53,401 nucleotides of DNA from Cellvibrio mixtus subsp. mixtus J3-8 (GTDB lineage: Bacteria > Pseudomonadota > Gammaproteobacteria > Pseudomonadales > Cellvibrionaceae), in the NCBI RefSeq assembly GCF_000766945.1, contig NZ_KN266215.1, positions 79,754-133,154 of the forward strand, read 5' to 3'. Of this stretch, positions 1 to 53,401 are shown piece after piece. Under the pieces are notes generated by a model. That model made no database searches. It had not been told where the DNA came from and saw only the letters and a program-made list of their open reading frames with translations. Positions within the stretch are counted from its first letter, which is position 1, and each line of letters opens with the position of its first letter. The position numbers and the translations under genes were made by a program.

Positions 1-23
1 TATACGGAGTAATAACTCCAACT

Positions 24-55
24 AAAAGGGCACTTTACCAAGTGCCCTTTTTTAT
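24..55 (+). terminator. Intrinsic terminator of a gene left of the window
   Basis: A 7-bp stem (GGGCACT at 28-34 with AGTGCCC at 41-47) and a 6-base loop are followed by TTTTTT, with matching A's on the 5' side. The gene it ends lies outside the window. Confidence 0.8.
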
Positions 56-214
56 TGGCTGCTTATCGGGTGTTTGTTGGTTCGGTATGGTTGATTATTT
101 ATCGGGCGATGTTACAAGCTGTCATGCCTTCAATGCGGGTGTGATAAAATTGCGTGCAAATTAACGCATTGGCTTTTTTACTCTATGCGAATGTGTCTTT
201 CCTGAGGCGATTTC

Positions 215-1270
215 ATGTCTGAATTTATTAATTTGGCTGCACGCGATTCTGCGGCGCAAGATCTCGTTAAGCAGCATCTTGCTCGCGCCTGGAGCGCTCC
301 TCAATATACGCCTGAGCAAGAAGCCGATTATAAGAACCGAATTAAATTCTTGCTCAAGCAGCACAACGCGGTACTGGTTGCGCACTACTACACTGATCCG
401 TTAATTCAGGCATTGGCTGAGGAAACTGGTGGTTGTGTTTCCGATTCGTTGGAGATGGCGCGCTTCGGTAAAAATCACGCGGCAGATACGTTGATTGTTG
501 CCGGGGTTAAATTTATGGGGGAGACGGCGAAAATCCTCACCCCCGAAAAGCGTGTGCTAATGCCGACCCTGGAGGCGACTTGTTCGCTGGATTTAGGGTG
601 CCCCATCGATGAATTTTCGGCATTTTGCGACCAGCATCCTGATCGTACCGTCGTTGTTTATGCCAATACATCGGCGGCGGTAAAGGCGCGTGCTGATTGG
701 GTGGTGACTTCCAGTATCGCGTTGGACGTGGTTGATTACCTTGATCGCCAGGGCAAAAAGATCCTATGGGCACCAGATAAGCACCTGGGGGCTTATGTGC
801 AGCAAAAAACAGGCGCAGATGTGCTGTTGTGGGATGGCGCTTGTATCGTTCACGAAGAGTTCAAGGCTAAAGGTGTTGAAGACCTGAAAGTGTTGTATCC
901 CGATGCTGCAGTGCTTGTACATCCGGAATCACCCAGGGCTGTGGTTGAGTTGGCTGATGTTGTAGGTTCTACCTCCCAGTTGATCAAAGCTGCGCAAACC
1001 TTGCCTAATCGCGAATTTATCGTTGCAACTGACCAGGGTATTTTCTACAAGATGCAGCAGGTCAATCCCGATAAAATTTTCCATATCGCACCGACTGCTG
1101 GCAGTGGAGCTACCTGCCGTTCTTGCGCTAACTGCCCGTGGATGGCAATGAATGTGCTGGATAATCTCGCTTCAGTATTTGACCGGGCCGACAATGAAAT
1201 CCATGTGGACCCCGAGCTGGGCAAGCGGGCGATGATTCCCTTGCAGCGTATGCTGGATTTCAGGAAATAA
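215..1270 (+). CDS. nadA: Quinolinate synthase NadA
   Basis: Condenses iminoaspartate with dihydroxyacetone phosphate to quinolinate, the second step of de novo NAD synthesis; a cytosolic [4Fe-4S] enzyme. The protein has 351 residues, the usual length of the long bacterial form. C123, C210 and C307 align with the three cluster ligands known from E. coli NadA (113, 200, 297), and C307 closes the CxxCxxC at 301-307. The segment around residues 121-130 ([10 protein letters not shown]) is typical. The ATG is preceded by a TGAGG ribosome-binding site. It is followed after 131 bp by dapA on the same strand. Identification is from sequence and is firm. Confidence 0.97.
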
Positions 1271-1401
1271 GTATTCGCGTATCCTGATGGGGTTTTGCTT
1301 GTTTCGCGCGGGGCCACTCAGTACCATTGCGCCCTTGTTAATTTGATTATCCACTTTCTTTTGTATCGCTAGCCGTTGTGGTTAGCTAATGGAGTCCCCC
1401 G

Positions 1402-2274
1402 ATGATTCAAGGCAGTATGGTTGCCCTGGTTACCCCGATGAATGCAGATAATTCCCTCGATTGGGCCGCACTGCATAAATTGGTGGACTGGCATCTGGAG
1501 CAGGGCACTCATGCACTTGTTGCTGTGGGTACTACCGGTGAGTCGCCAACATTGAATGTTGATGAGCATCTGGCGGTTATCAAAAAAGTAGTTGATCAAG
1601 TGAATGGCCGTATTCCGGTTATTGCCGGGACTGGAGCCAACTCTACAGCGGAAGCGGTTGAGTGGACCCAAGCTGCTAAAGACATTGGTGCGGATGCCTG
1701 TTTATTGGTAACGCCGTATTACAACAAGCCAACCCAGGAAGGCTTGGTGTTGCACCATACCCATATCGCGCGCGCAGTCGCTATTCCCCAAATCCTCTAT
1801 AACGTACCTGGCCGCACCGGTGTTGATATGAAGCCGGAGACCGTCCTGCGCCTGGCTTCTGTTCCTAATATCATCGGTATTAAAGAAGCAACTGGTGATT
1901 TGGAACGGGCAAAATTATTGATCGAAAACGCACCTGAAGGCTTCGCCATTATCTCTGGTGACGATGCCACTGCGGTTGACCTGATTCTTTTAGGTGGCAA
2001 AGGGGATATTTCTGTCACTGCGAATGTCGTACCTGCGGCCATCGCACGTATGTGTGAATTGGCACTGGCAGGTAAGGCCGATGAAGCTCGTGCAATTAAT
2101 GAGCGCTTGTTACCTTTACATACTGCCATGTTTGTGGAGTCCAACCCGATTCCAGTGAAGTGGGCCGTTGAGCAACTGGGCCTGATCCAATCGGGTATTC
2201 GCCTGCCGTTGACGCGTTTGTCAGAGCAGTATCACCAACAGGTTAAAGCAGCTATGCAGGCAGCAACGATTTAA
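1402..2274 (+). CDS. dapA: 4-hydroxy-tetrahydrodipicolinate synthase
   Basis: Condenses pyruvate and aspartate semialdehyde, the first committed step of the diaminopimelate/lysine pathway. The 290-residue protein is a full-length TIM barrel. GTTGES (43-48) forms part of the substrate site. Tyr133 in YNVPGRTG and Schiff-base Lys161 in GIKEATGD fall at the same numbers as in E. coli DapA. It is followed by bamC after 34 bp, the dapA-bamC(nlpB) order common in gammaproteobacteria, so the two are probably co-transcribed. Confidence 0.97.
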   Translation: MIQGSMVALVTPMNADNSLDWAALHKLVDWHLEQGTHALVAVGTTGESPTLNVDEHLAVIKKVVDQVNGRIPVIAGTGANSTAEAVEWTQAAKDIGADACLLVTPYYNKPTQEGLVLHHTHIARAVAIPQILYNVPGRTGVDMKPETVLRLASVPNIIGIKEATGDLERAKLLIENAPEGFAIISGDDATAVDLILLGGKGDISVTANVVPAAIARMCELALAGKADEARAINERLLPLHTAMFVESNPIPVKWAVEQLGLIQSGIRLPLTRLSEQYHQQVKAAMQAATI

Positions 2275-2308
2275 AACATCTGTTCTGCTGCTGTCGATGA
2301 GATGATTC

Positions 2309-3520
2309 ATGAGTCCTATTAAAGCAATGGCTATAACAACAACGAATTCTTCGGTTATTTCGCGTCCTCTTTTGCTGGCATGCATTATGGGGTTGGGGTT
2401 ATCCCTCTCCGGTTGCGGCATATTTTTTGGTGAAGAAGGTGCTTTCCGTAATCGCGAAGCTGATTACCTGAAGGCAGATAATATTCCGCCACTGGTGTTA
2501 CCGGCTGGTAAGAAATCCGAATCCATGGGTGAGTTGTATCCTATTCCCCCTATCACCGCTTCAGATTTTGGTTATGATCCCGATGCGAACTATGAAGTGC
2601 CGCGCCCTATGCCGTTAGCGGCCAATTCGGAGCAGGAAAACGTCAAGATCCAACGCGTAGGTGGAGAAAGCTGGATTCTGATCAATGCCGCACCGGGAGA
2701 AGTTTGGCCGCGTATTCGTAACTTCCTCAATGTAAATACCCTGGCGGTCAGCAAGGCGGATATCGGCAAAGGTATTATTGAAACCAGTTGGCTGCAATTT
2801 AAAACTGATTTAACCACTTATGATCGTTATCGCATGCAAATCGATCAGGGTGTACAACCGGATACCACAGAAATTCACATCACCCACATGAGCGTCCCTA
2901 CGGCTGAAAAGCCACAAGCGGATATGCCCTGGCCGCAGCGCTCTGTAAATGCCGAGCGTGAAAAATGGTTGCTGGATGAGCTGGCAGCGACATTGGCCAG
3001 TGAGACCAGTGAAGGTGGTACTTCCCTGCTGGCACAGGATATTGGCGGTTCGGTAAAGGCTAATTTGAGTATGCTCAGCGGCGAGCCGTTGATGACTATC
3101 AAACTGGATAGGGTGCGTGCTCTGGCGACCATTAGTTATGCTGCCAAAAAAGATGGTTTCACTACCTTTGATGTTGATGGCGATGCAGGCCTTTATTACG
3201 TTGAATACCTGAACCCGGAGGAAAACAAGCCGGGCTGGTTGAAGCGCTTGTTTCGTGTTGGTTTGAATCCCAAGCCACCAACTACACCTTATTCTCTAAA
3301 GCAATTAAAAGCGCAGCTGCCCACTGATGAGGCTTTTGACAAGGCGCCTCGCTCAGATCGGGACAAAGAGAAAGTTAACCCTGATGCACCAGGTTATCTG
3401 TTAGTAGTTACCGGTTCCAAGGATAATTTTGTAGTGCGTGTCCGCGATCCCTATGGCAAGCGTTTGACGCCCCATGAGGCGCGAGAGTTGTTGACTGTAT
3501 TGCGTAAAAACCTGATTTAA
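2309..3520 (+). CDS. bamC: Outer membrane assembly lipoprotein BamC
   Basis: A lipoprotein subunit of the BAM complex that folds beta-barrel proteins into the outer membrane. The 403-residue protein begins with a basic/hydrophobic stretch and a lipobox ending at C36 (LSLSGC). The long n-region leaves M7 as an alternative start, but the first ATG has an acceptable GAG upstream. A long unstructured segment (about 40-90) is followed by two globular regions, as in BamC/NlpB; the C-terminal half ends with the recognisable RVRDPYGKRLTPHEARELL. Its position after dapA supports the call. The stop codon abuts the next ATG. Confidence 0.9.
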   Translation: MSPIKAMAITTTNSSVISRPLLLACIMGLGLSLSGCGIFFGEEGAFRNREADYLKADNIPPLVLPAGKKSESMGELYPIPPITASDFGYDPDANYEVPRPMPLAANSEQENVKIQRVGGESWILINAAPGEVWPRIRNFLNVNTLAVSKADIGKGIIETSWLQFKTDLTTYDRYRMQIDQGVQPDTTEIHITHMSVPTAEKPQADMPWPQRSVNAEREKWLLDELAATLASETSEGGTSLLAQDIGGSVKANLSMLSGEPLMTIKLDRVRALATISYAAKKDGFTTFDVDGDAGLYYVEYLNPEENKPGWLKRLFRVGLNPKPPTTPYSLKQLKAQLPTDEAFDKAPRSDRDKEKVNPDAPGYLLVVTGSKDNFVVRVRDPYGKRLTPHEARELLTVLRKNLI

Positions 3521-4291
3521 ATGATGGCGTCACTGCGTTTTGCTTCACTGGGAAGTGGTAGTCGGGGCAATTCGACATTGGTGGAGTGGGATTCAGGGAT
3601 GCTGCTTATTGATTGTGGTTTCAGCGTCAAGGAGGCAAACCAGCGGCTGGAGCGACTGGGAAGGCGAGCGGAAGATTTGACGGCTATATTGGTTACCCAT
3701 GAGCATGCCGATCATATCAAAGGGGTTGCCCCGCTCGCACGCCGTTACGGTTTGCCGGTGTATATGACGCCTGGCACCTATCAAAGCCGTAATTTAGGTG
3801 AGCTACCGGATTTGCGTTTAATAGAAGGCTACGCCGCCTTCGAGTTGGATCAACTTAACGTTATCCCGGTGGCTGTCCCCCATGATGCGCGGGAGCCAGC
3901 CCAGTTTATTTTTGAACGAACCGGAATTCGCCTGGGGGTGCTGACCGATTTGGGCAGTATTACCGCTCATGTAGAATCACATTACCAGGATCTGGATGCG
4001 ATGGTGCTCGAGGCTAACCACGATCCTTTTATGCTTGCGTCCGGCCCTTATCCACCTTCATTAAAGCAGCGTGTGGGTGGTTTGTGGGGGCATTTGAGTA
4101 ACCAGCAGGCAGCCGGTTTTTTACAGCGCTTGAACTGTGCCCGGTTGCAGCATTTGGTAGTGGCACATATCAGCCAACAAAATAATTCGCTGGAGCTGGC
4201 CCAGGCCGCTTTGGCACCTGTCACGGCAGAGGTCAAACAAATAACCTTTGCGTGCCAGAACCAGGGTTTCGACTGGTTATCCGTTTTTTAA
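3521..4291 (+). CDS. MBL-fold metallo-hydrolase, YycJ/WalJ-like
   Basis: A 256-residue metallo-beta-lactamase-fold hydrolase. The N-terminus has the family pattern SLGSGSRGNSTLVEW, and the metal-binding HEHADH lies at about residues 64-69. Further metal ligands are likely in AVPHDA and in EANHD. Proteins of this type are related to Bacillus YycJ/WalJ, proposed to act on DNA, but substrate specificity cannot be read from the sequence. It begins immediately after the bamC stop with no ribosome-binding site of its own, so translational coupling is likely. A second ATG follows directly and could be the true start. purC follows after 30 bp. Confidence 0.85.
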   Translation: MMASLRFASLGSGSRGNSTLVEWDSGMLLIDCGFSVKEANQRLERLGRRAEDLTAILVTHEHADHIKGVAPLARRYGLPVYMTPGTYQSRNLGELPDLRLIEGYAAFELDQLNVIPVAVPHDAREPAQFIFERTGIRLGVLTDLGSITAHVESHYQDLDAMVLEANHDPFMLASGPYPPSLKQRVGGLWGHLSNQQAAGFLQRLNCARLQHLVVAHISQQNNSLELAQAALAPVTAEVKQITFACQNQGFDWLSVF

Positions 4292-4321
4292 ATTTATCTT
4301 TCAGATACAGCAGGTCTATCA

Positions 4322-5032
4322 ATGGAAAAGCGCGAACAACTCTACGCTGGCAAAGCCAAATCTATTTTCGGAACTGATGATCCGGATCATGTAATCATGT
4401 TGTTTCGCAACGATACCTCTGCGTTTGATGGCAAACGTGTAGAGCAACTTGATCGCAAAGGCATGGTGAACAATAAATTCAATGCGTTCATCATGACCAA
4501 ATTGCAAGAAGCCGGTATTCCTACTCATTTCGTCAAACAACTATCCGATACCGAGTCATTGGTAAAAACCATGAAAATGATTCCGGTGGAGTGTGTGGTG
4601 CGCAACCTTGCTGCTGGTTCTCTGGTGCGCCGTTTGGGTGTGCAGGAAGGTTTGGAGTTGAATCCACCTACATTTGAATTGTTCCTCAAGAACGATGCAT
4701 TGGGTGATCCCATGGTTAACGAATATCATGTGCAATCTTTCGGTTGGGCAACCGCTGAACAGTTGGCGCGTATGAAAGAATTAACTTTCAAGATCAACGC
4801 CGTGCTGAGAGATTTGTTTGCTGCTGGCAATATGTTGTTAGTAGATTTCAAAGTTGAATTTGGTATTCATAAAGGTGAAGTCATTCTTGGGGACGAGTTC
4901 TCACCAGACGGCTGCCGTTTGTGGGATAAAGACACCCGTGAAAAACTGGATAAGGACCGCTTCCGCCAGAATTTGGGTAATGTGGTTGAATCCTATGAGC
5001 TGGTCGGCCAGCGTTTGGGTTTAACGTTTTAA
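4322..5032 (+). CDS. purC: SAICAR synthetase PurC
   Basis: Ligates aspartate to CAIR in purine biosynthesis (ATP-dependent, cytosolic). The 236-residue length matches the short monofunctional bacterial form. The N-terminus ([10 protein letters not shown]) contains the nucleotide-binding loop. The segments [13 protein letters not shown] and VDFKVEFG with LGDEFSPD carry the conserved substrate and metal residues. It lies 30 bp after the MBL gene and is followed by a strong terminator, so it likely ends the dapA-bamC-MBL-purC unit. Confidence 0.97.
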
Positions 5033-5048
5033 TTTGCCCGGCGGCAGC

Positions 5049-5080
5049 AAAAAAAAGGGGCAATAGCCCCTTTTTTTTAT
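5049..5080 (+). terminator. Intrinsic terminator after purC
   Basis: GGGGC/GCCCC stem flanked by an A-tract and a T-tract, with an AATA loop and eight T's at 5071-5078. The A/T symmetry means it could work in both directions. Confidence 0.85.
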
Positions 5081-5116
5081 ACAAGAGTTATGTGTAATCA
5101 GATGCCGTAGTGAATT

Positions 5117-5146
5117 TTGACGAATCCTATCTATACTCAATAATAA
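5117..5146 (+). promoter_or_regulatory. Possible sigma-70 promoter of the PilZ gene
   Basis: TTGACG at 5117-5122 and a TAATAA at 5141-5146 are separated by 18 bases (17 if ATAATA is used). They lie 44-73 bp upstream of the PilZ start codon. Visual match only. Confidence 0.4.
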
Positions 5147-5189
5147 TCTTGGCCAAGCCGTAAGGCTTTCCAAATATGGAGAATCGACT

Positions 5190-5465
5190 GTGAATGAACG
5201 CCGCTTGTTTGAACGTACCTCTACTTCGGTGCGTGTGGAAATGTCTCATCCGAGCTTTGGAACTATTGTTGGTTTTGCCAAGGATATTTCCGATGGTGGT
5301 GCCCAGGTGCAAATTGAAAATCAGGTTTGCCCGCCCGTAGGTACCGAGGTATCAGTGAAATTTAAAAAAGCGGTGGGTGCAATTAATGCGGAGCCTGTGC
5401 GTATGCGTGTTGTGCATCAATTGCGTAATACGATTGGCTTAATGTTTGTGCGCGGCGCTATTTAA
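5190..5465 (+). CDS. PilZ domain protein
   Basis: A single-domain PilZ protein of 91 residues, the class of small cyclic-di-GMP receptors that control motility or exopolysaccharide. Both c-di-GMP signatures are present: an arginine-rich ERRLFER near the N-terminus and DISDGGAQV at about 31-39. The start is GTG, chosen because GGAGAA at 5178-5183 lies six bases upstream; the nearby ATG is out of frame. It stands alone between the purC terminator and a convergent lipoprotein gene, so the target cannot be inferred from context. Confidence 0.88.
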   Translation: MNERRLFERTSTSVRVEMSHPSFGTIVGFAKDISDGGAQVQIENQVCPPVGTEVSVKFKKAVGAINAEPVRMRVVHQLRNTIGLMFVRGAI

Positions 5466-5522
5466 TATTTGTTATCGCCCCTGTAAAGGGGCGCTATCTT
5501 TCCTTTACCGCTTTAATTCCTC

Positions 5523-6047
5523 TTAACCTTTATTGCATTGTTCCGGTAATTTTAATTGTGGTTTGTTGGGGCTCAAATTTTGGGCGAGTTGGTATAAATC
5601 CTTGCATGCCATATTCGGGTTTTTAGTCAGATCAAGTGTCTGTAAATGTAATAAGCTCAGTAGCGGTGCAGGATTTTTAATCTGATTATTGTTTAATACC
5701 AATACTTCCAGCCGCCCCAGATTCCCTAATTCATTGATATCGCTTAATTGATTGTTAGCCAGATTAAGTTCGGCCAATGCAAAAAATTTATCGAGCCCGG
5801 CAACTGAAGTGATTCCCGCATCACTGCAATTCAGGCGAATCAAGTCATCGGCTTTTGTAACATTCAAATCGGAAATAGTTTGCTCCACACAATCTTTTAA
5901 TTTTGCATCTGCCAACTGGTAATCTTTGAATAATGGTGCGGGGGTATAAACCGTTTTGTCATTTACGCTAACAGAGTAATTGTTGCACGCGGTTAAAAAG
6001 GCGCTACCGATGAAAGTGAGCGCGATTAAAGAAAATTTAATTTGCAT
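5523..6047 (-). CDS. Leucine-rich-repeat lipoprotein
   Basis: A 174-residue putative lipoprotein. The signal sequence has a lipobox ending in C21 (FLTAC). From about residue 70 there are three to four leucine-rich repeats of the 22-residue internalin/SDS22 type (LAELNLANNQLSDI, LEVLVLNNNQIKN, LQTLDLTKNPN), preceded by a conserved-looking cap with two cysteines. Such proteins usually mediate protein-protein contacts on the periplasmic or outer surface. The partner is unknown. It is divergent from the OmpA-type gene and convergent with the PilZ gene. Confidence 0.75.
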   Translation of the reverse strand: MQIKFSLIALTFIGSAFLTACNNYSVSVNDKTVYTPAPLFKDYQLADAKLKDCVEQTISDLNVTKADDLIRLNCSDAGITSVAGLDKFFALAELNLANNQLSDINELGNLGRLEVLVLNNNQIKNPAPLLSLLHLQTLDLTKNPNMACKDLYQLAQNLSPNKPQLKLPEQCNKG

Positions 6048-6286
6048 AATGCATACCTTATGGTTACCGGAATAGAAATCCTGACGATTCCCGAAAATGT
6101 GAATTGGTGTTCACTTTAAACAGATGGGCTGTATACAGCAATGTTAGAATCCATAATTCAGTATGGGTTCAGTTGTTCTCATCGACAATCCACCCATGCC
6201 AGCTATGATTTTGCTGCCTGCTGTAAACGTTTATGATGTTTACTGGTCTGACAAAAACAATACGTTTGTTCCATTGGAGGTTCACT

Positions 6287-6946
6287 ATGAAATATCTACT
6301 TGCCTTGATTTTGTTTGTTGGTCTAATAGGTTGTACTACCAACGATCCTTACACTGGTGAGCAAAAAACCAGTAAAACAGCAAAGGGTGCAGGTATTGGC
6401 GCAATCGCTGGTGCGGTATTGGGTGCAGCAACCGGTGATAATGCGAAAGACCGCCGTGAGCGTGCGCTCAAGGGTGGTTTGATTGGCGGCGCAATTGGCG
6501 GTGGTGTAGGTAATTATATGGACCGTCAGGAAGCCAAGCTTCGTGCTGAATTGCAAGGCACTGGCGTACAGGTCCAACGCGATGGTAACAATCTGACATT
6601 GATCATGCCTGGCAACATTACCTTTAACTCTAACAGTGCTGATATCCGCTCCAATTTCTATGATGTTTTAAATTCGGTTGCCAAAGTCCTGGCCGAGTTT
6701 AACCAGACTTCAATTCGTGTCACTGGCCATACCGATTCAACGGGCGGCGATAAAATTAACCAGCCGTTGAGTGAGCGTCGCGCTGACAGTGTTGCAATGT
6801 ATCTGCGCAGCCAAAAAGTTAACAGTGCACGTATTCAGTCTTATGGATACGGTTCGCGTTACCCGGTTGCGAGCAACGATACTGCAACTGGCCGTGAGCA
6901 AAACCGTCGTGTAGAACTTGAATTGGTCCCTAACGAAAGTAATTAA
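6287..6946 (+). CDS. OmpA-family lipoprotein, YiaD-like
   Basis: A 219-residue outer-membrane lipoprotein with a C-terminal peptidoglycan-binding OmpA domain. The start at 6287 is preferred over the in-frame upstream ATG because GGAGG lies six bases before it and it gives a clean signal peptide with lipobox C14 (LIGC). Residues about 28-70 form a glycine-zipper region (GAGIGAIAGAVLGAATG, GGLIGGAIGGGVGNY). The OmpA domain contains VTGHTDSTGG and the NRRVELEL end motif, which hold the diaminopimelate-contacting Asp and Arg. It is monocistronic and has a terminator. The role is probably anchoring the outer membrane to the wall. Confidence 0.9.
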   Translation: MKYLLALILFVGLIGCTTNDPYTGEQKTSKTAKGAGIGAIAGAVLGAATGDNAKDRRERALKGGLIGGAIGGGVGNYMDRQEAKLRAELQGTGVQVQRDGNNLTLIMPGNITFNSNSADIRSNFYDVLNSVAKVLAEFNQTSIRVTGHTDSTGGDKINQPLSERRADSVAMYLRSQKVNSARIQSYGYGSRYPVASNDTATGREQNRRVELELVPNESN

Positions 6947-6974
6947 TTCAAACTGCAATATTCTGTTTCACAAT

Positions 6975-7006
6975 AGCCGCTCGGGAGACCGCAGCGGCTT
7001 TTTTTA
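6975..7006 (+). terminator. Intrinsic terminator after the OmpA-type gene
   Basis: Perfect 7-bp stem AGCCGCT/AGCGGCT (6975-6981 with 6993-6999), an 11-base loop and a run of T's at 7000-7005. Confidence 0.85.
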
Positions 7007-7095
7007 TTGGCTGTAGTGTAGTAAAGAAAAGTGTAATTGCGACTACTATCTGCAGCGTGGATAATACCGTTTCAATTCTCGTTCAGTGATTGCCC

Positions 7096-7917
7096 ATGAT
7101 CCAACCTATTGCCGTTTTGTGTAACGATTTATCGTTGCGTGCAGATGCCGAATTACTTGCTACCCAACTGCAGGTCTCTTTATTGTGCGAACAATCCCCG
7201 GAAGCAATTACTGAATTTGAGTTCGTTGTATTGTTTGATAAAAACGGTGTCGTTTTGCAGCAAACCGGGCGCAAGGCGCCGGGGCCGGTTCGTGCAGGCT
7301 TTACCGACGGTGCTGTCGATCACCGGCGTAAATTCGGCGGCGGTAAAGGTCAGATGATTGCAAAGGCGGTGGGCATTAAAGCCGGCTGTTATCCGCAAGT
7401 TCTAGATGCAACGGCAGGCCTTGGCAAAGACAGTTTTGTGCTGGCGAGCCTTGGCTGCAATGTAACTATGTTGGAGCGATCACCTATTGTTCAAGTGTTA
7501 TTGAAAGATGGCTTGATGCGTGCGCAGGAGTTCGCGCGCGAGCAGGATGGTGAACTGTTTTCGTTACTGCAAAAAATAATATTGGTTACTCAGGATAGTC
7601 GTGAATATTTATCAACACTAACTCCCGCTACATTTCCCGACGTTATCTACCTTGACCCGATGTTTCCCGAGCGGCAAAAAACCGCTGATGTAAAAAAAGA
7701 AATGGCAGCATTTCATTCAATAGTCGGTAAAGATGAAGACGCGGATGCGTTGTTGCCGTTAGCGTTGGCACATGTAAATTACCGTGTAGTCGTCAAGCGC
7801 CCGCGCAAGGCTCCTTTCTTGAATAACCAAACACCGTCTTATCAACTGGAAGGAAAATCCAGCCGATATGACATCTACACGATAAAAAAATTACCGGACC
7901 ACCTTCCGCTTTCTTGA
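7096..7917 (+). CDS. rsmJ: 16S rRNA (guanine1516-N2)-methyltransferase RsmJ
   Basis: An SAM-dependent methyltransferase predicted to form m2G1516 in 16S rRNA. The ATG at 7096 gives 273 residues; an in-frame TTG six bases upstream is less likely. SAM motif I is LDATAGLGKDS (about 103-113), followed by the acidic loop MLERSP. The catalytic-site motif is YLDPMFPERQK (about 185-195), typical of RsmJ/YhiQ. The protein is slightly longer than E. coli RsmJ, and the N-terminal GPVRAGFTDG region is conserved in the family. It is convergent with hemN. Confidence 0.92.
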   Translation: MIQPIAVLCNDLSLRADAELLATQLQVSLLCEQSPEAITEFEFVVLFDKNGVVLQQTGRKAPGPVRAGFTDGAVDHRRKFGGGKGQMIAKAVGIKAGCYPQVLDATAGLGKDSFVLASLGCNVTMLERSPIVQVLLKDGLMRAQEFAREQDGELFSLLQKIILVTQDSREYLSTLTPATFPDVIYLDPMFPERQKTADVKKEMAAFHSIVGKDEDADALLPLALAHVNYRVVVKRPRKAPFLNNQTPSYQLEGKSSRYDIYTIKKLPDHLPLS

Positions 7918-7930
7918 TCAGTTTATTTTT

Positions 7931-9334
7931 TTAAATGATTCTTGAATAACGAATTGGCTGCACTTTATTTGCCGCTTTTTGCAGGTATTCATCAAAAACC
8001 ATACAAACCCGGCGAATCAATAGGCGCCCCTTGTTGAGCACCTTGATTCCACCGTTATCAATATAAATCAAACCATCTTCAACCAGCGGCTGCAATTGCA
8101 TCAGCTCATGGCGAAAATGTTGTTGCGGATCAATATCAAATGCGCGCGCAATTTCGTGGAAAGACAATTCGCAATAACAAATCAAACGGTTGATCACAAA
8201 GCGACGCAGCAAGTCCTCCTGGTTTAGTGTAAAACCTTTGGTGATAGGTAATAATCCCATATCCATTTTTTGTTGATAGCTGTTTAAATCCTTTGCATTT
8301 TGCACGTACACGTTATCAATCATGCTGATTGAAGAAACACCCAGCGCCAGCAAATCACAATTGCCGTGAGTGGAATAACCCTGGAAGTTTCGTTGTAGCT
8401 TTCCCTGTTGCTGCGCGATTACCAAATCATCATCCGGTTTTGCAAAGTGATCCATTCCGATATAGATATAACCAGCATTTTGCAGTGTTTCTATCGCAAA
8501 ATGCAGCATTGCCAGTTTTTCAGGCGGGCTGGGCAAATCTTCAGCGCGAATTAATCGTTGGCTTTTAAATAAATGTGGCATGTGGGCGTAATTAAAAAGT
8601 GATAATCGATCAGGCCCCAAATCAATCACTTGCTGTAATGTTTCGTGCAATGATTGTTGGCTTTGCAGCGGTAGGCCGTAGATTAAATCCATACTGATAG
8701 ATTGATATTGTTGATTGCGCAATGAAGTTACGAGTTCTGCTACCTGCGCATAGGTGTTGTAGCGGTTAACGGCTTTTTGTACTTGCGCATCAAAATCCTG
8801 CACACCCATACTTACGCGGTTAAATCCCAGCTGGCGTAAATGCCCCATGGTATTAATACTGACTTTTCCGGGATGGATTTCAATCGAAAATTCACCGCTT
8901 TTATCATCGGCAAATTTAAACAAGCGGCGGCTCGCGTTCATCAAAAGCGACATTTCTTCATCGCTAATAAATGTCGGGGTGCCGCCGCCCCAATGCAATT
9001 GTTGAACCTCCTTATTGGGTTCAAACATGTCTGCATAAAGCGACAACTCCTGGATCATGCGTTGCACATAGGGCAGGGCGCGGCCTTTATTGTTAGTCAC
9101 AATTTTATTGCAACCACAGTAATAACAAAGGCTTTCGCAAAACGGGATATGGAAATACAGCGACAATGGCCGGTGGGCGAGATTGCTGCGCACTATGGCT
9201 CGAAACAGCGCTGATTGGCTAAATGATTCTGAAAATTGTGGTGCGGTTGGGTAAGACGTATAGCGTGGCCCCGCCAGATCATAACGTTGGAGAAGTTGCT
9301 CATCCCACTCAATGGGTTTTTCAAAAATGGACAT
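7931..9334 (-). CDS. hemN: Oxygen-independent coproporphyrinogen III oxidase HemN
   Basis: A radical-SAM enzyme that decarboxylates coproporphyrinogen III to protoporphyrinogen IX in anaerobic or microaerobic heme synthesis. The ATG at 9334 gives 467 residues, in line with HemN. It is preferred over an upstream in-frame start because AGGAAAA precedes it and the N-terminus (FEKPIEWDEQLLQRYDLAGPRYTSYPT) is typical. The [4Fe-4S] motif is C66-x3-C70-x2-C73 followed by GC, and the SAM-binding GGGTP and HPG segments are present. The FNR/Anr-type box at 9411-9424 suggests induction at low oxygen. Confidence 0.96.
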   Translation of the reverse strand: MSIFEKPIEWDEQLLQRYDLAGPRYTSYPTAPQFSESFSQSALFRAIVRSNLAHRPLSLYFHIPFCESLCYYCGCNKIVTNNKGRALPYVQRMIQELSLYADMFEPNKEVQQLHWGGGTPTFISDEEMSLLMNASRRLFKFADDKSGEFSIEIHPGKVSINTMGHLRQLGFNRVSMGVQDFDAQVQKAVNRYNTYAQVAELVTSLRNQQYQSISMDLIYGLPLQSQQSLHETLQQVIDLGPDRLSLFNYAHMPHLFKSQRLIRAEDLPSPPEKLAMLHFAIETLQNAGYIYIGMDHFAKPDDDLVIAQQQGKLQRNFQGYSTHGNCDLLALGVSSISMIDNVYVQNAKDLNSYQQKMDMGLLPITKGFTLNQEDLLRRFVINRLICYCELSFHEIARAFDIDPQQHFRHELMQLQPLVEDGLIYIDNGGIKVLNKGRLLIRRVCMVFDEYLQKAANKVQPIRYSRII

Positions 9335-9410
9335 GGCGCTTTTCCTGTGATGGTCAGATAAACCTATGGCTTGCTTATCGCCATGGTAAAAACTTGTTGG
9401 TCTCACCGAA

Positions 9411-9424
9411 TTGACATGGATCAA
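9411..9424. promoter_or_regulatory. FNR/Anr-type box upstream of hemN
   Basis: TTGACATGGATCAA matches the FNR/Anr consensus TTGAT-N4-ATCAA at 9 of 10 defined positions. It lies 77 bp upstream of the hemN start and 49 bp upstream of the divergent oxygenase start. hemN is a known Anr/FNR target in pseudomonads, which supports function. The site could influence both genes. Confidence 0.7.
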
Positions 9425-9472
9425 GCCTATAATGGCCACTTCGATTGATGATGCGACTTTTTGAAAATAGCG

Positions 9473-10114
9473 ATGAGTTTTATGTCCGGCACCAAACCAT
9501 TTTCACCAACCCCACGGTTTTTACCAGAGTGTTACGATGAAATAGCTGATGCATTAGTGGGCCCCGGCTTTATTATCCTCGACAACGTTTTTCCTGAGAG
9601 CCTTACCCAGGGTTTGGTAGCACTTATCGGGCAACGTGAAAGCCAATTGAAACGCGCCGGTATTGGCCGTGAAGGTAATTATCAGCTCAATGATTTGGTG
9701 CGCGGTGATGCAATCCAATGGTTGGAAGCGGGAGATGCGGCTGCCACAGAATTTTTATCTGCCATGGATAAACTCCGGCAGGCACTCAATGAACGGTTAT
9801 ATCTCGGTTTGGCCGATTATGAGGCGCATTTCGCCAGTTATGCACCAGGTGCATTCTATAAAAAGCACAGGGATGCATTTCGAGGCAAGCCGGGGCGCAA
9901 GGTCTCCAGTGTTTTTTATTTGAATCCGGATTGGGATTTAACGGCGGGTGGCGAACTGGTGCTCTATGATGAAGCAGAAGAGCAGGAACTTGTTCGTGTT
10001 GCACCAGAATGCGGCAGGCTAATCCTGTTTCTCAGTGAAGACTTTCCCCATGAGGTTTTGCCTGCACGACATTCGCGCCAGAGTATCGCTGGATGGTTTC
10101 GGATTAACGCGTAA
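9473..10114 (+). CDS. 2-oxoglutarate/Fe(II)-dependent dioxygenase, prolyl-4-hydroxylase type
   Basis: A 213-residue protein of the SM-20/prolyl 4-hydroxylase group. The iron ligands are readable as H132-x-D134 (KKHRDAF) and H193 (FPHEV), and R202 in RQSIAGWFR is placed to bind 2-oxoglutarate. YAPGAFYKKHRD is the usual family context. The substrate is unknown; relatives hydroxylate proline in EF-Tu or other proteins. The start is uncertain: a TTG at 9461 and a second ATG at 9482 are in frame. It is divergent from hemN and shares the FNR-box region. An oxygen-using enzyme next to an anaerobic one under one oxygen-responsive site is plausible but inferred. Confidence 0.82.
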   Translation: MSFMSGTKPFSPTPRFLPECYDEIADALVGPGFIILDNVFPESLTQGLVALIGQRESQLKRAGIGREGNYQLNDLVRGDAIQWLEAGDAAATEFLSAMDKLRQALNERLYLGLADYEAHFASYAPGAFYKKHRDAFRGKPGRKVSSVFYLNPDWDLTAGGELVLYDEAEEQELVRVAPECGRLILFLSEDFPHEVLPARHSRQSIAGWFRINA

Positions 10115-10423
10115 TATTTTTGGCGATTGAAAAGGTGTATTGACCTAATCCTTGAATATTTTTAGGCGATAAATCCTTAGGAATTATTTTAAAAGCGGTT
10201 GGATGGCTTGGTGGTATTTACGAGGTAATGGACATTATAAATAGCGGGCAATTGTTGTTTTGGCAGTTGGCAATGCTTTTGCAAGATACTGGGCGTAGCT
10301 TGCTGAAATTCTTCCGGGAGGGGAGAAATGGAAACCAGGGAAGCGTTTTTCGGCAGGCACTATAACAATGAAAAATGCTCAGAGAAACGATAAGCGAGGC
10401 CGCGCATGTTAAAGGAAGTCACT
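10115..10423. other. Intergenic region upstream of the ATP-grasp/alpha-E operon
   Basis: 309 bp without a recognisable gene. It contains the sigma-54-like element at 10268-10283. The AAGGAAG ribosome-binding site at its right end supports the start at 10424 over the in-frame ATG at 10406. Confidence 0.6.
10268..10283 (+). promoter_or_regulatory. Sigma-54 (RpoN) type -24/-12 promoter element
   Basis: TGGCAATGCTTTTGCA keeps the invariant GG and GC with the required spacing. It differs from the consensus TGGCACG-N4-TTGCW at only two of the defined positions. It lies about 140 bp upstream of the ATP-grasp start codon. No enhancer dyad was seen nearby. Match made by eye. Confidence 0.55.
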
Positions 10424-11878
10424 ATGAGTGAAATGAAAATAGATTGGCAGAATTACCATTCTGGCCATTTCTATGATGAGTTAATCAGTGCGCCCGGCAA
10501 ACCCCGATCTGAAACCAAACACCTTACCCAATATCTCGCTTCCCTCTCGGGAGAGGAGTTGCAAGAACGCAAGCTCTCGGCGGAGTTGGCCATTAAAACC
10601 ATGGGCATTTCCTTCACGGTGTACAGCGATGCCGGCAACATTGATCGCGAATGGCCCTTCGATATTATTCCGCGCATTATTCCGCAACGCGAATGGCAAA
10701 AAACTGAACGTGGATTAATCCAACGTTTAACTGCGCTGAACTTATTTATTAACGACATTTACAACGACCAGAAAATTATCAAAGATAAAGTCGTTCCCTC
10801 TTATTTATTTGAGGATTCGGTCAATTTCCGCAAGGAATGCATGGGCATGAAGCCCGCGTATGGTGTGTGGTCGCATATTTGTGGCAGCGATTTGATTCGC
10901 GATAACCACGGCGAATTTTTTGTGTTGGAAGATAATTTGCGGGTGCCTTCCGGTGTTTCCTACATGCTGGAAAATCGCAAAGTAACCAAGCGGGTATTTC
11001 CGGAATTATTCGAAAATCACAACATTGTTCCGGTCACGGATTATCCCAACCAGTTATTCGACACACTTGCATCGCTCTCACCGCGTAAATCAGATCGTCC
11101 TGAAATTGTGGTACTCACTCCTGGCATTTATAACTCTGCTTACTTTGAACACTCTTATCTCGCCCAGCAAATGGGTGTGGAATTAGTAGAAGGCAGTGAT
11201 TTGGTAGTGGATAGTGATGACTGCGTGTATATGCGCAGTATTGATGGATTAAAACGTGTCGATGTTATTTATCGCCGTATCGATGATTTATTTTTAGATC
11301 CTGAAATGTTTAACCCGGATTCGGTATTAGGCGTGCGTGGTTTAATGCGTGCATGGTTGAAGGGAAATGTTGCCCTTGCCAATGCGCCTGGCGCCGGTGT
11401 TGCTGACGATAAGGTTATCTACACCTTTGTGCCGGACATGATCAAATATTATTTGGGTGAAGAACCTATTCTTGCCAATGTGCCCAGTTATTTATGTGTC
11501 GATAAAAAACAGTGCGACCATGTGCTCGCCAACCTCGATAAATTGGTGGTGAAGCCGGCAAATGAATCCGGTGGTTACGGCATGATCATCGGACCTCAAG
11601 CGAGCAAAAAAGAATTGGAAGAATTTGCGTTGCGCATTAAAGCCAATCCGCGTAACTACATGGCACAGCCATTAATCTCATTATCTACTGCGCCGATTTT
11701 AACCAATGGCAATGCCGAACCGCGGCATATTGATTTGCGTCCATTTGTGTTGCAAGGCAAGGAACACTGCGTTACACCAGGAGGCTTAACGCGAGTCGCC
11801 ATGCGCAAAGGTTCCTATGTGGTGAATTCATCGCAAGGCGGTGGCAGTAAAGATACCTGGATTGTGGTGGAGGACTAA
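10424..11878 (+). CDS. Circularly permuted ATP-grasp type 2 protein
   Basis: A 484-residue protein of the circularly permuted ATP-grasp family (formerly DUF404/DUF407), predicted to be an amide- or peptide-bond-forming ligase. Family landmarks are DIIPRIIPQREW, LEDNLRVPSGVSYMLENR, VLTPGIYNSAYFEH, LKRVDVIYRRIDD, LVVKPANESGGYGM and the C-terminal GGSKDTW. The start at 10424 follows a good AAGGAAG site. The alpha-E gene follows after 3 bp, so the two proteins probably work together. Comparative genomics of the family (Iyer, Aravind and colleagues) links such pairs to synthesis or tagging of small peptides; substrates here are unknown. A paralogue fused to alpha-E is at 24642-27191. Confidence 0.88.
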   Translation: MSEMKIDWQNYHSGHFYDELISAPGKPRSETKHLTQYLASLSGEELQERKLSAELAIKTMGISFTVYSDAGNIDREWPFDIIPRIIPQREWQKTERGLIQRLTALNLFINDIYNDQKIIKDKVVPSYLFEDSVNFRKECMGMKPAYGVWSHICGSDLIRDNHGEFFVLEDNLRVPSGVSYMLENRKVTKRVFPELFENHNIVPVTDYPNQLFDTLASLSPRKSDRPEIVVLTPGIYNSAYFEHSYLAQQMGVELVEGSDLVVDSDDCVYMRSIDGLKRVDVIYRRIDDLFLDPEMFNPDSVLGVRGLMRAWLKGNVALANAPGAGVADDKVIYTFVPDMIKYYLGEEPILANVPSYLCVDKKQCDHVLANLDKLVVKPANESGGYGMIIGPQASKKELEEFALRIKANPRNYMAQPLISLSTAPILTNGNAEPRHIDLRPFVLQGKEHCVTPGGLTRVAMRKGSYVVNSSQGGGSKDTWIVVED

Positions 11879-11881
11879 ATT

Positions 11882-12850
11882 ATGTTGTCCCGTGTTGCAG
11901 AACGAATTTATTGGCTGGGGCGCTATATGGAGCGCAGCGAAAACACTGCGCGCCTGGTGAATGTAAACTCCAATTTATTACTGGATTTGCCCAGCGGTGT
12001 GCGTGTTGGTTGGGGCTCATTAATTGATATTAGCGGCACTGGCAAATATTTTGAGCGCGATACCCAACTCGCCGATGAAAAAACGGTTGTGCATTTTATG
12101 CTGGCCGATAAAAACAATCCCGCTTCCTTAATTAATTCTCTCAGTTTTGCCCGTGAAAATTCGCGTATTACACGCGAAATTATGCCCATGGAAGCATGGG
12201 AATTAATTAATGATTTGTACCACTATATTCGCGATCGCGCTGACAAAGTTACATCGCGTCGCGATCGCAATATTATTCTGTTGCATGTGATTAGCAGTGT
12301 GCAGCAATTTACCGGCCTGCTTGCGGGTTGTATGAGTCACAACAATGCTTACGATTTAATTCGCATCGGGCGCAACCTTGAACGTGCTGATATGAGTACG
12401 CGTATTGTCGATGTTGGCCTGGTGAATTTACTGCCGCATTTATCTATCGGTGGTACCGAAGTTCTGGAACCTTACGATAATATTTTGTGGATGAGCGTAT
12501 TGCGTTCGCTCAGTGCTTACCAAATGTATCGCCAGCATGTGCGCGATCGTGTTAACTCCAATGCAGTAGTAACTTTCCTGTTGCAAAACGAAGATTTTCC
12601 GCGCGCTGTTGCCCATTGTTTAAAACAACTGGAGCAATGTTTGTGGGCGTTGCCCAATAGTGAAAATGTGTTGTCATCCATTGTCAATATCCAACAAAAG
12701 CTGGATGAAGCAAACCTGGACCAGTTATTGCAATCCGGATTACATGAATACATTGATGAACTACAATTGGAAATTGGAAACCTGCATTTCAAAATCGCCC
12801 AAACCTGGTTCCTGCCAGTGGTGATGGCCCAGGAACAGAAGTCTGCCTGA
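11882..12850 (+). CDS. Alpha-E domain protein (DUF403)
   Basis: A 322-residue all-alpha protein of the alpha-E family, recognised by its start LSRVAERIYWLGRYMERSENTARLV and by RIGRNLERADMSTRIVD near the middle. It is rich in conserved Glu/Arg helices but no catalytic role is established. It is separated from the ATP-grasp gene by 3 bp and followed by a terminator, so the two form a dedicated bicistronic unit. Unlike the second locus in this window, no transglutaminase gene adjoins it. Confidence 0.88.
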   Translation: MLSRVAERIYWLGRYMERSENTARLVNVNSNLLLDLPSGVRVGWGSLIDISGTGKYFERDTQLADEKTVVHFMLADKNNPASLINSLSFARENSRITREIMPMEAWELINDLYHYIRDRADKVTSRRDRNIILLHVISSVQQFTGLLAGCMSHNNAYDLIRIGRNLERADMSTRIVDVGLVNLLPHLSIGGTEVLEPYDNILWMSVLRSLSAYQMYRQHVRDRVNSNAVVTFLLQNEDFPRAVAHCLKQLEQCLWALPNSENVLSSIVNIQQKLDEANLDQLLQSGLHEYIDELQLEIGNLHFKIAQTWFLPVVMAQEQKSA

Positions 12851-12916
12851 TGTTTTGAGTTAACGGTGTCGATATAAATCGGCACAACCGTCTTGCGTGT
12901 TGTCTCTCTGAGACCT

Positions 12917-12940
12917 GGCCCGTTGTTCGGGCCTTTTTTA
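12917..12940 (+). terminator. Intrinsic terminator of the ATP-grasp/alpha-E operon
   Basis: GGCCCG/CGGGCC stem (12917-12922 with 12928-12933), a TTGTT loop and six T's from 12934. Confidence 0.85.
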
Positions 12941-12947
12941 TTTCAGG

Positions 12948-12984
12948 CAACAGAAAACAACTATCTAATAGCTGTTTTCTGTTG
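12948..12984. repeat. 12-bp perfect inverted repeat between convergent genes
   Basis: Arms at 12948-12959 and 12973-12984 are perfectly complementary, with a 13-base loop. No T-tract follows on either strand, so it is not a classical terminator. It may protect the 3' end of the DUF4349 transcript. Confidence 0.6.
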
Positions 12985-12998
12985 TTGCTAAAAAACGA

Positions 12999-13814
12999 TT
13001 ACGGCTTTGGCGATTTGGCCCTGAGCTTGCGCCAGAAAAATCGCAAGATAAAAAATAAAATTATAAAAATAATCAACCAGGGAATCAGGTAGGCCGTAAT
13101 AGTAATTGCACCGGCAATGCCCTCAGCGAAATTAGTTTTGAACTCATCCAGTGCAGTGGTAATAGGTTGCCAGAAAGAGTTTTCACTACGGCTGGATAAT
13201 CGGATATTAATAATATCCATTTCTACACGTTGCATTAGCGCTTTGTTATTTCCGCTTAAATCCTCCAATTGCGATTGTGTGTTGGCAATTTCTTGTGAAA
13301 CCTTAATAAGCGATTCGATATCACCCTTTGCTTGCTTTTGCAGATCCAGCAAATTTTCCTGATAGGATTGCAATAACTTGATGCGTTTTTCCGTATCGAA
13401 AATCTGTGTTGAAAGATCCTCTACTACTGTGGATTCGTTGGTAATTTCACTGTCAGTACCTGCAAGTGCGAGAAACTTCTCCACACCTGCCGGTTTGATT
13501 CGCACCCGGATTTTGCCGTAGCTATAGTTACCCGCCGAAAGCTCGGATTCCAGGATAGTACAGTTGTTATCCCTGTCGGCAGCACAATAATCTGTCAACA
13601 CTTTATACCTTGCGTCAAGTGCTTCCTTGGCCAGCTCTACACTTAAATTATGTTCGTAGGAAAGGTAGGGGTTAGTTTGGCGTTGTGCAATCAAGCCAGC
13701 TTTCATCATGGCGGTTGGGCTTTCCACGGCTTTATTGTCGCTGTTGTATTCACAGCCGCTCAGGCTGAAAGCTAAAAGCAGGCAGGTCAAACCTGAAATG
13801 ATTAATTTACGCAT
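12999..13814 (-). CDS. DUF4349 lipoprotein with C-terminal membrane anchor
   Basis: A 271-residue envelope protein. An N-terminal signal has a lipobox ending at C21 (SLSGC). A middle alpha/beta part (YGKIRVRIKPAGVEKFLAL...STVVEDLSTQ) is followed by a coiled coil at about 140-200 (DTEKRIKLLQSYQENLLDLQ...LEDLSGNNKAL). Near the C-terminus one strong transmembrane helix (ITAYLIPWLIIFIILFFILRFF) precedes a basic tail. This layout is that of DUF4349 proteins, whose function is unknown. It is convergent with the alpha-E gene and lies downstream of the lipid-biosynthesis operon on the same strand, 206 bp away. Confidence 0.8.
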   Translation of the reverse strand: MRKLIISGLTCLLLAFSLSGCEYNSDNKAVESPTAMMKAGLIAQRQTNPYLSYEHNLSVELAKEALDARYKVLTDYCAADRDNNCTILESELSAGNYSYGKIRVRIKPAGVEKFLALAGTDSEITNESTVVEDLSTQIFDTEKRIKLLQSYQENLLDLQKQAKGDIESLIKVSQEIANTQSQLEDLSGNNKALMQRVEMDIINIRLSSRSENSFWQPITTALDEFKTNFAEGIAGAITITAYLIPWLIIFIILFFILRFFWRKLRAKSPKP

Positions 13815-14020
13815 AGTCCAGATTAAATCCTTGATGAGTACCAGAGGGGAAAATACATTTGTCGGGTGTATTCGAGTTTAATAGTAGTACAGTAGGCTTT
13901 ATGGGTGCTGAATAAGGTTGGGTTACATTCGCTTTTAAGCCTGCAGTAAATGGCCGAAGACTGAAGAATATGAGCGAGAATCAGGCGGTGCTGCGCTCGC
14001 TTGCAGGAAAACAACCAGGG

Positions 14021-15607
14021 CTACAGAGAATTGTAACGTCCTGGCGAAATAACATTATTAGGGTCAAAAATGGATTTTAATTGGCGAGTGATCGGGTAGA
14101 GAGATTGATTGGTAGTAAAAATTTTATCCATATTACCAATATCAATCCGGTAAGGGGGAAAGCCGGCAGCGATAAAGTTATCCAGAATAGTACTGATAAA
14201 GCGATGGGCAGAATCCCTTGATGCATCCACAGATTTTATAAAGTCGATACTGATAACACATTCCAATACACAACCGCGCAAGGTGTTCATTGTTACCGCC
14301 GGTTGGACCGCAAACTCCTTTGCATGTTGTTCAATTATTTTTAACGCTGTATTAATCGCGGTTGCATTCATTGGTAATATTGGAGCGCAAAAATAAATCC
14401 CGTTATCGCTGTTATCAGGGGTAAGCCATTTTTCTTCAGTGTCGCGTGTGGGCCAATAAATGCTGCGTAGCATTTCGTCGGTTGGTATACCCCGGGTAAG
14501 CCCGATTAATGGTTTTATGGCTTGCAAGAACCAGGTTTTCCGGTGGAGCGATAACCACTTGGCAATGGATGATAATAATAAATATTTTTTTTCATCCATA
14601 AAGGATACTTTTGCAGTTTTACCCAGTGTCCTTTTCAGGATTTTTTGCGTGAGTCTAACCTGCTCTTTGGTTCCCATAATTGATCCGACGGCGGACCATG
14701 TTCCCTGGGACTCTTCCCGCACCACTTTTTCCACTACTTCCCTGGGCTGAAGCGCATTGTCATTCTTAAGCTGGTTGAAAATAATCGGCGTAAGGGATAT
14801 ATCCCTGCGGCGCTCATTGCCAATATGGACTACGCAGCTTAACGTTTTTGCATCAAATAATTCCCGCAAATATTCAACCAGTTGTGTTAATTCGTTCCGG
14901 GTGTTCACACTGGCAATAAACGCCGTGTGGGATTCCTGTTTCGGCTGCAATTTGACACAAGCGGAAATACATATACCGAAATTGGATTGTAAAAATAAAC
15001 CCAGCATATCCGGGCCAATACCATAAGGATATAAATTAGCAACCTTAAATGCGGAGTCAAATCCAGTGGTGATGGTATCTCCGTTCCCTAAAACTACATC
15101 CATCGTGATCAATGTTTCAACGCGCAAGGAATTATAAGCTGTGCCGCGCTCAAGGGTATTACCGATAATACTTGTGTCCCGCCCTGAGCCAGTTACATCA
15201 ATAAAAAAGGGCGCGTTAATATTAATCAGCGCTTGCGCTAATTGCGCCTGGGTTACTCCTGGCTCGACACACGCGTAACCAAATTCAGTGTTAATCTCCA
15301 AAACCTTGTTCATTGCATGCATATCCAATAACACACAATGGTCGGTGACAGGCGTGCGCGAACCTAATCCCCAATTTTTTCCAGTGCTTACAGGATAAAG
15401 TGCAATTTTATAAAAGTTGGCGAGGCGGACAATGGCAACTATCTGGTGCGGGTTGGTAACCTTAATTACCGCCTGTAATTTGCGTAACAAACCCAATGTA
15501 TTTTGTTGAAACGATACCAGTGCATCACCTTGCACAATAACCGGTGAGTCGTTGATATCTTGAACAGCAGTAATAAAAAGCTGGATACTATTTGCGACTG
15601 TATTCAT
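14021..15607 (-). CDS. FAD-dependent oxidase of the vanillyl-alcohol oxidase/4-cresol dehydrogenase type
   Basis: A 528-residue flavoenzyme. The FAD pyrophosphate loop YPVSTGKNWGLGSRTP lies at about 77-92, followed by a typical LDMHAMNKVLEI and, further on, ERGTAYNSLRVETLITMDVVLGNGD. These segments resemble vanillyl-alcohol oxidase, eugenol oxidase and 4-cresol dehydrogenase, which oxidise para-substituted phenols through a quinone methide. The C-terminal part (MNTLRGCVLECVISIDF, NNVISPGRY) fits the same family. It is the last gene of the acyl-ACP operon and starts directly at the stop of the acyltransferase gene (TAAATG), so translation is coupled. A tyrosine-derived acyl amide is an attractive but unproven substrate. 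Confidence 0.82.
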   Translation of the reverse strand: MNTVANSIQLFITAVQDINDSPVIVQGDALVSFQQNTLGLLRKLQAVIKVTNPHQIVAIVRLANFYKIALYPVSTGKNWGLGSRTPVTDHCVLLDMHAMNKVLEINTEFGYACVEPGVTQAQLAQALININAPFFIDVTGSGRDTSIIGNTLERGTAYNSLRVETLITMDVVLGNGDTITTGFDSAFKVANLYPYGIGPDMLGLFLQSNFGICISACVKLQPKQESHTAFIASVNTRNELTQLVEYLRELFDAKTLSCVVHIGNERRRDISLTPIIFNQLKNDNALQPREVVEKVVREESQGTWSAVGSIMGTKEQVRLTQKILKRTLGKTAKVSFMDEKKYLLLSSIAKWLSLHRKTWFLQAIKPLIGLTRGIPTDEMLRSIYWPTRDTEEKWLTPDNSDNGIYFCAPILPMNATAINTALKIIEQHAKEFAVQPAVTMNTLRGCVLECVISIDFIKSVDASRDSAHRFISTILDNFIAAGFPPYRIDIGNMDKIFTTNQSLYPITRQLKSIFDPNNVISPGRYNSL

Positions 15608-16219
15608 TTAAATTAATTCAGCTTGGGATAGTTCAGGAACCAGCAGATCCTGTTCAGACAATAAATGCTTAACATCTTCATCCAATTGCTCCCATGCCGA
15701 TGCGCATCCATAGCGTAAATTAACAATTGCAGGCATTACTTCGTAGTGCTTATCAATACCTTCCACCAGGACACGTGGAATATTTTCCATCCATTCCACA
15801 TCCATAATGAGTTCAACAAAGACTTTATTTTCAAATAAGCTGACGTTATTAATAAATCCCAGTTTTATTCCTGTCAAAAAAGTGAGGTAGGTAATCAATG
15901 CCCACAAATTATGGCGGCTGCGATAATCACGGTGAATCATCCCGCGCGTTGAATAGTAACAATTTTTTAAATCGGATAAAGGGACGCCGGTATAAGTGGG
16001 AAAAGGCGATCGTTGTGCATCAATTCCAAACATGGAGGCCACTAATTTGTCATTGTGATAAATACAAATGTGTTGCCCATCATAATCCTCCTGGCAAATC
16101 AGTGATTCTTCTTTGAGGAACTTTTTTTCAATAGAATAAATATCTCGCCTTAATTCATATAAACCCTGTGGAATAGCGCCGGAAATTATACGTATTGAAA
16201 AATTGGTTGTATTGCTCAT
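15608..16219 (-). CDS. GNAT-fold N-acyltransferase, resembling FeeM/LuxI-type synthases
   Basis: A 203-residue protein. The ATG at 16219 is chosen because AAGGAG stands seven bases upstream; the frame continues upstream but overlaps the desaturase gene. The pattern is that of acyl-ACP-using GNAT enzymes (N-acyl amino acid synthase FeeM, acyl-homoserine-lactone synthases): LYELRRDIYSIEKKF, then QEDYDGQHICIYHNDKLVASMFGID, then STRGMIHRDYRSRHNLWALITYL and VSLFENKVF. The neighbouring dedicated ACP would supply the acyl donor. Whether the acceptor is an amino acid, an amine or SAM cannot be read from sequence. Assignment is by pattern recognition and is moderate. Confidence 0.55.
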   Translation of the reverse strand: MSNTTNFSIRIISGAIPQGLYELRRDIYSIEKKFLKEESLICQEDYDGQHICIYHNDKLVASMFGIDAQRSPFPTYTGVPLSDLKNCYYSTRGMIHRDYRSRHNLWALITYLTFLTGIKLGFINNVSLFENKVFVELIMDVEWMENIPRVLVEGIDKHYEVMPAIVNLRYGCASAWEQLDEDVKHLLSEQDLLVPELSQAELI

Positions 16220-16230
16220 TACCATTCTCC

Positions 16231-17220
16231 TTATTGCCGGGGTTTTAACGAACTTAATACAACGTGTTTTACATTCCAGACGAGTCCGATTTTCTTGCAC
16301 ACAAAAATAAAATACCAGGCGATATCCACCTGCCACCATTTAAAACCCAATTTTGCTGCGGTGGGGTAAGCATGGTGATTGTTTTGCCAGGAGGCCCCAA
16401 AGGTTGGTAATGCGCACCACATATTATTGGCGCTGTGATCTCCGGTTTCATATGGCTTACTACCATAACGATGCGCAAATGAACCATTGAGCCAGGTTGA
16501 TTGGGTCACTAAAAACATACGCACAAGGCCACCCCAGATAAATCCTGTTAATGCACCCATCCATGTCTGGGTTGCAAGTCCACCAATAACACCGGGAATA
16601 ATTAATCCAAGAATCAAAATCGGAACATACAAATCATTAATTTTTTTTAAAGTAGAATCCTGAATGAGATCTTTGGCGAAGGCACTGCTATTGGTCACTT
16701 TGTCGTTAATCATCCAGCCGAGATGTGCGTGCAACAACCCTTTTGCCAATCCAAGGTTTTCCGGATTTGCGTGGGTGTGGCGAACATGTGGTGAATGTGG
16801 ATCGAGTTCGGTATCACTATGAATGTGATGACGGCGATGAGTTGCTACCCAATAAATAACGCCGCCTTCGCCAGCCATTTGTCCAAGAATAGTTAACAGG
16901 TATTTTAAAAATGAACTTGTTTGGAAGCTTCTATGAGCCAGCAATCGATGGTATCCCATTTCGATACCAAGGTTAGTTAATATATACATTCCAATTAATA
17001 AGCCGACATTCAATGCACTCACGCCACCGTCGACAACCATTAAATAAATCGCGGCAATTACACCCAGGAAAGGTAAAACAATGGTGGCAGAAGCAAGTAT
17101 TTTTTGAGCAAATATTACGTCGGGATCATTTAACGTGACGCGCACAACACGTTTTTCCCGTGGATTTTCAAATGCTGTTTCCGGTACGGATTGAATTGGA
17201 TCAGATAGTTTTGTGTTCAT
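16231..17220 (-). CDS. Membrane fatty-acid desaturase with an altered third His box
   Basis: A 329-residue di-iron desaturase of the acyl-CoA/Delta-9 type, with four to five hydrophobic helices. His boxes are H91-x4-H96 (HRLLAH) and H128-x2-HH (THRRHH). The third box is Q279-NN-H282-H283: the first His, a metal ligand in stearoyl-CoA desaturase, is Gln (codon caa). The usual NSxCH segment is also changed to NGSFAH (245-250). The sister desaturase in this operon keeps both. Either the metal site is modified, as might occur in an acetylenase or hydroxylase variant, or activity is lost. Located between the ACP and acyltransferase genes. Confidence 0.9.
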
Positions 17221-17248
17221 TACACTTCCCCAGGATTTTGCTTTCCTA

Positions 17249-17515
17249 TTAGTGGTTCCGGGCTACATATTCAGCCAGGGATTTAATCGAATTGTGCGTT
17301 CTGAGCACTTTCACCCCGAGGGGAACTCCCGACCATGCAGCCAAATCGGAAATTAATCCGACAGCAGAAGAAGAATCCAAACCCAAATTTTGCAATGGAA
17401 CATCAGAAACTATGTCTGCTTTATTAAAATCCAATACATTCTCAATATAATCGTACAGCCAATTCTGAATCGCTTCGGCTCCAGGTGCAGGGGTATCAAT
17501 TAGCAAATCACTCAT
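17249..17515 (-). CDS. Dedicated acyl carrier protein
   Basis: An 88-residue carrier protein with the phosphopantetheine site [11 protein letters not shown], where S48 follows D47. It is unlike the housekeeping AcpP, with bulky residues ([24 protein letters not shown]), which is typical of standalone ACPs of secondary metabolism. It sits between the two desaturase genes downstream of a fatty-acyl-AMP ligase. The order ligase, desaturase, ACP resembles JamA-JamB-JamC, where the ligase loads a fatty acid on the ACP and the desaturase works on the ACP-bound chain. Confidence 0.88.
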
Positions 17516-17551
17516 AGAATTTTCCTTTTGAACGATAAAAATTAATGACAG

Positions 17552-18508
17552 TTATTTAACACGTTTTACATTGCTAACAAGGCCAATGGATTCCATTAGC
17601 ACTATTGATAAATATCCAATATCCAGTTGATACCAGCGCAACCCAAAACGCGCCGAATATGGAAAGGCGTGGTGGTTGTTATGCCATGATTCACCGCCAG
17701 TGATGATAGATAGCCAGGCATTGTTCCGGCTGCCATCCATTGTTTTATAGCGTTGATGGCCGGTTAAATGGCAAATTGAATTAACACTGCTGGTGGCATG
17801 GAACGATAAAAACAATCTCGCCATGCTGCCCCATAGAAATGCCATGATGGCTGCAGATAACGTTCCTTCAATTGCTCCTGCGATTGCTGGTGGTAGTAAA
17901 ATGCCCAGTGCTACCCAAAAAAAATAGTGCCGTCCCACTGACATAACCGTTTTATCTTTCAGGATATCTTTGGCATAACGCGCGCTATTGGTTAAATCGT
18001 GATTAAACATCCAGCCAAAATGGCTGTGAAAAAATCCTTGCCAATGTGTGAGGTTTTTTTCCTGGTTGTAATGTGGTGAATGCGGATCCAATGGTTTATC
18101 ACTAAATTGGTGATGGCGACGATGATTGCTGACCCAATAAACTGGTGAGCCTTGCGCCGCCATACAACCGAATACCGTGAGTAGTGCACGAATACTATTG
18201 GATGTGGTAAAACTTCGGTGTGCGAGCATGCGATGAAAGCCAACCGTAATGCCCAATACCATGGTCATGAAATAAAATACCAAAAACAGGATGAATGTCA
18301 GGTTGCTAAATCCGTAAACAGGAATTAATGCACAAGCGACAATAAAACCAATAAATGGTAAAACGATAATGGCTGTTGCATGGATTTTTTGAAATACATC
18401 CAGTCCATGGTTCTTTATCACATAACTGGATATGTATTTGTTCCCATCATCCATAGTGGTGATATTTGCAAGCGAATTATCTGCTGGTATTGCCGTATCG
18501 TTTAACAT
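17552..18508 (-). CDS. Membrane fatty-acid desaturase (canonical His boxes)
   Basis: A 318-residue di-iron desaturase. It has all expected histidines: H92-x4-H97 (HRMLAH), H129-x2-H132-H133 (NHRRHH), the NSICH segment (243-247) and H276-NN-H279-H280 (WHNNHH). Hydrophobic helices surround these boxes as in Delta-9 acyl-CoA desaturases. Its start overlaps the end of the acyl-AMP ligase gene by 7 bp, so the two are translationally coupled. By analogy with JamB-type enzymes it probably desaturates, or desaturates twice, the ACP-bound chain; position and product are unknown. Confidence 0.92.
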   Translation of the reverse strand: MLNDTAIPADNSLANITTMDDGNKYISSYVIKNHGLDVFQKIHATAIIVLPFIGFIVACALIPVYGFSNLTFILFLVFYFMTMVLGITVGFHRMLAHRSFTTSNSIRALLTVFGCMAAQGSPVYWVSNHRRHHQFSDKPLDPHSPHYNQEKNLTHWQGFFHSHFGWMFNHDLTNSARYAKDILKDKTVMSVGRHYFFWVALGILLPPAIAGAIEGTLSAAIMAFLWGSMARLFLSFHATSSVNSICHLTGHQRYKTMDGSRNNAWLSIITGGESWHNNHHAFPYSARFGLRWYQLDIGYLSIVLMESIGLVSNVKRVK

Positions 18509-20313
18509 AAGCCCTTTTCCTGTTCAGGTATTACCCGGACGTTGGCATTACAGGAAACAGAAAAATAATGTAATTGTCCTGTAAGATATTTTTGTTTGCA
18601 TAATGTCCTGCTAATTTTTCCACTTGTCGTGCGTGGTATGGTGGCTGGTTTTACCCACAATATTGCATCCAGGTGAAGACCATGTTCATCGTGCAATTCA
18701 TTCTGGATTTTTATTGTTGTGAGGTCTGTATTGAAGGTGCGAACCCAGCGCTTTTCAACTTCCTGGACCGCGATAATTCGCTCCGTTCCTTGATTGTTCC
18801 ATGAAAAAACGGCGCAACCATCGAGGCATAATTCACTTGCTGATGTGCTTATCGTTTGCTCCAGATCCTGCGGATAATAATTTTTTCCGCGAACGATAAT
18901 AATATCTTTCAGGCGGCCGGTAATAAAAAGCTGGCCACCACTTAAGGTTCCCAAATCTCCTGTTCGAAAATACTGCTGGTCTATATTGCCGTTAACAATA
19001 TGTTGCTTAAAAAATTTGGAGTTAACATCGCTTTTATTGAAGTAACCAGTAGAGATACTTTTGCCTTTTAGCCAGATTTCGCCAACAGTGTCGGCAGCGC
19101 ACTCAATGGATGTATCAGGATCAATAATTTTTATAGTGAGGCCATCTGCTGCATATCCATTTCCTACTAATGCCTGGTAATTCACATCGCCAACATTGTT
19201 ATCGCGGGCCATCCATTCAAACCGATTCGCGGCCAGTGCACTTTTATTGACATAGCGAATGTCCGGTTCTGTACAAGGCTTCCCACCACTGATTAATAAC
19301 GTTGCCTCGGCCATACCATACACCGGAAACATGGCAGTACGGGAAAATCCGCAGTCGCGAAATTTGGAAGAAAATGTGTCAATAGTTGTTGCTTTAACAG
19401 GTTCGGCACCGTTATAGGCGATAGTCCAGCTGCTTAAATCCAGCGATGCAAATTGTTCTTTTGTAATACGCTTTACGCACAGGTCGTAACCAAAATTGGG
19501 TGCCCCGGTTGTGGTGACTTTGTATTTGGATATTGCGTTTAACCAACGAGCCGGTTTTTCGATAAAAGTCAACGGGCTCATAAAGTAACAGGGGATTCCC
19601 AAATATAACGGCTGTAAAATATTTCCGACCAATCCCATGTCATGGAATAACGGTAACCACGAAGCAAATACAGTGTTTTTATTGTGCTGGAATACTTCCG
19701 CAATCATGTGTTGGTTGGCTAATAAATTTTCATGGCTGATCACAACCCCTTTAGGGGAACCTGTTGAACCTGATGTATATTGGAGGAAAGCAGCATTTTG
19801 TGGTGCTAAAACAGGTAGTGACGTTTGTTGCAGTGGTACAGTTTGTAATAAATTTTCAATCGCGATCCAGGGTATTTTTTTTAGCGATTGGGCGCTATTT
19901 AATCCGGTATCATCAACGCGATTTTCATATTTATTTTTGATGGTGCGGGAGGTAATAAGTAGTTCTGAGTCGCTATCTTTTGCAATAGCGTAAAGGCGAT
20001 TTCTTTTTTGTGATCCTTCAGGTGGATAGGCTGGTATAGCAACCATCCCCGCGTAAAGGCATCCCATAAATGCCTGGATAAATTCAATCCCTGATGGTAA
20101 TGCTAGAATAATTCTGGACTGGAATGGAAGGTAACTTAATGCCCACGCAATTTTTCGTGCTGAAAAATCCAGCTCACCGAACGTAACGGATGATTGCTCA
20201 ACACCGTCTTTTTCTAAAAATGTGAATGCAAGGGAAAATGGTTGTGACCTTGCGTGCAGGTCAAGGTATTCAGTGATATTCCCTGGCGTATCAATCCTGT
20301 ATTCAACAGCCAT
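18502..20313 (-). CDS. Fatty-acyl-AMP ligase (FAAL)
   Basis: A 603-residue adenylate-forming enzyme, the first gene of the operon. It activates a fatty acid as acyl-AMP for transfer to a carrier protein. The ATP-binding loop YTSGSTGSPKGV is at 179-190. FAAL/Cyc2-type landmarks follow: ASWLPLFHDMGLVGN, YFMSPLTFIEKPARWL, YNGAEPV, FPVYGMAEATL, EIWLKGKSISTGYF and FRTGDLG..GRLKDIIIVRGKNYYPQD. The C-terminal domain with PRTTSGKISR carries the catalytic Lys region. The family (acyl-ACP loading rather than CoA ligation) is inferred from these motifs and the adjacent ACP. A 447-bp AT-rich promoter region lies upstream. Confidence 0.92.
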   Translation of the reverse strand: MAVEYRIDTPGNITEYLDLHARSQPFSLAFTFLEKDGVEQSSVTFGELDFSARKIAWALSYLPFQSRIILALPSGIEFIQAFMGCLYAGMVAIPAYPPEGSQKRNRLYAIAKDSDSELLITSRTIKNKYENRVDDTGLNSAQSLKKIPWIAIENLLQTVPLQQTSLPVLAPQNAAFLQYTSGSTGSPKGVVISHENLLANQHMIAEVFQHNKNTVFASWLPLFHDMGLVGNILQPLYLGIPCYFMSPLTFIEKPARWLNAISKYKVTTTGAPNFGYDLCVKRITKEQFASLDLSSWTIAYNGAEPVKATTIDTFSSKFRDCGFSRTAMFPVYGMAEATLLISGGKPCTEPDIRYVNKSALAANRFEWMARDNNVGDVNYQALVGNGYAADGLTIKIIDPDTSIECAADTVGEIWLKGKSISTGYFNKSDVNSKFFKQHIVNGNIDQQYFRTGDLGTLSGGQLFITGRLKDIIIVRGKNYYPQDLEQTISTSASELCLDGCAVFSWNNQGTERIIAVQEVEKRWVRTFNTDLTTIKIQNELHDEHGLHLDAILWVKPATIPRTTSGKISRTLCKQKYLTGQLHYFSVSCNANVRVIPEQEKGLC

Positions 20314-20760
20314 AAATTATCCTTATGTCTGTGGTGGTAGATGTGTTTTAACGAGCATCCACAACCCTGGTTAGGAAAAAATCCTGGTGATCATATTTTT
20401 ATGTTGGAAAAAGTAAATAGCTGGAATTAGTTTTTTATGATTTTTTGCAATGCAATTCCAATTTATTTTTTATTGATACCAGGCAAAGGCATCTTAATAC
20501 GCAGGATTTATTGCGGCTTTGTGAACATGGTATTTTAATTGTTATTTTTTATGCCAAAATGTTAACGAATTTATTTTTATGATTATGGCGACAATTGACT
20601 ATTATTATTTTTAAAAATCAACAGTCTTTTGGCAGATAGGTTTTCATTATTTTTAATGGCGTTTTTCATTGAGGATAGTCACACGCGTGTTAATCATTGA
20701 TCTGTTCATGTTTTAAATGACTATTTTATTTCAAAGTAGATCAGTAAAACCCCTAATCAA
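20314..20760. other. AT-rich intergenic region upstream of the FAAL operon
   Basis: 447 bp with no convincing gene on either strand. It is visibly richer in A+T than the flanking genes, with many T- and A-runs. It must hold the FAAL operon promoter, and the flavin reductase gene ends at its right edge. No clear -35/-10 pair, lux box or terminator was identified by eye. Confidence 0.5.
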
Positions 20761-21330
20761 TTATTCTGAAGGACTATCAGGGACATGAAATGCGTCACCG
20801 GTCGCATAGAATTCTCCACCCGCCATGTAATGAATACTCCGCTTTTGCGGATCATCAGAAAAACTCCAGCGACCATTGAGGAATTGTTCCGCATCAGCAT
20901 AAGCAGCTACAACTTCGCCAACAATTAGATCCATCTCTTCTGCACCTTGTTTGATAACTTTACATTCCAGCCACCCGATACAATCTTCAATAAAAGGCGC
21001 AGTGATTTTCGTAGCGGGAAATGTACTGATATTAAAACGAGAAAATTTATCCGCATCGCGCCCGGAAATATCGCCAACATCCAGTGTGAGCCTGGCAATT
21101 TTGCGCATGGGAAATTGCAAACCAAATTCGCCGCTTGCCTCTACTAATTCACGGGTATATGTATTTTTATCAATCACTACTGCCACTTTGGCGGGTGAAA
21201 AATCCAGCGGCATTGTCCAGGCGGCGGCCATGATATTGCGTTTTTCACCATGGGCACTGGTGATGATACTGACCGGGCCATGGTTAAATAATTTGTAACT
21301 GTCTTTTAATGGAATAGATATATGTGTCAT
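20761..21330 (-). CDS. Flavin reductase family protein
   Basis: A 189-residue FMN-binding split-barrel protein. The N-terminal strand pattern FNHGPVSIITSAHGEKRNIMAAAWTMPLDFSPAKVAVVID and the loop GRDADKFSRF are typical of NAD(P)H:flavin oxidoreductase-like proteins. Such enzymes can supply reduced flavin to a two-component monooxygenase or halogenase. It begins directly at the stop codon of the barrel-protein gene. The flavin-dependent halogenase gene, which needs free FADH2, is divergent 0.7 kb away, making a functional pair plausible but unproven. Confidence 0.8.
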   Translation of the reverse strand: MTHISIPLKDSYKLFNHGPVSIITSAHGEKRNIMAAAWTMPLDFSPAKVAVVIDKNTYTRELVEASGEFGLQFPMRKIARLTLDVGDISGRDADKFSRFNISTFPATKITAPFIEDCIGWLECKVIKQGAEEMDLIVGEVVAAYADAEQFLNGRWSFSDDPQKRSIHYMAGGEFYATGDAFHVPDSPSE

Positions 21331-21876
21331 TTAAAAAGTTAGCCCACTGCTGATGTAAAAAGTCCATGAGGATGCTTTGCTCTCGCGAAATTCCCCAAAA
21401 TGTTGAAAATCCACGCCCGCACCAAGCATTAAATGTTCCGCAGGTTTAATGCCTATTTCCGCACTGGCCTCGAACATATCCTCTGTTGTTTCGGTACTAT
21501 TATTAAACCGGAATGTGCCCCTGCCTATACCAATACCGCCTATCAGGTAAGCATTATATTGACTGTCAAGCGCATCATAATTGATGCCTGCCAAACCAAT
21601 TGCAAAGGTTTTTACCTCAACATTATTGTCACCTTTAATATCGGCGTTGCTTTTTTGATGGGAGATATACACAGGGCCGATTAACGCGCGCCCGCTATAG
21701 CTGTTATTAAACGTCATGTCGTATTGACTGAAATTTTCATCAGTTTCGAATTGGTCTTCATCGGCATCTATTCCGCCCCATGGCGAATATTTCACCTGTA
21801 ATACAACCGGTAAATCCAATGCAAATACCGATGTACTGGAAAAAGCAATTAATAAGGCGGCAAGAAAACGGTTCAT
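21331..21876 (-). CDS. Small outer-membrane beta-barrel protein
   Basis: A 181-residue secreted protein with a signal peptide ending near residue 19 (VFALDLP). It has alternating hydrophobic strands and a C-terminal aromatic Phe (FYISSGLTF), the usual outer-membrane barrel signature. Length and strand number suggest an eight-stranded OmpA/OmpW-like barrel, but it was not assigned to a named family. It is immediately upstream of, and abuts, the flavin reductase gene. It is divergent from the halogenase-family gene. Confidence 0.65.
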   Translation of the reverse strand: MNRFLAALLIAFSSTSVFALDLPVVLQVKYSPWGGIDADEDQFETDENFSQYDMTFNNSYSGRALIGPVYISHQKSNADIKGDNNVEVKTFAIGLAGINYDALDSQYNAYLIGGIGIGRGTFRFNNSTETTEDMFEASAEIGIKPAEHLMLGAGVDFQHFGEFRESKASSWTFYISSGLTF

Positions 21877-22070
21877 TATTTTTCCTTAAGAGCGAAGGCA
21901 CAGGCAGTGAAACGCAAATCAGTATGGGTGACCATCAACATGTATTCCATCGGTTTTTAGCCATTGTGCAATAGAGAAAATTAATGGAAAGCGAATAGCT
22001 TAATGGATATGTGGCAGGCAAGCTACGGCACCTTTCGGTTTACATTAATAAATAATAAGTGGAAAACACC

Positions 22071-23633
22071 ATGAATACAGCAGTCAAACACATCGTTATT
22101 GTTGGCGGAGGCTCTGCCGGGTGGTTGGTAGCCGGAACACTCGCCGCCGAGCATGGTAATGGTGATGAAGGTGTGCAAATTACCTTGATTGAATCGCCAG
22201 ATATTAAATTGGTCGGGGTAGGTGAAGGCACCTGGCCGACCATGCGCAGCACCATCAGAAAAATGGGCATTTCAGAAACAGAATTTGTTCGTGAGTGCGA
22301 TGTTGCTTTCAAACAGGCATCCAAATTTTGCAAATGGACTACCGGTGAGGACGACGATGAGTATTACCATCCCTTTACGTTACCGGTAGGTTATCGCGAT
22401 TTGAACCTGGCTGAGTATTGGAAAGCACATCGCAACGAAATATCTTTTTCCGATGCGGTTTGTATCCAAAGCCGGATTTGCGCAAACCATATGGGACCAA
22501 AATTGATTAGCACGCCGGAATTTGAAGCTATAGCCAATTATTCCTATCATCTGGATGCAGCCAAATTTGCACAGTTCCTGCGTAAACACTGTATAGAAAA
22601 ACTGGGTGTCAAACATATTACCGATAATGTTATCGGCATCAATTCAGCAGGGAATGGTGATATCCATTCACTGGCGACCCAAAATACCGGCGAGCTTCAT
22701 GGCGATTTGTTTGTTGATTGCACCGGGCTAGCGTCAATACTGTTAGGTAAACACTACCAGGTGCCATTGGTCAGCAAAAAACAATTCTTATTTAATGATG
22801 CAGCACTTGCTGCGCAGGTTCCTTATCTGGATCCTGAGTGCCCGATTTCATCCAATACTATTTCTACTGCGCAGTCTGCCGGTTGGGTGTGGGATATTGG
22901 TTTGCAAACCCGCCGCGGTGTTGGCTATGTTTATTCGCGCACCCACATTTCCGATGAAGAAGCGGATAAGGAATTCCGCGATTATTTGACTCTGACAATT
23001 GGCCGCGAAAAAGCTGATGCAACCGAGTTCCAGAAAATTAAATTTACACCCGGGCATCGCGAAGTATTCTGGAAAAATAATTGTGTTGCTGTGGGCCTGG
23101 CAGCGGGGTTTATTGAGCCGCTGGAAGCATCCGCCATCATTTTGATTGAGCTTTCCGCGAGAATGATTAGCGAACAATTACCGGCAGATAGGGCTGCAAT
23201 GACCCTTGTGGCAAAACGGTTTAATGATGTGTTTACCTATCGCTGGAACCATATTATTAATTTCTTAAAGTTGCATTACGTATTGAGTAAGCGCACAAGC
23301 TCCCAATATTGGCTTGATCATCGTGATCCCACCAGCATCCCGCAAAGCTTGCAGGAGCTGCAAGCGTTATGGAAATACCAGGCGCCCTGGTTCTACGATG
23401 AAGTTCATTCAGAGGAATTGTTTCCGTTAGCGAGTTTCCAATACATTCTTTATGGAATGGGTTACGAAACTGCACAGCGGCCAGCCACTAAAAAAGTGAA
23501 TCCGGAAACACTTGAGCGGGCGAATGGATTTTTCAGGGCGAATCATAAAAAGACTAACGAGGTTATAAAGATCCTGCCAACGCACCGCGAAATTGTTAAC
23601 AAGATTAAACAGTACGGGCTGCAAAAAATTTAA
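22071..23633 (+). CDS. Flavin-dependent halogenase family protein (tryptophan halogenase type)
   Basis: A 520-residue flavoprotein that uses FADH2, O2 and halide to form hypohalous acid and halogenate aromatic rings. The FAD motif VGGGSAGW is at 11-18. The catalytic Lys aligns at K81 (FKQASKF, matching YKVAIKF with K79 of RebH), and the active-site Glu motif is FIEPLEAS. The WxWxIP motif is present as WVWDIG, with Gly in place of Pro. Substrate is unknown; many such genes in related bacteria are uncharacterised. A GTG at 22059 is an alternative start. The nearby flavin reductase could supply FADH2. Confidence 0.88.
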   Translation: MNTAVKHIVIVGGGSAGWLVAGTLAAEHGNGDEGVQITLIESPDIKLVGVGEGTWPTMRSTIRKMGISETEFVRECDVAFKQASKFCKWTTGEDDDEYYHPFTLPVGYRDLNLAEYWKAHRNEISFSDAVCIQSRICANHMGPKLISTPEFEAIANYSYHLDAAKFAQFLRKHCIEKLGVKHITDNVIGINSAGNGDIHSLATQNTGELHGDLFVDCTGLASILLGKHYQVPLVSKKQFLFNDAALAAQVPYLDPECPISSNTISTAQSAGWVWDIGLQTRRGVGYVYSRTHISDEEADKEFRDYLTLTIGREKADATEFQKIKFTPGHREVFWKNNCVAVGLAAGFIEPLEASAIILIELSARMISEQLPADRAAMTLVAKRFNDVFTYRWNHIINFLKLHYVLSKRTSSQYWLDHRDPTSIPQSLQELQALWKYQAPWFYDEVHSEELFPLASFQYILYGMGYETAQRPATKKVNPETLERANGFFRANHKKTNEVIKILPTHREIVNKIKQYGLQKI

Positions 23634-23698
23634 TGCTGCGGCGCTCCGCAATGGCGGCTAATTTTTAGACCGGATAATGTTTTTTGAAATGTTGAAAC

Positions 23699-23730
23699 AG
23701 CAGTGGACGCAAAAAAACCACTGCTTTTTT
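23699..23730 (+). terminator. Intrinsic terminator after the halogenase-family gene
   Basis: Perfect 8-bp stem AGCAGTGG/CCACTGCT (23699-23706 with 23718-23725), an 11-base loop, then six T's. It overlaps the stop of the convergent transglutaminase gene. Confidence 0.8.
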
Positions 23731-24631
23731 ATAAACCGAAGATGTAATTATCTGCTATTCGTTGCACATCCACCGATACCAATAACTGCGGTAAATGGCC
23801 TCCGCCAAAAATAACGCCTTTTAACGGGGTGACATCCGAATAATCCCGTCCCCAGGCAGTAGTGATATGTTGCGCACCGGTGATGGTGTTATTGGTGGGA
23901 TCAAACTCATACCAGCCTTCGCCCGGTGAATAAACGGCAAACCATGCATGTGTAGCATCTGCCCCTACTAATTTTTCTTGCCCGGGTGGTGGCAGGGTTT
24001 CCAGGTAGCCGCTCACATAACGTGCCGGATAACCCAGGGAACGTAAACAACCGATCGCGAGATGTGCAAAATCCTGGCATACGCCGCGTTTATGTTTTAA
24101 TACATCGGCAAGTGGGGTGGCGACGTCGGAAAATTGCGGGTCGTAGGTAAAATCTTTATAAATCCGTTGGGTTAAATCCATAACCGCCGATAAAAACGGG
24201 CGATCATCGCTAAAGCTGGATGCTGCATAGTCGGCCAGATCCGGATGTTGTTGCACCATGGGTGAGTCGAGCATGAATTCACGCGCGCACAAGGTCTCCC
24301 AATCTTTACTATTTTGCAGTAAGTATTTTACGTAGGCGCAGGGTGTCCCAAAGTCCAGATTAATATTGCCGGTGTTATCTTTAATCGATAACTCGCTGGT
24401 GATGCTGACTTCCAATTCGCTGTGATCTTTTTCAATCGAAAATTGCAAAAAGTGATTACCAAAATAGTCAGTGTGCTGGACGCGAGTGCTGACTTTTGGT
24501 GATACCTCAATCTTGATGTCATCAATTCGCTGGCGTTCAGTTGCGCGCGGCAATACATATGCAAGGTTGTAACAATGGCTCACGGGCAGTGTGTATTGGT
24601 AGCGGGTTTTATGGTGAATTCGATATTTCAT
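23729..24631 (-). CDS. Transglutaminase-like cysteine protease family protein
   Basis: A 300-residue protein with the N-terminal bacterial transglutaminase beta-region (YRIHHKTRYQYTLPVSHCYNLAYVLPR) and a C-terminal catalytic domain. The triad is readable as C185 (KRGVCQDFAH), H228 (DATHAWF) and D244 (YEFDPTNN). Members found with ATP-grasp/alpha-E proteins are thought to be peptidases or amide-exchange enzymes. It lies 10 bp downstream of the ATP-grasp/alpha-E fusion gene, in the same operon. Confidence 0.88.
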   Translation of the reverse strand: MKYRIHHKTRYQYTLPVSHCYNLAYVLPRATERQRIDDIKIEVSPKVSTRVQHTDYFGNHFLQFSIEKDHSELEVSITSELSIKDNTGNINLDFGTPCAYVKYLLQNSKDWETLCAREFMLDSPMVQQHPDLADYAASSFSDDRPFLSAVMDLTQRIYKDFTYDPQFSDVATPLADVLKHKRGVCQDFAHLAIGCLRSLGYPARYVSGYLETLPPPGQEKLVGADATHAWFAVYSPGEGWYEFDPTNNTITGAQHITTAWGRDYSDVTPLKGVIFGGGHLPQLLVSVDVQRIADNYIFGL

Positions 24632-24641
24632 AATGAGCGCC

Positions 24642-27191
24642 CTAGAGTTGATCCTGCCAGTGAGTATTTTTTACCAGCAATTGTGGGCCCTCGGTGTGAT
24701 CAAAATAGCGTTGGCCAATAGTTTTGGCTATGCTGGAAATTAAATATTGTGTCCGCGATAACAGTTGATCCAATTCTGCGCGAATACCGCTAGTAGTTTT
24801 TACCAGTGTTTTTATATTGCTCAGCCGCAATGCTGTGGTGGCCTCCAATAATAATTTTTGTTCGGTACTGAAGGTTTCGTGATCGTCCGGTAATTCAGCA
24901 AAATGATGCTCCAATTGGATTAATTGGTAAATCAGTGAACGTGGATTCCTGGGGTTCAGCATAATCATTTCCAAACCCTGGTCGATACGAATTCCATTTT
25001 GATAGCGACGACGATAAGGAATTAATGCTTCGCCGCATAACAAGCTGGACTCAATTAAACTCTCCTGGTCAACCTCATCAAGGCGCGCGGTTAACATCGA
25101 GCGTAACATACTGGTGATTTGCAATGCGCGCTCAAGGCGGCGGCCAATTTCGATGAAATGCCAACCGTTGCCGCGCGTCATACTTTCATGGATTAAACCC
25201 GCAAAGGCGAGCAACGTAGTAATCAGGGGCGCAAGCGTTTCTTCCGGTGCAGATAATGCATTGGGTTCCAGGGTGGTTTTCAGCAACTCCAATTCATCGC
25301 CAATATCATTAATTACGCGCTGGGTGTCACTGGATAATTGTTCTTTCACTTGTTCAGCAGAATTGATCATCGCAGTCAGGTTATTGGCAACACTGCCCAT
25401 GCGTTGCTGGTCCAGGATAATTGAAATCATTTCCGGTTCCGGATTTTTCAACAACGCTGGTTGCAAGCTGGTAAAGCCGGGATAGGTTGACGTTACATGC
25501 GTGACGGCGCTGAGCAAGGTGCGCTGTACAGTATCGGGTAATTTCTCGGTGCGATTGAGTTGGATAAATACCGTGCGCAATAAACGCAACGCGGATTCAG
25601 CACGCTCTGCGTAGCGACCCATCCAGAATAAATTTTCTACCACACGGCTGGGCAGTGCGCTGCCGGATTCGTTGATCGGTTGTACATCGACAGGGCGTAA
25701 ACTAATTTGTTTTTCCGGCTCTGATGCAAGTACCCAGGTGTCTTTGGAAACGGAACCGCGCTGGTTGGAAATAATTTTTTTACCGGTATCAAGGTTAACG
25801 CGCGTGAGCCCGCCGGGCATTACCGCATAAGAGCTTTCACTCGCAACGGCAAAAGTCCGCAACACTGACGCGCGCGGTAAAATTTTTCCCTGGTGCCAGG
25901 TAGGTGTTTGCGCACCGGCAACATATTCCTGTGCAGCAAATTGGTAAGGATTTTTGCGAATGCGATTTTGCCAGGCCAGCAGTTTGGTTTCGTCCAGATC
26001 GGCACCGTAGGCTTCGTATAAACCGGGACGGCGATAGGTTGGTTTGATCAATAAATCTTTTAAATTTGCACACACATACTCAAGGTCATCCGGATTGCCG
26101 CACCACCAGGTTTTTACTGAGGGTATTTGTAACTCGCGACCAAAAAACGTGCGCGCAATTGCAGGCAGGTAACGCAAGAGTGCCGGATTTTCCAACACAC
26201 TGGAGCCGAGCGGATTCGCAATTGCTACATGGCCGATACGCGCAACTTCCAATAATCCGGGTACACCCAAACGGGAGTCCCCTTTTAATTCCACCGGATC
26301 ACAGTACACATCATCAACGCGACGTAAAATAACATCGACACGTTTTAATCCATCCAGCGCTTTCATCCACACGTAACCATTGCGCACACTTAAATCACTG
26401 CCTTGCACTAATTGAAATCCCAAATAATTAGCGAGATAGGCATGCTCAAAATAGGCTTCGTTATAGATGCCCGGGGTGAGTACCACGATATGTGCAATGC
26501 CACCATTCGGATTTAATTCATGCAAGCGTTGACGTAAACGCGCAAAAAATAATGACAACCGATGCACATGGCTATCGCGAAATAAACTGGGAAATACACG
26601 GTTCATCACTGTGCGATTTTCCAACGCATAACCCGCACCGGAAGGCGCCTGGGTACGGTCACCCATCACGCGCATCTGACCATCGGGCGCGCGAACTAAA
26701 TCGACACCGTGTAAAATTAATTGGTGGGCACCGGCCAACTTCACCCCGTGGCAAGGGCGCAAAAACCCCTGATGGGAAAATAATAATTCCGGCGGAATAA
26801 TTCCCTGGCGAATTAATTTACGTTCACCGTAAATATCTTGCAGTAATAAATTAAATAATTCGGCGCGTTCAATCAAACCGGTTTCGATTTGATTCCATTC
26901 CTCACTATTAATGAGCAGTGGAATAGGGTTGAGTTGCCAACTTTGGTTTGCATCAGGTTCGTCGTAAATTTTATAGGTGGCACCATCATCGCGCAGAATC
27001 CGCCGTGCTTTTTTCTGGCGCTCTTCAATGGTGTCGTGCCCCAGGCTTTCCAAGCTGTGCAACAAATATCGCCAGTAGGGACGAATTTGTCCCTCTGCAT
27101 CGTAGGCTTCATCCACCCCTTGTTGTGGTGATGGATAACTAAAAGCACCTTGGCTGGTATCGACCCGGGTTTCCATAAGTGTGGAATTCAT
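24642..27191 (-). CDS. Fused circularly permuted ATP-grasp and alpha-E protein
   Basis: An 849-residue fusion of two proteins that are separate genes at 10424-12850. The ATP-grasp part covers about 60-510 (NPIPLLINSEEW, GDRTQAPSGAGYALENR, VLTPGIYNEAYFEHAYLA, LKRVDVILRRVDDVYCDP, SKDTWVL). The alpha-E part begins near 530 (LPSRVVENLFWMGRYAERAESALRLL) and runs to the end, with EIGRRLERALQI. The start is uncertain: ATG at 27191 is taken; ATG at 27176 or TTG at 27245 are possible, and none has a clear ribosome-binding site. The fusion supports the idea that the two domains act as one machine. Confidence 0.87.
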   Translation of the reverse strand: MNSTLMETRVDTSQGAFSYPSPQQGVDEAYDAEGQIRPYWRYLLHSLESLGHDTIEERQKKARRILRDDGATYKIYDEPDANQSWQLNPIPLLINSEEWNQIETGLIERAELFNLLLQDIYGERKLIRQGIIPPELLFSHQGFLRPCHGVKLAGAHQLILHGVDLVRAPDGQMRVMGDRTQAPSGAGYALENRTVMNRVFPSLFRDSHVHRLSLFFARLRQRLHELNPNGGIAHIVVLTPGIYNEAYFEHAYLANYLGFQLVQGSDLSVRNGYVWMKALDGLKRVDVILRRVDDVYCDPVELKGDSRLGVPGLLEVARIGHVAIANPLGSSVLENPALLRYLPAIARTFFGRELQIPSVKTWWCGNPDDLEYVCANLKDLLIKPTYRRPGLYEAYGADLDETKLLAWQNRIRKNPYQFAAQEYVAGAQTPTWHQGKILPRASVLRTFAVASESSYAVMPGGLTRVNLDTGKKIISNQRGSVSKDTWVLASEPEKQISLRPVDVQPINESGSALPSRVVENLFWMGRYAERAESALRLLRTVFIQLNRTEKLPDTVQRTLLSAVTHVTSTYPGFTSLQPALLKNPEPEMISIILDQQRMGSVANNLTAMINSAEQVKEQLSSDTQRVINDIGDELELLKTTLEPNALSAPEETLAPLITTLLAFAGLIHESMTRGNGWHFIEIGRRLERALQITSMLRSMLTARLDEVDQESLIESSLLCGEALIPYRRRYQNGIRIDQGLEMIMLNPRNPRSLIYQLIQLEHHFAELPDDHETFSTEQKLLLEATTALRLSNIKTLVKTTSGIRAELDQLLSRTQYLISSIAKTIGQRYFDHTEGPQLLVKNTHWQDQL

Positions 27192-27281
27192 TGCATTTAT
27201 CTGGTTGGTGATGGTTCGTTGGTGTTGAGCCGTTGTTGTTATCAACGCGATTATTGTAACGCGATTTGCTGCCTTGAATAT

Positions 27282-27316
27282 TTGTCACAGATTGCATGGC
27301 GTGCAACCTGTGACAA
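27282..27316. repeat. 35-bp dyad between the DUF2126 and ATP-grasp/alpha-E genes
   Basis: Arms of 15 bp (27282-27296 and 27302-27316) match at 14 positions around a 5-base spacer. The outer half is TTGTCACAG/CTGTGACAA. No T-run follows on the transcribed strand. It may be an operator, an RNA-processing hairpin or an attenuator within the operon. Confidence 0.65.
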
Positions 27317-27337
27317 TGTTAAGCGGTGAAGGGTTCA

Positions 27338-30300
27338 TCAGCGGCGCAAATCCAGGGTGTGCGGGTATTCATCCGCCGGTTCCTCCGGTGGCGGGGCCAT
27401 AGGGCGCGGTGGATGTTTATGCTCAAAAAATTCGCGCAATATTTTCCCTGCTGGTGTGATAGGTAATGCACCGGGCGTATAGTTAATATCAAAGAAACGA
27501 TTACCACGGCGCGACTCTGCTTCGTTAGCATTCACAGGGAATCGGTCATAGCTGCGTCCACCCGGGTGGCTGACGTGATAGCTGCAACCGCCAATACTTT
27601 TGCCATTCCAGGTATCAATCAAATCAAATACCAGCGGCGAATGAATGCCGATAGTTGGATGCAATGCCGATGGCGGTTGCCAGGCGCGATAGCGTACGCC
27701 ACCAACATATTCCCCGTTTTTTCCTGTGGGGCTTAAACAAACGCGACGACCATTGCAGGCGAGCACATAACGGCCTGGCGTTAAACCGCTGACTTTGACT
27801 TGCAATCTTTCTACGGAAGAATCCACATAGCGCGATGTACCAAAACTGCTAATTTCTTCGCCCAACACATGCCAGGGTTCGATCGCCCAGCGTAATTCAA
27901 TCTGGATATCATCCAGTTGTACGCGGCCATAATGGGGGAAACGAAATTCTTCAAACGCGGCGAGCCATTCAAGTTGAAATGGATAGCCATTTTCATTCAA
28001 ATCATTCACGACATCGCGCAGGTCTTCCCATACATAATGTGGCAACATAAATTTATCGTGCAATAACGTACCCCAGCGCACTAACGGTTGGCGATACGGA
28101 TTTTTCCAGAAGCGACTAATCAAACAGCGCAACAATAAAATTTGCACTAACGACATCCGCGCGTGGGGCGGCATTTCAAAACCGCGAAATTCCAGAATGC
28201 CCTGGCGGCCACTGGCGCTACCCGGTGAATATAGTTTATCGATGCAAAATTCCGAGCGATGGGTGTTGCCGGTAATGTCAATTAATAAATTGCGCATTAA
28301 TCTATCGACTAACCAGGGTTGCTCTACAATACCATCGGGCATTTGTTTAAACGCAATTTCCAATTCATAGAGCATTTCATCGCGGCCTTCATCGACACGC
28401 GGTGATTGACTCGTTGGCCCGATAAATAATCCGGAAAATAAATAGGAAAGACCCGGATGGTGTTGCCAGTAAGTTACCAGGCTGCGCAATAAATCGGGGC
28501 GACGCAAAAACGGGCTATTCGCCGGTGTTGAACCGCCAAAGGTGACGTGGTTACCGCCCCCCGTACCTGAGTGGCGGCCATCGAGCATAAATTTTTCGGT
28601 ACCCAAACGGCATTGCCGCGCGTCTTCATAAAGTGCTTCGGTATTTTTTACCAGATCATTCCAGGTTTCTACCGGATGAATATTCACTTCAATAACGCCC
28701 GGGTCAGGTGTAATTAAAAATTTCTTCAAACGATAATCTTTCGGTGGTTCGTAACCCTCAATAATGACCGGTATTCCCAGGGCCGACGCCGTGTCTTCAA
28801 TTGCTTCAATCAAGGCAACATAATGTTCGAGGTAGGTGAGCGGGGGCATAAATAAATGCATGCGACCATCGCGCACTTCAAAACACAACGCAGTGCGAAT
28901 GACATAACCGGCTTCGGTATAAAGTTTTTTCGACGCTGTTTGCACTGCTTGCGGTTGGGGATTGGTTATTGGTGATGCCGATGCTTTTTCGGCAATCAAT
29001 TGCGTGTATTGCTGGCCACTGGGCGCGAGCGGTGCGCGAATTTCCAGCGGATCATTTTCCGGGTGATAACGCTCGTACTCATGCTCGGGAAACTCCAGCG
29101 AATTAAGCGGTAAACGCAAACCGAGTGGTGAATCGCCGGGAATCAATAATAAATTTTCCGAACGTAACTTCCAGCGGCCCGTGAGCCAGTTTTGTTGCAG
29201 ATAATTCCATTCAAGCGGCAATACATAACCGGATTCGGTATTTAATCCACGCGATAATAACCTGGCGATACGGCGCCGTTCCAGGTCATCTTTTAAATCT
29301 GCTTTTAATGGATCTATATCGGCCGGTAATTTTTGTTCAGCCCACAAGTAGTACAAGGTATCTTCAAATGCGGGAATAATGTGCTCACTGTTTACTTGCA
29401 GTTTATCGCAGAGCGCGTGCGCGAATTTTTTTGCATCCAGATGTGTTAAACCATAATTTTTATCCACACGTGCGATTAACGCCGGGTTCCGCCACAGGGC
29501 TTCACCATCAGTGCGCCAGAAACAACCTAATGCCCAGCGCGGTACTTCTTCACCGGGATACCATTTTCCTTGTCCATAATGTAATAAACCATTAGGCGCA
29601 AAGGTGCTGCGCATGCGCAGTAATAAATCTTTAGCGAGGTGTAATTTATCGGTGCCCAGTGCGCCGGTGTTCCATTGCTCGGATTCCATATCATCGATAG
29701 AAACAAATGTGGGTTCGCCGCCGGTAGTTAAGCGTACATCCTGTTCAATTAATTCTTTATCGATTGCTGCGCCCAGTGCATTAATGGTCGCCCACTGTTC
29801 TTCGGTATAAGGTTTGGTTACGCGTGGATCTTCAAGGATACGAAACACATCGTTGCTGTAACTGAATTCCACTTCGCATTTACTGGTGGCACCAGTGATA
29901 GGTGCGGCGGAAATGGGATCAGGTGTGCACGCGAGTGGAATATGCCCTTCAGTCGCTAATAAACCGGAGGTGGGATCGAGGCCAACCCAGCCGGCACCGG
30001 GTACAAAAATTTCTGTCCATGCGTGTAAATCAGTGAAATCTTTTTCCGGGCCGCTGGGGCCATCAAGTGCTTTTACATCGGCTGTTAGTTGCACCAGATA
30101 CCCCGACGCAAAACGCGCGGCATAACCCAGGTGACGAAAAATTTGTACCAGCAGCCAGGCGCTATCGCGGCATGAGCCTTTTGCTAGCGTTAATGTTTCT
30201 TCGCAGGTTTGTATCCCTGGTTCAAGGCGTACACCATAACCAATATCCTGTTGCAATTGTTGGTTGATGCTCACCATAAAATCGTTAATGTGCCAGGGCT

Positions 30301-30733
30301 TTTCCGTGACCTGACGATGGCGGATTTCGGTTTTGATTTTATTCACCAGCTTGCTTAACAATGGGCCGGCTTCGCTGATTTCCAGGTAGGGAATTAATTC
30401 GCGTTTGAGTTGAGGGTCATATTCAAACGGCACGTGCTCCGCATAATCTTCTACAAAAAAATCAAACGGATTAATGGATGCCATCTCGGCGATAACTTCC
30501 ACTTCAATTTTTAAATGCGTGCATTGTTCGGGGAAAACCAGGCGCGCCTGGAAATTGCCGAACGGGTCCTGTTGCCAGTTAATAAAATGTTCGGGCTCAA
30601 CTTTCAATGAGTAGCTATGAATTTTGGTGCGGCTATGGGGTGCCGGGCGCAGGCGCAGTACGTGGGGAAAAAGATTCGTTAAACGATCAAAGTGGTATTC
30701 AGTCTTATGGTGAATGGCAACACGAATAGCCAT
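27338..30733 (-). CDS. Large transglutaminase/DUF2126 protein
   Basis: A 1131-residue protein. The ATG at 30733 is chosen because GGAAGGAAA precedes it. The N-terminal part is a transglutaminase domain: IHHKTEYHFDRLTNLFPHVLRLRP, then C188 (KGSCRDSAW), H237 (DLHAWTE) and D253 (GLDPTSG). The rest is DUF2126, with recognisable GGEPTFVSIDD, DGRHSGTGGGNHVTFGG, ILEFRGFEMPPHARMSL and a C-terminal HVSHPGGRSYDRFPVNANEAE. It is a standard partner of circularly permuted ATP-grasp/alpha-E genes and probably acts on the same peptide substrate. It heads the operon that continues with the fused ATP-grasp/alpha-E and small transglutaminase genes. Confidence 0.88.
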   Translation of the reverse strand: MAIRVAIHHKTEYHFDRLTNLFPHVLRLRPAPHSRTKIHSYSLKVEPEHFINWQQDPFGNFQARLVFPEQCTHLKIEVEVIAEMASINPFDFFVEDYAEHVPFEYDPQLKRELIPYLEISEAGPLLSKLVNKIKTEIRHRQVTEKPWHINDFMVSINQQLQQDIGYGVRLEPGIQTCEETLTLAKGSCRDSAWLLVQIFRHLGYAARFASGYLVQLTADVKALDGPSGPEKDFTDLHAWTEIFVPGAGWVGLDPTSGLLATEGHIPLACTPDPISAAPITGATSKCEVEFSYSNDVFRILEDPRVTKPYTEEQWATINALGAAIDKELIEQDVRLTTGGEPTFVSIDDMESEQWNTGALGTDKLHLAKDLLLRMRSTFAPNGLLHYGQGKWYPGEEVPRWALGCFWRTDGEALWRNPALIARVDKNYGLTHLDAKKFAHALCDKLQVNSEHIIPAFEDTLYYLWAEQKLPADIDPLKADLKDDLERRRIARLLSRGLNTESGYVLPLEWNYLQQNWLTGRWKLRSENLLLIPGDSPLGLRLPLNSLEFPEHEYERYHPENDPLEIRAPLAPSGQQYTQLIAEKASASPITNPQPQAVQTASKKLYTEAGYVIRTALCFEVRDGRMHLFMPPLTYLEHYVALIEAIEDTASALGIPVIIEGYEPPKDYRLKKFLITPDPGVIEVNIHPVETWNDLVKNTEALYEDARQCRLGTEKFMLDGRHSGTGGGNHVTFGGSTPANSPFLRRPDLLRSLVTYWQHHPGLSYLFSGLFIGPTSQSPRVDEGRDEMLYELEIAFKQMPDGIVEQPWLVDRLMRNLLIDITGNTHRSEFCIDKLYSPGSASGRQGILEFRGFEMPPHARMSLVQILLLRCLISRFWKNPYRQPLVRWGTLLHDKFMLPHYVWEDLRDVVNDLNENGYPFQLEWLAAFEEFRFPHYGRVQLDDIQIELRWAIEPWHVLGEEISSFGTSRYVDSSVERLQVKVSGLTPGRYVLACNGRRVCLSPTGKNGEYVGGVRYRAWQPPSALHPTIGIHSPLVFDLIDTWNGKSIGGCSYHVSHPGGRSYDRFPVNANEAESRRGNRFFDINYTPGALPITPAGKILREFFEHKHPPRPMAPPPEEPADEYPHTLDLRR

Positions 30734-30760
30734 AAAAATTTCCTTCCAGTAACCGTAATG

Positions 30761-30777
30761 TGGACCATGCTGGTGCA
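30761..30777. promoter_or_regulatory. NtrC-like dyad upstream of the DUF2126 gene
   Basis: TGGACCATGCTGGTGCA matches TGCACCA-N3-TGGTGCA at 13 of 14 defined positions. It lies 28 bp upstream of the DUF2126 start. The location close to the start codon is unusual for an enhancer site. Confidence 0.5.
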
Positions 30778-30895
30778 CTCAAGTGTGCATCAGGTCGGGA
30801 AAAGGGCAAATTATTATCATCCGTAATCGTTGTGATGCTGTGACATTCACATTTCATGCGGGTTAACTGACCTTTTCGTGGTTCAGGTTAGGTAA

Positions 30896-30911
30896 GGCAA
30901 TATCTGCACCA
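30896..30911 (-). promoter_or_regulatory. Weak sigma-54-like element upstream of the DUF2126 operon
   Basis: Read on the minus strand, TGGTGCAGATATTGCC keeps GG and TTGC with the correct spacing but departs from the consensus elsewhere. It is about 165 bp from the start codon. Confidence 0.25.
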
Positions 30912-30951
30912 TGAGTGCACTGCGCCGTTTTTATTTAAGTCGCGCAGAAAC

Positions 30952-30983
30952 AAAAACGCCGCAAAGGCTGCGGCGTTTTTTTT
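30952..30983 (-). terminator. Intrinsic terminator between Anbu and DUF2126 genes
   Basis: GC-rich stem ACGCCGCA/TGCGGCGT with a 5-base loop and A/T tracts on both sides. It follows the Anbu gene on the minus strand, so Anbu is probably transcribed apart from the DUF2126 operon. Confidence 0.8.
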
Positions 30984-30997
30984 GAGATGTTATGCAA

Positions 30998-31717
30998 TTA
31001 ACTCTGCGGCGGCGGAGGTAATTGTAAGAACGCTTGTACTATCTGGTGATCCCAGGATTTGGTCAGGTTACGCAGATATTCATTATCAGCAGAGAACGAA
31101 CTGTGTTTAATCGCGCCGCTATCGGTGGCATAAACCACCAATTCAATCGGCGGGCCAACAGTGAGGTTGGAACGCATGGTGGAATCCATGGAAACCAGCG
31201 CACAAAGTGATGCTGTATCCAGCGCAGTTTCCGGTTTGATAATGCGATCCAGGATTGGCTTGCCGTATTTGCTCTCGCCAATTTGCAGGTAGGGAGTTTG
31301 GTCCGAGGTGGTGATGTGATTCCCCTGGGGGTAAATCAAGGTAACGGCCGGGGTATCCAGGCCAATTTGACCTCCCAGCAGGAAGCTGGCTTCAAAGCTC
31401 ACGTTGCTGTTGTGCTGGGCATGTTTTTCCTGGATCGCCACGCTGATTTCGCCTACATAGTCGGCGGCATCATGGATGCTGGTTACGGTTTCCAGGCTTA
31501 CATCTGCCCCATCTTTAATGTCTTTGCGGATCTTGGCGATAACTGACTGGGTAGTAGCCAGGTTTCCGGCGGAGTTGATCACCAGCTGACGGTCGCCCTG
31601 AATACCAAAGTGATACATCTTGCTATAGGTGCTGACCTGGTCGACACCCGCATTAGTGCGGGAATCGGAACAGAAAACGACACCTGCGTTGACTTTGATG
31701 GCGACACAATAGGTCAT
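30998..31717 (-). CDS. Proteasome-like peptidase Anbu
   Basis: A 239-residue Ntn-hydrolase of the ancestral beta-subunit (Anbu) family, which forms large ring or helical assemblies related to HslV and proteasome beta subunits. The start MTYCVAIKVNAGVVFCSDSRTNAGVDQVSTYSK is characteristic: Thr2 would become the N-terminal nucleophile after Met removal, with Asp18 and Lys34 as expected active-site partners. Anbu genes are typically linked to ATP-grasp, alpha-E and transglutaminase genes, as here, suggesting that the system builds and breaks a peptide. It ends at a terminator and has an NtrC-like dyad upstream. Confidence 0.9.
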   Translation of the reverse strand: MTYCVAIKVNAGVVFCSDSRTNAGVDQVSTYSKMYHFGIQGDRQLVINSAGNLATTQSVIAKIRKDIKDGADVSLETVTSIHDAADYVGEISVAIQEKHAQHNSNVSFEASFLLGGQIGLDTPAVTLIYPQGNHITTSDQTPYLQIGESKYGKPILDRIIKPETALDTASLCALVSMDSTMRSNLTVGPPIELVVYATDSGAIKHSSFSADNEYLRNLTKSWDHQIVQAFLQLPPPPQS

Positions 31718-31805
31718 AACTACAACCGGAGCTCGGAGAAAAAAGGGCGCCTAGGTTAAGAGCAGGCCAAATCAGCGTCAAGGCAATTTTTGACGACGCC
31801 TCAAG

Positions 31806-31822
31806 TGCACCACTGTGGGGCA
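31806..31822. promoter_or_regulatory. NtrC-like dyad upstream of Anbu
   Basis: TGCACCACTGTGGGGCA matches TGCACCA-N3-TGGTGCA at 13 of 14 defined positions. It is 89 bp upstream of the Anbu start, in the gap after the DUF3800 gene. No good -24/-12 element was found between the site and the gene. Confidence 0.5.
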
Positions 31823-31832
31823 AATGGGTGCG

Positions 31833-32534
31833 CTATTGCCTAACGTGTAACCCATGCAAAACACCGCCTTCAGAGTCAAAGCAATGTTTAATCACATTGT
31901 AGAAAGATGGGTCTTCATATTCATAAAATCGAAATAACGCGTAGGCTGCCAAATCTGCTAATTGAATTAACCTTGAGGCTTTTGAATCAAGAAATACTGG
32001 CACTTCAGCGTAATTACTGGTTTTCCCCCAGGTGTGACCAGTGTATTTGAATTCCCTGGCCAAGGTCTGAATGCGCTGTTCAGTAGTGGAATTATCGAAA
32101 ATGATTATGCCTCGTTGCGGATCGTTGTATTTGTTATGCTGGCGTTTAAGGAACAAATCAAACCTGCTCGATAGCTGTTCAAATGCATATTCGACAGGAT
32201 CTACACCAACCAGAATTTGTTTCCTAATAACCACACCAAACAAGTTAACCCCCTTCGAATGATAATCTGCAATACCTGCTTTTAATGCTGTTTTGATTGC
32301 AGTTAATCGATCAATTAATGAGAACGCCTTCCAGCCTTCTCGTCCGGAACGCATAGGTGATCCATGTAATTCGATTAGGTGAGGATCTTCAGGCGAGAAT
32401 TGTTTTGCTATTTCATTAAGGTTTTGTTCGATCCAATGGGTTCTTCTTTCGAAAATAGAAACTCCGGCAAGAACAAAGTATTTTTGGGCGGGATCGCTGA
32501 CTGAGCCAGATTCATCAACATACATCAGATGCAT
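31833..32534 (-). CDS. DUF3800 domain protein
   Basis: A 233-residue protein of the DUF3800 family, predicted to have an RNase H-like fold. The hallmark N-terminus YVDESGSVSD carries the first acidic pair, IIFDNSTTEQ lies in the middle, and the C-terminal part has the conserved Asp-rich LIQLADLAAYALFR. Function is unknown; relatives occur in genomic islands and near mobile or defence genes. It stands alone between MscS and Anbu genes. M4 is an alternative start. Confidence 0.82.
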   Translation of the reverse strand: MHLMYVDESGSVSDPAQKYFVLAGVSIFERRTHWIEQNLNEIAKQFSPEDPHLIELHGSPMRSGREGWKAFSLIDRLTAIKTALKAGIADYHSKGVNLFGVVIRKQILVGVDPVEYAFEQLSSRFDLFLKRQHNKYNDPQRGIIIFDNSTTEQRIQTLAREFKYTGHTWGKTSNYAEVPVFLDSKASRLIQLADLAAYALFRFYEYEDPSFYNVIKHCFDSEGGVLHGLHVRQ

Positions 32535-32558
32535 ATTTTCAATTCCATTTGAATGAAA

Positions 32559-32585
32559 CAGGCCGCCATTAAGGCGGCCTGTGTA
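32559..32585 (-). terminator. Hairpin terminator downstream of the MscS gene
   Basis: Perfect 9-bp stem CAGGCCGCC/GGCGGCCTG with an ATTAA loop. Only a short T-rich tail (TTTCATT) follows on the minus strand, so it is a moderate terminator. It lies about 110 bp after the mscS stop. Confidence 0.55.
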
Positions 32586-32688
32586 AATTGGTAAGCCAGG
32601 CGGAATAAATATTCCAGGCGCACTGCGAAAAGGTCAGCACTCCCGACTCACCGTAGAGCCTAAAGATGCACTGGTTTTATGTCAAGCT

Positions 32689-33546
32689 TCATTTTTCCTG
32701 TTTTGCCAATAAGGCTTTTCCTGTTTGTTGTTTATTCCAATGCACATCCATTTGCGGGAACGGAATCGTGATGCCGTGTTCATCAAATGCGATTTTGATT
32801 TTTTCGTTCAGGGAAAATCGTACATCCCAATAATCGTCGGTTTTTACCCAGGGGCGGACGAAGAAATTCACACTGCTTGCGCCCAATTCCCCAACTACAA
32901 TTTGTGGCTCCGGTTCAAACAATATACGTGATTCGGTTTTAATGATTGCCGCGATAACATCGCGAGCGAGACGGATATCATCGTTGTAACCGATGCTGAA
33001 AATCATATCGATACGGCGGGTAGCGCGCTTGGAATAATTAGTAATGTTGCTGCTATAAATAGAACCATTCGGAATGATGACTTCTTTGTTATCCCCGGTG
33101 CGCAAGGTGGTGGAGAAGATACCGATTTTTTCCACAATGCCGGACGTTCCTGCTGCTTCTACAAAATCGCCATCTTTAAACGGCCGGAAAATTAATAACA
33201 TAAATCCGGCGGCGAAATTTTGCAGGGAACCTTGTAGCGCCAAACCAATTGCCAGGCCGGCCGCACCCAATACCGCGATAACCGAATTGGTATTTACTCC
33301 AAGCTGATCAAGCGCGGCGACAATCACAAATACCAGTAACAGGGCATTCACTAATGATTGGATAAAGTCCACCAGGATTTTATCCAGCTTGGTGTGCCTT
33401 AATACTTTGCCTAATACGCGCGCGATAATTTTTGCTACTAATTGACCGATCAGAAAAATCAGTAATGCAACCAGGATTTTCAAACTCCACGGCACAATAA
33501 ACTTGTCGTAGATAACAATCATTTTAGCTTCTTCGATACCAAACAT
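32689..33546 (-). CDS. Small-conductance mechanosensitive channel, MscS family
   Basis: A 285-residue channel that opens under membrane tension to release solutes. The ATG at 33546 is favoured by GAGG six bases upstream. One N-terminal helix (IVPWSLKILVALLIFLIGQLVAKIIARVL) is followed by two more. The pore helix contains VIAVLGAAGLAIGLALQGSLQNFAAG, with the glycine/alanine packing of TM3. The C-terminal beta domain (GDFVEAAGTSGIVEKIGIFSTTLRTGDNKEVIIPNGSIYSSNI) matches MscS, and the length is close to E. coli MscS (286). It lies 94 bp downstream of the rsx operon on the same strand. Confidence 0.93.
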   Translation of the reverse strand: MFGIEEAKMIVIYDKFIVPWSLKILVALLIFLIGQLVAKIIARVLGKVLRHTKLDKILVDFIQSLVNALLLVFVIVAALDQLGVNTNSVIAVLGAAGLAIGLALQGSLQNFAAGFMLLIFRPFKDGDFVEAAGTSGIVEKIGIFSTTLRTGDNKEVIIPNGSIYSSNITNYSKRATRRIDMIFSIGYNDDIRLARDVIAAIIKTESRILFEPEPQIVVGELGASSVNFFVRPWVKTDDYWDVRFSLNEKIKIAFDEHGITIPFPQMDVHWNKQQTGKALLAKQEK

Positions 33547-33640
33547 GGGCAACCTCATATCCATAATTGCATTAAATGGGAAATAGAATTTTGCGACTAA
33601 TCCTAAAGCCAGGGTATGACCCTGGCATTACAGGATTGAA

Positions 33641-34357
33641 TCAGGCAACTGAACCGGTAGTGCGAACGCGCTTGCTGCCTTTTACTGTTTCTGTCTTACG
33701 TGATTCGACGCGCTTTTTGATTTGCGCATCGATGATATTTTTCAATGCAATCAAAAAACCCACCACAATAAATGCCCCGGGCGGCAAGAGCGCAAAAATC
33801 ATATTGGGATAATCGGCCCCAAACACATTCAGTTGCCAGTTACGCGCTGGCTCGCCAAATAGTAAATGCATATCAGAAAAAATATGGCCAGTACCCAGTA
33901 ATTCGCGCACCGCTCCCACGCATACCAGCACCAGCAAGAAACCAAGGCCCATCATAAAACCGTCGACAGCCGCGGGTGTTAATTTATGTTTGCTGGCGAA
34001 TGCATCGGCGCGACCAAGCACCGCGCAGTTGGTGACGATCAATGGAATAAATAAGCCGAGGATTTGATAAAGCTCGTAAGTAAATGCTTTCATCAACAAT
34101 TCAATACAAGTTACGGCAGAGGCGATAATCATTACGAACGCGGGCAGGCGGATAGCATCGCTAACATAATGACGCAACAGCGATACTGCCGAGTTCGTAG
34201 TGGTTAACACCAGTAATGTTGCCAGGCCAAGACCCAGGGCATTGACTACCGTGGAGCTAACCGCGAGCAAGGGGCATAGGCCGAGCACTTGTACCAGCGC
34301 CGCATTATTGCTCCAGATGCCTTTTTCAATAATATCTTTGTAATTAACGTCACTCAT
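33641..34357 (-). CDS. rsxE: Rnf/Rsx electron transport complex subunit E
   Basis: A 238-residue integral membrane subunit with about six helices ([82 protein letters not shown]). It is homologous to RsxA and pairs with it around the membrane [2Fe-2S] site; cysteines in LGLCP and TNCAV are the expected ligands. ATG 34357 overlaps the rsxG end by 8 bp; a GTG at 34366 is the alternative. It is the last gene of the operon. Confidence 0.94.
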
Positions 34358-35015
34358 GGGATTCACCGGTTGACGATGTTGTTGCCGGGGGTTGTACGCT
34401 GCTAAATAAACTTTCCTGATTCAATGCGACGAATTCCAGCACGCGTTTTATTTGGCCGACAACTGCACGCGGTGTAATTGTTGCCCCGGCAAATTGATCA
34501 AAAGTGCCGCCGTCTTTTTTAACGTTCCATTCTTCAATGACTGGCACCTGCAAACTCTTGCCATCGAAATTTAAAATCCACTGGCTCTTTTTCAATTCGA
34601 TTTTATCACCTAACCCCGGTGTTTCCTTGTGCAATAAAATGCGCACACCGGCAATAGTCCCATCGCGGTTCACCCCCACGATCATACTGATATCACCCGA
34701 GTAGCCATCATGTGCTACTGCGGGAATAATCAATGCAGATATTTCACCGTTACGGCGTGCGCGATGGATTTTGCCGGTGGCATCCACCCCCAAATCGCTC
34801 CACCCGGATTGCGGAACGGGAATGGTATCGGTTAATAAATCGTTATCGTGTTGGCTGAGCGGAATAATTTCATAGAGCGCGCGTTGTTGTGCCGCGCGTT
34901 CGGCGCTGGCAATTCGATCTTGCGTACCGAGATTGGTCAATGCCAGTGCCCCTGCCGTGGCAAGCGCAAAGGCGGTGAGAATTAAACTGTTTTTGCTGAT
35001 GGATCTACCAAGCAT
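34350..35015 (-). CDS. rsxG: Rnf/Rsx complex subunit G (covalent FMN)
   Basis: A 221-residue membrane-anchored subunit that carries covalently bound FMN on the periplasmic side. One N-terminal helix ([18 protein letters not shown]) is followed by an FMN-binding domain. The flavinylation motif is [12 protein letters not shown], where a Thr is modified. [12 protein letters not shown] and [22 protein letters not shown] are typical. The ATG at 35015 has a weak AGAG site; an upstream TTG at 35048 is in frame but overlaps rsxD. Confidence 0.94.
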
Positions 35016-35044
35016 GATTTGCTCTTTGTTTATTTCACATCGGC

Positions 35045-36115
35045 TCAATGGCCATCGCGCGGTGTGCTATCGGTCGCACGGCGCGGTTTTTTGTGGCCAT
35101 AGGTGCGCGGTGTGGTGTAGTAATCGATAAACGGTGCCGCGAAATTTAACAGTAATACCGCAAAAGCAACACCGTCAGGATAACTGGTACCCCAACTGCG
35201 AATCACATAAATCAAAACGCCAATCAGCGCGCCGTAAATGACACGCCCTTTATTACTGACCGCTGATGTCACCGGATCGGTCACAATAAAAAATGCACCG
35301 AGCATGGTTGCACCGGATAGCAAATGGAAAATCGGCGAGCCACTGGAGTTGGAGCTGCCGCTGTCATAAAAGAGTGTGGCCATAATGGCGAGTGCGGCGA
35401 GCATGGAAATTGGTGCGTGCCAGGTAAATACTTTTTTGTAGAGCAAATAAATACCGCCAATCAAAAACGCAATATTCACCCATTCCCAACCGGCGCCAGC
35501 CCAACGGCCATTAAATACAGCTTCTTTTTTGTATAAATCGTCCAGCGTTAAACCGGCATTTTGTTTCATGATGTCCAGCACCGTTGCCGAACTGTAACCA
35601 TCAATGTGTGTGCCGAAGAATATTTTTTCCAGTGCCGCAACGAGGCTCGGTGTCGTTTGACCATCAGACAATAAAGGTAATGGTGTTGGCCATGCGCTCA
35701 TTTGCAAAGGAAAAGAAACTAGTAATAACGCATAAGCGACCATTGCTGGATTAAACGGATTAAAACCCATGCCGCCATACAATTGTTTCGCAAGTACAAT
35801 CGCAATAAAACTTGCGCTGATCACTAACCACCAGGGGCAATAAGCCGGTAATGAAACACCGATTAAAATTCCTGTTACCAATGCGCTGCAATCGCGCAAA
35901 TAAAACATAATCGGGCGCTGGCGCAGCTTCATCACTGCTGCTTCAAATGCGAGGCAGGTGATGCTTGCTAAAAAAACATTGATTAATACACCGATGCCAA
36001 AAAAATGTGTAAGCGCCGCTATGCCGGGAAATGTGGCATAGACAACCAAACGCATAATGCGCCCGGTGCGATTGGCCCCGTGGGTGTGGGGGGAGGTGAT
36101 ATTTAATAATGCCAT
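35045..36115 (-). CDS. rsxD: Rnf/Rsx complex subunit D (covalent FMN)
   Basis: A 356-residue integral membrane subunit related to NqrB. It has about nine to ten hydrophobic helices. The probable flavinylation site is in YSSATVLDIM (about 180). Landmarks include NPFNPAMVAYALLLVSFPLQMSAWP, SGATMLGAFFIVTDPVTSAVSNKGRVIYGALIGVLIYVIR and YPDGVAFAVLLLNFAAPFID. The ATG shares one base with the rsxC stop (TGATG). Confidence 0.95.
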   Translation of the reverse strand: MALLNITSPHTHGANRTGRIMRLVVYATFPGIAALTHFFGIGVLINVFLASITCLAFEAAVMKLRQRPIMFYLRDCSALVTGILIGVSLPAYCPWWLVISASFIAIVLAKQLYGGMGFNPFNPAMVAYALLLVSFPLQMSAWPTPLPLLSDGQTTPSLVAALEKIFFGTHIDGYSSATVLDIMKQNAGLTLDDLYKKEAVFNGRWAGAGWEWVNIAFLIGGIYLLYKKVFTWHAPISMLAALAIMATLFYDSGSSNSSGSPIFHLLSGATMLGAFFIVTDPVTSAVSNKGRVIYGALIGVLIYVIRSWGTSYPDGVAFAVLLLNFAAPFIDYYTTPRTYGHKKPRRATDSTPRDGH

Positions 36116-38463
36116 CAGGCAATCTCGTTCAGTTTTTCTTCCAGCCTGGTGACGCCAAGACGGAAGGCTTCAATGTTGGGATCATTTTCTGCTTCGGCTT
36201 GAGCCAAACGCTCGCGCGCTTTTTGCAGGCGCAATTGCAATGCCTGGATTTGTTCGGCCCGTTTTTGCCCATCACTTTTGTTTGCCATGGCTGTAGCTTT
36301 TTGTCTGGCTTTTTCGATGGCAATCTGCGCGGCAGTTTTTTCCGCTTTCACCGCTACTGGCTCATTTGCACCGGGTTCCGTCAATTGCGCTTCTGTTTCA
36401 GCAATTTTTTCGCGCAGTTTGTCCACACCTTGCTGTAGCGCGGCCACATTGATACTGCCGTCAGCTTTTGCTTCAGCAACGCGTTCTTCGGCTTTAGCCA
36501 AACGCGAGTGCAAGGATTCGATGTTGCTACGAATTCTATCGGCAGGTGAAATTGCCAGTTTTGCTTGTGCACGCGCGATCGCCGCTGCAATCGGATCGTC
36601 TATTGCGGTGGTGGTTGCCACTGCAGGTGTGGTGGCAGTTGGTAATGGTTCCGGGGCAGCTAGCTCCGGTTGGGTCGCTATAAAGTCCGCCAGTTTTTTC
36701 TCGGCTTCAGCAAGTTTTAATGCAGCTTGTTTAACACGCACTTGCTGTTTAACAAGTTGTTCCTCGCTGATTACCGGATTGGTTTTATTTGGCACCAGGG
36801 GTTTTTGCGCAAACTCAAGTGTGCTCTTCGCCGCATTGACCATGCGTTCGAGTTTTATCTTTTGTTCGTCAGCAGATATTTGTACTGCACTTGCTTTGGC
36901 AACTGCCGCAGCAACAATGTCAGTTGTTGTTGCAAGCGCTTCCAGCGGCTCAGAAGTAGCGATAGTTTTTTCCGCCAGTTTTTTCTTCGCTTCTTCTGCT
37001 GCTTTTTGGCGAAGCAAACGTTTGGCTTCTTTTTCCGCTTCTTCTTTAGCGATACGCGCCTGACGGAATTCAAACCGCTGGCGAGAGCGATCCGCTTTTT
37101 CTTTTTCTATTTCTTGCTGGCGAATGCTGCCTTTGGCGGCGCGGTAATATTGCACCAGCGGAATCGAACTTGGACACACGTAGGAACATGCACCGCATTC
37201 AATGCAATCAAATAAATTGTGTGTTTCCAGTCGATCAAAATCTTCTGCTTGTGCATACCAGAATAATTGTTGCGGTAACAAACTGACGGGGCACACTTCT
37301 GCACACAGGCCGCAGCGAATGCAGGCTTGTGCCGGTGCGGGCGGCGGCAATTCCTGCTTTCCCGGTGCGAGAATGCAATTGGTAGTTTTAATGACCGGCG
37401 CATCCAGATCCAACAACGTGAAACCCATCATCGGGCCGCCCATTACGACGCGTGACGCGCGATTCGCATCAAAACCGTGTTGCTCTAATACGTAGCTAAT
37501 TGGAGTGCCGAATAACACATCAATATTGCGTTGGGTTTGCAATGCTTCACCCACAATCGTCGTCACACGCGAAATCATCGGTTCGCCGTAGCGCACTGCG
37601 CGCCATGCGGCAACTGCGGTTGCGACGTTAACGCAAATCACACCGATATCCGCCGAGTGATGTCCGCTCGGTGTTTCGCGTCCGGTTAATATCTGGATGA
37701 TTTGCTTTGCGCCGCCCGACGGATATTTTGTCGGGAAAGAAACGACCTGGATTTTTTTTGCTTCGGGATCAGTCACCGCTGCCGCCGCGATTGCCATTTT
37801 TAGCGCGGCGATGGCCTTGGGTTTGTTGTCTTCCACACCGATCAATAATTTTTCGGGATGGTGCAAAATATGGCTAAGCAATAACGTGCCCGCAATTAAT
37901 TCATTGGCGCGTACTTGCATCAACATATCATCAGCGGTGATGTAGGGTTCGCACTCGGCGCCGTTGAGAATTAATGTATCAATGACTTGTGTGGATTTCG
38001 GGGCAAGTTTTACGGCGGTGGGAAAACCGGCGCCACCTAATCCGGCCACTCCGGCAGCGCGAATTTTATCGAGCAATTCCAGGCGATCCAGCGCGCGAAA
38101 ATCAGCGCACTCTTCTTTTTCAATCCACGCATGCAAACCATCGGGCTGGATCACAATGGATTGCGCGGCAATTCCGGAAGGGTGGGGAATTGCCCGGTCT
38201 TCAATCGCGATCACCGTTCCAGAAGTGGAGGCGTGGGTATTCGCACTAAAAGTGCCATCGGCAGCGCCGATTAATTGCCCCGCTAACACTGAATCGCCAA
38301 CCTGCACCACCGGTTGGGCCGGGGTGCCCATATGCTGGTTCAATGGGATGACTAGTAGCGGCGGCAGGGGAATTTCGCCCAGCGGTAATTGCAGCGACTG
38401 GTTTTTATTTTCCGGTGGATGAATGCCGCCGGGAATATCCCAAACTCTGGTTAAACTGGTCAT
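36115..38463 (-). CDS. rsxC: Rnf/Rsx complex subunit C
   Basis: A 782-residue peripheral subunit predicted to bind NADH and FMN and two [4Fe-4S] clusters. The N-terminal part has GGIHPPENK, GLGGAGFPTAVKL and ILNGAECEPYITADD. The clusters are in CIRCGLCAEVCP and CIECGACSYVCP (about 370-420). From about residue 450 the protein becomes an Ala/Lys/Glu-rich extended region of the kind seen in gammaproteobacterial RnfC, with repeated AKAEERVAEAKA- and ERLAQAEA-like heptads. Start and stop overlap neighbouring genes by one base each. Confidence 0.95.
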   Translation of the reverse strand: MTSLTRVWDIPGGIHPPENKNQSLQLPLGEIPLPPLLVIPLNQHMGTPAQPVVQVGDSVLAGQLIGAADGTFSANTHASTSGTVIAIEDRAIPHPSGIAAQSIVIQPDGLHAWIEKEECADFRALDRLELLDKIRAAGVAGLGGAGFPTAVKLAPKSTQVIDTLILNGAECEPYITADDMLMQVRANELIAGTLLLSHILHHPEKLLIGVEDNKPKAIAALKMAIAAAAVTDPEAKKIQVVSFPTKYPSGGAKQIIQILTGRETPSGHHSADIGVICVNVATAVAAWRAVRYGEPMISRVTTIVGEALQTQRNIDVLFGTPISYVLEQHGFDANRASRVVMGGPMMGFTLLDLDAPVIKTTNCILAPGKQELPPPAPAQACIRCGLCAEVCPVSLLPQQLFWYAQAEDFDRLETHNLFDCIECGACSYVCPSSIPLVQYYRAAKGSIRQQEIEKEKADRSRQRFEFRQARIAKEEAEKEAKRLLRQKAAEEAKKKLAEKTIATSEPLEALATTTDIVAAAVAKASAVQISADEQKIKLERMVNAAKSTLEFAQKPLVPNKTNPVISEEQLVKQQVRVKQAALKLAEAEKKLADFIATQPELAAPEPLPTATTPAVATTTAIDDPIAAAIARAQAKLAISPADRIRSNIESLHSRLAKAEERVAEAKADGSINVAALQQGVDKLREKIAETEAQLTEPGANEPVAVKAEKTAAQIAIEKARQKATAMANKSDGQKRAEQIQALQLRLQKARERLAQAEAENDPNIEAFRLGVTRLEEKLNEIA

Positions 38464-39110
38464 TACGCGGCCTTTTCGTCGTCGCTGTTGCGGCGGTCAG
38501 AAGCGATCAAATTGAGCTCGTTGGCCACTACATGGAATAGCGGTTTCTGGTTAGTGGTGGGCAGCGTCCATTTCCAGGCATTGAGATCGGTTTGCACTGG
38601 AATCATATCGATACAATCCACCGGGCAGGGCTCCACGCACAAATCACAACCCGTGCATTCATCGGCGATTACCGTATGCATTTGTTTAGCTGCGCCGAGG
38701 ATCGCATCCGTTGGGCAGGCCTGGATACATTTAGTACAGCCTATGCATTCCTCCTCGCGAATAAACGCGACTTTCTTGACCTCGGAATATTCGCCGTGCT
38801 CAGTGTCCAGTGACGGGGCAGGTACATCAAGCAAATCGGCGAGGGCATTAATCGTCGCCTGGCCGCCGGGTGGACATTTATTGATGTCTTCGCCGTTAAC
38901 GATGGCTTGTGCGTAAGGCTTGCAACCGGGATGACCGCATTGGCCGCATTGGGTTTGTGGCAACAACGCATCGATGCGCTCGACCAGTGGGTCACCGTCC
39001 ACTTTATATTTTACCGCCGCAAAACCCAGGATCGCCCCGAAGGCAGCGGATAATCCACCTAACGCCAGGAGCGCGCTGAGAATCGGGTTTTGCAGGATAA
39101 CGTCGATCAT
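38463..39110 (-). CDS. rsxB: Rnf/Rsx complex ferredoxin subunit B
   Basis: A 215-residue iron-sulphur subunit. An N-terminal helix ([23 protein letters not shown]) anchors it. The 4Fe-4S domain [16 protein letters not shown] is at about 54-69, followed by two ferredoxin motifs, [16 protein letters not shown] and [16 protein letters not shown]. It passes electrons between the membrane subunits and the cytoplasmic side. The C-terminus is somewhat longer than in E. coli RsxB. The stop shares a base with the rsxC start. Confidence 0.95.
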
Positions 39111-39125
39111 GATGCTGGCCCGGAA

Positions 39126-39716
39126 TTACTGTGCACTGACCAATCCGCCAAAGCCGAGAAAGGCAAGGGCGATAAGGCCGGCAGTGATCATCCCGATTGA
39201 TGCACCTTTAAACGGTGCTGGCACATCGGCAACAGCAAGGCGTTCGCGCATGGCGGAAAACAGGATTAGCACCATTGCAAATCCCAGTGAGCCGCCGAAA
39301 CCGTAGAGCGTCGATTCAAAGAAATTATGTGCTTTCTGGGTATTCAATAATGCAACACCAAGTACCGCGCAATTCACAGTAATCAACGGAAGAAAAATTC
39401 CCAGCATGCGATAGAGCAGCGGGCTGGTTTTCTCCATAAACATTTTTACGAATTGCACGACGGCGGCGATAACCAAAATAAACGCGATAGTACGCAAATA
39501 CTGCAAACCCAGTGGGGCGAGAATCCAGGTATCCACCAGATAACTGCAAATAGAGGCAAGGGTCATCACAAACATGGTTGCGCCGCCCATCCCGATAGCG
39601 CTTTCCAGTTTGTTGGAAACGCCCATAAATGGACACAAGCCAAGGAACTGTGCCAGCACAAAGTTGTTCACCAGTACCGTGCTAAGCAGAATGATGGCCA
39701 ATTCGCTAAGAGTCAT
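39126..39716 (-). CDS. rsxA: Rnf/Rsx complex subunit A
   Basis: A 196-residue integral membrane subunit with six helices, of near-identical length to E. coli RsxA (193). Landmarks are [34 protein letters not shown] and [20 protein letters not shown]; the two Cys ligate the membrane [2Fe-2S] site with RsxE. It is the first gene of rsxABCDGE, which drives electron transfer between NADH and ferredoxin or keeps SoxR reduced. The order and spacing are those of a complete functional operon. Confidence 0.96.
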
Positions 39717-39761
39717 GATGTGTTCTGCCGGGAATAAACGAGGTTGTTTGTGGTGTTATAA

Positions 39762-39909
39762 ATTGTAGGTTGCTGGTGAGGAACGAACCGCAACATTCGT
39801 CCTCGCAAGCGGCACAATGTATTTTAAATCACAATCGCAAGGATCGGGCTTTCGGTTTGCGCGGGGCGATGGGCATGTTGGGGTTCGTTCCTCACCGCCA
39901 ACCTACAAT
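39762..39909. repeat. REPIN-like element: two inverted REP-type hairpins
   Basis: Two 28-bp arms (39762-39789 and 39882-39909) are inverted copies that match at 26 positions. Each arm extends into its own hairpin: a 5+3 bp stem with one bulge and a 9-base loop (39769-39794 and 39877-39902). A shorter third copy, GGAGCGAACCCCAAACAT, lies at 39929-39946. This is the layout of paired REP sequences (REPINs). It sits between rsxA and the end of metG. No RAYT transposase is in the window. Confidence 0.7.
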
Positions 39910-39955
39910 AGCGGTGTATTCCGACAAGGAGCGAACCCCAAACATTTATGGGGAT

Positions 39956-41995
39956 TTACATCACCCGTTGCCCTGGCTTCGCACCGCTGTGCGGCTCCAG
40001 TAAATACAATTCATTACCGCCAGGGCCTGCCGCCAACACCATGCCTTCACTCATACCGAATTTCATTTTGCGCGGCTTGAGGTTCGCAACAACCACAGTG
40101 AGTTTGCCTACCAAATCTTCCGGTTTATACGCTGCTTTGATTCCCGAAAACACATTGCGGGTTTCGCCACCGAGATCCAGCGTCAGGCGCAATAATTTAT
40201 CTGAACCTTCCACATGTTCTGCATTCGCAATCAGGGCGATACGCAAATCTACTTTAGCGAAATCATCGAATTCAATTTCTGCTGCGATGGGTTCACCGGA
40301 TTTTTCAGCAGCAGGTGCTTTTGCCGATGTTTTTGCCGGGGCAGCTGCGGCTAAAGATTCTTTACCCGCTTCAATCATCGCATCCACTTTGTCTTTTTCC
40401 ACGCGCGTTAACAGTGGTTTGAATTCGTTAATTTTTCCACCAGAGCGGAAACTGATGGGCGCATTCCAGCTTAATGTTTCACCAAGGAATTGTTCTGCGT
40501 CTTTTGTTAATGCCGGCAACACGGGTTTCAAATAGGTCAGCAACGCGCGGAACATATTAATGCCGAGTGTGCATACCGCTTGCGTTTGCGCTTCGGCGCC
40601 TGCTTGCTTGGCAAGTTTCCATGGCTCTTGTGTGGCGATGTATTCGTTAGCGGCATCGGCCAGCGCCATAATTTCGCGCATGGCTTTGCTGTAGTCGCGG
40701 CTTTCATAATAGTTGGCGATAGTTTCGCCCGCATCGATAAATTGTTGCCACAACGCCTTATCAGCAATTTCAGTTGCCAATACACCACCAGCATTGTTAA
40801 TGAATTTCGCCGTGCGGCTGGCGATATTCACTACTTTACCAACCAGATCCGAATTCACGCGCTGGATAAAATCCTCCAGGTTCAAATCGATATCATCCAC
40901 ATTGCTGGTGAGTTTTGCGGCAAAGTAATAACGCAAATATTCCGGATTCAAATGGTCGAGGTAAGTGCGCGCATTAATAAAAGTACCGCGCGATTTACTC
41001 ATCTTGGTGCCGTTCACGGTTAAAAATCCGTGCACGCAAATTTTGGTCGGCGTGCGCAAATTGGCGGAGTGCAGCATCGCCGGCCAAAAGAGCGCGTGGA
41101 AATTTACGATGTCCTTGCCGATAAAGTGATACACGTCGGCAGTGGAGTCCAGCTTCCAATATTCCTGCCAATCTCCACCGGTTTTATCTAACAGGTTTTT
41201 CAAACTGGCGATATAGCCGATGGGGGCATCCAGCCACACATAAAAATATTTGCCGGGTTCACCGGGAATTTCAAAACCGAAATAAGGTGCATCGCGGGAG
41301 ATATCCCATTCCTGCAAACCGGCATCCAGCCATTCGGCCATTTTGTTGGCAACTTCATCCTGCAAGTGACCGGCGCGCGTCCAGGTTTTCAGGAAATCGC
41401 TGAACGCGGGCAGGGTGAAGAAAAAGTGTTCGGAATCTTTCGCTACCGGCGTCGCACCGGAAATCGCTGATTTTGGATTGATCAAATCCATTGGTGAATA
41501 AGTTGCACCGCATTTCTCGCAGTTATCGCCGTATTGGTCTTCGGTTTTACATTTGGGGCAAGTGCCTTTGATGTAACGGTCAGCGAGGAACAATTGCTTT
41601 TCCGGGTCATAGGCTTGGGTAATGGCGCGGGTGGCGATATGACCATTGGCTTTCAAACGGCTGTAAATCAGGTTGGACAGCTCGCGATTTTCATCCGAAT
41701 GGGTTGAATGGTAGTTGTCGAAATTGATATTAAACGCTGCAAAGTCAGCCTCATGTTCGGCTTTGACATTGGCGATTTGCTGTTCGGCTGAATGACCCAA
41801 CTGCTCGGCTTTAAGCATGATCGCAGTGCCGTGGGCATCATCGGCACAGACGTAAGTACAATCCACCCCACGTATTTTCTGGAAGCGCACCCAAATATCG
41901 GTCTGGATATATTCCACCAGGTGGCCGAGGTGGATCGAACCGTTGGCATAGGGTAATGCACTGGTAACGAGAATCTTACGGGATGATTGAGTCAT
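39956..41995 (-). CDS. metG: Methionyl-tRNA synthetase
   Basis: Charges tRNA-Met with methionine. The 679-residue dimeric type has the class I HLGH at 22-25 and KMSKS at 331-335. A zinc knuckle with C146, C149, C159 and C162 lies in the connective peptide. A C-terminal EMAP/Trbp111-like tRNA-binding domain starts near 575 ([11 protein letters not shown]). A linker rich in Ala/Lys (about 545-565) joins the parts. It lies upstream of the rsx operon with the REPIN-like element between. Confidence 0.97.
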
Positions 41996-42372
41996 AGGAT
42001 TACAACCTGTAACAGTCAGAAGTCAACGCCGAAGGCAGGGCGCAAGGCAAAAATTGGGCGCGCACTATAGCATTTTTGAGCAGCCTTTTCGTAGCGATCC
42101 CCTTATATGCCAGCAATTTTGTCAAATTTGCAAAATTGTTAAATTTGCAATTTTGGCGACAATCGCATGATCGAATATTCGACAAAAAAGTGTATTGCTA
42201 CCGCTGGATGTTGGAAAAATCAGCATTTAAGGCGATTCTTTCCCGGTTTCAGATTATAAAAACGTTGGCGCGGCTCGTGCTAATGACTTCTGTTGCTTAG
42301 CAATTTCGTTTTGTTTATCAATGTCGCTGGTTTAAAACGATAAAAATCGACACCTTAACTCATGGACTAACA
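41996..42372. other. Divergent promoter region between metG and the hybrid kinase
   Basis: 377 bp without a supported gene. It must contain promoters for both directions. On the minus strand a TATAGT at 42064-42069 could be the metG -10 box. The 17-bp-period repeats at 42114-42155 are its most striking content. A 74-codon open frame at 42076-42300 shows no family resemblance and is not called. Confidence 0.5.
42114..42155. repeat. 17-bp-period array of 8-mers
   Basis: CAATTTTG (42114-42121), CAAAATTG (42131-42138) and CAATTTTG (42148-42155) are spaced exactly 17 bp apart. They are separated by near-identical spacers, TCAAATTTG and TTAAATTTG. Neighbouring 8-mers are reverse complements, giving overlapping dyads. 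It looks like an operator array. Confidence 0.6.
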
Positions 42373-45300
42373 ATGGCTCCTTCATCTCCTGTTGATCAAA
42401 GCACATTCCGTCGCATCCTCGCGCGCAATATCGTCTTCCCCCTGGTATTCGGCTTGATTAATGCCGCCGTTTTTATTGTGCTGATTCTGTTTTTACTCAA
42501 TGCCTTCCGGTGGGTTGAACACACAGAGGCGGTACTGGCTAAATCCCATGAATCATCGCGGTTGATGGTAGATATGCAAACTGGAATGCGCGGATTCCTT
42601 ATTACCGGTGAAGAACCGTTTTTGAATATCTATCGGCTTGCGCGCCCCAAGGTTAGCCCTGAGTTAACCATGCTGAAGGAAATGGTTGGCGATAACAAAG
42701 TTCAGGTAGAGCGCTTGCTACGCATTGAAGCGATGCATGCTGAATGGGTTGCCTACAGTGAGCGCGCCATCGAGATGCGCCGTAATAATGGTGATTACGC
42801 GAAGCTGGTGAGCAGTCGCGGGCAACAGGAATTTAATGAAATTCGCCGCGAAATTACTGATTTCCAGGATATGGAAAATAATTTTCTGATAGAGCGCCGC
42901 GAAGATGCGCGCAATGTAACCATTATTTCGATAATTGTTTACCTGGCCGTGATGGTGGTGGTTACGGGATTATTAAGTTATTTGGGGCGTCGCGAGTTAG
43001 TCCAGCTTTCCAATACCTACAACGACTCCCTTGAAGAGCGTCGCCGCCATGCCGAAACACTTGAACAACAAAATTGGCAGCGCGCAGGGCAGGCACGCCT
43101 TGCGGAACAAAGTATTGGCCAGGCTTCCATGGGCGCGCTGGGGCAAATCATCCTGGATTTCCTTGTCCATTACCTGGGTGCATCGGCTGCCGCTTTTTAT
43201 TCGCGCCGCAGCGGTCACCATGCATTGCAACGGATCGCGAGCTACGGTTTCCGCCATGATATGGCCGATGCGCAGCAAACCCTGGAAGCGGGTGAGAGTC
43301 TGGTGGAACAGGCTCTGTTATCCAACCGCATAATTGAATTAAACGATGTACCTGCGGATTACGTAAAAATTAATTCCGGATTGGGTGAAGCTGTACCGCG
43401 CCATATTGTGATGGTGCCGGTGGCCCACGATGATCAAACCAACGGTGTTATTGAATTAGGTTTTTTGCATGCGCCGGCAACACGCGATATTGAATTCCTG
43501 AAACTCGTTGCCCCGAATATCGGCAATTCGCTGGAAATGGCGATTAATCGCCGTCGCCTGCAGGATGTATTGGAAGAGACACAACAACTCAACGAAGAGT
43601 TGCAAGTACAACAAGAAGAATTGCGCACCGCCAATGAAGAACTTGAAGAACAATCGCGGATATTGGAAGAGTCGCAGGCATTGTTGGAAAACCAAAAAGC
43701 AGAATTGGAACAAACCAACGAAAAATTATTGGACCAGGCTGTCGTGCTGGATCAAAAAAATGTTGCGCTCAATACCATCCAGGTGGAATTGGAAGAGCGT
43801 GCGGCCGAGCTGCAACGCGCAAGTAAATACAAATCTGAATTCCTGGCCAATATGTCGCACGAATTGCGCACTCCATTAAACAGCTCGATGATCCTGGCAA
43901 AATTGCTGGCCGAAAATGCCAAGGGCAACCTCAATCCGGAGCAAGTACAGTTCGCCAACAGTATTTACTCTGCTGGCAATGATTTGCTGAATTTGATTAA
44001 CGACATCCTTGATATCTCCAAAGTCGAAGCCGGTAAACTGGAATTGGCTCCAGAGGTGATTCCAATCCAGCGTTTGGTCGATTCATTGCGCCTCACATTT
44101 GAACCATTAGCGACGCAAAAAAAACTGGAGTTTTCGGCCGCGATTGAAGCGGGCACATTGCCGTCGATTTTTACCGACCATCAACGCCTTGAACAAATCC
44201 TTAAAAATTTGCTCTCCAATGCCATCAAATTTACCGAGCAGGGCAAAATCAGTATTGCTATCGCCCCCGCGCCGGATAATGGAATTTCATTCGCAGTAAC
44301 CGATTCAGGAATTGGTATTGCCATCGAGCATCAAACCTTAATATTTGAAGCCTTCCAGCAAGCGGATGGCAGCATCAGTCGTCGCTACGGTGGCACCGGT
44401 TTGGGGTTATCGATTTCGCGTGACCTCGCCAGTTTGCTGGGCGGCAGTATCAGCGTGAGCAGCACACCGGGAGTGGGCAGTACATTTACGCTGGTATTGC
44501 CGGCGGAATTATCGCTTGCGCTTGATGAGCCCGTTCCAACACCCGTGCCAGAAAAACCACAGGCTGCTACTCCAGCGATAGAAAAAATTGCTGACAATAA
44601 AGTGCAACAGCCATCAACCGAAAAACGTTTCTTTAATGATGATCGCGATAAAAACACCGATGCCACTCGCAGTGTACTTATCATTGAAGATGATGCGGAT
44701 TTCGCCAGCATTCTTTATGACCTTGCGCACGAATTGCAATATCGTTGCCTGGTAGCAGAAACCGCAGGGGAAGGTTTACAGATTGCGAGTGATTTTATCC
44801 CTGATGCGATATTGCTCGATATCGGCTTGCCGGATACCTCGGGTTTGAATGTGTTGCAAAAATTAAAAGCAAATCCGCTGACGCGCCATATACCGGTGCA
44901 CATTGTGTCTGCGGCGGATCGCAGTGAAGCTGCCTTGCAGATGGGCGCGGTAGGTTATATGAGTAAACCTACAACCCGCGATCGTTTGAAAGACGTATTC
45001 GATAAACTGGAAGACAAACTCACGCGCAAAGTAAAACGTGTACTGCTGGTGGAAGACGATGCGTTACAACGCCAGAGCGTAGTGAAATTAATTGGCGATG
45101 AAGATATTGATATCACGGCGGTTGAGTTGGGCGAAGAAGCCATTGAGTTATTACGCACCACCATTTTTGATTGCATGATCATCGATTTGAAATTGCCGGA
45201 TATGCAAGGCCATGAATTGTTGCAACGCATGTCCACGGAAGATATTTGTTGTTTCCCGCCAGTGATTGTATACACCGGCCGCAACCTGACGCGCGCGGAA

Positions 45301-45849
45301 GAAAATGAACTGCTGAAATATTCCCGTTCGATCATTATCAAAGGTGCACGCTCGCCGGAGCGCTTGTTAGATGAAGTCACGTTGTTCTTGCACAAGGTTG
45401 AATCGGAATTATCCAGTGAGCGCCAAAGTATGTTGAAAACCGTGCGTAGCCGTGACCGTGTATTGGAAGGTCGTCGGGTGCTGCTGGTGGATGACGATAT
45501 GCGCAATATTTTTGCGTTAACCGGTGCGCTCGAACAAAAAGGCGCAATTGTGGAAATTGCGCGCAATGGGTTGGAGTCGCTTGAAAAACTGAATGAAGTT
45601 CCGGAAATTGATCTGGTATTGATGGATGTGATGATGCCGATAATGGACGGGCTTGAGGCCATGCGTCGCATCCGCACGGATGTGCGTTTCCAGAAGTTAC
45701 CGATTATTGCGATCACCGCCAAAGCGATGAAAGATGACCAGGAGCAATGTTTAAAAGCGGGAGCATCGGATTATCTGGCGAAACCAATTGATATTGACAG
45801 GCTCTATTCATTATTACGGGTGTGGATGCCCACTATGGATCGTATCTAG
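42373..45849 (+). CDS. Membrane hybrid histidine kinase with CHASE3, GAF and three receiver domains
   Basis: A 1158-residue signalling protein. Helices at about 15-40 and 178-200 flank a periplasmic CHASE3 domain (MVDMQTGMRGFLITGEEPFL). A cytoplasmic GAF-like region (about 240-390) and a long Glu/Gln-rich coiled coil (about 390-485) follow. The kinase core has phospho-acceptor H496 (MSHELRTPLN) and the ATP-binding DSGIGI and GGTGLGLS. Three receivers have phosphorylatable D816, D938 and D1085. It leads an operon with CheR, CheB and a receiver-kinase. Input signal is unknown. Confidence 0.93.
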   Translation: MAPSSPVDQSTFRRILARNIVFPLVFGLINAAVFIVLILFLLNAFRWVEHTEAVLAKSHESSRLMVDMQTGMRGFLITGEEPFLNIYRLARPKVSPELTMLKEMVGDNKVQVERLLRIEAMHAEWVAYSERAIEMRRNNGDYAKLVSSRGQQEFNEIRREITDFQDMENNFLIERREDARNVTIISIIVYLAVMVVVTGLLSYLGRRELVQLSNTYNDSLEERRRHAETLEQQNWQRAGQARLAEQSIGQASMGALGQIILDFLVHYLGASAAAFYSRRSGHHALQRIASYGFRHDMADAQQTLEAGESLVEQALLSNRIIELNDVPADYVKINSGLGEAVPRHIVMVPVAHDDQTNGVIELGFLHAPATRDIEFLKLVAPNIGNSLEMAINRRRLQDVLEETQQLNEELQVQQEELRTANEELEEQSRILEESQALLENQKAELEQTNEKLLDQAVVLDQKNVALNTIQVELEERAAELQRASKYKSEFLANMSHELRTPLNSSMILAKLLAENAKGNLNPEQVQFANSIYSAGNDLLNLINDILDISKVEAGKLELAPEVIPIQRLVDSLRLTFEPLATQKKLEFSAAIEAGTLPSIFTDHQRLEQILKNLLSNAIKFTEQGKISIAIAPAPDNGISFAVTDSGIGIAIEHQTLIFEAFQQADGSISRRYGGTGLGLSISRDLASLLGGSISVSSTPGVGSTFTLVLPAELSLALDEPVPTPVPEKPQAATPAIEKIADNKVQQPSTEKRFFNDDRDKNTDATRSVLIIEDDADFASILYDLAHELQYRCLVAETAGEGLQIASDFIPDAILLDIGLPDTSGLNVLQKLKANPLTRHIPVHIVSAADRSEAALQMGAVGYMSKPTTRDRLKDVFDKLEDKLTRKVKRVLLVEDDALQRQSVVKLIGDEDIDITAVELGEEAIELLRTTIFDCMIIDLKLPDMQGHELLQRMSTEDICCFPPVIVYTGRNLTRAEENELLKYSRSIIIKGARSPERLLDEVTLFLHKVESELSSERQSMLKTVRSRDRVLEGRRVLLVDDDMRNIFALTGALEQKGAIVEIARNGLESLEKLNEVPEIDLVLMDVMMPIMDGLEAMRRIRTDVRFQKLPIIAITAKAMKDDQEQCLKAGASDYLAKPIDIDRLYSLLRVWMPTMDRI

Positions 45850-45864
45850 AGATGAGCCTGATTA

Positions 45865-46686
45865 ATGAATAACCCTACCAGTATTGACATCGAACTGAAG
45901 TTATTAATCGAAGCGATTTATCTGAAATACAGTTACGATTTTCGCGATTACGCTGGCGCTTCACAAAAGCGCCGCGTTTTTCATGCGATGACGCAATTGC
46001 ACTGTGAATCGATTTCAGAGCTTCAGGCAAAAGTATTGCACGACCCTGATACCTTTATGGAGTTGCTGCAATACCTCACGATCCCGACGACCGAAATGTT
46101 CCGCGATCCGGAATATTTCCTCGCATTACGCGAACATGTCGTGCCGTTTTTAAAAACCTATCCGTCATTAAAAATCTGGATTGCCGGTTGCAGCACCGGT
46201 GAAGAACTTTACTCCATGGCGATACTGTTAAAAGAAGAGGGATTACTGGAGCGCAGTATTATCTATGCCACAGACATTAATCCTCATTCACTTGAAAAAG
46301 CCAGGAAGGGAATTTTTTCGTTAGAGCGCGTGCGTAATTACACCGCGAATTACCAGGCCGCCGGTGGCAAACAATCGTTTTCGGATTACTACACTGCGGC
46401 ATACGATGGAGTGTTATTTGATCGCAGTTTGTGTGAAAACGTGAGCTTTGCCGATCACAGCCTCGCGACCGATAGTGTATTTTCTGAAACGCATTTGGTG
46501 TGTTGCCGCAATGTCATGATTTATTTTAACCCTGCACTGCAAGAGCGGGCGCTGGGGTTATTTCATGAATCATTGTGCCATCGTGGCTTCCTTGGCCTGG
46601 GCAGCAAGGAGAGCATTGATTTTTCCAGCCATGCAAATCATTTTGAGCCTTTGGTAAAACCCCAGCGCATTTATCGCAAATGTTAA
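45865..46686 (+). CDS. CheR-type protein-glutamate methyltransferase
   Basis: A 273-residue SAM-dependent methyltransferase of the CheR class. An N-terminal helical domain contains QKRRVFHAM; TIPTTEMFRDP (72-82), the SAM motif WIAGCSTGEELYSMAI (105-120) and CRNVMIYFN follow. It has no TPR extension. No MCP, CheA or CheW gene is nearby, so it probably does not serve classical chemotaxis. In similar clusters CheR/CheB modify a large hybrid kinase or act in stress signalling; that is inference here. It lies 15 bp after the hybrid kinase gene. Confidence 0.92.
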   Translation: MNNPTSIDIELKLLIEAIYLKYSYDFRDYAGASQKRRVFHAMTQLHCESISELQAKVLHDPDTFMELLQYLTIPTTEMFRDPEYFLALREHVVPFLKTYPSLKIWIAGCSTGEELYSMAILLKEEGLLERSIIYATDINPHSLEKARKGIFSLERVRNYTANYQAAGGKQSFSDYYTAAYDGVLFDRSLCENVSFADHSLATDSVFSETHLVCCRNVMIYFNPALQERALGLFHESLCHRGFLGLGSKESIDFSSHANHFEPLVKPQRIYRKC

Positions 46687-46698
46687 GGCGTCATTGCT

Positions 46699-47340
46699 AT
46701 GGCTAACGCGTACTCCGGAAAATTTTTTGATCGCACACTGAGTGTCGATACGCTCACCAAAAAGTTAGGTAATCGGCGCATCGATGCCATTGTGATTGGC
46801 GCTTCAGCAGGCGGTATCCGGGCATTGATGAAAATCCTCGGCACCTTGCCGGCGCATTGTCAGGTGCCGATTATTATTGTTGTACATATGCCGGACTCGC
46901 GGGAGTCGCGCCTGGCGGAAGTTTTCCAGCATCATTTTGCGATGGCTGTTAGGATGGCGGAGGACAAGCACCGTATTGCACCGGGGCATATTTATTTTGC
47001 CGGGTCCGGTTATCATTTGTCGATTGAGCGCGACCGCAGCTTTTCCCTGAGTTGTGAAGAGCCGGTACATTATTCGCGGCCCTCGATTGATATCTTAATG
47101 TCATCGGCGGCGGACGCGTACGGCGCATCACTGGCGGGTATTTTATTAACCGGGGCCAACCAGGATGGCGCAGAAGGTATGGCCTGTATTAATAAGGCTG
47201 GCGGGCTCACGATTATCCAGGACCCGCATGAAGCGGAAATGGCAATTATGCCGCAAGCAGCGCTTGATTTATTTACGCCGGATTTCGTTTTGCCGTTGGA
47301 AGAAATCCGGCAGCTAATATTTAAATTGGAGATATCTTGA
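46699..47340 (+). CDS. CheB-type methylesterase without receiver domain
   Basis: A 213-residue catalytic CheB domain that removes methyl groups added by CheR-type enzymes. Catalytic residues are S36 (GASAGG), H63 (VVHMP) and D156 (TGANQDGAEGM). The regulatory receiver of classical CheB is absent, so activity must be controlled otherwise, perhaps by the receiver-kinase next door. Its stop shares one base with the start of that gene (TTGATG). Confidence 0.92.
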   Translation: MANAYSGKFFDRTLSVDTLTKKLGNRRIDAIVIGASAGGIRALMKILGTLPAHCQVPIIIVVHMPDSRESRLAEVFQHHFAMAVRMAEDKHRIAPGHIYFAGSGYHLSIERDRSFSLSCEEPVHYSRPSIDILMSSAADAYGASLAGILLTGANQDGAEGMACINKAGGLTIIQDPHEAEMAIMPQAALDLFTPDFVLPLEEIRQLIFKLEIS

Positions 47341-48506
47341 TGCAACGCACCAAGCTACTCATTGTTGATGATTTGCGAGAAAACTTGCTGGCACTGACGC
47401 GGATTATCGAACAGGATGATCGTGAAATTTATCAAGCCTCTTCCGGCGAAGCGGCGCTGGCATTATTGCTTGAACACGATTTTGCATTAGCAATTCTCGA
47501 CGTCATGATGCCGGATATGAATGGTTTTGAATTGGCGGAGCTAATGCGTGGCACGGAAAAAACCCGCCATATTCCCATCGTATTCGTCAGCGCCGGCGGC
47601 AAGGAATTAAATTACGCATTCAAAGGTTATGAAACCGGCGCGGTAGATTTTCTCCACAAGCCATTGGATATTGCTGCGGTCAAAAGCAAAGTGAATGTGT
47701 TTGTTTCGCTCTACCAACAACGGATTAAAGTAAAACAACAAGTGGAAGCCCTGGAACAAAGCCAGCGTGAACTACATGCAACCCAGCTTGAGTTAGAGCG
47801 GGCGTTAAAAATGCGCGATGATTTTATGTCATTGGTCGCACATGAATTAAGGACACCTCTGAATACTTTGCATCTGGAAACCCAGGTGCGCCGCGTGCGG
47901 TTGCAACGCGAAGATATCGCTGCATTTAATAAGGAATCATTAAATTCGATGGTGGAGCGTGATAGCCGCCAAATCCAAAGCATGATTCGTTTGATCAATG
48001 ACATGGTGGACGTCTCCCGTGCAACAACCGGTACACTGTCCATCCGCCCCGGCAGCGTTAACCTCGCGCAACTGGTAACGCGTATCGTCGGTGATTTCTC
48101 CCAGCAAGCGCATCTGGCCGGCTGTTGTTTCAGGCTCGATCCCGTCCCGGAAGTTATTGGTGAGTGGGATGAATTCCGTGTTGAACAAGTGCTGGTTAAT
48201 CTCATCACTAACGCGTTGCGCTATGGTGGTGGCAAACCGGTAAAAATCAGTTTTTCATTAACCGATGATTATGTAGAAATTCATGTTCAGGATCAGGGCG
48301 CAGGTATTCCCGAAAGTGAACAGCAGCGTATATTTGAAAAGTTCGAACGCCTGGGTAACAACCAGGTGAAAGAAGGGCTGGGCATGGGGCTATACATTGC
48401 ACGGCAATTGGCAGAAGCCCACGGTGGGAAATTAACTGTCAGAAATACACCGGGGTCCGGTGCATGTTTTACGTTATGTTTGCCTTTCACGCACAAACAA
48501 GATTAA
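47340..48506 (+). CDS. Receiver-histidine kinase protein
   Basis: A 388-residue soluble signalling protein. The N-terminal receiver has D54 (LAILDVMMPD) and the conserved Lys in HKPLD. A short coiled coil (about 125-155) connects to a HisKA domain with H168 (VAHELRTPLN). The HATPase domain has NLITNALRYGG, DQGAGIPE and GLGMGLYI. This arrangement lets phosphorylation of the receiver control the kinase. The ATG overlaps the CheB stop; the alternative TTG one codon upstream is less likely. It is the last gene of the operon and is convergent with the next kinase gene. Confidence 0.92.
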   Translation: MQRTKLLIVDDLRENLLALTRIIEQDDREIYQASSGEAALALLLEHDFALAILDVMMPDMNGFELAELMRGTEKTRHIPIVFVSAGGKELNYAFKGYETGAVDFLHKPLDIAAVKSKVNVFVSLYQQRIKVKQQVEALEQSQRELHATQLELERALKMRDDFMSLVAHELRTPLNTLHLETQVRRVRLQREDIAAFNKESLNSMVERDSRQIQSMIRLINDMVDVSRATTGTLSIRPGSVNLAQLVTRIVGDFSQQAHLAGCCFRLDPVPEVIGEWDEFRVEQVLVNLITNALRYGGGKPVKISFSLTDDYVEIHVQDQGAGIPESEQQRIFEKFERLGNNQVKEGLGMGLYIARQLAEAHGGKLTVRNTPGSGACFTLCLPFTHKQD

Positions 48507-48596
48507 AGAATACATATCGCGTTGGTGTGAAAGTGTATGAAAATTCCCAGGCATTGATTACAAAAACATTCAGGTATGGCTGGATTTTAATTGTTG

Positions 48597-50105
48597 TTAC
48601 AACGCCGCCAAAATTCCAAGTAATTCCTGGAGGTCGACCGGCTTTACCAAATGATGATCGAAGCCGGCGTGTAATGATTTTTTCCGGTCGCTATCCTGCC
48701 CATACCCGGTAATCGCAATAATCAGCGCGGTTGAAGTTTCACTGTGGTTGCGCAATAGTTTTACCAGTGTAATTCCATCCATATCGGGTAAACCGATATC
48801 GAGTAAACAAATGCGCGGTGCGTTAATGCTAACCTGATCCAATGCCGCTTTAGCGCTGTGCGCGATGCTGACTTTGTATCCTGCTATTTCCAGGATTGTC
48901 CCCAGTGTTACCGCTGCGTCAACATTATCGTCCACAATCATAATGTGTTGCGGTGTCTTCACGGATTTCAATTCAGAATAAACGGTTTGGGTTGATGCCG
49001 GTGCCTCGGTAACGCGCGGCAGCGTTATTGTAAACGTGCTGCCTTTGCCCAAGCCCGCGCTGTGTGCGGTTACCTGGCCGCCGTGTAAATTTACCAGGCT
49101 TTTGACAATAGCGAGCCCAATTCCCAAACCACCTTGTGCGCGGTCTGAGCTCCTTTCCGCTTGCGCAAACATATCAAAAACATGGGCGAGCACTTCAGGC
49201 TCCATACCAATTCCATTATCCGTCACCGAAAAAATAACGTTGGTATCATCGACTACAACGCTGAGGGAGATCTGTCCTGCGGGCGGCGTATATTTAGCGG
49301 CATTATTTAAAATATTGGCGATGATTTGCACCAATCGTTTTTGATCGCCAAAAATGGATGCGGTTAAGGGTAAATCCAGTACGGTTAACTGATGTTGCCG
49401 TGCATCGATTAATGGCCGCACTTGTTCGACGGCACTCGCGACAATTTGCCATGCATCCTGCACGCCTTCATCCAGTGTAACCAGACCGCGCGAGACCCTG
49501 GATACATCCAGTAAATCATCAATAAGGCCGGTCATGTGGCGCACTTGCCGCGAAATAATTTCACTGGTCTGCTGGATTTTTTTTCGATCCAGTGTTGGAA
49601 CACGCAGTAATTCGGACGCGGCGCTAATCGGTGCGAGTGGATTGCGTAATTCATGCGCAAGCATTGCAAGGAATTCATCTTTACGTCGGTCAATTTCCCG
49701 CATTTCATATTGCCGTGTTCGCGCTCGCAACGCAGAGGCTGCCGCGCTCACTAACGTTACCGTGCTAACAGGTCGATCCAATAAAGTGATATTTCCCAAT
49801 AATGCGTAGCGCCTGCGCATATCGGGGGTATCGGGTGCTATTTGTCGTAGCACCAGAAATGGAAAATCAGACCAGCTGGGCTGGCTCTCCAGAAATGGAC
49901 GAATCCGTTTTAAGAATTCATGTGTAAGCGCCTCATCCGCAACAATTAGCGCTCCGGCATCTTTATTTATCTCTTCAAAGGTTTCATTAATGTGCGTGCA
50001 CACTTGGCAAGTCATTTGTGCACGTTCCAGAACGCCGGCCAGGAGCCGTCCATCCTTACCAGTGGGTGCGTAAATTAGTAAACGATTTTCCATTCCCATA
50101 TTCAT
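48597..50105 (-). CDS. Hybrid histidine kinase with N-terminal pseudo-receiver-like region
   Basis: A 502-residue soluble kinase. The N-terminal 125 residues resemble a receiver in outline (LLIYAPTGKDGRLLAGVLERA ... TLLDRPVSTVTLVSAAASALR) but lack a clear phosphorylation Asp. HisKA has H151 (LAHELRNPLAP). HATPase has NILNNAAKYT, DNGIGM and GGLGIGLAI. A C-terminal receiver has D436 (CLLDIGLPD). It is 56 bp downstream of the KaiC-like gene on the same strand, a common pairing in non-cyanobacterial genomes. Start chosen with AAGG upstream; GTG at 50108 and ATG at 50099 or 50093 are alternatives. Confidence 0.88.
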   Translation of the reverse strand: MNMGMENRLLIYAPTGKDGRLLAGVLERAQMTCQVCTHINETFEEINKDAGALIVADEALTHEFLKRIRPFLESQPSWSDFPFLVLRQIAPDTPDMRRRYALLGNITLLDRPVSTVTLVSAAASALRARTRQYEMREIDRRKDEFLAMLAHELRNPLAPISAASELLRVPTLDRKKIQQTSEIISRQVRHMTGLIDDLLDVSRVSRGLVTLDEGVQDAWQIVASAVEQVRPLIDARQHQLTVLDLPLTASIFGDQKRLVQIIANILNNAAKYTPPAGQISLSVVVDDTNVIFSVTDNGIGMEPEVLAHVFDMFAQAERSSDRAQGGLGIGLAIVKSLVNLHGGQVTAHSAGLGKGSTFTITLPRVTEAPASTQTVYSELKSVKTPQHIMIVDDNVDAAVTLGTILEIAGYKVSIAHSAKAALDQVSINAPRICLLDIGLPDMDGITLVKLLRNHSETSTALIIAITGYGQDSDRKKSLHAGFDHHLVKPVDLQELLGILAAL

Positions 50106-50161
50106 CACGCCTTACGCAACCGCTTCTAATAGGCCATCAATATAATTAAATAAAATTTTAT

Positions 50162-51676
50162 TTACTCCAACGGACTTTGGTATGGAACCTGATGCTGAAT
50201 ATGAACATCCGACGCATTTATAAAACTGGGTACGCCGGTTAATATTCCCTGGAAATTATTAAGCACTGCACCCACAGTAATTCCCTGCGAGGTAATTTCA
50301 AAACGCCGCAATGCGGTTTCGTGCGCGCTACCGCGTTTTTTGAATACAGAAATTGCTTTTTCAACGGCTCCACGCGCTTCGAAGTAGCGCAGGATCAATA
50401 CATTGTCCGCCATGTAACTGACGTCGATACCCGTTGACATAGGCCCCACAATACCTTGATGCACACCGATAAGGAACGTTAATACACCGCGTTGCCCCAG
50501 ATAGGTCAGCACATCGTGTAAATGTGTTGCTAGGAAACGTGCATCCGGCATCGCGTTCAAATATCCATTTAAGCTATCAATGACAATCACCTTCGCGCCG
50601 TTATCGGCCAGTGCTCGCACACTGTGCGTGAATTCTCCCGGCGACATTTCAGCGGGATCAATTTGGTTAACCGTTAACAAACCGGATTCATAGGGCTCGT
50701 GTAAATCAAGGCCTATTCCTTTGCTGCGGTTAAGCAGTGTATTCAGCGATTCTTCAAACAAAAAGATGGCCGCTTTTTCGCCGCGTGCTGTAATCGATTT
50801 TACGAATTGGCAAGCCAAACTGGATTTACCGGTACCGGGTGGCCCTGAAATAAACGTGCTTGAACCTTCTTCAATACCGCCACCCAATAACGCATCGAAT
50901 CCTGCTAGCCCGCTTCGAATCTGATTGCGTTCTGCCAGGTGTCGTGATTCAGCAACAATCACATTCGGGTACACCACAATACCGCCAGTGATAATACTGT
51001 AATCGTGTGGGCCACGTCGGTAATTAATTCCGCGATATTTCAGAATACGCACTACACGCCGCTCAGCGCCGTAATCAGAATCAAAATGTTGCAACGAAAT
51101 AACGCCGTGCGCAATGCTGCGCACCTGCAAATCCTGTCGCACGGACGATTTATCATCCAACAATAGCGCAGTGCAAGAACGATTCGCAAAATATTGTTTC
51201 AAACCCAATACGTGCCGACGATAACGCAAAGGATTGCCGGATAGCAATTGCAGTTCTGACAATGAATCCAGCACAACACGCGTTGGATTCATTTGCTCAA
51301 TCATTTCAAGGATAAGATTGTTTGTCTCACCCAGTTCAACTTCTGACGGATGTAATGCTGTGTATTGTTCAGCGGGATCGAGCAAGTTAGCTTCTTGAAT
51401 AACTTCATGGATAGTCACGCCCTCTAATGAAAAACCATGCGCCTGTGCAACCGCGCGGAGTTCAACTTCATTTTCGGAAAGCGTGATATATAAAACTTTC
51501 TCACCTTGCTTCGCACCTTCAATCAGGAATTGGATGGCCATGGTGGTCTTGCCTGCACCGGGGTCACCCTCCAGCAAATAGAGCCGTTCTTTCGTCAGGC
51601 CACCGCCCAGAATATGGTCAAGGCCGGGGATACCGGTAGAGATAAAATCTTTGCTCACAGTATTTTGAGTAACCAT
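50162..51676 (-). CDS. KaiC-like double RecA-domain ATPase
   Basis: A 504-residue KaiC-family protein with two tandem RecA domains. Walker A motifs are GDPGAGKTT (about 37-45) and GPPGTGKSS (278-286); Walker B motifs are RVVLDSLSEL and VIVIDSLNGY. The second domain keeps the EE pair (E308, E309). In the first, the pair aligns with S68-E69. At the site of S431/T432 of cyanobacterial KaiC the protein has S420/Y421. No KaiA or KaiB is present, so circadian function is not implied. It forms an operon with the hybrid kinase and may regulate it. The start follows GGAAACAAAC. Confidence 0.9.
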   Translation of the reverse strand: MVTQNTVSKDFISTGIPGLDHILGGGLTKERLYLLEGDPGAGKTTMAIQFLIEGAKQGEKVLYITLSENEVELRAVAQAHGFSLEGVTIHEVIQEANLLDPAEQYTALHPSEVELGETNNLILEMIEQMNPTRVVLDSLSELQLLSGNPLRYRRHVLGLKQYFANRSCTALLLDDKSSVRQDLQVRSIAHGVISLQHFDSDYGAERRVVRILKYRGINYRRGPHDYSIITGGIVVYPNVIVAESRHLAERNQIRSGLAGFDALLGGGIEEGSSTFISGPPGTGKSSLACQFVKSITARGEKAAIFLFEESLNTLLNRSKGIGLDLHEPYESGLLTVNQIDPAEMSPGEFTHSVRALADNGAKVIVIDSLNGYLNAMPDARFLATHLHDVLTYLGQRGVLTFLIGVHQGIVGPMSTGIDVSYMADNVLILRYFEARGAVEKAISVFKKRGSAHETALRRFEITSQGITVGAVLNNFQGILTGVPSFINASDVHIQHQVPYQSPLE

Positions 51677-51967
51677 GTTTGTTTCCTTTTTCTGGATGTT
51701 ACGGGGGCCGGGTTGTACATGAGCCGGTGTAACGAAAGCGCTTACAATGGTATAGATTGCGTTGATTGCCAGAAATTCAAATCCGAAGGAGATCCAAATC
51801 CCAAAAAATTAAATTTTCGGTATTTGTAAATAAAAAATGCTAAAAAAATGCGTCCAATTTGGATTCCACCGTTCATATTATGTTCATTTTCAGCGGAAAA
51901 ATCGTCATTATCTGGATAGATGGACAATGTGAACTAACCATCCGGGTCGAGCCAGCCATGTATTAAT

Positions 51968-52468
51968 TTATATTGTTTTGTATAAATTTTTATGTGTGGT
52001 TAACAGGGATTGGTATTTTTTGTTGGCTTTTGCTTTTTGCCAAAATTGGTAAAAAATTTCTGCGCTACGGACTTTTTCGTCATCGGGTACAAGAGGCAAC
52101 ATTTCCCTTCCATGTGCACCGCTTTGTCCCTTTTTATCTTGCGGTACCGGTCCGTCATATTTTTTTCCACTTTTATGGTTGGCATAGCGGCGGCTGCGGG
52201 TATAACCCATTTGCAAAAATTTTCGGGCCATATCTGCACCCACAAAATCATCATCGCTTAAATATTGTTTAAACAAGGTATAAATTTTCTGTGAGGATTT
52301 TTTTGCCAGTTCAGGCGTTTTGAATTTCCAGTAGGGCAGTATTTCGCTTTTGTAAGGTTCAACCAATAACACACCTTGTTCACCAACACCGGTTCGGTAA
52401 AGTTCTGGTTGCTCACGCAGATTCAGGTTTTTGTAATCCAGTGAATAATTAAATTTTGCGAAGGACAT
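51968..52468 (-). CDS. DUF4385 protein
   Basis: A 166-residue conserved protein of unknown function. The central block is strongly patterned: YRTGVGEQGVLLVEPYKSEILPYW, then DDDFVGADMARKFLQMGYTRSRRYANHKSGKKY, as in DUF4385 family members. It is soluble, with many Lys/Tyr/Arg residues and no signal peptide. It stands alone between the KaiC-like operon and a divergent small secreted protein, with no clue to function from context. Confidence 0.75.
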   Translation of the reverse strand: MSFAKFNYSLDYKNLNLREQPELYRTGVGEQGVLLVEPYKSEILPYWKFKTPELAKKSSQKIYTLFKQYLSDDDFVGADMARKFLQMGYTRSRRYANHKSGKKYDGPVPQDKKGQSGAHGREMLPLVPDDEKVRSAEIFYQFWQKAKANKKYQSLLTTHKNLYKTI

Positions 52469-52786
52469 ATCCGGTTTTCCTATCGAGCATCATCAGCACC
52501 ACGACTCACATTATCGCCATCACTTTCTAACAGACCTCCAGCGCACACTCTGGTTCGCCCAGCGCAAATCCGCGTAGTGCAACGTCATCCCGCTCAATGG
52601 TAAACCACCAAAACAAAGTGTTACTTAAACGCTCATTGTTTCCCGTGTAATGTCATGTAATATTTTTGGCGTTCCAGTTTGCATAGTCTCTGCGACTCCA
52701 GTCACAGGATCGACCAGAGCGGTATCAGCAATGCAGGGATTGCATCAGGGAAATCTGGATAAGCTCTGTTTTGCTGCGATGGAATT
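52469..52786. other. Intergenic region without identified features
   Basis: 318 bp between divergent genes. No open frame, hairpin terminator or clear promoter box was recognised. It presumably contains promoters for both neighbours. Confidence 0.5.
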
Positions 52787-53233
52787 ATGGAAATCAAAAA
52801 CGCACTACTCCTCTGCCTGTTCCTAATCCCCTCACTCGTTCTCGCCCACGGCGGCAGAACAGATAAATACGGATGCCACAACGACAGAAAAAACGGCGGC
52901 TACTATTGCCACAACAGCGGCACAATTCCTCAAACTCAGAATTTCCGCGCATCGGATAATTCAGCAGCTACAAATTCCACAAGACCACAATCCCTAAAAA
53001 CCCAGCCTGCAAATTCCCAAATGCGAGAAACCAATCTCGCTGCGTATAAAAAATTGGTTTTAGAAACGCAATCCGCATTAAACAAACTTGGTTACAACGC
53101 TGGTAATCCTGACGGTGTTTTGGGAAAACAATCTATAAAAGCGATACAGCATTTTCAGGTGGATAATGAAATGGTTGTGGATGGTAAGGTGAGTCATTTG
53201 TTGTTGGAGGTTTTGTTGGGGAAGGTGGGGTGA
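52787..53233 (+). CDS. Secreted YHYH-type protein with peptidoglycan-binding domain
   Basis: A 148-residue secreted protein. A signal peptide ends near AHGG (20-23). It is followed directly by a short Cys/His motif, HGGRTDKYGCHNDRKNGGYYCHN, resembling the YHYH domain, with C30 and C41 flanked by His residues that could bind metal. A Ser/Thr/Gln-rich linker (about 45-85) leads to a PG_binding_1-like domain (QSALNKLGYNAGNPDGVLGKQSIKAIQHFQ). It is probably a wall-associated periplasmic protein; enzymatic activity is not evident. Confidence 0.72.
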   Translation: MEIKNALLLCLFLIPSLVLAHGGRTDKYGCHNDRKNGGYYCHNSGTIPQTQNFRASDNSAATNSTRPQSLKTQPANSQMRETNLAAYKKLVLETQSALNKLGYNAGNPDGVLGKQSIKAIQHFQVDNEMVVDGKVSHLLLEVLLGKVG

Positions 53234-53401
53234 GGGCGGAAAAGTGCCCAAAACGGATATTTAGCTTTATTACATCCATAAAGAGAAAAACAATAAATTG
53301 ACCAATACCGGTCTGTCGTAAAAATTATTTTGATTGGGGGGAAAGTTTGACTTCCCAGACTTTACTAGACACCCGAAAGCCTCATAATCTAACTTCAAGA
53401 T

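Follow-up and report, generated by a model that had tools for sequence, protein, structure and literature searches.

In Teredinibacter turnerae T7901, the genes ttuABC encode a fatty acyl-AMP ligase (FAAL), a desaturase and an acyl carrier protein (ACP) that reportedly make a terminal alkyne on the ACP, and TtuB is said to act as a desaturase/acetylenase. To our knowledge, the last three genes of that cluster, probably for a second desaturase, an acyltransferase and an oxidase, are uncharacterised, and we know of no native product of the ttu alkyne cassette. The same three gene types load and desaturate an ACP-bound acid in the jamABC system of jamaicamide, where the acid goes on to PKS/NRPS machinery (PMC11837247, PMC8406139). 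Bacterial polyyne clusters have been described as jamABC plus a rubredoxin, a thioesterase and two further desaturases (PMC8406139). Another group of pathways oxidises acylated amino acids with a dedicated enzyme: FeeG of the fee cluster, which also encodes FeeM, oxidatively decarboxylates N-acyltyrosines, for which a review cites the chondrochloren enzyme (PMC8762209), and that enzyme, CndG, is an FAD-dependent oxidative decarboxylase of acyltyrosine (PMC3039461). Thalassotalic acid and stieleriacine are likewise oxidised N-acyltyrosines made by an N-acyl amino acid synthase; a nitroreductase and a ThiF protein, rather than a VAO-type enzyme, have been proposed for their clusters (PMC12479983).

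The window, by which we mean the whole analysed stretch of 53,401 nucleotides from Cellvibrio mixtus subsp. mixtus J3-8, carries between positions 14021 and 20313 six genes that begin with the same three types (Table 1). All lie on the minus strand; FAAL and Des1 overlap by 7 bp, gaps of 36, 28 and 11 bp separate Des1, ACP, Des2 and the acyltransferase in turn, and 0 bp lie between the acyltransferase and oxidase genes, spacings that bear out the compact one-strand operon originally predicted. The acyltransferase start is an ATG at 16219, with AAGGAGA six bases before it. Pfam domains across the operon are AMP-binding, FA_desaturase (twice), PP-binding and FAD_binding_4, and the genes for FAAL, a membrane desaturase and ACP adjoin one another as in a cassette of the JamABC/TtuABC type. 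Unlike the jamaicamide pathway, the window operon next encodes Des2 and an acyltransferase that stands on its own.

Table 1. Features of the six-gene operon (window coordinates)
Feature	Position	Strand	Basis
FAAL, fatty acyl-AMP ligase, TtuA-like, 603 aa	18502..20313	-	Pfam AMP-binding; identity to sister FAAL
Desaturase 1 (Des1), TtuB-like, 318 aa	17552..18508	-	FA_desaturase; His boxes; clade with sister Des1
Acyl carrier protein (ACP), TtuC-like, 88 aa, GLDSS attachment site	17249..17515	-	PP-binding, 1.7e-9
Desaturase 2 (Des2), 329 aa	16231..17220	-	FA_desaturase; identity to sister Des2; clade; QNNHH box
Acyltransferase, 203 aa, predicted to belong, as a diverged sequence, to the N-acyl amino acid synthase/AHL synthase superfamily	15608..16219	-	hhalign; Foldseek; sister identity
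VAO-type FAD oxidase, 528 aa	14021..15607	-	FAD_binding_4; PDB matches; residues; trees
Inserted stretch, approximate ends	13768..20795		Flanks nearly contiguous in G010, G013, G004

The same six genes stand in the same order in two other genomes of the family (G805 and G826), with identities to the window's proteins of 42 and 40% (FAAL), 52 and 51% (Des1), 44 and 45% (ACP), 69 and 68% (Des2), 48 and 48% (acyltransferase) and 39 and 39% (oxidase). One of these genomes (G826) is very probably that of the shipworm symbiont T. turnerae T7901, and the window operon is probably the same as the ttu cluster: the FAAL-desaturase-ACP order of ttuABC matches, and Des2, acyltransferase and oxidase genes come next in the sister genome too, although identity to the probable ttu locus is only 39-69%. 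The earlier claim that no described cluster combines alkyne-type and N-acyltransferase logic with such an oxidase does not hold, since a fee cluster with FeeG has been reported (PMC8762209) and the six-gene set also occurs in the probable T. turnerae T7901. Among the matches listed in literature searches, which covered subscription journals thinly, there was no published work on the six-gene cluster, and in one of these searches no listed match named Teredinibacter; the words 'alkyne' and 'desaturase' are absent from the main text of a survey of shipworm-symbiont clusters (PMC7329324).

Aligned against 144 family genomes, the acyltransferase has four matches: the window's own genome, G805, G826 and a weak one in G875 (E 0.0016); the sister copies were reached only through a search of the family with Des1. 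No close relative by sequence was found in 56 other genomes, in a further set of 397 or in plasmids, and none was confirmed among 52 pattern stretches of genome contigs. In three genomes of the same genus (G010, G013 and G004) the site is empty, and the two flanking genes lie 127-276 bp apart without the operon. The six-gene grouping exceeds chance, its order being kept in two genomes and its site empty in three same-genus ones, and insertion as a block is the best explanation. A halogenase and a flavin reductase are partners in the chondrochloren pathway, and we considered the window's flavin reductase and halogenase (22059-23633) as pathway members. The flavin reductase falls outside the operon, as genomes that lack the six genes have it beside a DUF4349 gene. 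In one of them, G010 (L203), it is followed by the start of the halogenase (~430 bp). Membership of either is unsupported, since the flavin reductase and the start of the halogenase are present at operon-free sites.

How might the acyl chain be built? Among NCBIfam models, the FAAL best matches those for fatty-acid--AMP ligase and for NRPS/PKS loading, under their full-length cut-offs. Des1 has the histidine boxes HRMLAH, HRRHH and HNNHH, while the third box of Des2 reads QNNHH, a form found in one of the two polyyne desaturases tested and in none of 27 ordinary desaturases. In the tree, Des1 clusters with the sister-operon Des1 proteins (support 99/93) and Des2 with its sister counterparts (100/100), and a 100/100 branch separates both from 24 of the 27 ordinary desaturases; their side of this branch holds FAAL/ACP-linked and polyyne desaturases plus the other three ordinary ones, and a second Polaromonas desaturase (L067b) falls on the ordinary side. 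By this grouping, Des1 and Des2 are predicted to be of the ACP-dependent rather than the ordinary type, and gene content, domains and the desaturase tree together support the FAAL-desaturase-ACP logic proposed at the outset. Orthology of the window genes to the tested TtuABC, FeeG and CndG is putative. A search for a desaturase homologue at a Burkholderia arboris FAAL locus (L080) found none, a Planktothrix FAAL locus (L081) has no desaturase annotated, and tandem desaturases in G399 (L069) have no FAAL or ACP match adjacent, on a contig that begins 2.4 kb upstream. Polyyne clusters, of which a Streptomyces sp. Mg1 plasmid (L078) is an example by gene content, have FAAL, ACP and several desaturases in common with the window operon; membership in this group was rejected, as the operon has one further desaturase only, and rubredoxin, thioesterase and a third desaturase are absent among its six genes.

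It is possible, if somewhat unlikely, that the chain receives ordinary double bonds and that the product is an N-acyl diene amide rather than an alkyne, from a cassette resembling the FAAL, desaturase and ACP gene sets found in Thalassospira, Polaromonas and actinobacteria. Both desaturases are 37-42% identical to non-polyyne FAAL-linked desaturases versus 34-37% to polyyne D1/D2, those other sets bear methyltransferase, P450 or other genes, and the lack of rubredoxin and thioesterase points the same way. But the operon's orthology to the probable ttu locus, given what is reported of TtuB, and the QNNHH box of Des2 speak for the alkyne.

Assignment of the acyltransferase is harder. Neither Pfam nor NCBIfam gives it a match at E<=0.001; at E<=10 the sole Pfam match is DUF2110_C (0.029), irrelevant and below cut-off, and PF21926, the FeeM/N-acyl amino acid synthase family, is not listed even there. 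The domain search that the original prediction had named as a possible refutation assigns the protein to no family, inside or outside the acyl-ACP GNATs, and its sequence suggests a family absent from Pfam. Profile comparison is more informative. Against a synthase-superfamily profile, the single sequence scores 26.9 in hhalign, above all 60 shuffles (maximum 19.7) and all 79 other ORFs (maximum 17.6; the 80th is a true synthase), and a profile of the three acyltransferases scores 30.8 (34.2 with roles swapped), above all 60 column shuffles (maximum 19.5). The absolute hhalign probability is just 16-58%, and matches to subset profiles alone are not significant (probability 1.7 for the exosortase-type, 1.2 for the acidobacterial and 0.1-0.2 for four smaller subsets). 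A structure model with mean pLDDT 53 (a single-sequence model with pLDDT 34 was discarded) gives a best Foldseek E of 1.5e-3, with none at E<=0.001; of 598 matches, the 50 listed all have GNAT-like titles, counting an arginyltransferase that we take to be GNAT-like. Ranked below significance, these include the AHL synthases RpaI (1) and BjaI (4, 5, 8 and 15), plain acetyltransferases (2 and 3) and FeeM (23). With the full-length profile exceeding its controls and the low-confidence model in agreement, we place the protein, with moderate confidence, in the N-acyl amino acid synthase/AHL synthase superfamily. The predicted kinship with N-acyl amino acid synthases is upheld by profile comparison only, and the label 'GNAT' finds backing there and in the weak model but not in the domain search.

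The RpaI and BjaI matches, together with related plasmid modules in which a GNAT and an oxidase lie near LuxR genes, could suggest that the acyltransferase is AHL-synthase-like and that the operon makes a diffusible acyl signal. We consider this improbable: no regulator is among the six genes, and the fold matches fall below significance, with plain acetyltransferases and FeeM interspersed. More improbable still is a membrane aminolipid modification operon of the ornithine-lipid kind. OlsB-kind acyl-ACP acyltransferases belong to the same superfamily, and a related synthase (L024) hits a model for ornithine N-acyltransferase, at 2e-5 and well short of the cut-off of that model. Against this, the operon has its own FAAL and ACP, is sporadic (3 of 144 family genomes have a clear acyltransferase match) and was probably inserted at an otherwise empty site, so a specialised metabolite fits better than a fixed membrane lipid; the fixed lipid-modification operon that the original prediction listed as a refutation found little support.

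The oxidase, by its FAD_binding_4 domain and PDB matches to PCMH, EUGO and VAO, belongs to the VAO/PCMH flavoprotein family. It has Leu81 at the position of PCMH Tyr95 and retains Tyr486-Arg487 at the positions of Tyr473/Arg474, three residues that we take to form the phenol site, so that one of the triad of PCMH/VAO phenol oxidases is changed; both sister oxidases have Met at the Tyr95 position. 'Phenol-type', as the enzyme had been called, is therefore apt for its fold family but less so for its active site. In trees it stands apart from six PCMH/VAO-like proteins (100/100) and, in a wider quick tree, from 14 (SH-aLRT 100), and sequence grouping places it on a branch separate from the p-cresol/vanillyl oxidases. 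In most members of this branch, one tyrosine of the phenol site is exchanged for Leu, Met or Phe; Leu or Phe at the Tyr95 position also occurs outside the clade (L026, L027 and L064). Relatives in plasmid records are annotated only as FAD-binding or FAD-dependent proteins. A paralogue in the same genome (C6, L030), 23% identical and by eye beside a dapE-like peptidase gene, was uninformative.

Gene neighbourhoods support the proposed link between this oxidase and N-acyl amino acid synthase-like enzymes, for the window itself insofar as its acyltransferase counts as one. A synthase-superfamily frame (E<=0.01) lies within 3 kb of 49 of 80 oxidase relatives; the other 31, some on short contigs, have none. 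With 13 profile-training loci removed, 35 of 67 have such a frame within 1.5 kb, and frames are 14-15 times as dense near the relatives as in the rest of the loci. Around PCMH/VAO-like controls there was none (0/14 loci, 11 with only ~1.5 kb of flank). One relative (L115) is an oxidase-synthase-superfamily fusion, and the two best oxidase matches in a class search (G192 and G140) adjoin FeeM-family genes. Within the 80 loci, on contigs of limited length and with six-frame noise filtered, no FAAL, desaturase or ACP match was found except a weak AMP-binding one in L164. It is highly improbable that a catabolic phenol oxidase with no part in the pathway abuts the acyltransferase by accident. Although the closest relatives of the oxidase with solved structures are p-cresol methylhydroxylase and vanillyl-type oxidases, its separate clade, the synthase frames and fusion among its relatives, and an adjacency kept in all three operons argue otherwise.

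We therefore lean towards reading the six genes as a self-contained pathway that was inserted in one piece and is probably that of the Teredinibacter ttu cluster. Family membership argues strongly that the FAAL would convert a medium-chain fatty acid to its acyl-AMP and load it onto the ACP. Des1 and Des2 would then dehydrogenate the ACP-bound chain, with strong confidence in ACP-bound desaturation and moderate confidence in a triple bond; Des1 probably makes the terminal alkene or alkyne, as its probable ortholog TtuB is said to do, and Des2 may add further unsaturation. With moderate confidence, the acyltransferase would take the chain off the ACP and attach it to the amino group of an amino acid or a similar amine, freeing an N-acyl compound, and, again with moderate confidence, the oxidase would oxidise the amine side by hydride transfer to FAD, probably giving an enamide or dehydroamino acid, perhaps with loss of CO2. 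Compared by description, oxidation of an acylated amino acid by a dedicated enzyme resembles the fee cluster and CndG, whereas here a phenol-site tyrosine is replaced and a desaturase cassette supplies the chain. Neither nitroreductase nor ThiF-family genes are among the six, which differs from the thalassotalic acid/stieleriacine type. Of the product originally proposed, an unsaturated N-acyl compound, possibly an enamide, remains plausible, but its derivation from tyrosine or tyramine is doubtful because one phenol-site tyrosine is replaced (Leu here, Met in the sisters).

Having placed these genes in one putative pathway, we tentatively suggest, with less confidence than in the pathway itself, that it yields a new product type, an alkynyl-acyl enamide, combining an ACP-built terminal alkyne, a non-Pfam acyltransferase and a VAO branch that acts on non-phenolic N-acyl amines and occurs in several phyla with different acyltransferase partners. 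In several phyla, members of the oxidase branch often have an N-acyl amino acid synthase-like gene beside them, which would give many unnamed genes a testable function. With a plausible route for release and tailoring joined to the alkyne cassette, the ttu-type product could also be sought directly, with click chemistry as the handle.

The original prediction placed six genes on one strand, and this is borne out: all lie on the minus strand (table), with spacings of -7, 36, 28, 11 and 0 bp between successive genes, in line with the prediction, if ATG 16219, with AAGGAGA six bases ahead, is taken as the start of the fifth gene. In domain searches the first gene carries AMP-binding, with fatty acyl-AMP ligase (FAAL) models among its top NCBIfam matches, two proteins (Des1 and Des2) are FA_desaturase, the carrier (ACP) is PP-binding and the flavoprotein FAD_binding_4; the fifth gene, the acyltransferase, had no informative match in Pfam or NCBIfam. 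Because of these protein families, we propose that ligation by FAAL would be followed by desaturation on the ACP, acyl transfer and oxidation.

When 120 genomes of the family were searched with Des1, 8 gave matches, the window's own among them; two of the 8, G805 and G826, have tandem desaturases 0.44 kb apart. Within the 20 kb read around these matches, FAAL, Des1, ACP, Des2, acyltransferase and oxidase occur in identical order, sharing 40-42%, 51-52%, 44-45%, 68-69%, 48% and 39% identity, respectively, with the window's proteins. Since G826 is very probably Teredinibacter turnerae T7901, and no Des1 match was found there outside the operon at E≤1e-35, its operon very probably corresponds to the TtuA, TtuB and TtuC locus. 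These are reportedly a terminal-alkyne trio, with TtuB said in a 2015 ACS Chemical Biology paper to be a two-step desaturase/acetylenase for C10 chains. About 2.2 kb past the operon in this Teredinibacter-like genome (locus L225) begin a gene weakly resembling tyrosine recombinases and a gene with SMC-like coiled-coil matches.

In blastn against same-genus genomes, flank matches stop near window position 13768 and resume near 20795. The flanking DUF4349 and flavin reductase genes are separated by 255, 276 and 127 bp in three of these genomes (G010, G013 and G004) and by ~1.4 kb in G002, a fourth one. Of the 21 genomes searched, among them the window's own, the remaining 16 gave no DUF4349 match at E≤1e-30 and are therefore uninformative on insertion. 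Gain of the operon by the window's lineage is simpler than its loss from the other same-genus lineages, because hardly any other genomes of the family carry it. G+C is 40-44% across the operon versus 42-50% in surrounding windows, except for 37-40% immediately upstream of FAAL. The adjoining flavin reductase is kept in relatives that lack the operon, and a gene for a tryptophan-halogenase-family protein lies nearby, its start following the flavin reductase in G010. The genome has 25 AMP-binding matches (contigs C1, C5, C13, C20 and C27); many of them lie in open frames that are 1,100 to 6,556 aa long, which points to the probable presence of large synthetases. Of two FeeM-family matches elsewhere in the genome, neither adjoins its oxidase paralogue.

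Coordinates of the operon and of loci discussed in the text
Feature	Location	Coordinates	Strand
Six-gene operon (read 20313 to 14021)	window	14021-20313	-
Flavin reductase	window	20761-21330	-
Tryptophan-halogenase-family protein	window	22059-23633	+
FeeM-family match	own genome, C1	165168-165647	
FeeM-family match	own genome, C6	93247-93555	
FeeM-like/oxidase fusion	L115, Bacteroidia genome	9164-11512	
Plasmid oxidase module	L062	7829-11493	
Plasmid oxidase module	L063	8110-11586	
Plasmid oxidase module	L068	8023-11499	
Genes past the operon	L225, Teredinibacter-like genome	15825-18071	

In a 41-row tree, which leaves out two long-branch rows (polyyne D3 and L037), Des1 forms a clade with its sister-operon copies (99/93), as does Des2 (100/100), and both group with desaturases that are FAAL/ACP-linked or of polyyne clusters, a 100/100 branch separating them from 24 of the 27 ordinary ones; L067b, the second desaturase of a Polaromonas set, groups with the ordinary ones. 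A first tree, which included D3 and L037 but no sister-operon copies, split similarly (96/89), with locus L033 on the opposite side. The third histidine box reads QNNHH in Des2 and its orthologs, in one of two polyyne desaturases tested and in none of the 27 ordinary ones; that it might mark acetylene formation is a guess.

The fifth gene is, with moderate confidence, a diverged acyl-ACP acyltransferase. A three-row alignment of it matched 4 of 144 family genomes (the window's own, G805, G826 and, weakly, G875, E 0.0016), and, G875 aside, sequence searches found no relatives outside the sister operons. Against a profile of the N-acyl amino acid/AHL synthase superfamily, built from exosortase-type acyltransferases, FeeM-family ORFs and oxidase-linked ones, the window's protein scores 26.9 over 174 columns, above 60/60 shuffles and 79/79 other ORFs of similar length (an 80th, a true synthase, is not counted). 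Profile comparison with the sister proteins added gives 30.8, or 34.2 with roles swapped, and 60/60 column shuffles stay at or below 19.5; against each subset profile by itself the match was below significance. In a structural model from three sequences (mean pLDDT 53), the best 50 of 598 PDB matches are GNAT-like judged by title, and among the matches listed the AHL synthase RpaI is top (E 1.5e-3) and FeeM ranks 23, 28 and 37.

Scanning genome_contigs by pattern, with an alignment of three sequences, found 408 oxidase relatives. Of the best 80, which we kept, 49 have a synthase-superfamily frame (E≤0.01) within 3 kb, and 41 have one at E≤0.001 within 1.5 kb. With 13 profile-training loci removed, 35/67 retain a frame within 1.5 kb (E≤0.01), and frame density within 1.5 kb of the oxidase is 14-15 times that elsewhere in the loci. 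No such frame occurs in 14 PCMH/VAO-like control loci, 11 of which have only ~1.5 kb of flank per side. In a 44-row tree (picked from 105), with which a quick 103-row tree agrees, the window and sister oxidases group together (98/93) inside a clade of 15 rows (100/100) that is separated from six PCMH/VAO-like proteins (100/100). Partners in this clade are the operon acyltransferase in the three operons, synthase-superfamily proteins in L115, L116, L117, L120 and L138, an XrtA-type FemAB protein in L122, a GNAT of Acetyltransf_3 kind in L062 and L063, and an unassigned, weakly scoring protein in L118; none was found in L112, and a contig end is too close to L113 and L114 for a judgement. In L115, one 782-aa open frame fuses a FeeM-like N-terminal domain (23.8 bits, under Pfam's 27) to the oxidase.

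On one plasmid of Vibrio nigripulchritudo and two of Providencia (L062, L063, L068), genes for a GNAT, for a VAO-type oxidase and for a member of the acyl-CoA dehydrogenase family (HsaA-like in L062) occur with a LuxR gene nearby, the L062 and L063 oxidases falling in the window oxidase's clade; oxidase matches occur in 90 plasmid records, 27 of them Providencia. In acidobacterial loci (e.g. L142, L155, L162, L168), a ~280-aa gene with a motif like LRGRVYLKDGAI directly precedes the oxidase. The encoded proteins are weak relatives of the synthase superfamily; a single one (L124), run against Pfam, gave no match.

The closest solved structures to the oxidase are p-cresol methylhydroxylase and vanillyl-type oxidases. 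In the p-cresol enzyme the phenol is held by Tyr95, Tyr473 and Arg474; the window oxidase keeps the latter two and has Leu at the Tyr95 position, where the sister oxidases have Met. Nine of the 80 relatives have Leu, Met or Phe there, all nine inside the window oxidase's clade; L153, outside the clade, has Asn, and L138, inside it, has Tyr. Replacement is not exclusive to the clade, since L026 (Phe), L027 and L064 (both Leu), beyond the 80, fall outside it. A quinone methide of the chondrochloren-enzyme kind requires a para-phenol, and the lost tyrosine therefore leaves two readings: either the oxidase holds a phenol by other means, or its substrate is non-phenolic.

The pairing of synthase and oxidase has precedent: FeeG turns N-acyltyrosines into aminovinyl phenols (PMC8762209), and in the chondrochloren case the enzyme, an oxidative decarboxylase that depends on FAD, presumably acts via a quinone methide (PMC3039461). 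N-acyl dehydrotyrosine clusters are proposed to use different enzymes (PMC12479983). The six-gene set, for which the original prediction knew of no described counterpart, holds up as a real and complete set, with more support than sequence alone could give, but it is also less singular, being probably the ttu cluster and having precedents for both of its halves. As far as the literature we found shows, what is new is that an alkyne-type cassette is conserved in three genomes as one unit with an acyltransferase of its own and a flavin oxidase from an odd branch.
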